In this document: positions 1 to 46,868 of the stretch, in pieces | Numbering within the stretch: the first letter of the stretch is position 1 | Layout of the letters: each line of letters begins with the position of its first letter | Assembly (NCBI GenBank): GCA_031258155.1 | Contig: JAIRNH010000029.1 | Span: 1 to 46,868, forward strand | Length of the DNA stretch: 46,868 bases | Direction: 5' to 3' | From: Helicobacteraceae bacterium | GTDB taxonomy: Bacteria > Campylobacterota > Campylobacteria > Campylobacterales > SZUA-545 | The notes under the pieces: model-generated | Told to the model about the DNA's origin: nothing | Database searches by the model: none | The model's input: the letters and a program-made list of their open reading frames with translations, nothing else | Position numbers and translations under genes: made by a program

Positions 1-87
1 ATTATGCTAAGCGACCCCGAGCGCGACAAGCCGATCGACGACGGGTTTTTCACCCCCGCGAACGGCTGGGATATTATCTCTCAATAA
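1..87 (+). CDS. C-terminal end of an unrecognised protein, cut by the window start
   Basis: Frame 1 is open from the first base and ends at TAA 85-87. The tail reads IMLSDPERDKPIDD followed by GFFTPANGWDIISQ. I do not recognise the family. The tail is repeated in the same frame just downstream (see the tandem repeat), so this end was recently duplicated. The two copies differ only by two synonymous changes in the stretch that can be compared (GAC/GAT and GAG/GAA), which supports this frame as the coding one. The rest of the gene lies outside the window, so its function cannot be judged. The true end could lie further upstream if this is already a degenerate copy. Confidence 0.5.
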   Translation: MMLSDPERDKPIDDGFFTPANGWDIISQ

Positions 88-270
88 GGTTTTGACGAGT
101 TGCGCGTCAGCGTTTATTATGGCGATCGGGATAATTTTGTGGAGATTATGCTAAGCGATCCCGAACGCGACAAGCCGATCGACGACGGGTTTTTCACCCC
201 CGCGAACGGCTGGGATATTATCTCTCAATAAGGTTTTGACGAGTTGCGCGTCAGCGTTTATTATGGCGAG
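1..270 (+). repeat. 144-bp tandem repeat (48 codons), in frame, with a stop in each copy
   Basis: Bases 1-144 recur from base 145 with a period of exactly 144. The second copy runs on into a third, partial copy at about 232-268, after which similarity stops. Every unit contains TAA in the same frame (85-87 and 229-231), and the frame closes finally at TAA 271-273 after YYGE. The region from 88 to 273 is therefore a repeated 3-prime gene end rather than a new gene. It could be a decaying repeat array, recent slippage or unequal crossing-over, or a misassembly of a longer array. Confidence 0.85.
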
Positions 271-341
271 TAATTTTAGCGTCCGCGTCGATCAAACGAC
301 TGGCGCGTCGCTTTTATGACGCGATAGAAACATAAAAAGCT

Positions 342-361
342 CCCCGCGTTTTGACGCGGGG
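342..361 (-). terminator. Rho-independent terminator of the porin gene
   Basis: A perfect 8-bp stem (CCCCGCGT at 342-349 with ACGCGGGG at 354-361) closes a 4-base loop. Read on the minus strand, the stem is followed by AGCTTTTTA. It lies about 70 bases past the stop of the minus-strand porin. The plus-strand side has no T run, so it serves the minus strand only. Confidence 0.8.
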
Positions 362-433
362 AAACCTGAAAGCAAACCAACGTTCCTTTAAGCGACCTCT
401 TATATCCGTATAGAACTACAAGAGGCAAGCGGC

Positions 434-1585
434 TTAGTAGTTAAAGATAGCCGCCACGCGAAGCGACGTATAATCCGTATCTTTATAAGCCTTATCGCCG
501 CCAAAGACGCTAACTAGCGTCGCGTTAAGCGAAAACCAATCGGTAAAACCGTAGCCCGCCGTTAGGTCCAGCTCGTTAATAGAGCCTTTGCCGCCTTTGC
601 TGCCCGTATCAAATACGCCAAGCAACGCGCCGACGCTAAGCGCGTCCGCTTCGTAGCCCGCGCCGATATAGATAGTCGTCGTCTCTTGGTTAAAGAAATT
701 GTCGCCGTCCTCAAACGGGCTAACGTTTTCGCCTACGGCGCTTAACCCGCCGGCTCCGCCGTCCTCGTCCGTAGCCGCAAAGCCGGCGTATGCGTTAATG
801 CCTTCCGCTGGCGCTATGCCCGCCTGAATATGAAGAACGCCGCCGTCATCCATGTTTTTGGTGGATTTCTTGTCAAGTTTCGAGATGGTATAAGCCGCGC
901 TTGCGTTAAATAGATCGTTTTCAAACGCCACTTTGCCGCCAAACCAATCCGCCACGTCTGGCACAAGATAATACCAAGGCTCGATCGCCAAACCCTCTAC
1001 GGGAGCGATAATCGCCTCTACAACATAAGCCCCCTGCTTCTTGTTGCTGATGACAACAACTCCGTTTTCGTCTCTGAGTGTGAGAACGTCATCCTCAAAG
1101 CCGCCGTAGTAGCCGTCGTAATCGCTTTCGGCGTATTTACCCGTGTAGCCCGCGATAACGGTAAGCGCTTCGGCTGGTTTAACAATCCCTACAATCGCCT
1201 CGTGGTAGTCGCCTAGCCACTCTAGCGCGATCTCCTGCCGTCCCGCCACAACCGTAAGCAGATCGTTGGAGTAGGTTAGATTGGCGGTATGGAATACCGT
1301 CGAATCAAAGCGATTGGCGTCGCCCCAGTCGCCGTCTTCTTTTTCAAAGAGCTTGCGGTTGCCGCGCGCGCCAAGATTAAAGCTCAGCCCGTTATAGACG
1401 TCGCCCGAAGCAAAACCTACGTTTACCGAGCCGTTTACAAAAAGGCTCTGCTTTTCGCCGTTGTTCTGCTTCTCGGAATGATTGGTCAGATCGCCATACA
1501 CAACCCCCTCGATCGAGGTCTCTCCAGCCGCGAAAGCGGCGGAACCAAACAGCGCAAGCGCTACGACTATGCTAATGTTCTTCAT
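434..1585 (-). CDS. Outer-membrane porin-like beta-barrel protein
   Basis: The 383-residue product starts with a clear Sec signal peptide (MKNISIVVALALFGSAAFA, cut before AGET). It continues as alternating beta-strand sequence rich in Gly, Asp and aromatics and ends in an aromatic residue (AAIFNY), as outer-membrane barrels do. The ATG at 1585 is chosen because AGAAAGG sits about 8 bases upstream and the signal peptide starts there; the open frame itself extends 14 codons further. Length and style fit Campylobacterota porins of the OprD/major-outer-membrane-protein kind, but the exact family is not certain. It is a single-gene transcript with its own terminator at 342-361. Confidence 0.75.
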   Translation of the reverse strand: MKNISIVVALALFGSAAFAAGETSIEGVVYGDLTNHSEKQNNGEKQSLFVNGSVNVGFASGDVYNGLSFNLGARGNRKLFEKEDGDWGDANRFDSTVFHTANLTYSNDLLTVVAGRQEIALEWLGDYHEAIVGIVKPAEALTVIAGYTGKYAESDYDGYYGGFEDDVLTLRDENGVVVISNKKQGAYVVEAIIAPVEGLAIEPWYYLVPDVADWFGGKVAFENDLFNASAAYTISKLDKKSTKNMDDGGVLHIQAGIAPAEGINAYAGFAATDEDGGAGGLSAVGENVSPFEDGDNFFNQETTTIYIGAGYEADALSVGALLGVFDTGSKGGKGSINELDLTAGYGFTDWFSLNATLVSVFGGDKAYKDTDYTSLRVAAIFNY

Positions 1586-1687
1586 TGTGAAAACCTTTCT
1601 TAAAATTAAGATAACGAATAATGCCATATTTTTCTGAAATCCGCATCGCCTTCTGTGGATCGTTTTTAAGCGCTTGACGCGATTTAT

Positions 1688-2392
1688 CTATTGGGTGATA
1701 ACGCGATACTCGATCGGAACGTTTTTCTTACGCTCTTTTTCTATATAATCCAGCGCTTTTTGACTGATCAAGCTCATTAACACATATACATACCGCACGT
1801 CGTCCTGCCAAAAATTATGTCGCTTGAAAAACGCCGCGCAATCCATCGCGAACAACTCGACTTCGGACGCGGTAACTTCGCCCATATTATTAGAGCAGTG
1901 GATAAGACAGATTTCGTTGGCGCGGGTGGCGATCAAATGCACCGCGTCGTCTTCGTTAATATCGACGTCTCTATAGGTTACGTCGTATCCGAGTCTTTTA
2001 AACGCGGCGGCTACGATTTTGGCGTAATGCTCGCCTTTAATCTCTTCCGCTTTCGGCTCGTTTTCGTCTTTGTCGTCGCCGTCCTCGCCTTTTTTTCTCC
2101 CCAGCTCTTCGAGTAGCCGCTGCTCGCGAAGTTTTTTGCGTTCTTCCTCGACGCGCCTTCGCTCTTCGGCTTTGCGCGCGTTTTCCTCTAAGCGGCGTTT
2201 TTCCAATAGTTCTTTGTAGCGCGAATAAGCGTAAAACGCCGCTAAGGCGACAATCGCGTAAAGCGCGTATTCAACGCCGTTCTTAACGGCGCCCGCGGTT
2301 TCCGCTATAAATCCTACGGCTAATATACCTAATATTATCCCCAAAAATAAGGTTCGACGGTTGTCCGCGTTGCCGCTCTTTGCCTCTTTCAT
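1688..2392 (-). CDS. Membrane-anchored coiled-coil protein with a degenerate Mrr-type nuclease-fold domain
   Basis: The 234-residue protein has two N-terminal membrane segments (about residues 14-31 and 39-57). A strongly charged helical linker rich in Glu, Arg and Lys follows (about 60-115), then a C-terminal domain resembling Mrr/restriction-endonuclease-like folds (GEHYAKIVAAAFKRLGYDV, then an acidic cluster and ICLIHCSNN). In active members the last strand carries Q-x-K after the catalytic Asp. Here that place reads HCS, so the catalytic lysine appears to be lost. This suggests a binding or structural role at the inner membrane. The start has AAGGAAT upstream. The fold assignment is by eye. 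Confidence 0.6.
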   Translation of the reverse strand: MKEAKSGNADNRRTLFLGIILGILAVGFIAETAGAVKNGVEYALYAIVALAAFYAYSRYKELLEKRRLEENARKAEERRRVEEERKKLREQRLLEELGRKKGEDGDDKDENEPKAEEIKGEHYAKIVAAAFKRLGYDVTYRDVDINEDDAVHLIATRANEICLIHCSNNMGEVTASEVELFAMDCAAFFKRHNFWQDDVRYVYVLMSLISQKALDYIEKERKKNVPIEYRVITQ

Positions 2393-2411
2393 TAGATTCC
2401 TTTATGTAGCC

Positions 2412-2639
2412 TTAACGGCGCGAATGATTATACCAGAACGCGCCGCCGCCGACAAAGGCTAACAGCTCTAAACGATCGCCCTCCTTTAAGATCGTAGTAG
2501 CCCAAAACTCCCGTTTGACCACCCGCGCGTTCAGCGCGCAGGCGGCTATCTTGCCCTCTATATCCAGCGTCTTGACGACGCTTTGAACGGAGGCGTTTTC
2601 CTCGACCTCGCGCGTCTGCCCGTTGATCTCTATTTTCAT
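2412..2639 (-). CDS. thiS: Sulfur-carrier protein ThiS with a C-terminal extension
   Basis: This is a 75-residue beta-grasp protein of ThiS size and pattern: short N-terminal strand, central ALNARVVKREFWA, then KEGDRLELLAFVGGG. ThiS carries sulfur as a thiocarboxylate on a C-terminal Gly-Gly for thiazole synthesis in thiamine biosynthesis. Here nine residues (AFWYNHSRR) follow the glycines (64-66), so the carrier end is not free. Processing, a different partner or loss of function are all possible. Its ATG overlaps the TGA of the upstream outer-membrane gene (ATGA), so the two are translationally coupled. No other thiamine gene is nearby. Confidence 0.75.
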   Translation of the reverse strand: MKIEINGQTREVEENASVQSVVKTLDIEGKIAACALNARVVKREFWATTILKEGDRLELLAFVGGGAFWYNHSRR

Positions 2640-3373
2640 AGGTTAAAAGCGTAGCGCGCGCCTATCCCTCCGCCTATTTCGCGATCTTTCCAATACTCGT
2701 CGCCGTAATGTTTTTCTAGTTTTTGCCACAAACGATAACGGCAGAAAATGGACGCGCTTACAAAGAGGTTATCGCTAATTATCGATCTTTCAACGCCCGC
2801 GCTAACCAAAACCGATAGATTGTTCGGTTCCGCGCCGCTTTGAAAATCTTCGTAACCCGCGCCGATCGCCGCTTGCGCGTATGGGACGAAAGAGGCGATC
2901 GCCGTCTCTTTGAATCTAACGCCGCCAAAGGCTGAAATCTCTACAAAATCCTCCAATATACCTAGTTTCGCGCCGTAGTAAAGCTCTTTGCCGCCGAAAA
3001 ATCCAAGCTCGATATTGTAAGCCAACTCGTCGGAGTCCTCGTCTGTTTTATATGTAGCGCCGTTTGCCGTTTCAAAACGCGAGCCGACTTTGACAATATC
3101 GCCGTTGTTTTTGGTTTTTATCTCTACGTCGCGTTTGCGATAAACGAAGTCCGCGCCTACTCCGACGAATATTCCGTATCGGCTTTCGGCTTTTGTTTGG
3201 TTTTGATCAATCTTGCTATATACCCGCCTTATTACGCGGAGGTTTTCGTCGGTCGGTTTGTCGCCAAGCGTCGGCGGGCGATCGCTTACATACTCCCGTT
3301 TGATAACGCGAGGCGCGTCGGCTAACAAAAGCGTTTGCGTGAATAACGAAATAAACAGTAACGCTCTAATCAT
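2636..3373 (-). CDS. Predicted outer-membrane beta-barrel protein
   Basis: The 245-residue product has an N-terminal signal peptide (MIRALLFISLFTQTLLLADA). A polar linker of about 60 residues follows, then amphipathic strands with many aromatic and Gly residues ending in GGGIGARYAFNL, typical of a small outer-membrane barrel. I do not recognise a named family. It is the first gene of a pair with thiS (four-base overlap) and is divergent from the large surface protein at 3523. Confidence 0.6.
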   Translation of the reverse strand: MIRALLFISLFTQTLLLADAPRVIKREYVSDRPPTLGDKPTDENLRVIRRVYSKIDQNQTKAESRYGIFVGVGADFVYRKRDVEIKTKNNGDIVKVGSRFETANGATYKTDEDSDELAYNIELGFFGGKELYYGAKLGILEDFVEISAFGGVRFKETAIASFVPYAQAAIGAGYEDFQSGAEPNNLSVLVSAGVERSIISDNLFVSASIFCRYRLWQKLEKHYGDEYWKDREIGGGIGARYAFNL

Positions 3374-3437
3374 AATCCCCTCGCTTTACGCTATTTGCAA
3401 GCAAAAATCGACGATCTTGCTTTCGTAGCGCTTTTTG

Positions 3438-3443
3438 TATAAA
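3438..3443 (+). promoter_or_regulatory. Possible -10 box (TATAAA) for the large surface protein
   Basis: TATAAAAT at 3438-3445 lies in the divergent 149-base gap upstream of the gene at 3523. A weak TTGCTT at 3417-3422 stands 15 bases before it. Between this box and the start codon there is a 7-bp inverted repeat (TTCCATA 3460-3466 and TATGGAA 3483-3489) that could be an operator or a leader hairpin. Confidence 0.35.
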
Positions 3444-3522
3444 ATCTAAGCAAACGCGATTCCATATTATCGCGGCGGCGTTTATGGAATAACGAATGCT
3501 TTATTTAATAGGGAGGCTTCCT

Positions 3523-6500
3523 ATGCGCTTTATTGTTTTAACGGCGGTTTTCGCGCTTTGTTCATTCGCGAACGCTCTTGTTACGCCCTTTGTGGAAAGC
3601 GAGAACGGCTACGGCGCAAAGACCTTCGGCGGCGCGTTAATAGCGTCGAAAGAGGGCAAACTCATTCACAGAATATACGCGCTAGATTCGGTCGTATCTT
3701 TTAGCGAAATCATCGGATATAAAACGCTCGAACCAAAAGAGCCGCAAGAGACGACGATCGGCTTTTTGAATAGCGATCGGCGTTTAAGCGCCTACGCGGC
3801 GCTAGAGGCTGGCGAGATCGCGCCGAACATCTCGCTCAGGCTGGAAGCAAAAAACGGCGACGTGGAGAAGCTATTTACGCTTGAAAAGGGCGCTCGCGTA
3901 GAGGATTTGAAAATCAGGGTCGAAGGAGCGCAAAAGCTGGCGGTTAATAGCGCGGGCGAGCTTGTGATCGCCACAAAAAAGGGCGACGCGCGTTTCACAA
4001 AGCCGATCGCCTATCAAAACATAGGCGCCGAGCGAAAAACGATCGAGGCGGCGTATCGGATCGCGGACGGTTATTACGGCTTTAGATTGGGCGAATACGA
4101 TAGGCGTTACGCCGTAGTTATCGATCCGCTCATGGCGGCGACCTATACGGGCGGCGCGGCGCGCGACGGGATCGACGCGATCGTTATCGATAGCGACACA
4201 AACGACGTATATGTCGCGGGTATTACCGATTCGCCCTCTATAGCTACGCTTTCGGCTTACGACGCTACGCTTGGGGCGCAACCGGACGGATTTATCGCCC
4301 GATACGACGAAAACTTGACAGCGCTTAAAGCCTTGACCTACGTAGGCGGGAACGGCGCCGATCGGATATACGGCTTGAGCTTAGCGCGAATTGGCGGCGT
4401 AAAGTATCTCTACGCCGTAGGCGAAACCGATTCGTCGGATTTAGGCGCGCCGCTTGGCGATAGCGACGGGTTTATCCTCAGGATTAGCGCCGATCTTAGC
4501 GCGTCGCCTTACGCGCCGACGCTTAAACGCGTCGGCGGCGACAACAAGGATCATCTAAGCGCCGTCGTCTATAGCGGCGGCTACGTCTATGCGGCGGGAT
4601 ATAGCGCCTCTAGCTCCGCGTTAAACGCTTCGAGCGCGTTATCGAATTACAACGCGCTCGCCGTTGCGTTTAGCCCCGATCTATCGACCGCTAGCGCCGT
4701 TATCGTCGGAACAAACGAGGCGGACAGATTTAACGCGATCGTCGCGACGCCAAACGGCGTTATCGCCGCCGGCGCGTTTGACGATAACGCCTCTATCGTT
4801 TCGTTTTCGCCCAATCTCGCGTCGCATACTTGGCATACCTTCAACGCGACGGCGGGAGCGAAAACGGAGATTTTCGCGCTAGAAACCAACGGCACGCATA
4901 TATTCGCGGGCGGGCAGAGCGATAAGGCTGGTTTGCCCGCGACGCCTTCAATCGGCGCAGCCTGCCAATATATCGGCGCCAAAGACGCTTTTATCTCCGC
5001 GATCGAGATCGCCAATCTAAACAATTTTGTCAAAACCTGCTACGGCGGAGGCTCCGATGACGATCGCGTAACCTCGCTAAAGTTTAACGACGATAACGGT
5101 TCGCTCTTTATCGGCGGGCAGACGAATAGCGCTTTTCCGTATATGCCCGCCTTTCCCTATCAAGCGACGAAAAACGCCGATTTGGACGGCTTTATCGTTC
5201 GCGCCTCGATTAGCGCTATGGAGCTAGAGAGTATCACCTATTACGGCGGGAGCGGATCGGACTCCATAAACGCGATCGCTACGCTTGGCGGCGATATTTT
5301 CGCGGCGGGCGAAACCTCTTTTGGCGCTCTAAGCCAGAGCAAAGTCAATAGCCCCGCTCGCGTAAGCGGCGCGGCGGCGGAAGGCTTTATCGCCAGATTC
5401 ACTAGCGATCTCGCCGCGAACTACGCGCAAATATCCGTCGGAGCGGTCGGCGTTAATTTTGGCAACGTGGGTTTCGGGCAGGTTAGCGCTCCTAAAGAGG
5501 TCGCGATCGTCAATAGCGGCTCGGATAACCTAACGCTCTCGTCGATTAGCTTGAGCGGCGGGCATTCGACGCAATTTGCGCTAGATCGCTATTTGTGCGA
5601 GGGGGTAACGACGTTAGCCCCTTTGCGTAGCTGCTCGATCAAGCTGATATTCGCGCCGTATTCGACGTTTGGCAACTTAACGACCGCGCTGGCGATTGTC
5701 TCTAGTTTAGGAACCTCTAACGTCGAGATTAACGCCACCTCGATCGCCCTGTCCGACGCGGTTTTGGCGACTTACTTTGGCGGCGATCTTTCGCTAAACG
5801 CCGAATGGGATTTTGGCGGCGCGCCGCAAGGGGGAGCTTCCGCGACCGTCGTTTTGACGCTGAAAAATATCGGAACGCCCCCCGTAACGATCAACTCGAT
5901 CGCGCTTGGAGATACGACCAACTTTGGCGTCGTATCCAACTCGTGCGCCAACGGCGCTATTCTGCCTACGCAGAGCGACTGCGGCGTAACGCTTCGATTT
6001 ACCCCGATTGCGGGATCGGATAGCGGGATTAGCTACGAAAGCGAACTGAATATATCCTCTAGCGATATGCACGCGCCAAATAGAACCCTGAGACTCAAAG
6101 GCGTAGGCAAAACGGGGCTTCAGATAACGCCAGCCGCGCTTAACTTCGGATCGCTCGCCGTTTCGCTAAGCAAAGAGTTAAACCTGACAATCAAAAATAT
6201 GTATTCCGACGGCGCGGCGCTAACCTTCTCGTCGTCCGATCAGAACTTTACGATCGGCGGCGGTAGTTGCGCCTCCCCTCTCGCCTCGCAAGCCGAATGC
6301 AATATATCGATCGCCTTCGCGCCCATAGCGACGGGGACGATTAACGGCGCGCTAATCATAAACGATATAGCTACGGGTCATACCCCTTCTTACTCGATCG
6401 CGCTTAACGGCGTTGGAACGCCGGAGCCATACGGCGTTATCGATCTAAACGGCTTGCCGCTTCTTACGATAATCGACGCGACCGCGCTAGGGACGTTCAA

Positions 6501-7665
6501 AAGCGGCGTTATTACCTTGCGCAACGCGGGTTACGGCGAACTTGGCGTTTCGCTAACGCCAAACGGCGGGGATAGCTCCTCTTTCTCTATTGTCGATTCA
6601 AATTGCGCCGCGCCTATAGCGATCGGCGGTTACTGCAATTTCCGCGTCGCTTTCGCGGCGAGCGCGATTGGCTTGTATGAAACTAATATCTCTATCGTCA
6701 ATACCGATCCCTCGCATCCGCAGGAGGTCAATCTAAGCGTTCGCGGCGAGGCGAGTTTAGCCGCGCCGCTCGCGATCGCGGGCTATTCGGCGGTTATTTC
6801 GGGGCTAACCGTAAGTTTTGACGCGAACGCGACGGGCGGCGTAACGCCGTATAGCTATCTGTGGAGTTTTTCGGACGGTATAACGAGCTTGGTGAAAAAC
6901 CCCGCGCACACCTTCGCTTCGGTCGGCGAAAAAGAGGTAAATATCACCATAACGGACGCTGTCGGCTCAAGTCTGACGCGGGAGATTAACGTTACGCTAA
7001 GCGCCGCTATGGGCGTAAGCGCCGCGCCCTCCGTTAATCTAGGAACGGCGCCGCTTAGCGTAAATTATACGGGGACGATTACGGGAGGGAGCGCGCCTTG
7101 GACGCTGGTATGGGATTTTGGCGACGGATCGAGCGCGCTAACGCAAACAACTAACCTGCCGAGCTTTAGCGCGTCGCATACGTTTAGCGCCGCGGGAACG
7201 TATTTAGCCTCGCTTAGCGTAACCTCCGCCAGCGGCGAAAGCCTGTCCGCGCCGCTGGCGAGCGTCAGGGCGCTGCAAGAGGGCGGCGGTTACTATATCG
7301 CGGGCGATTCGAGAAAATCGGGCGAGGACGGCGGCTACTGCTTTATCGCGACCGCCGCGTATGGATCGTATCTCTCCGACGAGGTTCAGGCGTTGCGCGA
7401 CTTTCGCGATCGGTGGCTTTTGAGCGGCAAAGTTCCTTTCGGCGCGGAGTTTGTGGAGTTTTACTACCGCGTTAGCCCGCCGATCGCCGATTTTATCAGA
7501 GAACGCGAGGGTTTGCGGACGCTGACGCGAGCGTTTTTAACGCCGATCGTATTTGCGGCGAAATATCCGTTTTTGTTTTTGATCGTTTGCGCGGCGATCG
7601 CGATATTGTTGTCCGTTCGCCGCCGCGACGTCTCTTTTTTAACGAATAAACGCGAACGTCTTTAA
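3523..7665 (+). CDS. Large surface protein: SBBP beta-propeller, ASH domains, PKD domains, CFI-box C-terminus
   Basis: The 1380-residue protein starts at ATG 3523, chosen because GGGAGG lies six bases upstream and a signal peptide starts there ([18 protein letters not shown]). Residues about 200-640 carry SBBP-like beta-propeller repeats (patterns such as [14 protein letters not shown] and VYVAGITD). About 640-1080 has several Ig-like ASH/choice-of-anchor-D repeats ([17 protein letters not shown]). About 1080-1250 has two PKD domains (WSFSDG, WDFGDGS). The end has the CFI-box element ([10 protein letters not shown], Cys near 1273), with FRDRWLL and [16 protein letters not shown], then a membrane helix (about 1345-1366) and an Arg-rich tail. 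It is probably anchored at the cell envelope and exposed; the ligand is unknown. Confidence 0.8.
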
Positions 7666-7680
7666 GTTAAAAGAGGTCTT

Positions 7681-9159
7681 ATGCCAAAACTCAATATTCT
7701 TTTCGTGGCAAGCGAGTGTTACCCGTTTGCCAAAACGGGCGGCTTAGCCGACGTAGCGGGCGCGGCGCCAAAGTTTCTAAACAAGCTCGGACACGACGCG
7801 CGCGTCGTTATGCCGCGCTACTACGGCGTGGATCGCTCCAAACTCAAAAAACTGCCGGAGCCGCTCGGCGTTCCGATGGGGATTATCGGCGAGATGTGGT
7901 GCGCGGTTTATGAGGGGCGGCTGCCAAACTCGGATACGCCGATCTACTTTATAGACTACGAGCTATTTTACGGGCGCGAGAGCCTATATAACGACCAAAA
8001 CGGCGTTGGGTTTATGGACAACGACAACCGTTTCGTCTTTCTCTCTCGCGCGGCGATGCAGCTATGTAAAGCGCTTGATTTCCGCCCGCATATACTGCAT
8101 ACGCACGATTGGCATACGAGCGCCGCTAATATGTTTTTGACTACTATCTACGCAAACGACGAGCATTTTAGAGGGTGCGCGTCTATTTTGACAATTCACA
8201 ATATGCAATATCAGGGCGAGTTTTACAACGGACTAATGAACGTGCTAGATATTGGCTGGGAGCATTTTAACTTCCGCGAAGTCGAGATGAACGACAAGGT
8301 AAATCTGCTTAAAGGCGGCATAACGCACGCGACGATGATCAGCGCCGTCAGTCCAAAATACGCGCGCGAGATTTTAACGCCCGAATTTGGCTACAAGCTA
8401 GACGCGACGATGAGAACCCGCGAAAACGATCTCTGGGGCATACTAAACGGCGTGGATACCGACGAGTGGAATCCCAAAACCGACCGCTTTCTTAGCGTAA
8501 ATTACGACGCGGATAGTTTAGAGGGCAAGTTGAAGTTAAAGCGAAAGTTGCAAAAGGAGACGGGTCTGCCGCAACGCGACGTTCCGCTTATCGCGATCGT
8601 GAGCCGCCTCGTTAAACAAAAGGGGATCGACGTGGTAGCCGAGGCGATCTGCGATCTGTTAAAGATGGATATTCAGATAGTCCTGCTAGGTAGCGGCGAG
8701 GTATGGACGCACTTTTACTTTGGCGATATAGCGCGTTTTTATCCGAAAAAATTCGCCTGTAAAATCGGCTTCGACAACGCGCTTTCGCATAGAATCGAGG
8801 CGGGAGCAGACCTATTTTTGATGCCTTCGCGCTTCGAGCCGTGCGGACTCAATCAGATGTATAGCCAACTTTACGGGACGCTTCCGATTGTGCATGGCGT
8901 GGGCGGATTGGAAGATAGCGTGCAAAATTACGACGAAAAGACGGGCGAAGGAACGGGCTTCAAGTTCTACGGGCTGAACGCGAAAAATTTGATCAACACC
9001 GTAGGCTGGGCTGTTCATACGTGGTATAACGAGAAGGATCGCTTCAAAGCTATGCAAAAGCGGGCTATGAAGTTAAATTACGGCTGGGAAAGATCGGCTA
9101 AAACTTACGAGGCGCTTTATTTTGAAGCGCTTAAGAGAGCGAATAAGACATTTTTTTAA
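7681..9159 (+). CDS. glgA: Glycogen synthase (ADP-glucose type, GT5)
   Basis: The 492-residue protein transfers glucose from ADP-glucose to the end of an alpha-1,4-glucan. It has the N-terminal KTGGLADV motif (K18-V25) that binds the nucleotide sugar. The C-terminal half has SRFEPCGLNQMYSQLYG followed by GVGGLEDSV, the hallmark of bacterial GlgA, and the length is normal. AAAAGAGGTCTT precedes the ATG. It starts 15 bases after the large surface protein and may be co-transcribed with it. No glgC, glgB or glgP is present in the window, so ADP-glucose supply and branching must be encoded elsewhere. Pathogenic Campylobacter and Helicobacter generally lack this gene, to my knowledge. Confidence 0.93.
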   Translation: MPKLNILFVASECYPFAKTGGLADVAGAAPKFLNKLGHDARVVMPRYYGVDRSKLKKLPEPLGVPMGIIGEMWCAVYEGRLPNSDTPIYFIDYELFYGRESLYNDQNGVGFMDNDNRFVFLSRAAMQLCKALDFRPHILHTHDWHTSAANMFLTTIYANDEHFRGCASILTIHNMQYQGEFYNGLMNVLDIGWEHFNFREVEMNDKVNLLKGGITHATMISAVSPKYAREILTPEFGYKLDATMRTRENDLWGILNGVDTDEWNPKTDRFLSVNYDADSLEGKLKLKRKLQKETGLPQRDVPLIAIVSRLVKQKGIDVVAEAICDLLKMDIQIVLLGSGEVWTHFYFGDIARFYPKKFACKIGFDNALSHRIEAGADLFLMPSRFEPCGLNQMYSQLYGTLPIVHGVGGLEDSVQNYDEKTGEGTGFKFYGLNAKNLINTVGWAVHTWYNEKDRFKAMQKRAMKLNYGWERSAKTYEALYFEALKRANKTFF

Positions 9160-9181
9160 GAATTATTTTAGAATTAGTCGC

Positions 9182-9187
9182 TACAAT
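9182..9187 (+). promoter_or_regulatory. Possible -10 box (TACAAT) upstream of the DksA-family gene
   Basis: TACAAT lies 50 bases before the ATG at 9237, preceded by an A/T-rich stretch (about 9151-9175). There is no good -35 box. Vegetative promoters in Campylobacterota often have only a strong -10 with T-rich DNA upstream. Confidence 0.35.
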
Positions 9188-9236
9188 TCGCACTATTTTT
9201 GTCGGCTTTGTCCGCGCCAAATAAGGATGTGTTGTT

Positions 9237-9641
9237 ATGAGAACGCGTCATGTAGAGAGATTGGTCAAAATCCTTTTGGAGCGCAAAGCTCAAATCGAGC
9301 GCAACATCCAAGACGTTCTTAAAGAGACGACGAACGCCGCGCAGGGCGAAGTGGTGGGCGACGACGCGGATTTAGCCACCTTTAGTTCCAACGCGCAAAC
9401 GGGCGCGGCGATCAGCGAACAGCAACAGCGGGAGCTTAAAGAAATTGAGCACGCGCTAAAAAAGGTAAATCAGGGAACCTTCGGCGTTTGCGAAATGTGC
9501 GGCGAACAGATTGGCATAGATCGAATGCGCGTAAAACCCCACGCGCGTTACTGCATAATCTGCCGCGAAGTCTATGAGCAGAACGCAAACGGCGCTTCAG
9601 CAAACGGATTTATCCGCGCCAGACACATTGCGAGCGACTGA
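9237..9641 (+). CDS. dksA: DksA/TraR-family zinc-finger transcription factor
   Basis: The 134-residue protein has an N-terminal helical hairpin (about 1-75), as in DksA, which enters the secondary channel of RNA polymerase and works with ppGpp. A C4 zinc finger follows, with C85 and C88 (CEMC) and C106 and C109 (CIIC). The segment TFGVCEMCGEQIGIDRM is typical of the family. The acidic loop between the helices includes GDDADLA, near where DksA carries its two tip aspartates. RBS AAGGA lies 8-12 bases upstream of the ATG. A short acid-poor tail after the finger is variable in the family. Confidence 0.88.
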   Translation: MRTRHVERLVKILLERKAQIERNIQDVLKETTNAAQGEVVGDDADLATFSSNAQTGAAISEQQQRELKEIEHALKKVNQGTFGVCEMCGEQIGIDRMRVKPHARYCIICREVYEQNANGASANGFIRARHIASD

Positions 9642-9756
9642 TCGACCGCTACGCTTTTGGCGGCGCGGAAAAGGTCGCGTTTTTGGCGACGATCGATAGA
9701 TCGCAAAATCGTAAAACGCGAATATTTTATTTACGCGCTTTAGCTAAGATCGCGGC

Positions 9757-10431
9757 ATGAAAACCATCGCCGTAATTCCCGCTAGAGGCGGCAGCAAACG
9801 CATAGAGCGCAAGAATATCCGATCGTTTTGCGGCAAACCTATTATCGCCTATTCGATCGAGGCGGCTATAGATAGCGCGGTTTTCGACGAGGTGATCGTA
9901 TCGACGGACGATCTAGAGATCGCAAACGTTGCCAAAACGCTAGGCGCGAGCGTTCCATTTACGCGCCCGACCTCTCTTAGCGACGATTTTGTCGGGGTCG
10001 TTCCCGTCGTCGCGCACGCTATAGAGGCGGTTGGCGGCGCTAATCGCGCTTGCTTGATCTACGCCACCGCGCCGTTTATATCCGCAAGCGATCTAAAAGA
10101 GGCTAAGCGAGCGCTTGGCGATAACGATTTTGTCCTGTCGATCGCCGCTTTTGAGGCGCCGATCTTTCGCGCGTTAAAAACGGACGAGAGCGGGCGGATA
10201 AGCTCGATTTGGCGCGAATACGAACAGACGCGATCGCAGGATTTGCCCCAAGCCTTTCACGACGCGGCGCACTTTTGCTTCGGTCGCGCCGAAGCGTTTC
10301 TGGAGGGCAGATCGATCTTTAATTCGCGGACGATAGGTTACCTAATCGACAAAAGGCGCGTTCAAGATATAGACGATCAATCGGATTGGCGGCGCGCGGA
10401 GGCGATGTTCAGGGCGCTTGCTTGCGCGTAG
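9757..10431 (+). CDS. pseF: Pseudaminic acid cytidylyltransferase
   Basis: The 224-residue enzyme activates pseudaminic acid with CTP to give CMP-Pse. The N-terminal nucleotide-binding motif is VIPARGGSKRIERKNI (about residues 6-21), and the body (IYATAPFISASDL, FHDAAHFCFGRAEAFL) matches PseF more closely than NeuA or KdsB. It is followed directly by pseG and pseI, which fixes the pathway. The start has no clear ribosome site: a TAAGAT element ends six bases before the ATG. The pathway genes pseB, pseC and pseH are not in the window. Confidence 0.9.
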   Translation: MKTIAVIPARGGSKRIERKNIRSFCGKPIIAYSIEAAIDSAVFDEVIVSTDDLEIANVAKTLGASVPFTRPTSLSDDFVGVVPVVAHAIEAVGGANRACLIYATAPFISASDLKEAKRALGDNDFVLSIAAFEAPIFRALKTDESGRISSIWREYEQTRSQDLPQAFHDAAHFCFGRAEAFLEGRSIFNSRTIGYLIDKRRVQDIDDQSDWRRAEAMFRALACA

Positions 10432-11483
10432 CGATCCGCGTCGATAGCTCCGTTCAAATCGGCTACGGGCATCTATCGAGAACGCTAAATATCGCGCGGG
10501 AGCTTAGATCGCGCGGGAGCGAGGTCTGCTTTATCTGCCGCGATCTAGACCTAAACGGCTTGCATTGGATCGAGGCTGCCGGCTTTAGGGCGCTCGTTCT
10601 ACCGCGCCCCTTAACCGTTTTCGCGCCTATCGATCCAAACCCCAAGCGCTTGGCGTGGCTTGGCGTCGCGCTAGAGGAGGAGATCGCCCAAAGCAAGGCG
10701 GCGCTAAAAAAACTTGGCGGCGCGGATTGGCTTTTGGTCGATTCCTACGCGCTGGATTACCGCTACGAAAAAGCCGCGCGGGAGTTTTGCCGCCAGATCG
10801 CCGTTTTGGACGATCTAGCCGATCGCGCCCACGAAGCCGATCTGCTCATAGACGGCGCCTATATGCGAGATAGCGGCGACTACCGATCGCTATTTGGCGG
10901 AAAACCGCTGTGCGGCGCGAAGTATCTGCCGTTAAACTTGGATTACGGACGCTATCGCGCGTTGGCGCTGCCGCGCCGATTCCCGCCGAAAACGATTCTG
11001 ATCGCCGCGGGCGGGATCGACGCGGCGAATCTAACCAGCGCGGCGCTTAACGCGATCGCCGAAAGCCGCTTTTCAAACGCCGCGATCGTCGCGGTTTTGA
11101 GCGCGCGCGCGCCGCATATCGCCTCGAATAAGAGGCTATCGCGCGAGCTTGGGCTGAAGGTCGATTGGCGTTTGGACGCGAGCGACATACCGCTTTTGAT
11201 CTTGCGAGCCGATCTCGGCATGGGCGCGCTCGGCATGGGCGCATACGAGCGCGCCTGCCTCGCTCTGGCGTGCGTTACGATCGCGGCGGCGGACAATCAG
11301 CGCGAAAATCTTTTAAGGCTTAGCGCGGCTGGCGCGGTTATCGCCGAGGAGTCTTTCGCGAAAGCGTTGGAGTATTTAGACGAGGCGCGAGTAAGAGCGT
11401 GCGAACGGGCGGCGTTTGATATATGCGACGGCTTGGGCGCGGCGAGAATTTGCGACGAGATGGAAAGCGCGGCTTTGCGATAA
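10422..11483 (+). CDS. pseG: UDP-sugar hydrolase of pseudaminic acid synthesis
   Basis: PseG removes UDP from UDP-2,4-diacetamido-2,4,6-trideoxy-beta-L-altrose. I choose the TTG at 10422, which overlaps the end of pseF by 10 bases. It gives an N-terminus RVAIRVDSSVQIGYGH with the conserved His at position 17, as I recall for the catalytic His of Campylobacter jejuni PseG. An ATG at 10386 in the same frame would add 12 residues of non-family sequence and a 46-base overlap. The GT-B-like fold continues to the end, with LIAAGGIDAANLTSAAL and a C-terminal EERACLAL-like segment (YERACLALACVTIAAADNQ). The length of 353 is normal. Confidence 0.88.
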   Translation: MRVAIRVDSSVQIGYGHLSRTLNIARELRSRGSEVCFICRDLDLNGLHWIEAAGFRALVLPRPLTVFAPIDPNPKRLAWLGVALEEEIAQSKAALKKLGGADWLLVDSYALDYRYEKAAREFCRQIAVLDDLADRAHEADLLIDGAYMRDSGDYRSLFGGKPLCGAKYLPLNLDYGRYRALALPRRFPPKTILIAAGGIDAANLTSAALNAIAESRFSNAAIVAVLSARAPHIASNKRLSRELGLKVDWRLDASDIPLLILRADLGMGALGMGAYERACLALACVTIAAADNQRENLLRLSAAGAVIAEESFAKALEYLDEARVRACERAAFDICDGLGAARICDEMESAALR

Positions 11484-11506
11484 TGCGGATATTTGGAGCG
11501 GACTAA

Positions 11507-12544
11507 ATGATCATAGACGAGCGCAAAATCGGCGGCGGCGCGCCGCCCTATATCGTAGCGGAGCTAAGCGCCAATCACGCCGGATCGCTGGAGAACGCGC
11601 TGGCGGCGATCGACGCGGCGAAGGCGGCGAACGCCGACGCGGTAAAGATACAGACCTACGAGCCGGACACGCTCACAATCGACTGCGATAAAGAGGATTT
11701 TCTTATTCGCGGCGGTTTGTGGGACGGCAGAACGCTTTACGATCTCTACCAAGAGGCTTGCACGCCGTTTGCGTGGCATAAGGCGCTCTTTCAGCGCGCA
11801 AAAGAGATCGGCATTACGCTTTTTAGCGCGCCGTTTGACGCGAGTTGCGTCGATCTGCTTGAAAGTCTAAACGCGCCCGCCTACAAGATCGCCTCGTTTG
11901 AGATAGTCGATTGGGAGCTGATCGCGGCGGCGGCGAAAACCGCAAAACCGCTGATTATCTCTACGGGAATGGCGAGCGAAGCCGAGATCGGCGAGGCGCT
12001 GGAGATCGCGCGGACAAACGGCGCGGAGTCGATCGCGCTTTTGCACTGCGTCAGCGAGTATCCCGCGCCGATCGAGGCGGCAAATACGCGATCGATTCTG
12101 TATCTAAAAAAGCGTTTTGGGGTTGAAGTAGGGTTATCGGATCACACGCTTGGGCTTAGCGCGGCGATCGCGAGCGTCGCCTTAGGCGCGGCGCTGATCG
12201 AAAAGCACTTTACGCCAGATCGCGATTTAGCGTCGCCCGATAGCGCGTTCTCTATCGATCCAGAAGGGTTGCGCGCTTTGAAACAAGCGGCGATCGAGGC
12301 GTGGAAAACGTTAGGCGTAGAGGGGGTTAAACGCGCCGAAAGCGAGATGAAAAATCTTGTTTTTCGCCGTTCAATTTACGCCGTGAAAGATATAAAAAAG
12401 GGCGAATTTTTTACGCGCGAGAACGTTAGAGTTATTCGTCCGGGCTTTGGTCTGCCGCCTAAAAATTTAAGCGCGCTACTTGGCAAAACCGCGCTATTTG
12501 ACATAGAGCGCGGAGAGGCTATCAAGGAAGAAATGGCGCGATGA
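11507..12544 (+). CDS. pseI: Pseudaminic acid synthase
   Basis: The 345-residue enzyme condenses 6-deoxy-AltdiNAc with phosphoenolpyruvate to make pseudaminic acid. It has the NeuB-type TIM barrel (IVAELSANHAGSLENAL, VKIQTYEPDTLT, YKIASFEIVDW, GLSDHTLG) and a C-terminal SAF (antifreeze-like) domain from about residue 285 (RRSIYAVKDIKKGEFFT). Its EPDTLTIDC segment is typical of PseI rather than NeuB. The stop overlaps the waaF start (ATGA), so sugar synthesis and heptose transfer share one transcript. Confidence 0.92.
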   Translation: MIIDERKIGGGAPPYIVAELSANHAGSLENALAAIDAAKAANADAVKIQTYEPDTLTIDCDKEDFLIRGGLWDGRTLYDLYQEACTPFAWHKALFQRAKEIGITLFSAPFDASCVDLLESLNAPAYKIASFEIVDWELIAAAAKTAKPLIISTGMASEAEIGEALEIARTNGAESIALLHCVSEYPAPIEAANTRSILYLKKRFGVEVGLSDHTLGLSAAIASVALGAALIEKHFTPDRDLASPDSAFSIDPEGLRALKQAAIEAWKTLGVEGVKRAESEMKNLVFRRSIYAVKDIKKGEFFTRENVRVIRPGFGLPPKNLSALLGKTALFDIERGEAIKEEMAR

Positions 12545-13515
12545 AATTTTTGATCGTTGCGCCAAGTTGGATCGGCGATATGGTAATGGCGCAAACCCTT
12601 TTCAAAGCGCTGAAAAATCGCTATGGCGCGGATACGATAATCGACGTTGCCGCGCCAAAGTGGGCGCTGGATATTTGCAAGCGAACGAGCGAGGTGGGAG
12701 AGATTATCCGTTTAGATATAAAACACGGGGAGTTTGGGTTAAAAAAACGCCGCGATCTGGGCAGAGAGCTACGATCAAGGCGTTACGATCGCGCCATAGT
12801 TGTGCCGATCACATTCAAATCGGCGCTGATTCCCTTTTTCGCGCGTATTCCAATTCGTAGCGGTTTGCTAGGCGAAATGCGTTTTGGGATTATCAACGAC
12901 ATAAAAAAAACGCGGAGCAAAAAACCTTCGATGGTAGAAAAATATCTGGCGCTAGACGATATAACCGAGGCGCCGCTCTTTCCCTCGCTCTTAATCGATC
13001 GGCATAACCGCCAAAGAGCGCTAAGAGAGCTTGACCTTGATACGACAAAACCGATTACCGCGCTATTTGTCGGAGCGGAATACGGCGAGGCAAAGCGTTG
13101 GAGCTATGAAAAGTTTGGCGAATTAGCCAATATGTTAATCGCGGATAATCGCGCCGTTTGGATATTTGGATCGTCGAAGGATTGCGAAAGGGGCGCTAAG
13201 ATAAAGGCGATCGCGCCGAAGGCAATAGACCTGTGCGGCAAAACGACGATCGCCGACGCGATCGATTTAATATCGTTGGCGCAAACGGCGGTTTGCAACG
13301 ATAGCGGACTTATGCATATCGCCGCCGCCGTCAATACGCCAATTGTCGCTATCTACGGCTCCTCCGCGCCCGATTATACGCCGCCGCTAACCGATAAAAA
13401 AACAATCGTTTCGCTTAATCTTCCCTGTTCGCCATGCTTTAAGCGAATTTGCCCGTTTGGGCATACCAACTGCCTTAATAATATAAGCGCCGAAACGGTC
13501 TATCAATGCATATAA
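12541..13515 (+). CDS. waaF: Lipopolysaccharide heptosyltransferase II
   Basis: The 324-residue GT9 enzyme adds the second heptose to the inner core on the cytoplasmic face of the inner membrane. The N-terminus (FLIVAPSWIGDMVMAQTLF) is diagnostic of WaaF, and the donor site shows VCNDSGLMHIAAAVNTPIVA followed by YGSSAPDYTPP, also WaaF-like. A C-terminal Cys cluster (CSPCFKRICPFGHTNC) is common in this family. It overlaps pseI by four bases and the next glycosyltransferase by ten. Seeing it directly behind pse genes is unusual compared with pathogenic relatives, where waaF sits in the LOS locus. Confidence 0.9.
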   Translation: MKFLIVAPSWIGDMVMAQTLFKALKNRYGADTIIDVAAPKWALDICKRTSEVGEIIRLDIKHGEFGLKKRRDLGRELRSRRYDRAIVVPITFKSALIPFFARIPIRSGLLGEMRFGIINDIKKTRSKKPSMVEKYLALDDITEAPLFPSLLIDRHNRQRALRELDLDTTKPITALFVGAEYGEAKRWSYEKFGELANMLIADNRAVWIFGSSKDCERGAKIKAIAPKAIDLCGKTTIADAIDLISLAQTAVCNDSGLMHIAAAVNTPIVAIYGSSAPDYTPPLTDKKTIVSLNLPCSPCFKRICPFGHTNCLNNISAETVYQCI

Positions 13516-14540
13516 CGCATATTAACTTAGCGCGCGGTTTTCGCGGCGGCGAGAGACAGACGGAACTACTGATCAAAGAACTTGCCAAAACGGATATAAA
13601 GCAAACGCTAGTTTGCCGTAAGGATTCGCCTATGATCGAGCGGTTAAAAGATATACAGTCGCTTGAGTTTCGTTTTGCCAACTATTTTTTTAGCGGGCAT
13701 TTACGCGCGAAAAAATGCGATCTGTCGCACGCGCACGACGCAAAAGCGGCGCGGTGGGCTTGGATAGAAAATTTGCTTAGAAAAACGCCGTATATTATCA
13801 CGCGCCGCGCTCTCAACGCCATAAAACCAAGAACGTTAAAAGGGACGTATAAAAAAGCGCGAAAAATCGTAGCGATCTCCAAGGCGATCGAAAGGGGTAT
13901 TAAAAGCCAAGACGAATCGATAAACACGATCGTTATCGCCTCCGCCGCTAGCGATCTAACGCCCGATAAAACGCGGACAGAGCGGATCAAAAAACTTTTT
14001 GAAGGCAAGAAAATTATCGGCTCGATCGGCGCGTTAGCCGATCATAAAGGTCATAGCTACCTAATCGACGCGGCGCGTATGATCGCTCGCGGCGATCTCG
14101 CGTTTGTGGTGGTTGGCGACGGCGCGGACGAAGAGAAATTGAAAAAGCGCGCCGAAGGTCTGGATAACTTTCATTTTGTAGGCTTCAAAACTAATGTGGC
14201 GGATTATATCGCGGCGTTCGATCTCTTTGTTTTTCCCTCTTTGCAAGAGGGACTTGGATCGACGCTAATCGACGTTATGCGTATAGGCGTTCCTATTATC
14301 GCGTCAAACGTAGGCGGCATACCCGAACTGATAGAGGATAACATAACAGGTTTTTTAACGCCGCCAAAAGACGCGGCGGCGATAAAAGAGGCGATCGAAA
14401 AAGCGCTAAATCGCGATCTAAGCGCGATAGTCCAAGCCGCTCAAAAAAAATCATATAATTTTACGCCCGAAAATATGGCAAAAAGATATATTGAACTTTA
14501 TCGCTTAATAGTAAGCGATCAACGTCGAGAGAGTAAATGA
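13506..14540 (+). CDS. Glycosyltransferase family 4
   Basis: The 344-residue GT-B enzyme has a short N-terminal GT4 start (HITHINLARGFRGGERQTELL) and a C-terminal donor domain with GSIGALADHKGHSYLIDA, DLFVFPSLQEGLGSTLIDVM and IPELIEDNITGFLTPP. These are the EX7E-type features of retaining GT4 enzymes. It overlaps waaF by 10 bases and ends in ATGA with the deacetylase, so it is probably an LPS core transferase. The sugar specificity cannot be read from the sequence. Confidence 0.85.
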   Translation: MHITHINLARGFRGGERQTELLIKELAKTDIKQTLVCRKDSPMIERLKDIQSLEFRFANYFFSGHLRAKKCDLSHAHDAKAARWAWIENLLRKTPYIITRRALNAIKPRTLKGTYKKARKIVAISKAIERGIKSQDESINTIVIASAASDLTPDKTRTERIKKLFEGKKIIGSIGALADHKGHSYLIDAARMIARGDLAFVVVGDGADEEKLKKRAEGLDNFHFVGFKTNVADYIAAFDLFVFPSLQEGLGSTLIDVMRIGVPIIASNVGGIPELIEDNITGFLTPPKDAAAIKEAIEKALNRDLSAIVQAAQKKSYNFTPENMAKRYIELYRLIVSDQRRESK

Positions 14541-15484
14541 ACGGATATTTTGTTATATCGCTCGATTTTGAGCTAATGTGGGGCGTGCGCGAAAACAGAT
14601 CGATAGCAAGCTACGGCGACGCGATTTTAGGCGTGCATAACGCTATGCCTAAAATGCTTGATATTTTTGATAAATATGGGATCAAAGCGACCGTTGCGGC
14701 GGTTGGATTTCTGTTTCTTAGCAACAAAGAGGAACTATTAGCGCGCGCGCCGTCTATTTTGCCAGATTACGCCGACCAAAAAGTTTCTCCTTATGGCGCG
14801 TATATCGATAATCTGAAAAACGGCAAGGAGGATCGCTATCATTTTGCGCCGCAAATTATCGACGATATAAAAAAGCGCGATCATCACGAGATCGCCACGC
14901 ATACGCTCTCGCACTACAACGCGCTTGCGCGAGGACAAACGATAGATAGTTTTCGCGCCGATCTAACGGCGGCGATTAAGATCGCCAATGAAAAAGAGAT
15001 ACCTATAAGCTCTATCGTATTTCCAAGAAATCAGTGCAATCTAGATTATTTACAAGTTTGCAAAGAGCTGGGGATTATCTGTTATCGCGGCAGAGATCGT
15101 TACGCGAAAAATAAGATATTGCGCGATATAAATCGATATATTCCGCTCTTTAACGATCGCCCTTACCCCGTCGAGGATATTTTCGGCGGCGAGATTATCA
15201 ATATATGGGGAAGCGAACACTGGAAAGCGAATATCAAATCGCGCGGATTGTTTAATAGCGTTAGCGCAAATATGAGGCTTGAGCGCGTAAAGAAAACAAT
15301 GTTGTGCGCCGCCAAAAATAATCTTATATATCATATTTGGTATCACCCGCACGAGTTTGGACGATTTACGGACGAAAAATTAAAGATATTAGATCGATTA
15401 TGCGCCCGCTATAAACGCTTAAACGAAACATACGGTTTTGAGAGCGCGACGATGAGCGGGTTAGCCAAAAAGACGGGCGCTTAA
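14537..15484 (+). CDS. Polysaccharide deacetylase family protein (NodB/CE4)
   Basis: The 315-residue protein starts with VISLDFELMWG, the CE4 motif with the catalytic and metal-binding Asp, and has the metal-binding motif EIATHTLSHYN (H-x3-H type). It lacks a signal peptide, so it is probably cytoplasmic and may remove an N-acetyl or formyl group from a glycan or lipid-linked sugar. It is coupled to the upstream GT4 (ATGA). Its stop overlaps the stop of the convergent minus-strand gene (TTAA at 15481-15484). Confidence 0.8.
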   Translation: MNGYFVISLDFELMWGVRENRSIASYGDAILGVHNAMPKMLDIFDKYGIKATVAAVGFLFLSNKEELLARAPSILPDYADQKVSPYGAYIDNLKNGKEDRYHFAPQIIDDIKKRDHHEIATHTLSHYNALARGQTIDSFRADLTAAIKIANEKEIPISSIVFPRNQCNLDYLQVCKELGIICYRGRDRYAKNKILRDINRYIPLFNDRPYPVEDIFGGEIINIWGSEHWKANIKSRGLFNSVSANMRLERVKKTMLCAAKNNLIYHIWYHPHEFGRFTDEKLKILDRLCARYKRLNETYGFESATMSGLAKKTGA

Positions 15485-15852
15485 TAGGCTTCGTAACTTT
15501 TTTCCTCTATTAGCGACGAGTTTGTTTGTAGGTTGATCTTCTTTTTTATCTCCGCTCTGCGATCGTTATTTACATATACCGATCGCGCAAGGTCGATAAA
15601 GCGATCGCCAAACTCTTTTTTTCGCTCGTACTCGCGGATTTCATCTTCTATCGCCCACAGATCGGCATTAGTTTTTAATAGCTCCAAATATAGCGGATCG
15701 TTTTGCGATATAATATCTTTTGCCGCATTTTCTAAAATCGCTAACTCTTTGCGTATATTTGTCAGCTTGCCCTCGTCTTTTACGCGCTGCGATTTTATGA
15801 CTAATATGGTCAGTTTATCTACAATTTCCCCGTTGCTAACCTCAATGTTCAT
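15481..15852 (-). CDS. DUF6165-like protein, function unknown
   Basis: This is a small all-helical protein of 123 residues starting MNIEVSNGEIVDKLTILVIK, followed by KLTNIRKELAILE and then LWAIEDEIREYE. From memory this matches the DUF6165 pattern, which is often found inside LPS gene clusters. No catalytic motif or membrane segment is visible. It overlaps the end of the upstream GT9 gene by four bases (ATGA), so it is the last gene of the 19.6-15.5 kb minus-strand operon. A helper role in core glycan synthesis is plausible but inferred only from position. Confidence 0.7.
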   Translation of the reverse strand: MNIEVSNGEIVDKLTILVIKSQRVKDEGKLTNIRKELAILENAAKDIISQNDPLYLELLKTNADLWAIEDEIREYERKKEFGDRFIDLARSVYVNNDRRAEIKKKINLQTNSSLIEEKSYEAY

Positions 15853-16793
15853 CTGCTATCCTTTTTCTTAAGTTGCGATAAGCACGCGTCGATTACCGTT
15901 TGCGGCTTGACGCCCTCCTCGATCTGAAAGGCGATATGCCCGCTTTGCGTCCAATTTGAGGCGCGAACAACGGAAAAAACCGTAACTGTGGCGATCCCAG
16001 CCGCGACGCTTAGATGTTTGTTTCCGCCGTCAACGCCAACGTAAAGCGAGCGCCGCTCTAATATCGCTCTTAACTCTTGAATATTTGGTATCTCATAGTC
16101 GATTATCGCGCCATCGCGCCGCTTTAACCGCTCATAAACGACCTTTGCTATCGGTTTTTCGCCCGGTCCATATACAAACCAGAGTTTATGCCCCGCCTCG
16201 ATTAAAGCGTCGCCGACATTAATCCAAAAAGCGGGGTCGATCAGCTTGTATTCGCGCCGCGAAACCACGCAAAAAGCGATTGTATTATCGCCAAAATTAT
16301 ATTTTTCGGTAAATTCAAGCGCTTTTTTTCGCGCTTCGTCGTTCGTGAAAAACTCGATTTTATCGTCGTTTATATCGCCGCCTAAGTGCGCGATCAAGCG
16401 GTTTTTTGAGCGCGCCGCATACTCGCCCTCGCTCAAAGCTACGCGGCGGGTATAGGCGAAACGGCGATAGCGAAAGTCAAAGCCTATTCGCTCCTTGGCG
16501 CGGCTCGCAAAAGCGATTTGCGCGCTTTTTGGATTGGAAAAAAAGTCGATAGTTATATCAAAACGCTCTCGATAAACTCGCCAAAGCAGCTTAATAAACG
16601 CCAATGCGGAAAATTTACGCGGAATAATCCATAGCCTTGATATACGCGGGTTATTTTGATAAACGTTCGCGCCAAGCTCCTCGCTCATAAACGCGATCTC
16701 GGCTTGCGGGTATATCGCGCGAAGCTGTCTAACGGCGGGCGTAGTCGCCATTACGTCGCCCAACTGCCTTAGCTGAATGCACAAAATCTTCAT
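15849..16793 (-). CDS. Glycosyltransferase family 9 (heptosyltransferase-like)
   Basis: The 314-residue protein starts with ILCIQLRQLGDVMATTPAVRQL, the GT9 signature. It has the C-terminal donor-binding region around YVGVDGGNKHLSVAAGIATVTVF, where the usual D-S-G is replaced by D-G-G. That change is seen in distant GT9 members, so the sugar donor may not be ADP-heptose. It abuts the upstream GT4 directly (no gap) and overlaps the DUF6165-like gene. It belongs to the inner LPS cluster. Confidence 0.85.
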   Translation of the reverse strand: MKILCIQLRQLGDVMATTPAVRQLRAIYPQAEIAFMSEELGANVYQNNPRISRLWIIPRKFSALAFIKLLWRVYRERFDITIDFFSNPKSAQIAFASRAKERIGFDFRYRRFAYTRRVALSEGEYAARSKNRLIAHLGGDINDDKIEFFTNDEARKKALEFTEKYNFGDNTIAFCVVSRREYKLIDPAFWINVGDALIEAGHKLWFVYGPGEKPIAKVVYERLKRRDGAIIDYEIPNIQELRAILERRSLYVGVDGGNKHLSVAAGIATVTVFSVVRASNWTQSGHIAFQIEEGVKPQTVIDACLSQLKKKDSR

Positions 16794-17873
16794 TTACCGC
16801 TTAGCTATTTCCACAAAATAGGCTTCGGTATTTTTTACCATACGCTCCTGCGTGTGCCGCTCCAAAAATCGTTTGTAAGCGTTATCGCCAATCCGCTTAC
16901 GCAAAACGGGATCGTCAAGCAGACGTTCGGTTATTTCATAAACGGCTTTCTCGTCGTTTGGCTCTACAAGATAGCCGTTGTAACCGTCGGTAATGCCTTC
17001 GGGAATACCGCCGATATTTGCGGCGATTACGGGTTTGCCCGCCGCCATATACTCTATGATAGTAAAAGGAAAAGAGTCGGCGGAGCTAATCAAATAGCCA
17101 ATATCATAAAGGGCGGCAAACAATAACGGTTCTTTAGCGTATCCCGCGAATATAACTTTTTCTCCCAGTTTCAACGCTTCAACCTGCGCTTTCAACGCCG
17201 ATTCTTCGCCGCCGCTACCGGCGATTATTAGCTTTATATTTTCGCGTTTTATTAATAATTGAGATAGAACGTCGATTACAAAATCTATTCGCTTTCCTTT
17301 GACAAGCCTTGCCGTAACGCCAAGCGTTAGATCATCTTTTTTTACGCCTAATTTATCTTTAAGCGCGTCAATCTCCGCTTGCGTATATTTTTCTTCTTTC
17401 ACGCCGCTGTAAATTACTTTAACGGGCGTTTTTAGCCAAGGATTGCGTCTGCGCGATTCGTCGATCACCTCCGCGCTGGTGCATATGCCATATTTAACAA
17501 ACCATTGATGAATCAAACGGCTTTTAGTTTTGCTCGGATCAATATCCATGTCGCCTCCGATGCGCCTGAGGAGCGGAATGCCCAGCGCCCTACACGCGGG
17601 TCCAACCGCAAGCATATCTTTGTCGATATTTGCGACTACTAAATCGATTTTACGCGCTTTGCATAATCTGAAAAATAAAAATTGCGTTACGGGGTTGAAA
17701 TCAAATCCGTAGTTGATGCGCTTTTGCTCGACTGATACGCCTAGATCGGGCGAATTTTTTGATGTTACTAATGTAACGTTGTGCCCAACCCGCGCAAGGT
17801 GGTTAATAACGCTTTTTGCCCAAGTGTTAATTCCCCCCCAGTTCCTTTTAGAGAGCGCAAATAGTATATTCAT
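16794..17873 (-). CDS. Glycosyltransferase family 4
   Basis: The 359-residue GT-B enzyme has N-terminal ILFALSKRNWGGINTWAKSV. Its C-terminal half has LGVTARLVKGKRIDFVIDVL, IIAGSGGEESALKAQVEAL and SFPFTIIEYMAAGKPVIA with IGGIPEGITDGYNGYLVEP. These are clear GT4 donor-site motifs with the E-x7-E arrangement. It lies between a GT2 and a GT9 gene with 0-3 base gaps, so it should act in the same glycan. The acceptor and sugar are unknown. Confidence 0.87.
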   Translation of the reverse strand: MNILFALSKRNWGGINTWAKSVINHLARVGHNVTLVTSKNSPDLGVSVEQKRINYGFDFNPVTQFLFFRLCKARKIDLVVANIDKDMLAVGPACRALGIPLLRRIGGDMDIDPSKTKSRLIHQWFVKYGICTSAEVIDESRRRNPWLKTPVKVIYSGVKEEKYTQAEIDALKDKLGVKKDDLTLGVTARLVKGKRIDFVIDVLSQLLIKRENIKLIIAGSGGEESALKAQVEALKLGEKVIFAGYAKEPLLFAALYDIGYLISSADSFPFTIIEYMAAGKPVIAANIGGIPEGITDGYNGYLVEPNDEKAVYEITERLLDDPVLRKRIGDNAYKRFLERHTQERMVKNTEAYFVEIAKR

Positions 17874-17876
17874 CGC

Positions 17877-18734
17877 CTATTTTATCTTCAGATTTAACGC
17901 GCGTCTGATCGTTCGTTTTATCTTATGGCGAAGTTCTTTAAGCGCCTCTTTTGCTGAGAGCCAAGCAAAGGCGCGCCCTAAATGTTCTCCGTAAAGATAT
18001 TTACGGGTTTTATACAGATATTTCGCGCGATCTTGTCTTGAAAAATTGCGTGTGTGTTTTAAGGCAACTTTTCGCATACCGCGATATTTTTTAACGACGT
18101 TATTGGAAATGCGATTGTATCCTCTTGCGGAATAGTAATTAAACAGCGTTTTTTCAATAAGTTTTGCCGTCCCGAATCGCTTTGCAAGCCTAAGGCAGAG
18201 ATCATAGTCCTGACACGCGCTAAGCGTTTCGTCGTAACCTTCGATCATAGTAAGGTTCTTTTTAGAGACAAAGATCATAGCGCTCGCTATATTTTGCCCC
18301 TCTTTGGCGAGTTTTTCAAAATTGATGTTAGGCGGATTATTAGATCGTCTTACCTTGCCGTTCTCATATATTCTGTTATTCCACGCGTAAGCAAAAGCGT
18401 ATTGAGAGGCGTTAAGCGCCAAAAACGATTCTACCGCGTCCGGCAATATCTCGTCGTCGTCGTCTAAGAAGACGCAATATTCGCCAAGCGCCGCGTAAAT
18501 GCCCGTGTTTCTAGCGCCGCACGCACCTTTGGTTCTGGCGTTTTCAAGATAGCGCAAACGATCGTCGGCAAACGACGCTACGATCGTCTTTGTCTCCGCG
18601 CTTTTCTCGTCGTCGCACACCAAAATCTCGATATTTTTGTAGGTTTGATTTAACGCCGATCTAATCGCGCGCGACAACAGGTTCTGGCGTTTGTAGGTGG
18701 GGATAATAATCGAGACTTGCGGAGCGCTTGTCAT
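17877..18734 (-). CDS. Glycosyltransferase family 2 (duplicate B)
   Basis: The 285-residue GT-A enzyme has VSIIIPTYKRQNLLSRAIRS, the Asp pair of the nucleotide-sugar site (LVCDDEKS) and the metal-binding FLDDDDE. Its first ~110 residues are almost the same as those of the neighbour at 18731, while the C-terminal acceptor half (SQYAFAYAWN onward) differs. It shares a four-base overlap with that neighbour. The basic C-terminal tail (HKIKRTIRRALNLKIK) may bind the inner membrane. The pair looks like a tandem duplication whose acceptor domains have separated. Confidence 0.87.
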   Translation of the reverse strand: MTSAPQVSIIIPTYKRQNLLSRAIRSALNQTYKNIEILVCDDEKSAETKTIVASFADDRLRYLENARTKGACGARNTGIYAALGEYCVFLDDDDEILPDAVESFLALNASQYAFAYAWNNRIYENGKVRRSNNPPNINFEKLAKEGQNIASAMIFVSKKNLTMIEGYDETLSACQDYDLCLRLAKRFGTAKLIEKTLFNYYSARGYNRISNNVVKKYRGMRKVALKHTRNFSRQDRAKYLYKTRKYLYGEHLGRAFAWLSAKEALKELRHKIKRTIRRALNLKIK

Positions 18735-19585
18735 TTGATTTTAACGCCGAATAGTTTGTATTTAAGATAACGGCGCAATTCGTCCAACGCTTTACCGATC
18801 GGTAGCCACGCAAACGCGCGTTTTAATATGATCTGTCTATAATATCTGCGGCGAGTTCTATACACATAACGAAGCAACATTTTTTTTGGGAAGTCTTTGC
18901 GATATTTAAGCGCTATTAGACGCATACCTTTATAGCGTTTTGCCCGATTGTTTGATATCCTTTCGCCTATATGCTCATAATAGTTAACGATAACTTTTCT
19001 AATGCCTTTTGCATTAGCAAAATGCTTGGTTAAACGTAAATTTAGATCATAATCTTGGCATGCAGCAAGAGTTTCGTCATATCCGCCGATCGCTTCAAGG
19101 CGCGATTTTAAGACAAATATATTAGGTCCTGCGGCGTTCGATCCGCATTTTACCAAATAATTAAAGTCCATGCTCTCGCCATGTTTATGAATATTTATTT
19201 TATCGTCGTCCGAGCTACAAAATTGACGCCAACCGTATCCAAACGCCGCCTCTTTGGGCGTATGCTTTACGTAGGTTTCGATCGCGTCGCTTAATAATTC
19301 GTCGTCGTCGTCTAAGAAGACGCAATATTCGCCAAGCGCCGCGTAAATACCGGTATTTCTTGCTCCGCACGCGCCTTTTGTTCTAGCGTTTTCAATATAG
19401 CGTAAGCGGTTATCGGCAAACGACGCTACGATCTCCTTTGTTTCCACGCTTTTCTCGTCGTCGCACACCAAAATCTCAATATTTTTGTAGGTCTGATTTA
19501 ACGCCGATCTGATCGCGCGCGGCAATAACGATTGACGTTTATAGGTGGGCATTATAATTGCAACTAACGGCTTGTCAATCATCAA
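18731..19585 (-). CDS. Glycosyltransferase family 2 (duplicate A)
   Basis: The 284-residue GT-A enzyme has VAIIMPTYKRQSLLPRAIRS, LVCDDEKS and FLDDDDE as in its neighbour. Its C-terminal half is distinct (PKEAAFGYGWRQFCSS) and ends in a basic tail (YLKYKLFGVKIK). It is the first gene of the minus-strand run 19585-15481, which is packed with overlaps or 0-3 base gaps. The start could be either of the two adjacent ATG codons (19585 or 19582). The transferred sugar is not known. Confidence 0.87.
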   Translation of the reverse strand: MMIDKPLVAIIMPTYKRQSLLPRAIRSALNQTYKNIEILVCDDEKSVETKEIVASFADNRLRYIENARTKGACGARNTGIYAALGEYCVFLDDDDELLSDAIETYVKHTPKEAAFGYGWRQFCSSDDDKINIHKHGESMDFNYLVKCGSNAAGPNIFVLKSRLEAIGGYDETLAACQDYDLNLRLTKHFANAKGIRKVIVNYYEHIGERISNNRAKRYKGMRLIALKYRKDFPKKMLLRYVYRTRRRYYRQIILKRAFAWLPIGKALDELRRYLKYKLFGVKIK

Positions 19586-19670
19586 CCAACGCTTGCTTTA
19601 ATTTTGTCGCAATTATAATATCAACTTCCTTTTTAGGACGTTTTTACGCAATGCGCGCTTAAGGAATAAA
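19586..19670. promoter_or_regulatory. Divergent promoter region with overlapping -10 boxes
   Basis: The 85-base gap between divergent glycosyltransferase genes is A/T-rich. ATTATAAT at 19612-19619 holds TATAAT on the plus strand (19614-19619) and TATAAT on the minus strand (19612-19617). Use of one box would block the other. No strong -35 box is visible on either strand. Confidence 0.45.
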
Positions 19671-20549
19671 ATGTCGATTCTAAAGAAATGCCTAAAATCA
19701 ATCAAACGAACGTTAAACTACGCGCTGGGCAAGCATTGCGCGCGAAAGCTTGAGCGCACTTTCTCCGTAAATAGTTTTTCCGTCGTCGATCCAAGTTCGA
19801 GAGCGGTTGTATCGCTGACCAGCTATGGCGATCGGATTAAAACGGTTCACTTGACCATCGAGTCAATCGCATGCGGATCGGTTTTGCCAAAACGGTTAAT
19901 TTTGTGGATAGACGAAGAAGAGACGTTGCGCGACTTGCCGTCGCCCTTAAAGCGTTTGCAAGATTGCGGACTAGAGATACTCGGTTGCGAAAACTATGGA
20001 TCTTACACGAAATTTTATCCGTTTGTGATCAGTCAAGATCTTAGTTTGCCGCTTGTTACCGCGGACGACGATATTTTCTATCCCAAAGATTGGCTTAAAA
20101 ACCTCGTCGTCGCGCACGTAAAAAATCCAGACGCGATTTATTGCTATCGGGCGCGCCGCATTTCATTCGATTCGGATGGCTTTGCGCCTTATAAAAGTTG
20201 GCGGCTTATATATAAAAGCGATAAACCAAGCGCGCTTAATTTTGCAACCGGCGTGAGCGGCGTAATATACCCGCCGCGGTTTTTACGGATATTAAAAGAA
20301 GCCGGCGACGGTTTTTTGCAAACGTGCCCTAAAGGCGACGACATATGGCTTCATAAGCAGGCGATCGGCGCGGAATTTAGGATTGCCGTAATAGAGGGAA
20401 TGCGCAAGATAATCTATATTCCGGGGACGCAACGGATCATGCTTACTAGTTATAATTACCATCAAGACGGCAACGATTTACAGATTCGCGCAACCTATGA
20501 AAAAGCCGATACAACTCTCCTTCGAGAAGCTTTGGCAAACGGCGATTAG
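19671..20549 (+). CDS. GT-A-type glycosyltransferase, specificity unknown
   Basis: The 292-residue protein has AVVSLTSYGDRIKTVHLTIES at the start of its catalytic region, KRLILWIDEEETL, then LPLVTADDDIFYPKDWL with the DDD metal site. This resembles capsule and LOS glycosyltransferases that start at SLTSYG/SFPSR-type motifs. AAGGAA precedes the ATG. It is alone on the plus strand between two minus-strand operons. Its TAG overlaps the stop of the convergent rhamnosyltransferase-like gene (TTAG at 20546-20549). The N-terminal 35 residues are basic and may attach it to the membrane. Confidence 0.75.
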   Translation: MSILKKCLKSIKRTLNYALGKHCARKLERTFSVNSFSVVDPSSRAVVSLTSYGDRIKTVHLTIESIACGSVLPKRLILWIDEEETLRDLPSPLKRLQDCGLEILGCENYGSYTKFYPFVISQDLSLPLVTADDDIFYPKDWLKNLVVAHVKNPDAIYCYRARRISFDSDGFAPYKSWRLIYKSDKPSALNFATGVSGVIYPPRFLRILKEAGDGFLQTCPKGDDIWLHKQAIGAEFRIAVIEGMRKIIYIPGTQRIMLTSYNYHQDGNDLQIRATYEKADTTLLREALANGD

Positions 20550-21397
20550 CTTCGCCTAATTAAACGCTGAAAAAAGCGGCTAATAAAGCATATGCGTTTG
20601 CCGGTAGGTTTTTTGAGTTTATATATGTTCTTTGCAACTATGCTAAGCCGCATCGTTTCCCACAGCATAGCTATATACGATCGGCTTATAACGAACGAAA
20701 GGCCGTAATCGGATAGATTAACGCCATGCGCCGCATACCCTCTAACGCTGTTGGCGACGTTGGAGCCGTGAATATATTGCAAGGCGTATGGAATCTCGTT
20801 TAGTTCGGTCGCGTCCGTATATGCGGTATGCGGTTTATCAAAGAGTGAAATATGCAAAGGCGTTTTCGCCTTTTCTATTACTGATATAAAAGGAGAGTTC
20901 CGGTAGCGATATTTAGAAATTACAGTTTTTGGTTTGTCTCTAAAACATAACAACTTTGAAAATGTAAAGGCGCGATATTCCTGTGCGGAAAAACAGTTTT
21001 GCAACGCTTCGATCGCCTTTTTATGATATGCGTCGTCGCTGTCGATACGAGAGCTGATAATAAAACTATCGTTAGTTTTTAGCAAATTTAACGCCAATGT
21101 GTCGGATTTTTCGATCACGTCCGCGTTTGATACGACATAAATGGGGAAATAGCGTCTTTGCCATCTTAGCGCCTCCCGTTCGTTTTCTTCAATCAACCAT
21201 TGCGGCGATCTTGCGTCAAAAAAGACGCAAATATAGAAATTTTGATTTGTCTGGTTTTCAAGCGAAGGCAAGGTAATACGCTTAAATATATCTAAGCGGT
21301 ATTTAAGCCAACTATCGTCTATCGTAATGCCAGTTTTTCCATACGCTATCGGCACGCTAAAACGGATAAAAATAATATGAATAAACGTCGGGCTCAT
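20546..21397 (-). CDS. Putative rhamnosyltransferase-family protein
   Basis: The 283-residue protein has HIIFIRFSVPIAYGKTG, RLDIFKRITLPSLENQTNQN, FFDARSPQWL and FIISSRIDSDDAYHKKAIE. This series recalls the family called putative rhamnosyl transferase (PF11316). It is the last gene of the long minus-strand operon and follows the aminotransferase by ATGA overlap, next to the dTDP-6-deoxysugar genes, so it may transfer the sugar that they make. The family name does not prove rhamnose as donor. Confidence 0.72.
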   Translation of the reverse strand: MSPTFIHIIFIRFSVPIAYGKTGITIDDSWLKYRLDIFKRITLPSLENQTNQNFYICVFFDARSPQWLIEENEREALRWQRRYFPIYVVSNADVIEKSDTLALNLLKTNDSFIISSRIDSDDAYHKKAIEALQNCFSAQEYRAFTFSKLLCFRDKPKTVISKYRYRNSPFISVIEKAKTPLHISLFDKPHTAYTDATELNEIPYALQYIHGSNVANSVRGYAAHGVNLSDYGLSFVISRSYIAMLWETMRLSIVAKNIYKLKKPTGKRICFISRFFQRLIRRS

Positions 21398-22512
21398 ATC
21401 GGCGGCCTTGCAACGCGCGTTATACGCTCGCTTATATCGATTATATCGCGTTCTTCAAGCCCTAAGTGAAGCGGTAAACTAAGGATCCGATCTGAATAGT
21501 AGCGAACATTTTTCAACCTTTCGCCTTTAAACGGAGCGTACAACGTATTGTCTTTATAGTGTACTCCGCAAAATATCCCCTCTTTAGAGAGCGTATCAAT
21601 AACTTCGTTTCTATTCTCAACGACGACTTGAAAAATATGTCTTGAACTTTCGCGCTTATGATTGATAAACGGTATTTTGCCAATCAAGTTTAACTCGTAT
21701 AGCGCGGCCAGTTTTCTTCTATACGCATTATCTTCGTCAAGATACTTTAGCCCTACTATTCCCATAGCGGCAATAATTGAATTACCATGATATTTATAAC
21801 CGACTTCGTCAACTTCGTAATCCCATTTATACGAGCCTTCGCTACTGCGCGCGAAGGTATCTTTATTAATGCCAAGCCAACTCAACTTTCTGGCGGCTTC
21901 GTCCATTTTTTTGTCAGTAAAACAGATCATCCCGCTATCGGCGGTAGGTAAATTTTTTACCGCTTGAAAAGAGAAAACCGCAACATCGACGTTATAACCG
22001 ACATGTCGATTGTCGATCTTTGATCCAGACATGTGCGCCGCGTCCAGAATAATTTTTAACCCGCGCTCTCTCGCAATGTTTATAATCTCTTCTAAATTAG
22101 CGCCATTTCCGCCAATTCCCACAAAAACAATAGCTTTTGTTTTCGGAGTGATTTTTTCTAAGACGCTGGCGGGATCCAAATTAAGCGAGCTATCAATATC
22201 CGCAAAGATTGGTCGCATGTTCTCATACAAGATCGCGTGGTTTGTAGATACAAAAGTAAGCGGGGTCGATATAATCTCGTCCCCATTTTTCCAGCCAAAT
22301 TTTTCTTTAAGAATTTTGACCGCTAGATGAAGCCCTACTGTTGCGCTATTAAGAAAATGAGCGTTTGGAAGAGCGGAATATTCCTTCCATTTTTCCTCAA
22401 ATATCGTCGTTTTGAAACCCATGCCGCTCCAGCCAATTTCTAAACATTCCCTAATTTCGCTCAAACACTCTTCTACGCGAAAACGAGGCTTTAAAACTTG
22501 AATTTTTTTCAT
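21394..22512 (-). CDS. DegT/DnrJ/EryC1/StrS sugar aminotransferase
   Basis: The 372-residue PLP enzyme has the family features NSATVGLHLAVKIL (about 55-68), the cofactor Asp in IILDAAH (D157) and the Schiff-base Lys in SFQAVKNLPTADSG (K186). These enzymes transfer an amino group from glutamate to a keto-sugar nucleotide. It follows rmlB by a four-base overlap and occupies the place where rmlD would complete dTDP-rhamnose, so a dTDP-4-amino-4,6-dideoxyhexose is the likely product. The exact stereochemistry, and whether an acetyltransferase elsewhere acts next, cannot be told. Confidence 0.85.
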   Translation of the reverse strand: MKKIQVLKPRFRVEECLSEIRECLEIGWSGMGFKTTIFEEKWKEYSALPNAHFLNSATVGLHLAVKILKEKFGWKNGDEIISTPLTFVSTNHAILYENMRPIFADIDSSLNLDPASVLEKITPKTKAIVFVGIGGNGANLEEIINIARERGLKIILDAAHMSGSKIDNRHVGYNVDVAVFSFQAVKNLPTADSGMICFTDKKMDEAARKLSWLGINKDTFARSSEGSYKWDYEVDEVGYKYHGNSIIAAMGIVGLKYLDEDNAYRRKLAALYELNLIGKIPFINHKRESSRHIFQVVVENRNEVIDTLSKEGIFCGVHYKDNTLYAPFKGERLKNVRYYSDRILSLPLHLGLEERDIIDISERITRVARPPI

Positions 22513-23537
22513 GCTTGACCTTTATCGTATTTTTTTAAATACCAATTTACCGTTTTTCCAAGAGCGTTTTCGAAATTTTCTTTTGCTCTCCAGCCAAGTC
22601 GCGTTTCGATTTTTGCCGCGTCGATCGCATAACGACGATCGTGCCCTAAGCGATCCTTTACAAACGTTATTTGATCCTTGTAGCTACCGCTTGGTTTTGG
22701 GCGCGCTATATCTAAAATTTCGCATATTTTACGAGCGATCTCTAGGTTCTCACGCTCGTTTTTGCCGCCGATATTGTAGCTTTCTCCGGCGGCGCCTTTA
22801 TGAAACGCCAGATCAATCCCCTCGCAATGATCGGTTACAAATAGCCAATCTCGTATATTTTTGCCGTCGCCATAAATAGGGATAGGTTGAGCGTTTAACG
22901 CGGAACGAATAATGGTTGGTATCAGTTTTTCTCGATGCTGTTTTGGTCCGAAATTGTTGGAACAGTTGGTAACAACGGTATTCAAATTATACGTATGGAA
23001 ATAGCTACGCACAATCATATCTGAAGAGGCTTTGCTCGCGCTATAAGGACTAGTAGGAGCATAGGGTGACTTTTCGCTAAACAGCCCGCCTTTACCAAGC
23101 GATCCGTAAACTTCGTCGGTGCTAATATGACAAAAGCGATTTGCCTCGCCGCCGTTATTAAACCAATAGTTTTTTGCAACCTCGATAAGATTAAACGTTC
23201 CAAGCACGTTGGTTTTAATAAAAACATTAGGCGATTCAATTGAGCTATCGACGTGGCTTTCGGCGGCAAAATGAATTACGCCTTGTATATCGTAACGGGC
23301 GAATATATCCGATAACAGCGATTGATCGCAAATATCGCCCCGCACAAATATGTGCCTTGGATTGTTCGCCACTTCAGATAGATGTTCTATATTGCCCGCA
23401 TAGGTAAGCTTGTCTAGATTCACTATTTGATAGTTGGGATACCGCTTTATAAAATAAGGTATAAAGTTAGAACCGATAAATCCCGCTCCTCCCGTTATAA
23501 GCAACGTTGTTTTTGCGTTAAAATTTCGCTTACTCAT
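22509..23537 (-). CDS. rfbB: dTDP-glucose 4,6-dehydratase
   Basis: The 342-residue short-chain dehydrogenase-fold enzyme has the NAD motif TGGAGFIGSNF, the active-site segment HISTDEVYGSLG and YSASKAS with the catalytic YxxxK. It also has NCSNNFGPKQHREKLIP, which is typical of RmlB. It converts dTDP-glucose to dTDP-4-keto-6-deoxyglucose. It is coupled to rmlC upstream and to the aminotransferase downstream by ATGA-type overlaps. Confidence 0.93.
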   Translation of the reverse strand: MSKRNFNAKTTLLITGGAGFIGSNFIPYFIKRYPNYQIVNLDKLTYAGNIEHLSEVANNPRHIFVRGDICDQSLLSDIFARYDIQGVIHFAAESHVDSSIESPNVFIKTNVLGTFNLIEVAKNYWFNNGGEANRFCHISTDEVYGSLGKGGLFSEKSPYAPTSPYSASKASSDMIVRSYFHTYNLNTVVTNCSNNFGPKQHREKLIPTIIRSALNAQPIPIYGDGKNIRDWLFVTDHCEGIDLAFHKGAAGESYNIGGKNERENLEIARKICEILDIARPKPSGSYKDQITFVKDRLGHDRRYAIDAAKIETRLGWRAKENFENALGKTVNWYLKKYDKGQA

Positions 23538-24121
23538 ATCGCGCTCCGCGATTTCTTAGCAAGAGCGCCGTTGCCGATAAACGTTTGCGCGTCTTTTAAT
23601 AACGGAGACGCTAAATCTTTTTCGGAAAGAACGAGCTTTTTTCGCGGCAAAACCCAATCAATTCCTAACGCTGGATCGTCGAAAATAACGCCCCGCTCAT
23701 GCTCTTTGGAGTATGGAAGATCGACTTTATATTGAACTATCGCGTAATCCGATAGAACGACGAACCCATGCGCGAAGCCTTGCGGGATAAACAGTTGGCG
23801 TTTGTTTTCGTCTGAAAGCGTAATCGAAATATGCGCGCCAAACGTAGAGCTTGCGGCGCGAATATCGACGGCGACGTCAAGTATTTTACCCGCTACAACC
23901 CTTACTAATTTGCTTTGCGCAAACGGAGGCAGTTGATAGTGAAGCCCGCGCAAAACGCCAAAAACGCTTTTTGATTCATTGTCTTGAATAAAACGCGCGT
24001 CGCGAATGTTTTTCAAAAACCAATCCTCGCGGAAACTCTCCATAAAATATCCGCGACGATCATTATGAAGCGTAGGCTCTATGATAACCGCGTCGCTTAT
24101 ATTAGTTTTGACGAGCTTCAT
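23534..24121 (-). CDS. rfbC: dTDP-4-dehydrorhamnose 3,5-epimerase
   Basis: The 195-residue cupin enzyme has [32 protein letters not shown] with the catalytic His, then [16 protein letters not shown]. It epimerises C3 and C5 of the keto-sugar from RmlB. Its presence implies an L-configured 6-deoxy sugar, although a 3- or 5-only epimerase is possible in some relatives. It overlaps rfbA and rfbB by four bases each. Confidence 0.92.
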
Positions 24122-24999
24122 TTAGATTCTTTGGCAAGGCGCGCTAGATATTGTCCGTAACTGTTTTTGGCAAGCGGTTTAGCGAGCTCGAGTAGTTTTT
24201 CTTTGGAGACGTACCCCTTCAAAAACGCAATCTCTTCCAAACACGCCACCTTTAGCCCTTGTCGCTTTTCGATAGTTTCGATAAAAGCGCTCGCTTCCAG
24301 CAAGGTTTCGTGAGTGCCTGCGTCTAGCCAAGCCATACCGCGCCCAAGCAACTCGATTCTCAACCGTTTTTGCTGCAAATAAGCGTCTATAATATCGACT
24401 ATTTCTAGTTCGCCTCGCGCGCTTGGTTTAAGCGTTTTGGCGATTTGAACGCACTGGCTAGTAAAAAAGTAGAGACCCGGAACGACAAAATTGCTTTTTG
24501 GCTTCAAAGGTTTTTCTTCTATGCCGATCGCATTTGCCTTGTCGTCGAGCTCAATTACGCCGTAGCGTTCAGGATCGGCGACGCGGTAACCAAATATAAC
24601 CGCTTTTTGCTCGTCGCAAACTATTTTAACGACTTTTTGCAACGTCTGCTCGAATGCGTCGCCGTGAAAAACGTTGTCGCCCAACGCCAAACAAACATCG
24701 TCGCGTCCTATAAACTCTTCGCCGATAATAAACGCTTGCGCCAGCCCTTCCGGATTAGGCTGAACGGCATAGGAGATTTTCAATCCAAAATCGCCGCCGT
24801 CTCCCAATAACGATTGAAACGCCGCCTGGTCCCGCGGTAACGAAATAATCAAAATCTCTCTCAAACCCGCGAGCATAAGGGTTGAAAGCGGATAGTAGAT
24901 CATAGGTTTATCGTAGATCGGAAGCAGTTGCTTGCTAAGCGCTTTAGTAATTGGATACAGCCTAGAGCCGCTACCTCCCGCCAAAACTATAGCCTTCAT
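24118..24999 (-). CDS. rfbA: Glucose-1-phosphate thymidylyltransferase
   Basis: The 293-residue enzyme makes dTDP-glucose. It starts [16 protein letters not shown] and has [19 protein letters not shown], then [14 protein letters not shown], as in RmlA. The ATG at 24999 overlaps the TGA of the upstream ligase gene (24996-24998); the frame is open 13 codons further, but only this start gives the family N-terminus. Because its start overlaps the stop of the phase-variable ligase gene, its translation may fall when that gene is out of frame. Confidence 0.94.
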
Positions 25000-26369
25000 T
25001 TTTGATCTTTCCATTGCGGTTTTATAGTAATTACGCACGCGAACAGTAATACGAACGTAATAATTCTGCTAAAGTCAACTAAAGTAGAGCCCGGAATGCT
25101 TTGGATAAGTAGTTCTATTAACAGCGCGCCGCAAAACATCTTGGCAAATGCGCCTACGGCGAACGCTTCGCGAATGATTGCAAAAAACATTGCCAAGAGC
25201 AGCGTCATGCCTACTATGCCATGCCGAGCTAAAGTCTCAACGAACTGATTATGTAAATGGACGCTCATCTTACGATCTTCTCCGACTATGGGATCAAGCG
25301 GATATATTAGATCTTTTCGTTCTTCGTATAATACGTCCCCAAGATTTTTTTGAGCGCCCGTTCCCGCGCCAAAAAATGGGCGCTTCGACAAAACCGCTAT
25401 GCCAAGCCGCCACATTGCGACGCGAGCGCCGATGCTGCCTCTATAATTATTGTTTATCATCGTTTCCATGTCGTCGTTGGTGTTCTCCAGTCGCCTTTCA
25501 ACGGAGGAAGAGAGATTGTACGCCAAAACAACGATTGAGGCGGTTAAAACGATAGCGCCTAACGCGGAGTAAAGAATTTTATACGCAAAGCGAACGTTTA
25601 GTGTCTGAAAAAAGATTAGAGCGCACGACGCAAAGAACGCGCATGTAAACGACACGTAGGTGGTGCGCGACGGCAGGGCGAACATAACTATAACCGATAG
25701 AACAAACCAGCCAACGCAATAAGCGCACGCTAACTTACGTTTATTTATAAAAGCGCGCGCCGATAAAAATAGCGCGATAAGAGCCGATATCTCAATTAGC
25801 GGAGCGAGTCTGCCGTAATGCAGACCGGGGAAATATTGCATATTGGCTCCCGTATCAAGACCTGCGGCGATTTTATACGGCTCTATAATGCCCAAGCGCA
25901 TAAAAAATGTCGCTAAAACCGCCAACTGAAACCCTGCTAAAACCGCTATCAAAGTCCATTTATCAAAAGGTTTGCTTTCGTTAAAATAAAGTATCAATAA
26001 GGGCAGTATCAGCCAAGGGATCGAGAAGCGAAATTCGCGCCAACCAGAATAGTAATTGTCGCTCCACAAAATCGCTAGTCCAATATATCCGACATAAAGC
26101 AAACAGGCAACGCCTATGGGATTACAATAGACGCTTTTCAGGCGTTTTGCGTATAGCGCCAATAATAAGACAAACGCAACCGTTCCAGCGCTTGTACTGA
26201 TTCGGTGGTTAAGAATCGCAAAAACCGCCGTCAAGACGATAAAGGCAAAAATTATTCGCTCTTTTTGCGAGAATACAAAATCAAGGAGTTTCAATTCACC
26301 CCCCCCCCCCCCCCGTTTTAGTAGAGCGCGGTTAAAATCTAAGTTAAATATGTTTGCGACGGACGCCAT
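24996..26369 (-). CDS. O-antigen ligase/polymerase-type membrane protein, phase variable
   Basis: The 457-residue protein has about 10-12 hydrophobic segments and a large loop with the region [21 protein letters not shown] followed by FFGAGTG and [18 protein letters not shown]. This is the O-antigen ligase (WaaL) / polymerase (Wzy) / O-oligosaccharyltransferase signature. It should act at the periplasmic face of the inner membrane. A run of 16 G on the coding strand covers codons 19-24 (R19, G20-G24); the frame is open in this sequence (ON). AAGGAAATAAA precedes the ATG. Ligase and polymerase cannot be told apart with certainty here. Confidence 0.85.
26299..26314 (-). repeat. Poly-G tract (16 G on the coding strand), contingency switch
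   Basis: Sixteen C bases on the plus strand lie 56-71 bases inside the ligase/polymerase gene. With 16 G the frame stays open. With 17, codon GGG is followed at once by TGA; with 15, the reading is GTG AAT TGA. Either neighbour length therefore stops translation near residue 25. Runs of this kind in Campylobacter change length at high rate. Confidence 0.92.
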
Positions 26370-26389
26370 TTTATTTCCTTATAGTAACG

Positions 26390-27163
26390 CTAGACGTTAT
26401 CATAGCGCTTGGTACCTTGTTCGATTTCCCAGACAAAAGCGTATTTCAAAAAGATATAAACGCCTTTGCTAAACGCCGCAAATAAACCTTGTATCCCGTC
26501 CAGAAAGCCTAAGCGAAAGATATAGGATTTCGTTACGCCCCAAAACGGGTTAAACAATAGTTTAATTAACGAAAAACGTTTGCCTTTTTGCGCGTAAGAT
26601 TCGGCTGCTAAACGCGCATAAACAATCAGCCGCTTCCAGTGATCGCGCAAATCTTTATAGGAGTAGTGTATTAGATCGCCCTTTAGTTTGGCGGTTTTGC
26701 CATTGATTGTTAACCTATCGTGCGGATTGTAGCCGCCCCATTTGGGATTTGCGTCGCGCCTTACAAGTCTTAGGTGGCGATCGGGACGCCACATATAGTT
26801 TAGCGTTTTGCCAAGATATACGCTCTTTCGGCTAATTATATAACCCTCCGCGTCGTCGTTCGCAATCGCTTGTTCGATCGATTTAATAAGCTCGTCGCTA
26901 ACAACCTCGTCCGCGTCGATCGACAATATCCATTTGCCGCCGCATTTTTCCAGCGCGGAATTTTTCTGCTCGATATGCCCCTTCCAATCCTCGTCAAATA
27001 CCTTAGCGCCGTAACTTAGCGCGATCTCTCTTGTGCGATCGCTCGAATGCGAATCCACGACGACAATTTCGTTCGCGATCGTTTTAACTGCCTCTAGCGT
27101 TCGCGGCAGATTGTCCTCTTCGTTAAACGTAATAATCGCCGCGCTTAAAAGTTTATCGTTCAT
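26390..27163 (-). CDS. Glycosyltransferase family 2, WaaE/LgtF-like LPS core enzyme
   Basis: The 257-residue GT-A enzyme has AAIITFNEEDNLPRTLEAVK, IVVVDSHSSDRT and WILSIDADEVVS with the DAD metal site. It then has RPDRHLRLVRRDANPKWGG and LKGDLIHYSYKDLRDH, which are WaaE/LgtF-type beta-1,4-glucosyltransferase features. LgtF adds glucose to heptose I in Campylobacter. Amphipathic C-terminal helices suggest membrane association. It overlaps the upstream GT4 by four bases and lies 20 bases before the phase-variable gene. Confidence 0.85.
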   Translation of the reverse strand: MNDKLLSAAIITFNEEDNLPRTLEAVKTIANEIVVVDSHSSDRTREIALSYGAKVFDEDWKGHIEQKNSALEKCGGKWILSIDADEVVSDELIKSIEQAIANDDAEGYIISRKSVYLGKTLNYMWRPDRHLRLVRRDANPKWGGYNPHDRLTINGKTAKLKGDLIHYSYKDLRDHWKRLIVYARLAAESYAQKGKRFSLIKLLFNPFWGVTKSYIFRLGFLDGIQGLFAAFSKGVYIFLKYAFVWEIEQGTKRYDNV

Positions 27164-28197
27164 TTTGCCGCCGCCAGATACGCGCTTAAAAACGCTTCGT
27201 CGCTAAAAACGCGGATATGTTTATCGTGATCCGTAATCTTTTGGGCAAGCGCTTTGGCGTCGTTTGGCGCGACTAGATTATCCTTTGGCGCTATTTCGCT
27301 CAAAGCGCCGACCGTCGTAGCGATTAAAGGAACGCCGATCGACATAATTTCAAAAGCGACGCGGCAGATCGCCTCGCTGCCAATAGAAGCCGCGACTCCA
27401 ACGTCAAAGGCGCTTATACAAGCGGCGACGTCCGAGCGAAAACCCGTAATAAACGCCGCGTTTGTTAAGCCTTGATCGTTAATATATTTTTGCAGATCGG
27501 ATATATCCAGATCGGCGCTATCGGTAACTAGCAAAAGTTTATAGCGCTCGTCGCTTTGACGCAAAAGCGCTAGCGCGTCGATTAGATATTTATGTCCTTT
27601 AACCTCGCTGTAACGACCGACTAGTCCCGCCACTATATCGCCCTCGCTAAAGCCAAACTCGGATCGAACGCGATCGCGTCCCGCTCGATCGAAGCGGAAT
27701 TTATTCGTATCGACGCCGCCGTATATCGCATCGATCTTATTAAGCGGCGTTTTTAACCGATCGGTAAAAAATAGTTTAATATATTCGCCGCTAACAATAA
27801 TGCGATCGGCGCACCTATTGTAAAAAAAACGATTGACGAAATTCGCTTTAGGCATACGCTGATCGCCTCTAACGCGCAGTAGTTTCCAGCGCGCGCCAAA
27901 AAAACGCTTTAGCGCCAAAAACCAGAACAGCTCCCCTCGATGAGCGGTTAGAATATCGGGCGCAAAATCGCGTAGAAATCTGTTTAACCGAAGCGCGGCG
28001 GCGATCGGATTTGCGGCGTTAAAATAGTCCTCGTAGGTTTTTATATTCATCTCTTTTGCTTTTTTCGCCGTTTGCGTGTTTGGCAAAACGCCCGCGATAA
28101 CCTCGAAACCCGCCGCTTGCAACAATCGGCAAAGGTTTAGCGCATACCACGCCGTCGCGTTATACCAGCGGACGTTAATAAGATGAAAAAATCTCAT
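27160..28197 (-). CDS. Glycosyltransferase family 4
   Basis: The 345-residue GT-B enzyme has an N-terminal acceptor domain (FFHLINVRWYNATAWYALNL). Its C-terminal half has GLVGRYSEVKGHKYLIDAL and ISAFDVGVAASIGSEAICRVAFEIM with PLIATTVGALSEI, a typical retaining GT4 pattern. Its ATG follows the TAG of the sulfatase-fold gene directly with no gap. The sugar is unknown; position suggests core or O-chain synthesis. Confidence 0.85.
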   Translation of the reverse strand: MRFFHLINVRWYNATAWYALNLCRLLQAAGFEVIAGVLPNTQTAKKAKEMNIKTYEDYFNAANPIAAALRLNRFLRDFAPDILTAHRGELFWFLALKRFFGARWKLLRVRGDQRMPKANFVNRFFYNRCADRIIVSGEYIKLFFTDRLKTPLNKIDAIYGGVDTNKFRFDRAGRDRVRSEFGFSEGDIVAGLVGRYSEVKGHKYLIDALALLRQSDERYKLLLVTDSADLDISDLQKYINDQGLTNAAFITGFRSDVAACISAFDVGVAASIGSEAICRVAFEIMSIGVPLIATTVGALSEIAPKDNLVAPNDAKALAQKITDHDKHIRVFSDEAFLSAYLAAAK

Positions 28198-30015
28198 CTA
28201 CTTATAAAACTTTCGATTTTCGTTCATAACGTCTAGGATACTTTGGCTGTGATCGCTTAAAACCGAAGCGTCTAAAGGCTTATAACTATTGGTATCAAAC
28301 GCGTGCGCGCCGTTTATCGGATCGGGGTGCGCCGAGAATACCAGCGTGCGATTATTTTCAACAATCGCGTTAAAATTCCAGTTGCCGATAACCGCGTATC
28401 GACGCTCTTTTGAGGGATAGAGCAGATCGTCGCCGTTGGCGTAATCTTCGGGCGGATTTTGAATGCCAAGCCAGCGCATAGCGGCGGGGATAAAATCGGC
28501 GTGGCTCGTTAGATAATCGATCTCGTCGGGCGCGACGTTGGGCAGACGCATAAAAAAAATCGGCTTTGTCTGCTGAACGCTAAAGGCGTGATTGTGTCCA
28601 AAACCGCCGCTTTCGTAAAACTCTTCGCCGTGATCGGCGGTAACGATAATTTTTGTGCGATCGTAAGCTCCGTTCGCCTTTAGTTTTTCTATCGCTTGCG
28701 CGATTAAAGTATCGTCGTAATAGATCGCGTTTTTATATTGATTAAATAATATATCGCGCCCGCTCGCGTCGATTGTCAGATAGTTTTTATCGCCGTCGTC
28801 GTCGGGCTGAAACTTGCGGTGCGTAGAGGGGTAGCTAAACTGGTGCGGCGCGTCGTAAAAAATAAACGCAAAAAACGGCTCGGACATATTTTGATCAAGC
28901 CACTCTAAAACCTTTTCGTTCATAGCGCGATCTCTTTCCCAAGACTCGCCTTCAAAACGATCGATAATTTTGTCGTTGATCGTAGCAAACGCGGTGCGGC
29001 GAAACTCAGGCCAATTAAGATCGCTGGCGGCGAAAATCCTTATATCAAAACCGCGATATGTTAGCGCGTCAAATAAAACGCTTTGGCGTTGCGCGTTTAG
29101 AAACGCAAACCAATAGGGCGCGTTAAGCCCGTAAAAAAACGAGAATACGCCAAAACGGGTGGCGTTGCCGCCGCTAAAGTGGTTGTTAAACGCGATCGAT
29201 TCGCGCTTTAGCGCGTTCATGGCGGGAGCGCTCTCTTCGTCAATCATATCCCATCTTACCGCGTCCATCATAATAACCATAATGTTTTCGCGCTCGTATT
29301 GATCGCTAAAGCGAAGCGGATTTTTCGGATAATCAAGTTGCGATCTAGAGTTATCGCCTAAGACGGCGATCGTTCTTGGCACGGGTTCCACGCCAAAATA
29401 TTTTTTAGCGAACCTAGTAAATGTGAGCGGCTGATAGTATGGAATTACGCGCAGTTTGTCTAAAATTTCCGTTTTTGAATAGAGATCGGCAAAGCCTACG
29501 ACCGCTTTATCGATAAGCGCTATTAGAATAACTGCGGGGATTAGATAGCGGTTGATTTTTTTATTCAGTTTTCTAGCGTCGTTATCTTTCGGCAACATAT
29601 AGTATAACAGCGATTGAAAAGCCGCGATCAACGCGGCGAGAACGGCTAATAAAATATAAGGATAAACGCCTAGATCAATATTTGTTAGCGCGGCGGGCGA
29701 AAAGGCGATATTTAAGATCATAGCGTTTATGTGAGTATGGTAGATACGATAGATAAAAAAGTCTATAATCAGCAGTAACTCAAAGATTGTAAAAACCGCC
29801 CCCGCTACCATAAATCCCGCGCGACGAAAAACGCCGAACAACGCGCAGACAAGCCACAATACGACGAAAAACATAAACGCCGTCGATAGCGCGGCAAGCG
29901 TCGAGAGGCACAGCGCGAGCGCGTCGAAATCTTTCGCGAGCAGTAAAAACGCGACAAACAAAACGGAAATAAACAGCAGATTGGCTTTTGCGAATAGGGC
30001 TAACCGCGCGTTCAT
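28198..30015 (-). CDS. YejM/LapC-like inner-membrane sulfatase-fold protein
   Basis: The 605-residue protein has five or so N-terminal membrane segments (to about residue 190) and a periplasmic alkaline-phosphatase/sulfatase-fold domain. The domain has NIMVIMMDAVRWDMI, the Thr in HFSGGNATRFGVF, FYDAPHQFSYP and VTADHGEEFYES with metal ligands. The order and SGGNATR segment resemble YejM (PbgA/LapC). In E. coli, YejM senses LPS and tunes LpxC turnover. A sulfatase-fold phosphoethanolamine or glycerol-phosphate transferase is the alternative. It sits in the LPS operon, second gene. Confidence 0.72.
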   Translation of the reverse strand: MNARLALFAKANLLFISVLFVAFLLLAKDFDALALCLSTLAALSTAFMFFVVLWLVCALFGVFRRAGFMVAGAVFTIFELLLIIDFFIYRIYHTHINAMILNIAFSPAALTNIDLGVYPYILLAVLAALIAAFQSLLYYMLPKDNDARKLNKKINRYLIPAVILIALIDKAVVGFADLYSKTEILDKLRVIPYYQPLTFTRFAKKYFGVEPVPRTIAVLGDNSRSQLDYPKNPLRFSDQYERENIMVIMMDAVRWDMIDEESAPAMNALKRESIAFNNHFSGGNATRFGVFSFFYGLNAPYWFAFLNAQRQSVLFDALTYRGFDIRIFAASDLNWPEFRRTAFATINDKIIDRFEGESWERDRAMNEKVLEWLDQNMSEPFFAFIFYDAPHQFSYPSTHRKFQPDDDGDKNYLTIDASGRDILFNQYKNAIYYDDTLIAQAIEKLKANGAYDRTKIIVTADHGEEFYESGGFGHNHAFSVQQTKPIFFMRLPNVAPDEIDYLTSHADFIPAAMRWLGIQNPPEDYANGDDLLYPSKERRYAVIGNWNFNAIVENNRTLVFSAHPDPINGAHAFDTNSYKPLDASVLSDHSQSILDVMNENRKFYK

Positions 30016-30019
30016 ATCG

Positions 30020-31927
30020 CTATTCTACCGCGCCGAGGCTGTGAAGGCGCTTTTGGTAAAGTAAGTTAGGCAGCAGCAGCCTAGCTTGCGCGTCGCGCAG
30101 ACGCTCTTCGTCAAGCGCCCGTTCGAGCGCCGTATCCTCCAAAACGCGCCGATATTCGCCGTTTTCGTCGGGCGCAAAATCCGCCCGATTGACATAGCTT
30201 CCGTTCTCGTCGAGCGCCGCCTGCGTAATAACGCCGTTTGGGCGCAAAATTGTCGCTATTTCGCCGTCGAAATAGGCAAACTCCAAGCCGTATTGCATAA
30301 CCGCGCCGCCGCCGCGATCGTCTAACAGATTACGTCCGACCAACGGGTGCGGGCGATCGTCGCCAATTAGCGCTAAGAGCGTGGGAAGCAGATCGATTTG
30401 AGAGGCGATCGCGTCGTTTTTCGCCGCGCTAACGCCTTTGCCCACAAAAAGCGCGGGGATATGGTAGGCTTTAAGCGGCGCGAACAGATCGCCGCCGCGC
30501 ACTTTGATCGTGTGATCGGCGACGACTAAAAAGATCGTGTTTTTATAGTATGGTTCTTTTTTCGCCGCTTTGAAAAACTCGCCAAGCGCGTAATCGGCGA
30601 AAAGCGCCGCGTTCTCTTGCGTCGCGGCGGGGGAGTTATACGGCTTGATAAAACCTTCGGGATAATCGAAGGGCAGATGAGACGAGAGCGTCAAGATCGC
30701 GGCGCAAAACGGCTCTTTCGCGCGCGAAAATTCGCGGTTTGCCGCCGCAAAAACGCTTAGATCGTCGCCGCCCCACCTGCCGTCGTAGCCCTCGCCGCGC
30801 GCAAAATAGGAGCGGATCGCAAACCCGTTGGCGCCTAAAAAGCGGCTCATATTGTCGAAATTCGCGTCGCCGCCGTAGTAAAACTCGCACCTATAGCCAA
30901 GCGGCGCAAGGTGAGAGGCGATCGTCCAAAAGTCGTTTTGCGCTTTGGGCAGTTTGGGAACGAGCGCGCCGACGATCGGCGAAAAACCCGCGAAAACCGC
31001 CTCCACGCCGCGATTGGTTCGCGTCCCCGTCGCGTATAGATTGGCAAACAGCAAACCCTCTTCGCCGAGCGCGTCGAAATTGGGCGTTAGCGCTAGACCG
31101 CCAAGCGCGCCCACAAACTCCGCGCCCATACTCTCCCACAGGATAATAACTATGTTGGGCAAATCTTGCGGCGTTTTGCCGCTAAAAACGCGCGCGCCAA
31201 AACCGGTTCTCGCGAAAATTTCCTCTTCGCTCATCGTTCCGTAACCGCTTAGATCAACCTCTCCTCTTAACTGATACAGCGCGTAAAGAGCCGAATAGGT
31301 TCCGTTAGAGGCGATCTCGTTAAGCTGTTGAGAGGCGCTAAACGTCGCCGTTCCGAGATTTGCCGCCGACATTCCAACGCTCGATCGCGCGCCAAGTAGC
31401 AGACACGCGATTATAAACGGCGCCGCGATCAGGCGCGTTTTTAGCGGCGTTTCGCGCGCTTTGATCGAACCCGTTTTATAGCCCAAGAACGCCGCCATGA
31501 TCGTTAATAAAACGCCGATCGCGGTTAAAACTGGATAGGCGAAGATCAACATATAAAATATCTCTTTTGGGCGATCTAGGTAATCAAAAAATAGGTGATT
31601 TGGACGCAAGCCGTATTGATCGAAAAATCCGATTGACACGATCTCGAAAAAAGCCAATAAAGCCGCCGCGAACGCCAGATAAAAACGATTTAGCGCCGTA
31701 ACCTTGCGATCAAAAAGAAGCGTCCATATAACGGGGAAAAACAGCAGGGCGCAAAGGACGATCGTATCCATTCTAGCGCCGATTATAAAGAGCTTAATAA
31801 GATCGCCGCTCGCCGCGTCGTCAGGCGCGTAGAACGCGGCGAGCGCGACTCTGAAAACGGCGAAAACAGTCAAAGAGACCAAGTAAAACAACGCGAAGGG
31901 TTTTAATAAAGCCGATAGGTTTCGCAC
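30020..31927 (-). CDS. LTA synthase-family envelope phosphotransferase
   Basis: The 635-residue protein has five membrane segments in the first ~195 residues and a periplasmic sulfatase-fold domain. The domain has NIVIILWESMGAEFVGALGG, the nucleophile Thr region TGTRTNRGVEAVFAGF, LTLSSHLPFDYPE and FLVVADHTIKVRGGDLF. These enzymes move phosphoglycerol or phosphoethanolamine from phospholipid to a glycan. In a Gram-negative bacterium the target is more likely LPS core or periplasmic glucan than lipoteichoic acid. The start is GTG with GGAG five bases upstream. It leads the ten-gene operon that ends at 20546. Confidence 0.82.
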   Translation of the reverse strand: MRNLSALLKPFALFYLVSLTVFAVFRVALAAFYAPDDAASGDLIKLFIIGARMDTIVLCALLFFPVIWTLLFDRKVTALNRFYLAFAAALLAFFEIVSIGFFDQYGLRPNHLFFDYLDRPKEIFYMLIFAYPVLTAIGVLLTIMAAFLGYKTGSIKARETPLKTRLIAAPFIIACLLLGARSSVGMSAANLGTATFSASQQLNEIASNGTYSALYALYQLRGEVDLSGYGTMSEEEIFARTGFGARVFSGKTPQDLPNIVIILWESMGAEFVGALGGLALTPNFDALGEEGLLFANLYATGTRTNRGVEAVFAGFSPIVGALVPKLPKAQNDFWTIASHLAPLGYRCEFYYGGDANFDNMSRFLGANGFAIRSYFARGEGYDGRWGGDDLSVFAAANREFSRAKEPFCAAILTLSSHLPFDYPEGFIKPYNSPAATQENAALFADYALGEFFKAAKKEPYYKNTIFLVVADHTIKVRGGDLFAPLKAYHIPALFVGKGVSAAKNDAIASQIDLLPTLLALIGDDRPHPLVGRNLLDDRGGGAVMQYGLEFAYFDGEIATILRPNGVITQAALDENGSYVNRADFAPDENGEYRRVLEDTALERALDEERLRDAQARLLLPNLLYQKRLHSLGAVE

Positions 31928-31942
31928 AAAGTCTCCAAGCCG

Positions 31943-31948
31943 TATAAT
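31943..31948 (+). promoter_or_regulatory. Possible -10 box (TATAAT) for the GT9-kdo operon
   Basis: A perfect TATAAT lies 27 bases before the GTG start at 31976, in the 48-base gap between divergent GTG-started genes. No -35 consensus stands 16-18 bases before it. Confidence 0.45.
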
Positions 31949-31975
31949 TGCGCAAGTTTATCCGAAAGCCGTTTT

Positions 31976-33028
31976 GTGCAAGCAAACTCAATCTGTATTA
32001 TCAGACTATCCGCGCTTGGCGATATATGCCTGTTTTTGCCGACGCTGAACGCTCTTCGCCGCTCCTTTCCTAACGCTAACGTCGTCTGGATTATCGGCAA
32101 AGCCGAAGCGGAGCTGATCGAGGGGATCGACGGCGTAGAGCCGATTGTCTATGACAAAAAAAGCGGCTTAGCGGGTATGTTCGCCATAGGCGCGAAACTC
32201 AAAAATCGCCGTTTTGACTATCTGCTGATGGCTCAAGAGGCGTTGCGCGCGAGCATTCTCTCGCTCTTTATCCGCGCCGATAAGCGCGTTGGTTTTGATC
32301 GCGATCGCGCCAAAGACTTCCAGCGGCTATTTACAAACGCCCAGATCGCGCCAAATCCAAACTGCCACATGATCGAAAACTATCTTGATTTCGCGCGGTT
32401 TTTGGGCGCGGATACCGGCGCGATCCAATACGATCTGTTTATACCCGACAAGGCGATTAGAGAGGCGGAGGCGATCGCGCGCGGCGAAAGCTACTGCGTC
32501 GTAAGCCCGATTGCCAACGCGGTTCGTAGGAATTGGCGAAACTGGACTATCGAAGGTTACGCGGCGGCGATCGACTATATTTACGAACGCTACAAACTGA
32601 ACGCGATCGTAACGGGCTGCCAAGCCGATCGCCAAGCGGCGGAGGCGATCGCGCGCGTAGCCAAAGCGCCGTTTATTAACGCCGTCGGCAAAACAAGCGT
32701 CAAATGCCTGCTGGCGCTGATTAAAAACGCGCGATTTACGCTCGCGCCCGATAGCGGTCCGGGACATTTTGCCGCCGCGTTGAGCGTCCCCGCGATCGCG
32801 CTGTTAGCGGCTGCCGATCCGCGCCGCGCCGCGCCGTATCAGACGCCAAGCTACGCCGTCGATCGCTACCGCGAGGCTCTGCTAAAATATAGCGGCAAAA
32901 CGCCCGAAGAGGTCAAGTTTGGGCGCCGCGTGCGCCATCAAAAAGCTATGAGCGAAATTACGATTGACGACGTAACGGCTATGATTGATAAAGCGATGCG
33001 AGATAGCGCCGCGACCAGGAAGGAATAA
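31976..33028 (+). CDS. Glycosyltransferase family 9 (heptosyltransferase, possibly WaaC)
   Basis: The 350-residue protein begins with CIIRLSALGDICLFLPTLNAL, the GT9 pattern. It has YCVVSPIANAVRRNWRNWTIE and the donor site FTLAPDSGPGHFAAALSVPA. GT9 enzymes add L-glycero-D-manno-heptose from ADP-heptose to Kdo or to heptose. The neighbouring Kdo genes favour WaaC (heptosyltransferase I), but the sequence alone does not decide. The start is GTG (31976). kpsF follows five bases after its stop. Confidence 0.82.
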   Translation: MQANSICIIRLSALGDICLFLPTLNALRRSFPNANVVWIIGKAEAELIEGIDGVEPIVYDKKSGLAGMFAIGAKLKNRRFDYLLMAQEALRASILSLFIRADKRVGFDRDRAKDFQRLFTNAQIAPNPNCHMIENYLDFARFLGADTGAIQYDLFIPDKAIREAEAIARGESYCVVSPIANAVRRNWRNWTIEGYAAAIDYIYERYKLNAIVTGCQADRQAAEAIARVAKAPFINAVGKTSVKCLLALIKNARFTLAPDSGPGHFAAALSVPAIALLAAADPRRAAPYQTPSYAVDRYREALLKYSGKTPEEVKFGRRVRHQKAMSEITIDDVTAMIDKAMRDSAATRKE

Positions 33029-33033
33029 AGACG

Positions 33034-33996
33034 ATGATTATTGAGAGCGCGAAAGAGGCGATCGCTATCGAGGCAAGAGAGATCGCGAGCCTCGCCGATC
33101 GCATAGACGGATCGTTCGAGGGCGCGGCAAAGGCGATCTTGGCGTGCAAAGGCAAGGTGATTGTCAGCGGTATGGGCAAATCGGGGCTGATAGGGCAGAA
33201 GATCGCCGCGACGCTTGCCAGCACGGGAACGCCTAGCTTTTTCATGCACCCCGCGGAAGCCTATCACGGCGATCTGGGAATGGTCGCGGCGGACGACGCG
33301 GTTTTGATTATCTCTTACTCCGGCGAGACGGACGAGGCGCTTAAAATCGTTCCGTTTTTGCAGGATCAACAGAATGTCATCGTCGCCTTTACGGGCAATC
33401 CGCGATCGACGCTGGCGCAGGCGGCGAGTTTTCATATAGACTGCTCCGTGTCAAAAGAGGCGTGTCCTTTGGCGCTTGCGCCGACTAGCTCCACGACCGC
33501 CGCGCTCGCGATGGGCGACGCGCTCGCCGTAGCGCTGATGAAGGCGCGCGGGTTCGAGGCGGAGCATTTCGCGCGCTTTCACCCCGGCGGATCGCTTGGA
33601 CGCAGGCTGATAGCCAGAGTAGAGCGCGAGATGATCGCTTTGGAAAATCTGCCGATCGTCTCTCCCGCGACAAACGCGCTGGATACGCTTAGGGCGATGA
33701 GCGCGGGCAAACTTGGCGCGGCGATCGTCGCGGACGAAAACGGCTCGCTGCTAGGGGTGATCACCGACGGCGACCTAAGGCGCGTAGTGGAAAGAGCGCG
33801 CGATAGTTTTTTTACGCTCAGCGCCCAAGAGATGATGACGAAAAACCCCAAAACGGTCGGGCTAAAAACGCGGCTGATCGACGCGGAGGCGTTAATGGAC
33901 AAGTTTAGCGTCCATCAACTAATCGTTCTCGACGATCAAAACAGAATCGTCGGTTTGCTACCCTATAGAACGGGCTATAAAAAGCCTATAATGTAA
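33034..33996 (+). CDS. kdsD: Arabinose-5-phosphate isomerase
   Basis: The 320-residue KpsF/KdsD protein changes ribulose-5-phosphate to arabinose-5-phosphate, the first committed step to Kdo. The N-terminal SIS domain has VSGMGKSGLIGQKIAATLAS and LIISYSGETDEAL, the linker FARFHPGGSLGRRL is diagnostic, and two CBS domains follow (about 205-320, with ADENGSLLGVITDGDLRR). AGGAAGGA precedes the ATG. It leads the complete Kdo set kdsD-kdsA-kdsBC. Confidence 0.94.
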   Translation: MIIESAKEAIAIEAREIASLADRIDGSFEGAAKAILACKGKVIVSGMGKSGLIGQKIAATLASTGTPSFFMHPAEAYHGDLGMVAADDAVLIISYSGETDEALKIVPFLQDQQNVIVAFTGNPRSTLAQAASFHIDCSVSKEACPLALAPTSSTTAALAMGDALAVALMKARGFEAEHFARFHPGGSLGRRLIARVEREMIALENLPIVSPATNALDTLRAMSAGKLGAAIVADENGSLLGVITDGDLRRVVERARDSFFTLSAQEMMTKNPKTVGLKTRLIDAEALMDKFSVHQLIVLDDQNRIVGLLPYRTGYKKPIM

Positions 33997-34024
33997 CGGA
34001 TTTATTTGCCGACAAGGAGCTTGA

Positions 34025-34861
34025 ATGAGGCATATTCGCATTCCTTCGCCTAGCGGGGGGGTATTGTTTTCAAACGATCTGCCGCTCGCTATGATCGCGG
34101 GTCCGTGCGTGATAGAGAGCGAGGAGTTTGCTCTGCGAACGGCGGAAAAGCTCAAAGCGATCTTCGACGAGGTTAAAATCCCGTTTATTTACAAATCAAG
34201 TTTTGATAAAGCCAACCGAAGTTCGGTCGGCAGTTTTCGCGGCGTGGGAATGGACGAGGGGCTGAGGATTTTGGAGAAAACTCGCCGCGAGATAGGCGTG
34301 GCTACGCTAACCGACGTGCATACGATCGAACAGGCAAAGCCCGTAAGCGAGGTTGTGGATATGCTGCAAACCCCCGCGTTTTTGTGCCGTCAGACCGATT
34401 TTATTCAAGCCGTCGCGGCGACAAAAAAGCCCGTAAATATCAAAAAGGGGCAGTTTTTATCCCCGTGGGAGATGACGAACGTGCTTGCCAAAGCCGTCGC
34501 CACGGGCAACAGCGCGATCGCCTTATGCGAGCGCGGAACGAGTTTTGGCTACAACAATCTAGTGGTGGATATGCGCTCGTTGGCGGTGATGGCGCAGACC
34601 AATCATCCCGTTATATTTGACGCGACTCACTCCGTGCAGCTGCCGGGAGGCGCGGGAACTAGCAGCGACGGGCAGAGGATTTTCGCGCCGACGCTTGCGC
34701 GGGCGGCTGTGGCGGCGAAAGTGGCCGGCGTATTTATCGAAACCCACCCCGATCCCTCCGTAGCGCCGTGCGACGGACCCAATATGATCCCTTTTAGCGA
34801 GCTACCGGAGCTATTGCGGCGGCTTAAAGCTATCGACGAGATCGCCAAAAAACGTATATGA
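34025..34861 (+). CDS. kdsA: 3-deoxy-8-phosphooctulonate (Kdo-8-P) synthase
   Basis: The 278-residue TIM-barrel enzyme joins arabinose-5-phosphate and phosphoenolpyruvate. Motifs are [46 protein letters not shown] and [12 protein letters not shown], then [24 protein letters not shown] lies seven bases before the ATG. It overlaps the kdsB-kdsC gene by four bases (ATGA). A run of seven G falls in codons 12-14, too short to expect regular switching. Confidence 0.95.
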
Positions 34862-36117
34862 AAGCGATTATAGTTATTCCCGCGCGATACGGTTCTACGC
34901 GCTTTGAAGGCAAACCGCTCGCTCTTATCGGCGGCAAACCTATGATCGCACTTACCTGCGCGCAAGCTAAAAAAGCGACGCTTGCCGATCGGACGATCGT
35001 AGCGACCGACGACGAGCGCATAGCGAACGCGGCGCTAAACGCCGGATGCGAAGCGATTATGACGCGAGCGGACTGCGCCAACGGCTCGGAGCGTTTGGCA
35101 GAGGTCGCAAAAAAGATTGACGCGGACATTTACGTCAACGTTCAAGGCGACGAGCCGTTTATCGATCCCTCCTCAATCGACGCGGTAATCGAGATTTTAG
35201 CGCGAAACGACAAGGCGCAAATCGCGACGCTTTATCATACGATCGACGCGATCGAAGCGCGAAATCCAAACGCGGTAAAGGTTGTGTTAGACGCGAGCGA
35301 TCGGGCGCTCTATTTTAGCCGAGCGGCTATTCCATATCCGCGCGAGGGCGCAAAAGCGGAGTATCTAAAACATATCGGGCTTTACGCCTATAGAAAATCG
35401 GCGCTTCTTGCCTATGAAACCCTGCCGCGATCGCCGCTTGAGGAGATCGAAAAGCTAGAGCAACTGCGTTTTCTGCAGGCGGGTTACGCGATCTACGCCG
35501 CCAAAGCCAAAGCGCCGTTAATCGCGATCGATACGCCCGCCGATCTTAAACGCGCCGAAAATTACCTTAGCGGCAGAAGCCTATCCGCGCCCAGTCTCGC
35601 CGAAATCAAGCTGCTACTAACCGACATTGACGGCGTTTTAAGCCCGCCGACGCTGTTTTTTGACGAAAACGGCGAGCGCCTGAAAGCCTTTAACGTGCGC
35701 GACGGGCTTGGCGTGGAGATCGCGCTCAAACTCGGATTAAAAATCGGCGTAGTAACGGGGCGCGATTCGCCCGCGCTTCGCAAACGGCTTGAAATTCTCA
35801 AGATCGAAACCGCGCTTTTTGGCGTTAAAGACAAAGGCGCGGCGTGTCGCGAAATTATGGCGAAGACGGGCGTTAGCGCGGATGAAACGCTTTTTGTCGG
35901 CGACGATTCGCCCGATCTCGCCGCGTTTGAAGCCTGCGGTTTAAGCTGCGCCGTAGCCGACGCGCCCGATTATATTAGGGCTCAAGCGAGTTTTGCGCTC
36001 AAACATAAAGGCGGGCGCGGCGCAATCCGCGAAGTCGTGGAGATGATTTTAGAGGCGCAAGGCAAACTTGACGCGCTAAAAGAGGCGCGAGCCTATATGC
36101 GACTTGCGAAAACATAA
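34858..36117 (+). CDS. kdsB-kdsC: CMP-Kdo synthetase fused to Kdo-8-P phosphatase
   Basis: The 419-residue protein joins two enzymes that are normally separate. Residues 1-240 are Kds[33 protein letters not shown] and NVQGDEPFI. Residues 250-410 are a KdsC-type HAD phosphatase: [11 protein letters not shown] with D256 and D258, TGR at 300-302, GDDSPDL at 348-354 and [10 protein letters not shown] at 384-393, without a cap domain. The same reading frame covers both with a short linker ([10 protein letters not shown]). The fusion removes phosphate from Kdo-8-P and activates Kdo with CTP, so with kdsD and kdsA the whole path to CMP-Kdo lies in three genes. The order is activation first, phosphatase second. 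Confidence 0.92.
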
Positions 36118-36680
36118 ATCTTTCGCCGCGATAGCGTAAAGGGGCGACTAAAACTTAAAAACAGAAAGAGACCATTTGCGGTATGCGTTTATCGGCTTTT
36201 AGCCGCGAAAATAACTTAACGCTCTGAAAAAACCGATAAAACATAGTCCGCGGCGACAACGACCAAACGAATAACCTGCAAGGCGCTTCAGTTCGCGCGC
36301 TCGCAAATAGCGCGATTTTATCGCTCGTCGATAACCTTTTAGTTTAATTTTTCAACCACAAATCCAAACAGCCTCGTCAAGCGTTTATAATAAAACGCGG
36401 CTTGTTATAAGCGCTCAAGCGCAAAAAGCGCCGAACCAACCCGATAGGCGGGTATTCGCGCTTTTGTCGTTTTCGCTTTTCCGTCATTCTCGCGCGGAGC
36501 AAGCGTGATCGCTTCATAATCGAAGGCGGGTATCCATCTTTTTAATGATCGTTGTTATGGATTACCGCAATCCTGCGCCCTTTGCGCTCCTACCCGCGCG
36601 GGCGCTTCGCGGCAATGACAGGGGGCGCGGGTATGACGGTAAAATTGAACGGCAATCTAACGAAAATTGCGCGTATATGG

Positions 36681-36700
36681 ATTCCCGCTTGCGCGGGAAT
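36681..36700. repeat. Palindromic repeat core, perfect copy 1
   Basis: The sequence ATTCCCGCTTGCGCGGGAAT has perfect outer arms ATTCCCGC/GCGGGAAT and is followed by GAC. It belongs to composite unit B. Confidence 0.88.
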
Positions 36701-36751
36701 GACAAAAACGTAAGTTTTTAGTAAAGCGCTGGAATGTCAACTATTCCCCTC

Positions 36752-36771
36752 ATACCCGCGAAGGCGGGAAT
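36752..36771. repeat. Palindromic repeat core, one arm changed
   Basis: ATACCC-GCGAAGGC-GGGAAT, in inverted orientation to the copies beside it. It opens into composite unit A and is followed by CCATC. Confidence 0.75.
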
Positions 36772-36798
36772 CCATCTTTTTGATGATCGTTGTTGTGG

Positions 36799-36818
36799 AT
36801 TCCCGCTTGCGCGGGAAT
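36799..36818. repeat. Palindromic repeat core, perfect copy 2
   Basis: It is identical over all 20 bases to the copy at 36681 and is also followed by GAC. It closes unit A, so unit A is flanked by two cores in opposite orientation. Confidence 0.88.
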
Positions 36819-36831
36819 GACGAGAATGTAG

Positions 36832-36851
36832 ATTCCCGCCTACGCTGGTAT
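36832..36851. repeat. Palindromic repeat core, decayed
   Basis: ATTCCC-GCCTACGC-TGGTAT keeps the left arm and has three changes in the right arm. It is followed by AACGAC. Confidence 0.6.
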
Positions 36852-36895
36852 AACGACAAGATTAAATTGCGATCTGGCGAAATTGCGCGAGATGG

Positions 36896-36915
36896 ATACC
36901 CGCTTGCGCGGAAAT
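36896..36915. repeat. Palindromic repeat core, decayed
   Basis: ATACCC-GCTTGCGC-GGAAAT has one change in each arm. It is the end of the second unit B. Confidence 0.65.
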
Positions 36916-37157
36916 GGCGGGGGACGTAAGAAACGACAAGGCGCGAGAGTTTATTTCTCCCGCCGCATCCCTTTGCGTCATATTTTATTTGCGCCCCTCT
37001 TATGGATAGTTTATATTTGAGTCGAGATCGCGATATTCGCCGCTTTTTGCGCGCGTCTTACTCAAAATCCGCGATCGTTATTTGGTAGCGATTTATTCGC
37101 CTATTCAAATTCGCGCATAAATAGCCGAAACATAACTTCGACAAATCTAACGCGCGT

Positions 37158-38315
37158 TTAGCGTTCGCGGCAAATACTTGCGTCGCCGTTAAGCGCGTCA
37201 AGCATGCGTAGCGCCTGAACGTGTTCAAAAACGTCGTGGCAACGGACGATCGTCGCGCCGTATTCCACCGCTTTAAGGTGCAACGCGATCGTGCCGCCAA
37301 GTCTATCGCCAACGGCGGCGGGCGATATTGCGTCTATTAGCGATTTGCGAGAAGCGCCGATAAGCAGCTCGTATCCAAAACGCAAAAAGTGAGACTGAGC
37401 GGATATTAGTTTAAGATTGTCGCTTAGATTTTTCCCAAAACCAATACCCGCGTCCAAAATAAGCCGTTTCGCGCCCGCTTCGATCGCCGCCTCCACGCGC
37501 TTTGCAAAGAAGCGGTCGATTGTTTCTACAACGTCGTCGTATCGCGGATCGTTTTGCATCGTTTTTGGATCGTCCTTCATGTGCATAATGCAAAGCCTAG
37601 CGTCGTATTCGGCGGCAAGTTTCAAAACGCGCTCGTCTTTGCCTCCAGTAATATCGTTGATCAATCCAAAGCCGCGATCAAGCGCGTATTTGATCGGCAA
37701 AGGCTCGTAACTATCGAGGCTTAAAATCGTCTTTTCGTGGATTTTCGCGGCGTATAGCGCGTCTATCGCCGGTTTTAGCCGCGCCAGCTCCGCTTGCGGT
37801 TCGATCGGCGCGCTCCCCGGTCGCGAGCTAATCGCGCCTATATCGATATACGCCGCTCCGTCGGCTATCATTTTTTCGGCTTTCGCAAGCGCGTCGTTAG
37901 GGTTTGTCCTGCTTGCGGGATTGAAGCTATCGTCGTTGACGTTGATAACGCCCATAACGGCGGCTTTGTTATCGTTTGTTTTGAGAAACGTTTGCAACTC
38001 TTGAGCTATTTGCCTCAAACCAAACGGTTGCGTTTTCTCCTTATCGATCAGCTTTTTTAGCTGCGAAGCCGTAGCGAGCAACAGCGCGTCGGTATGCGCG
38101 GCTTCGCACGAGGGCGTATAGCGGCTTACGGCGAGTTCCGCGCCGATCGCGAGCGCGTCTTGTTTTAGAATATTCGCCGCGCCGCAAGGCAGGTTTTTGA
38201 TAAAAAACCTATCGACTCGCGCCTTATTCAGCATTAACTCCGCGCCTCTTTTATCGCAACCGATCGTCTCTAAAATAGGCGCGATATTTATATCAAACGG
38301 AAGTTTTTGCGTCAT
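37158..38315 (-). CDS. folP: Dihydropteroate synthase
   Basis: The 385-residue enzyme joins p-aminobenzoate to the pterin in folate synthesis and is the sulfonamide target. The TIM barrel starts near residue 115 with AVMGVINVNDDSFNPASRT, then ADGAAYIDIGAISSRPGS, LINDITGG, CIMHMKDDP, LILDAGIGFGKN and LIGASRKSLI. The N-terminal extension of about 110 residues is normal for Campylobacterota FolP. It overlaps holB by 23 bases and ends the rppH-lysC-hobA-holB-folP operon. Confidence 0.93.
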   Translation of the reverse strand: MTQKLPFDINIAPILETIGCDKRGAELMLNKARVDRFFIKNLPCGAANILKQDALAIGAELAVSRYTPSCEAAHTDALLLATASQLKKLIDKEKTQPFGLRQIAQELQTFLKTNDNKAAVMGVINVNDDSFNPASRTNPNDALAKAEKMIADGAAYIDIGAISSRPGSAPIEPQAELARLKPAIDALYAAKIHEKTILSLDSYEPLPIKYALDRGFGLINDITGGKDERVLKLAAEYDARLCIMHMKDDPKTMQNDPRYDDVVETIDRFFAKRVEAAIEAGAKRLILDAGIGFGKNLSDNLKLISAQSHFLRFGYELLIGASRKSLIDAISPAAVGDRLGGTIALHLKAVEYGATIVRCHDVFEHVQALRMLDALNGDASICRER

Positions 38316-38922
38316 CTTCGCACTCTAGTAGCAGTAGCAAAATCGGCAGGATTGCGTTGATCGCGTTAGAGTTAAGCGCCGTCATCTTGAATCCGCGCTC
38401 AAACGCTTTAAGCGTTCTTTTTCGTAGCGGCGCTCTCTTTACTTTAAGCGCGGCGAAACGGTTAAAAGCCGCCTCTATAAACCGCTTGGCGCGATCGCGC
38501 TCCAATCTGCCGTTATCTTTGATAAACTCGTAAACCGCTCTTAGATCGAGCTTCGCAAAGTCGATCAGGCGTTCGCTTGGCGCTTTGGGCGCGGCGATCG
38601 CATATAATGGCAGACGCGATCGGACGGTGGGCAAAAAGACTGATTTTTGCGTCGCTAAAAGATAGATCGTTATATTGCGCGGCGGCTCTTCAAGCAGTTT
38701 TAAAAGCGCGTTTTGCGCGCTCGCGTTGTAACCGATCGCGCAGGCGATTAAAAATTTCTCGCGATCGCTTGAAATGTAAGCCGCGCCGATCAGCTCTCTA
38801 GCCTCCGCGACGGAAAACTCCTCTTTTTGAGCCTCGAAAACTACTCGCGGCGCGTCGCCTATTTGCGACAAAACGCGCTTCAGCCCCGTCTCTTTATCGG
38901 CGCAAACCCATAGCGCGCCCAT
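38293..38922 (-). CDS. holB: DNA polymerase III clamp-loader subunit delta-prime
   Basis: The 209-residue protein is short, as in Campylobacterota. It has SAQNALLKLLEEPPRNITIYLLAT and SVFLPTVRSRL, where most family members have SRC. Delta-prime is the ATPase-inactive part of the clamp loader. No Walker A motif is seen, as expected. It starts three bases after hobA, so replication initiation and clamp loading are co-transcribed. Confidence 0.87.
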   Translation of the reverse strand: MGALWVCADKETGLKRVLSQIGDAPRVVFEAQKEEFSVAEARELIGAAYISSDREKFLIACAIGYNASAQNALLKLLEEPPRNITIYLLATQKSVFLPTVRSRLPLYAIAAPKAPSERLIDFAKLDLRAVYEFIKDNGRLERDRAKRFIEAAFNRFAALKVKRAPLRKRTLKAFERGFKMTALNSNAINAILPILLLLLECEDDAKTSV

Positions 38923-38925
38923 CGT

Positions 38926-39465
38926 TTAGAGATTTACCTCGCCAAACATTACGGCGTTGATCGTTTTATCAAACAGTATCGCTAACTGCATTAGTTTTAT
39001 ATCGATTAGGCGATCCGCCGAACGCATAAAAAAGCCGTTTGGCGCCTCCTCGTCCATTAGCCATAGGAAGCTGTCGTCGCTTTTTTTGGGCGCGCGCGCG
39101 CGCGCGTCGTCGCCGCGTCCGATATACCAATAGATAAATCGATCTCCAAAGGCGATAGAGAGCATATTCTGCACGAGATCGATCTCGTTTGGATTTGCGC
39201 GATCAATGTGCGGCAAAATATCGCGCGCGTTAAAGATCGGAAGCAAAGGTCGCTTTTTTTCGCTGCCGTTTAGCGTCGTCGTGAGATATTCGGCGAACCA
39301 CTCGCGGTTGCGATCGGTTATGATAACAAACGAAACGCCGCGCATTAGACGAGTCATAGCCGAGTGCGCCGCCGGCACCCAGTCAAAACGCCTTTCCTCC
39401 ATCCACGTCATCATTGGGCTGTCGGCGCGAATGGCGCTTAGCGTCCAGTTGCTGAGCTGTTCCAC
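38926..39465 (-). CDS. hobA: HobA, DnaA-binding initiation regulator
   Basis: The 179-residue protein matches HobA of Helicobacter, a DiaA-like factor that helps DnaA assemble at the origin: WTLSAIRADSPMMTWMEERR, then FVIITDRNREWFAEYL, FNARDILPHI and DLVQNMLSIAFGDRFIYWYIG. The start is GTG and no strong ribosome site is seen. A (GC)8-type run at 39090-39106 encodes ARARAP in the loop before the C-terminal part. Its neighbours lysC and holB are the same as I recall for Helicobacter pylori, which supports the call. Confidence 0.9.
   Translation of the reverse strand: MEQLSNWTLSAIRADSPMMTWMEERRFDWVPAAHSAMTRLMRGVSFVIITDRNREWFAEYLTTTLNGSEKKRPLLPIFNARDILPHIDRANPNEIDLVQNMLSIAFGDRFIYWYIGRGDDARARAPKKSDDSFLWLMDEEAPNGFFMRSADRLIDIKLMQLAILFDKTINAVMFGEVNL
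39090..39106 (-). repeat. GC-dinucleotide run inside hobA
   Basis: Seventeen bases of alternating G and C code for part of ARARAP in hobA. A T7 run lies immediately before on the plus strand (39081-39087). A change of one dinucleotide would shift the hobA frame. Confidence 0.8.
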
Positions 39466-39470
39466 AAGGA

Positions 39471-40676
39471 TTATTTATCCAACTCGTAGGCGGCGTGGAG
39501 AATTCTTACGGCAAGTTCGCCGTATTTTCTCGCGATCACGACGCTAATTTTTATTTCGCTCGTGCTGATCATTAAAATGTTGATATTTTCTTTGGCAAGC
39601 GCGCTAAACATTCTCGCCGCCACGCCGCTATGCGATTTCATGCCAACCCCGACTATGCTTACCTTGCAAACCTGATCGTCAAACTCCTGTCTGCCCAGCG
39701 CGCCTCCAAAACCGCTAAGGGCGCGTTTAGTCTGCTCTAACTCCGTGGAGGGGATCGTAAAGTCAAGATCGGTTTTGCCGTCTTGTCCGATCGTTTGGAC
39801 GATCATATCCACGTTGATCGCCCCGTTTGCCAACGCGCCGAATATCTCCGCGGCTATGCCGGGGCGATCGTCAACGCCGATCAGACTCGCTCTGGCTTGA
39901 TTTTTGTCCAGCGCTATGCCGCTTACAATCGGTTTTTCCATGCACTCTTCCTCGTTTGTAATCAATGTTCCCTCATTGTCGTTAAAACTGCTTCTGGTCA
40001 CCAGCTTTACGCCAAGTTTTTTAGCTAATTCGACCGATCTGTTCTGCAATACTTTCGCGCCCAAGCTGGCAAGCTCTAGCATCTCGTCGTAGCTTATGCG
40101 AGTTAGCTTTTTGGCTTTGTCCTCCACGCGCGGGTCTGTGGTGTAAACTCCATCGACGTCGGTGTATATCTCGCACAGATCGGCTTTAATCGCGCCCGCG
40201 ATCGCCACCGCCGTCAGGTCTGATCCGCCGCGTCCTAGCGTTGTAACCTCTCCGTTGCGAGTCGCGCCCTGAAAGCCCGCGATAACGACGATTTTGCCTT
40301 CGTTTACGCGCTTTAATACCGGCGCGTTCGATATTTCCTCGATTCTGGCTTTGGTGTGCGTATCGTCGGTAACGATTCCTGCTTGCCTGCCGCTTAGCGC
40401 GATCGCCTCTACCCCAAGCTCGTTTAACGCCATCGCCGTCAACGCGCAGGCGACGCGCTCGCCGCTAGAAAGGAGCAGGTCCATCGCCTTCGCGGGCGGC
40501 GCTTTGCTAATTTGCAAAGCCATATCGATTAGATTGTTTGTTTCGCCGCTCATAGCCGAAACGACCACGACGACTTGAGCGCCCCCGTCGGCGGCGCGTT
40601 TAACGCGCTCCGCCACAGCCTTTATTCGCTCTATGGAGCCAACGCTTGTCCCGCCGTATTTTTGAACGATCAGCAT
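39471..40676 (-). CDS. lysC: Aspartate kinase
   Basis: The 401-residue enzyme phosphorylates aspartate, the first step to lysine, diaminopimelate, threonine and methionine. It has VQKYGGTSVGSIERIK, FQGATRNGEVTTLGRGGSDLTA split over two lines of the kinase fold, and two C-terminal ACT domains (about 260-400, with VDDRPGIAAEIFGALA and VGVGMKSHSGVAARMF), so feedback control is likely. Its ATG overlaps the stop of the nudix gene by one base (TAATG). Confidence 0.94.
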   Translation of the reverse strand: MLIVQKYGGTSVGSIERIKAVAERVKRAADGGAQVVVVVSAMSGETNNLIDMALQISKAPPAKAMDLLLSSGERVACALTAMALNELGVEAIALSGRQAGIVTDDTHTKARIEEISNAPVLKRVNEGKIVVIAGFQGATRNGEVTTLGRGGSDLTAVAIAGAIKADLCEIYTDVDGVYTTDPRVEDKAKKLTRISYDEMLELASLGAKVLQNRSVELAKKLGVKLVTRSSFNDNEGTLITNEEECMEKPIVSGIALDKNQARASLIGVDDRPGIAAEIFGALANGAINVDMIVQTIGQDGKTDLDFTIPSTELEQTKRALSGFGGALGRQEFDDQVCKVSIVGVGMKSHSGVAARMFSALAKENINILMISTSEIKISVVIARKYGELAVRILHAAYELDK

Positions 40677-41140
40677 TATAGATATCCGCTTTTTTTGAAG
40701 TGCGCCAGCACTCTTTTATATATCGGGCGCTTGAAAAACGAAACCTTTTTTAGCGCCTCGTTCATAGGGACGAACTTAAAGCGCGTAAATTCCGGCGATT
40801 TCGTGTCTAGATTGATCTCGGCGCTGTTTTTTAGCCGCACCAAGAAGTATTTTTGCTTTTGCCCGTCGTAGGGATACATTTTGTCGGCGACGGACATGGG
40901 GAAGTCGTAACTGATCCAATCGGGATGTTCGGCTATAATCTCCACCTCGTTTGTGCCAATCTCCTCGTTCAGTTCGCGAAACAGCGCGGTTCGCGCGTCC
41001 TCGTTTTTGTCTATGCCGCCTTGCGGAAACTGCCAAGCTCCTTTTACGTCGCTTCGTTCGGCTATAAACAGTTCGCACATATTGGGATATTGGCTAGAGA
41101 GGATTACGGCGGCGACGTTCGGGCGATAGTTCTTTTTCAC
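40676..41140 (-). CDS. rppH: RNA pyrophosphohydrolase, nudix family
   Basis: The 154-residue protein has RPNVAAVILSSQYP, AWQFPQGGIDKNEDARTAL and RELNEEIG, a full nudix box. RppH removes pyrophosphate from the 5-prime end of mRNA and starts its decay; homologues also cleave diadenosine polyphosphates. The start is GTG with AGGAAG upstream. It is the first gene of the minus-strand operon and divergent from hemW. Confidence 0.9.
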   Translation of the reverse strand: MKKNYRPNVAAVILSSQYPNMCELFIAERSDVKGAWQFPQGGIDKNEDARTALFRELNEEIGTNEVEIIAEHPDWISYDFPMSVADKMYPYDGQKQKYFLVRLKNSAEINLDTKSPEFTRFKFVPMNEALKKVSFFKRPIYKRVLAHFKKSGYL

Positions 41141-41241
41141 GCGTCTTCCTAGTATTTTGCGGTATTTTGGCGCTTATCCGTCAATGGGCGATAAAATTAC
41201 GGAATTATAACGCCGCGCTCATTAGGGAAGGAACGTTTGTC

Positions 41242-42300
41242 TTGATTTACGCGCACATTCCGTTTTGTCGGTCAAAATGTCCGTATTGCGGATTTAATTC
41301 GTTTGCGGTCTTAAACCCGCCGCAAAAAGCCTACGTCGCGGCGCTTATTCGGCAGTTTGAAGCCGATCTTGAGCTATGCGGTTGCGATCGATTCGACTCG
41401 CTTTACGTCGGCGGAGGGACTCCGTCGATATTCGCGGCGGTAAGCTACGAGCCGTTTTTCGCAAAAATCTCGCCTTTTTTGCGCGGCGACGCGGAGATTA
41501 CGATCGAGGCAAATCCAAGTTCGCTTACGCTAGATTGGGCTAAAACTATGCGAAGTTACGGCGTTAATCGCGTCAGTATCGGCGTTCAGAGCTTCAACGA
41601 TCGCAAACTGAAATTTTTGGGGCGCGATCATAATGCGGCGCAAGCGAGAGGCGCGGTTGAGAACGCGCGTAAAGCGGGTTTCGAGCAAATTAGCGTCGAT
41701 TTTATCTACGGCGCCGCGATCGATACGAGAGCCTTGCTGCTAGACGATCTTAAAGCGGCGAAAAGTTTCGGCGCGACGCACGTTAGCGCCTATTGCTTGA
41801 CGATCGAGGAAAACGCGCCGTTTTTCGCAAAACCGGAGTTTGCGTCGAACGATAGCGAACTAGAACGCGAGTTTTCGCGGGCGATCGAGGCGGCGGGTTA
41901 TCCGCGCTACGAGGTTTCAAACTACGGCAAAACGATCTCGCGCCACAATCTAGGCTATTGGGAGGGGCGCGGCTATTTGGGACTCGGCGCGGGCGCGGTC
42001 GGTTTTATCGATCGCGGCGAAAGCGCGTTTAGATACTCTCCGCGTAGAGCGCCGCAAGGCTACATAGACGATCCGCTTGACAAAACGACGGAGATTATCG
42101 ATCGCGCCGCTTTGAACGACGAGCGGCTTATGTTGGGGCTGAGGTGTTTCACGGGCTTCGAGGCGGGCGTTTTAAGTCAAAAAGAGACGCAAAAAGCGGA
42201 GTTTCTAGTCGATCGGTCGCTGCTAAACAGAGGAGAAAATCGTTACCGCAACGCGGATTTTTGGCTCTCCGACGAGATATGGCTGTATATTAAAAGCTAA
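41242..42300 (+). CDS. hemW: HemW-like radical SAM protein
   Basis: The 352-residue protein has the radical-SAM cluster motif HIPFCRSKCPYCGF (C9, C13, C16), then YVGGGTPSIF, EANPSS, RVSIGVQSF and GLGAGAVGF. HemW is a heme-binding relative of HemN. The start is placed at TTG 41242, since AGGGAAGGA lies 9 bases upstream and LIYAHIPF gives the family N-terminus; the upstream TTG at 41167 adds 25 unrelated residues. The Cys-x3-Cys-x2-Cys motif without the HemN-specific N-terminus favours HemW over HemN. Confidence 0.88.
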   Translation: MIYAHIPFCRSKCPYCGFNSFAVLNPPQKAYVAALIRQFEADLELCGCDRFDSLYVGGGTPSIFAAVSYEPFFAKISPFLRGDAEITIEANPSSLTLDWAKTMRSYGVNRVSIGVQSFNDRKLKFLGRDHNAAQARGAVENARKAGFEQISVDFIYGAAIDTRALLLDDLKAAKSFGATHVSAYCLTIEENAPFFAKPEFASNDSELEREFSRAIEAAGYPRYEVSNYGKTISRHNLGYWEGRGYLGLGAGAVGFIDRGESAFRYSPRRAPQGYIDDPLDKTTEIIDRAALNDERLMLGLRCFTGFEAGVLSQKETQKAEFLVDRSLLNRGENRYRNADFWLSDEIWLYIKS

Positions 42301-42331
42301 AACTTAGTATTCTTTCTGCAAGGGACTTGTT

Positions 42332-42760
42332 ATGGGAATCTTAGATCAAGCGCACAAAGATTTTAAATACGAAATCATAGACGAGTTTATCAACCACTTC
42401 GAGGTGATGAAAGACGCGATGCAGCCGGCGATACTCGCGCTGGAAAACCCGATCGAGTACTCATATCGCTTAGACGAGCTGTTTAGGATATTTCACAACC
42501 TTAAATCGGCGTGCGGATATTTGAAGTTCGAGGCGATGCTCCGCCTTTCGGATTTTGTGGAAAGCGCGTTAGACAAGGCGAAGGCAAGTCGGGGACCCGC
42601 CTCTTCGGAGTATGTGGATTGGTTGCTCAAAGTAAGCGATCAATACGCGATCTGGTTTATCGATCTGGTCAATAACCGCGATCGTTTTACGCCGATCGCG
42701 CACGCGGACCTTTTCGACACTCCGCATCTATTGGACAAACCAAATCCTTCTAGCCGATAG
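42332..42760 (+). CDS. Stand-alone Hpt (histidine phosphotransfer) protein
   Basis: The 142-residue, mostly helical protein has the Hpt core FRIFHNLKSACGYLKFEAM, with the likely phospho-acceptor His at residue 55 and the usual LKSACGYL after it. It probably passes phosphate between a hybrid kinase and a response regulator. No kinase or receiver gene is beside it. It starts 31 bases after hemW and may share its transcript. The partner and output are unknown. Confidence 0.8.
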   Translation: MGILDQAHKDFKYEIIDEFINHFEVMKDAMQPAILALENPIEYSYRLDELFRIFHNLKSACGYLKFEAMLRLSDFVESALDKAKASRGPASSEYVDWLLKVSDQYAIWFIDLVNNRDRFTPIAHADLFDTPHLLDKPNPSSR

Positions 42761-42954
42761 CGTTCGCCGCCGCGAGCTTGCTTGAACGCGCGCCGATCGC
42801 TAGAGAGATTTGCGCCGTCCCTTTGATCGGCGAGCGGCGGTCGGTTTTTATAGCGTTAGCCGACGACGCGCAAAATAGATCGGCAAGCGGGCGTTGGCTA
42901 AAATGCCGCGTTAATTTACGCGCCGCAATACGGCGCGAACAGAGGTTTTAGCAG
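42761..42954. other. 194-base gap before purL
   Basis: An inverted repeat (CGCCGATC 42791-42798 with GATCGGCG 42825-42832, loop 26) is followed 11 bases later by a T run (42845-42849). It could end the hemW-Hpt transcript, but the spacing is poor for a Rho-independent terminator. No riboswitch class can be named here. Confidence 0.35.
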
Positions 42955-45168
42955 ATGTCGCGGGATATTGAATCGCTATTAAAAGCGCATAAAATTTCAA
43001 ACGAAGAGTATGAGCGGATAAATCGTATTTTGGGGCGCGAGCCCAATTTGACGGAGCTAGGCGTTATAGGCGCCATGTGGAGCGAACATTGTAGTTATAA
43101 ATCAAGCAAGAAATATCTTCGCGGCTTTCCTAGCGAAGCCGAATGGGTCGTTCAGGGACCGGGCGAAAACGCGGGCGCGATCGATATTGGCGGCGGCTAC
43201 GCGGCGGTTTTCAAAATGGAGAGCCACAATCATCCGAGTTTTATCGAGCCGTATCAGGGCGCGGCGACCGGCGTGGGCGGGATTTTGCGCGATATTTTCA
43301 CGATGGGCGCGCGCCCGATCGCGAACCTAAATTCGCTTCGCTTTGGCGATATAACCAACGACGACGCGATAGGCAAACTACATCGCCGCTTGTTGCGCGG
43401 AGTGTCGGCGGGCATAAGCGGATACGGAAACTGCATAGGCGTGGCGATGTTAGGCGGCGAAACGACCTTTGACGAGAGCTATAATGGAAACATACTAGTC
43501 AACGCCTTCACGCTTGGCATAGTCAGAAAAGATCGCCTTTTTTACGGGCGATCCGAGGGGATCGGCAATCCGGTTATATACGTCGGCAGTAAAACGGGGC
43601 GCGACGGGCTTGGCGGCGCGGTGATGGCTTCGGACAGCTTCGCCGACGAGAGCAAATCGAAGCGCCCGACGGTGCAGGTGGGCGATCCGTTTACCGAAAA
43701 GCTGCTGATGGAAGCGTGCTTGGAGCTATTTGAAACCGATCATATCGTGGGTATTCAGGATATGGGCGCGGCGGGTTTGACAAGCTCTAGTTTTGAAATG
43801 GCTTCGCGCGGCGGCGGCGGAATGCGGCTCTATCTCGATAGGGTTCCTATGCGCGAAACGGGAATGACCCCGTATGAACTGATGTTATCCGAGTCGCAGG
43901 AGCGAATGCTAATCTGCGCTAAAAAAGGGCGCGAAGAGGAGGTTATTAAACTTTTCGCTAAATACGAGCTTGACGCGGCGGTAATCGGCGAGGTTACGGA
44001 TACGGGACGAATGGAGCTGTATTGGGAGGGCGCTATTGCGGGCGATCTGCCCGTGGCGATCGCCGACGAGTTTGCGCCGATTTTAGACCGTCCGACCAAG
44101 CGTCCCGCGTATTTAGACGAGATCGCCAACTTTGACGATACGGAAGAGGCGAGTTTTCCCTCCTCTACCGACGCGCTCAAGACTCTGCTAAGCCACCCCG
44201 AAGTAGCCGACAAGCGGTTTATCTACGAGCAATACGACTCCACGATCGGCGCCGCCTCGATTACTAAAATCGGCGAGAGCGACGCTGGATTGGCGTATAT
44301 TTATGAAAACGACAAAGCGATCGCTCTAAGCGTCGATTGTAACCCGCGCTTTTGCTATATCGATCCTAAAGTCGGCGCGGCGGCGGCGGTCGCCGAAGCG
44401 GGGCGCAACGTGGCGATGAGCGGCGCCGCTCCCCTTGCGATCACCGACTGCCTTAACTTCGGCAATCCGGAAAATCCCGAAGTGATGTGGCAGTTCAAAG
44501 AGGCGTGCGAAGGGATAAAAGAGGCGTGCCTCAAACTCAAAACGCCCGTCGTTAGCGGCAACGTGTCGCTCTACAACGAAAGTGGCGGCAAGAGCGTTTT
44601 TCCAACGCCCGCGATAGCGACCGTAGGCTTGCTAGACGATCCAAAAAAGGCGCTAACTATGCCGTTTAAGAGAGTCGGCAGTCTTGTATATCTGCTTGGC
44701 GAAACGCGCGGCGAGTTTGGCGGATCGCTATATATGAAAGTTTTCGCCAAAAAAGTAGCCGGCAAAGCGCCTAAGCTCGATCTCGCCGTCGAACGCCTTT
44801 TGTGGGATTGCGTTATCAACGCCAACCAACAAGGTTTATTGCTCGCCGCGCACGACGTAAGCGTCGGCGGCATAGCTACGGCGGTCGCTAAAATGGCGCT
44901 GCACGGCAAACTTGGCTTTGAAGGCATGGTCGCTCTTGGCGACGAGCGCGATCTCTTTTGCGAGAGTTTTTCGCGCGCGATCGTAGAGGTCGCGCCCGAC
45001 AAGAAAGAGGCGTTTGAAAGCTTGATCGCGCAATCGGGGCTGAACTACGAGCAGATCGGGAAAGTGACGCAAGCCGATCTGATAATTAACGGCGTAAGCC
45101 TCTCTAGTTCCGAAATGAAAGCGCTATATTTCGACTCTTTTGCGGCGATTATGGAGTTAGATAGCTGA
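42955..45168 (+). CDS. purL: Phosphoribosylformylglycinamidine synthase, large (small-type) subunit
   Basis: The 737-residue enzyme takes part in step 4 of purine synthesis with PurS and PurQ. It is of the small type (not the 1300-residue fused form). It has [40 protein letters not shown] (split after PYQG) and [10 protein letters not shown], then [19 protein letters not shown] and [22 protein letters not shown] lies about 10 bases before the ATG. purS and purQ are not next to it. Confidence 0.95.
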
Positions 45169-45226
45169 TCGCGGCGGATCGCCTCTAGCGTCTTTGCGAT
45201 AGACGCCGATTGGACAAAACGGTCGA

Positions 45227-45445
45227 TTATAATCGCGCCTCGCTTGCTTTATTGAACCTTAAATAACGTTCGGCGCGTTTTTTGCTCCGCCGATCAAACC
45301 TTTGCGCGCATAAAAATTTTAGCGTCGTCATTGACGCGCGTAATTTATTTTCTCGCCAATATTTGCTAAATGTCGCCGTAGTTTCCATCAGCGTATTGTT
45401 GTTTCCCCTACATACATAATAGACAATCTCGACTAACTTAAACAT
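45227..45445 (-). CDS. Small basic protein, unknown
   Basis: The 72-residue frame is supported by a strong ribosome site: AAAGGAG seven bases before the ATG at 45445. The protein starts MFKLVEIVYYVCRGNNN and has a long basic C-terminal half (FDRRSKKRAERYLRFNKASEARL). I do not recognise it. It lies between purL and the chemoreceptor, convergent with purL. A small nucleic-acid-binding or regulatory protein is possible, and so is a chance frame with a good ribosome site. Confidence 0.45.
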   Translation of the reverse strand: MFKLVEIVYYVCRGNNNTLMETTATFSKYWRENKLRASMTTLKFLCAQRFDRRSKKRAERYLRFNKASEARL

Positions 45446-45466
45446 TACTTAACTCCTTTCGTTAAA

Positions 45467-45495
45467 TTGAGCCCAAAGATGTTTAGCGCTATTAT
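45467..45495 (+). promoter_or_regulatory. Predicted promoter of the chemoreceptor gene
   Basis: TTGAGC (45467-45472), a 17-base spacer and TATTAT (45490-45495) stand 45 bases before the ATG at 45541. The -35 matches at four of six and the -10 at five of six bases of the vegetative consensus. I see no sigma-28 pattern, so flagellar regulation is not indicated. Confidence 0.5.
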
Positions 45496-45540
45496 GTCTT
45501 CGTCACAGTTTGCATTTAAAGGGAAGAGAGGGATATAGGT

Positions 45541-46868
45541 ATGTTGGTAAAGCATAAATTGTTGATAGTATTGTCGCTCAGCGTAGCGAGCCTAATCATC
45601 GTCGCTTCTATAGGCGTAAAGATCGCCTTAGACAATCTTAGCGCTTTGGAGCAAATACAAAACGTCAGGCTACAAAAAGTCATTGAAATGATGGAGTTCG
45701 ACGTGGACGTTAAGGATTTGGTGCAACGCTCGTATCAGATCGTCAGCGTCTCGCGTTTGAATTACGACACGCAGCTTGATGAGCTGCGAACGCTTAGCTC
45801 TATTGTGCGTCAATCGCTTGAACACGCCGATAAAGCGCTTAACAAATACGTATCCATAGAGCCGGTCTCCGGCGGTCTTAAAGGCGATTGGGACAAACTG
45901 ATCGCCACGTTTACGAGTTGGTCGCTCCAAGATCGCGATATAGCGCAAAAGATCGACGCGGCGCTTAAACGCCCAAGCGAAGCCGCGCTCCAAGCGATAT
46001 ACGCCGAAATTGTGAGCGGCAATCTAAAACGTAGGAATACGACGCAGGACGTGATCGGCTTGATCACGAAGTTTATCGAAGCGAACGAAAAGCTCGCGCA
46101 CGATTCCGTCGCCGAAGCGACAGAGCAAACCACCTTTATGATGACGGCTCTTGTCGCGGCGACGGCGATCATTATCGGAATTATCATCGCTTTTATTTAT
46201 TCGCTATACGCGTCGGTGGTTAAACCGATCGGACGCGCTAAGGACGTAGTCGTTCAAGTCGCCGAAGGGCGCGATCTTAAACTGCGAGTTAATTACAGTT
46301 CCAAAGACGAGATAGGCGCGATGGTGAGCGCCTTTGATCGCATGATGCAGACGGTGCAGGATTCGGTCGTAACTATTAGGCAAAAAGTAGATTTAGTCAA
46401 TAAAGAGATAGCGAGTTTTTCCGAGGCGGCTGAAAACGTCGCGCAAGGCTCGCAAGCGCAAAGCTACGCCACCTCTTCTATGGCTGCCGGTATCGAGCAG
46501 ATGAGCGTAAGCGTAAGCTCGGTTTCGGAGAACGCCAATAGCGCTCAAAAGATGGCGCAAGCGGCTGGCGCGGGGTCTGAACAAGGTAGCCGCGCGATTG
46601 AACAAACCGCCGACGAGATGCGATCTATGGTGGAGATCGTGGCGCAAACGTCGAGCGTTATTCAGGCTTTGGGCGAGGAATCAAGACAGATTAGTACCGT
46701 CGTTCAGGTAATAAAAGACGTAGCCGATCAGACTAACCTTTTGGCGCTAAACGCCGCGATCGAAGCGGCTAGAGCGGGCGATCAGGGCAGGGGATTTGCC
46801 GTCGTCGCCGACGAAGTGCGCAAACTAGCCGAAAGAACCGCCAAGTCGATCGACGATATTACCGCTAT
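45541..46868 (+). CDS. Methyl-accepting chemotaxis protein (3-prime end outside the window)
   Basis: The frame is open from ATG 45541 to the end of the window (442 codons and two bases), so the C-terminus is missing. It has a membrane helix (about 7-30), a periplasmic helical sensor with no PAS or Cache pattern (about 31-195), a second membrane helix (about 198-220), a HAMP domain ([20 protein letters not shown], then [14 protein letters not shown]) and the start of the signalling domain with the conserved hairpin tip [45 protein letters not shown] precedes the start. The ligand is unknown; a four-helix-bundle type is likely. Confidence 0.92.

Follow-up and report, generated by a model that had tools for sequence, protein, structure and literature searches.

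Does a long run of G near the start of an O-antigen ligase gene switch that gene on and off, and what would such a switch do to the cell surface? The initial annotation of the window (the whole 46.9 kb stretch of DNA that was analyzed) proposed a poly-G switch in codons 19-24 of a gene for a WaaL- or Wzy-like membrane protein, and the 16 G are indeed in those codons (Table 1). As assembled, the frame is open (ON), and the translation across the tract reads ...K-R-G-G-G-G-G-E-L.... We rewrote the tract in silico with 12-20 G. With 13, 16, or 19 G, the frame remains open and encodes 456-458 amino acids. With 12, 14, 15, 17, 18, or 20 G, there is a stop after 23-26 residues, so the neighboring tract lengths cut the ligase protein short. 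The rewriting also reproduced the two frames that had been described for the nearest lengths (GTG AAT TGA at 15 G, and a TGA straight after the tract at 17 G), and its stops agree with the earlier placement of both near residue 25.

The length of this tract, which lies within the ligase reading frame, is well above chance. Under Markov models of the window of order 1-3, the expected number of G or C runs of at least 16 is 1e-7 to 3e-7 per window, and the second-longest run of G or C in the window is just 7 nucleotides. A caveat is that the length of 16 was read from a draft assembly of 71 contigs and could be wrong by at least one nucleotide. There is one genome per species available, and the tract's length is known from a single assembly. 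We also sought length variants within the sample by using duplicated tract loci (the contig pairs C34/C55, C4/C26, and C11/C51), and found none. These pairs were rejected as alleles of one locus: their similarity of 93-96% extends over no more than about 200 bp, which makes them paralogues or the ends of repeats.

Table 1. Features of the ligase gene and its operon, with positions in the window.
Feature	Position	Strand	Basis
G16 homopolymer	26299..26314	(-) (C16 on +)	sequence; codons 19-24 of the ORF at 24996-26369(-)
AGGA Shine-Dalgarno sequence, 6 nt before the ATG at 26369	26376..26379	(-)	sequence; anti-SD duplex
Non-conserved N-terminal extension, 18 whole codons before the tract	26316..26369	(-)	alignment
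In-frame TTG, codon 26	26292..26294	(-)	sequence; G-run upstream as SD-like sequence
Wzy_C / WaaL-like O-antigen ligase, 457 aa, ON at 16 G	24996..26369	(-)	PF04932, 7tpg match, alignment
Two sulfatase-fold membrane proteins, head of operon (one weakly YejM/LapC-like)	28198..31927	(-)	profile matches
GT2 and GT4 glycosyltransferases, just upstream of the ligase	26390..28197	(-)	profile matches
rfbA/rmlA, ATG overlapping the ligase stop (ATGA)	24118..24999	(-)	TIGR01207, 457 bits
rmlC-like, rmlB-like, DegT aminotransferase, PF11316 rhamnosyltransferase-like	20546..24121	(-)	downstream of rfbA

We then examined the product of the gene. PF04932 (Wzy_C) is the sole Pfam domain matched (E = 7.5e-18), and hydropathy indicates about 10 transmembrane segments, as in a polytopic membrane protein. 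When we compared the protein to the PDB with phmmer, the only significant match was to WaaL (7tpg/7tpj; E = 3e-5, residues 80-397). The identity is low, and the N-terminal poly-Gly extension is found only in the present protein, but the HxHN motif of 7tpg aligns with the ligase. In an alignment with nine homologues from the Campylobacterales, Arg235, Ser312, Arg316, and His373 are invariant, and the Arg/His set among these is essential in WaaL. (An AlphaFold model from the single sequence was poor, with a pLDDT of 44.) We detected one Wzy_C gene in this genome, namely the ligase. A scan of genome contigs with the ligase as the query found no relative, and a similar scan with PurL gave no close named organism (the best match, at 68%, was a Campylobacterota MAG). 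Because WaaL is the only significant match in the PDB, the Arg/His residues are invariant, and no second Wzy_C gene was detected in the genome, we favor a WaaL-type O-antigen ligase over a polymerase as the predicted product. The earlier description of a WaaL/Wzy-like membrane protein is borne out by the domain, the hydropathy, and the match to WaaL. In six genomes from the same genus, we did not find a Wzy_C gene, and none of the 24 loci with Wzy_C matches from other genomes (some of which are overlapping records) has a G-tract. So, conservation can neither support nor deny the switch.

The ligase gene sits in the middle of an operon in an LPS locus. The order on the minus strand is two sulfatase-fold membrane proteins, GT4, GT2, the ligase, rmlA, rmlC-like, rmlB-like, DegT, and PF11316; heptosyltransferases, KDO-type genes, and further glycosyltransferases flank the genes of the operon. 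A search for a Wzx flippase (PF01943), as a route for exporting O-chains, did not find one. From the ligase through the last downstream gene, there is a chain of 4-nt overlaps. In particular, the ATG of rfbA (24999-24997) overlaps the TGA of the ligase (24998-24996), which confirms the earlier observation that rfbA starts inside the ligase stop codon. The Shine-Dalgarno sequence of rfbA itself is weak (-3.3 kcal/mol, versus -6.2 kcal/mol for the ligase). Given this weak sequence and the overlap, coupling of rfbA to the ligase is plausible, as is a drop in the supply of rfbA when the ligase is OFF.

The GT4/GT2 pair is kept in genomes of the same genus. These genomes lack the ligase, however, and have other genes at that position. 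The ligase and the rml block (19671-26369 in the window) have a GC content of 43-45%, versus 49-53% around them, which suggests that the cassette of the ligase and the dTDP-sugar genes was acquired later. Elsewhere in the window, at 3496-7665 on the plus strand, there is a gene for a 1389-residue protein with choice-of-anchor D domains and a CFI-box C-terminus. The window also contains 158 copies of CGATCG and 27 copies of GCGATCGC (HIP1-like) in its 46.9 kb, both more than seems likely by chance.

How does the tract compare to others in the genome? The draft genome (1.94 Mb in 71 contigs; 97% complete) contains 51 G-tracts of at least 10 nucleotides, just 7 with a length of 8, and only one A-tract that reaches 10 or more. 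So, the long G-tracts form a class of their own rather than the upper end of the chance runs. Their modal length is about 14-15. The tract-bearing genes encode TonB-dependent receptors, AT3 and AT3-SGNH acyltransferases, FkbM/TylF methyltransferases, GT2s, a subtilase, an RCC1-repeat protein, and a DUF4910/DUF2172 protein. Among the genes with interior tracts, we counted about 9 that are ON and 11 that are OFF by frame, a mix that random switching would be expected to produce. Neither MutS1 (MutS_I, the mismatch-binding domain) nor MutL had a match in the 97% complete draft, and the controls were detected. Such a set of tracts without detectable MutS1 or MutL is the signature of a contingency system based on simple-sequence repeats. 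Tracts of at least 10 are also found in all six of the other genomes from the genus (24-52 per genome) and in one sister genus (21-33). No such tracts occur in five other genera of the family, and the number is 0-1 in most other genera of the order; exceptions in the order include f14/g20 (13-56 tracts) and f11 (5-12).

Some individual tracts deserve mention. In two genomes of the same genus, a sulfatase-fold, EptA-like gene in the LPS locus bears a tract at the same loop, close to residue 130: a 19-C tract on its coding strand in G001 (L163:10201-10219) and an 18-G tract on its coding strand in G004 (L165:79-96). The orthologue in G003 has no tract. The opposite polarity at one site suggests that the two tracts arose independently. 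Four paralogous TonB-dependent receptors (L027, L029, L022, and L050, on contigs C11, C17, C1, and C51) share the sequence around a G-tract near the 5' end; some are ON and others are OFF, and contig C51 breaks at the tract. A DUF4910/DUF2172 gene is interrupted by poly-C on the coding strand (L034:3143-3155) and is in the OFF frame; this domain is also that of the phase-variable Cj1295. A 15-G tract (L051:3006-3020) either precedes the gene for a TetR-family regulator or lies at its start, so a whole regulon may be phase-variable. Finally, contigs C5, C48, and C52 end in long runs of G (as many as 72) or in junk sequence of mixed G, and these ends are probably artefacts of sequencing or assembly.

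We think it quite likely that the G16 is a slipped-strand phase-variation tract in a WaaL-like ligase gene, and that the ON or OFF state of the ligase sets the attachment of O-chains. The tract would be a hypermutable simple-sequence repeat at the 5' end of the coding sequence. During replication, slipped-strand mispairing would add or remove one G, and because MutS1 and MutL were not detectable, the slips would probably go unrepaired. At 16 G (or at 13 or 19), the ligase would be made and would move lipid-linked O-chains to the lipid A-core. At other lengths, translation would stop at residue 23-26, and the ligase would be lost or strongly reduced. OFF cells would then have LPS with only the core, or with unligated chains, so that some cells probably display O-chains and others do not. 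We infer that the tract varies in length; the ligase's function, the LPS phenotypes of ON and OFF cells, and the reduced expression of rfbA and the dTDP-sugar genes in the OFF state are predictions from sequence. The initial annotation had read the tract as a Campylobacter-style switch, and this agrees with the frame logic, with WaaL as the only significant PDB match, with the mix of ON and OFF tracts across the genome, with the absence of detectable MutS1 and MutL, and with the kinship to the Campylobacterales.

Could the tract instead be inert, or its length an artefact of assembly? Homopolymers are error-prone, and some contigs of this assembly end in runs of 26-72 G that look like artefacts. 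But the G16 is in the interior of its contig with unique flanking sequences, dozens of other interior tracts (with a mode of about 14-15) lie in plausible contingency genes, and the same class of tract is present in the six other genomes of the genus. We consider this explanation very improbable. Another concern is what is being switched. PF04932 takes in ligases, polymerases, and PglL-type enzymes, and there is a weak match to TIGR03097, below the cut-off. If the product were a Wzy-type O-antigen polymerase or a protein O-oligosaccharyltransferase, then the switch would alter chain length or protein glycosylation. This seems unlikely: Pfam finds PF04932 alone, with no PglL-specific domain beside it, the gene is located amid LPS-core genes, and both the uniqueness of the Wzy_C gene and the match to WaaL point to a ligase.

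A different question is whether the OFF state is fully off. Distant homologues begin only after the region of the tract, so that the first 25 or so residues of the ligase are an extension, and a functional protein could start downstream of the tract. (No N-terminal extension of this kind is shared ahead of the other tracts in the genome.) The in-frame TTG at codon 26 is a candidate start. The G-run upstream of it forms an anti-SD duplex of -11.7 kcal/mol, compared to -6.2 kcal/mol for the initial ATG, and the OFF-frame stops fall at or beside it: at 15 G, the TGA overlaps the TTG (as TTGA), and at 17 G, the TGA lies one base before it. Given these stops and the strong SD-like run, the OFF state may be leaky. 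In a leaky or graded switch, ribosomes that had stopped, or new ones, would start at this TTG and make a shortened but intact ligase, whose conserved core begins after the tract, and tract length would tune the amount. However, TTG is a weak start codon, the spacing from the tract to the TTG is just 4 nt, and the layout is not common to other tracts of the genome. Also, the duplex at the upstream ATG is around the top 5% of windows, and with its AGGA this ATG suggests that the tract lies downstream of the real start. A leaky or graded switch thus appears quite unlikely. More doubtful still is a fuller version, in which the G-tract would serve both as a frameshift switch and as the Shine-Dalgarno sequence of the internal TTG start, giving graded O-antigen ligation by two isoforms, with the supply of rfbA changing alongside.

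An ON/OFF switch of the ligase has parallels in known systems. As in the phasomes of Campylobacter jejuni and C. upsaliensis, which belong to the same order of bacteria, poly-G tracts lie in reading frames for surface glycans, with a mix of ON and OFF states and no functional mismatch repair (PMC6321876, PMC8355987, PMC539331). With G/C tracts and no functional mismatch repair, C. jejuni acquires indels at 1e-4 to 1.6e-3 per division (PMC8355987). The most common tract lengths in Campylobacter are 9-10 nucleotides (PMC6321876), and tracts of 13-15 are rare. Here, the mode is about 14-15 and the ligase tract has 16, so this genome differs in degree by its long tracts. The present genome also differs in its GC content, which is about 50%, and in that the gene switched is an O-antigen ligase. 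The PhasomeIt text has no occurrence of "O-antigen," and the only "ligase" in it is MurD.

In Vibrio cholerae O1, there are poly-A tracts in wbeL and manA, which are involved in precursor synthesis; such tracts are not known in the ligase gene. There too, slippage at homopolymers governs the display of O-antigen (PMC3441752). In Helicobacter pylori, frameshifts at homopolymers also affect LPS genes, but it is the fucosyltransferases that switch; waaL is reported to be highly conserved (PMC6892558). Because deletion of waaL truncates the LPS of H. pylori, and the mutants lose O-antigen (PMC6892558), loss of the ligase should leave LPS with only the core. We found no report of a phase-variable O-antigen ligase that is switched by slippage in the literature searched (subscription journals were not covered).

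Overall, the G16 is a real tract in a WaaL-like ligase gene, and it probably functions as a contingency tract. The mechanism is known and the instance is new; the step that it targets, terminal ligation, is unusual. If so, then one slip is enough to switch the final step in the assembly of LPS, and the entire O-chain could be lost from the surface in one event, instead of one sugar being altered. This would affect phage adsorption, host recognition, and serology. More broadly, these genomes document a large phasome of long G-tracts (with a mode of 14-15) in a lineage of the Campylobacterales that has no close named relative in the collection searched, and so offer a case for studying why tract lengths settle at other values here than in C. 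jejuni.
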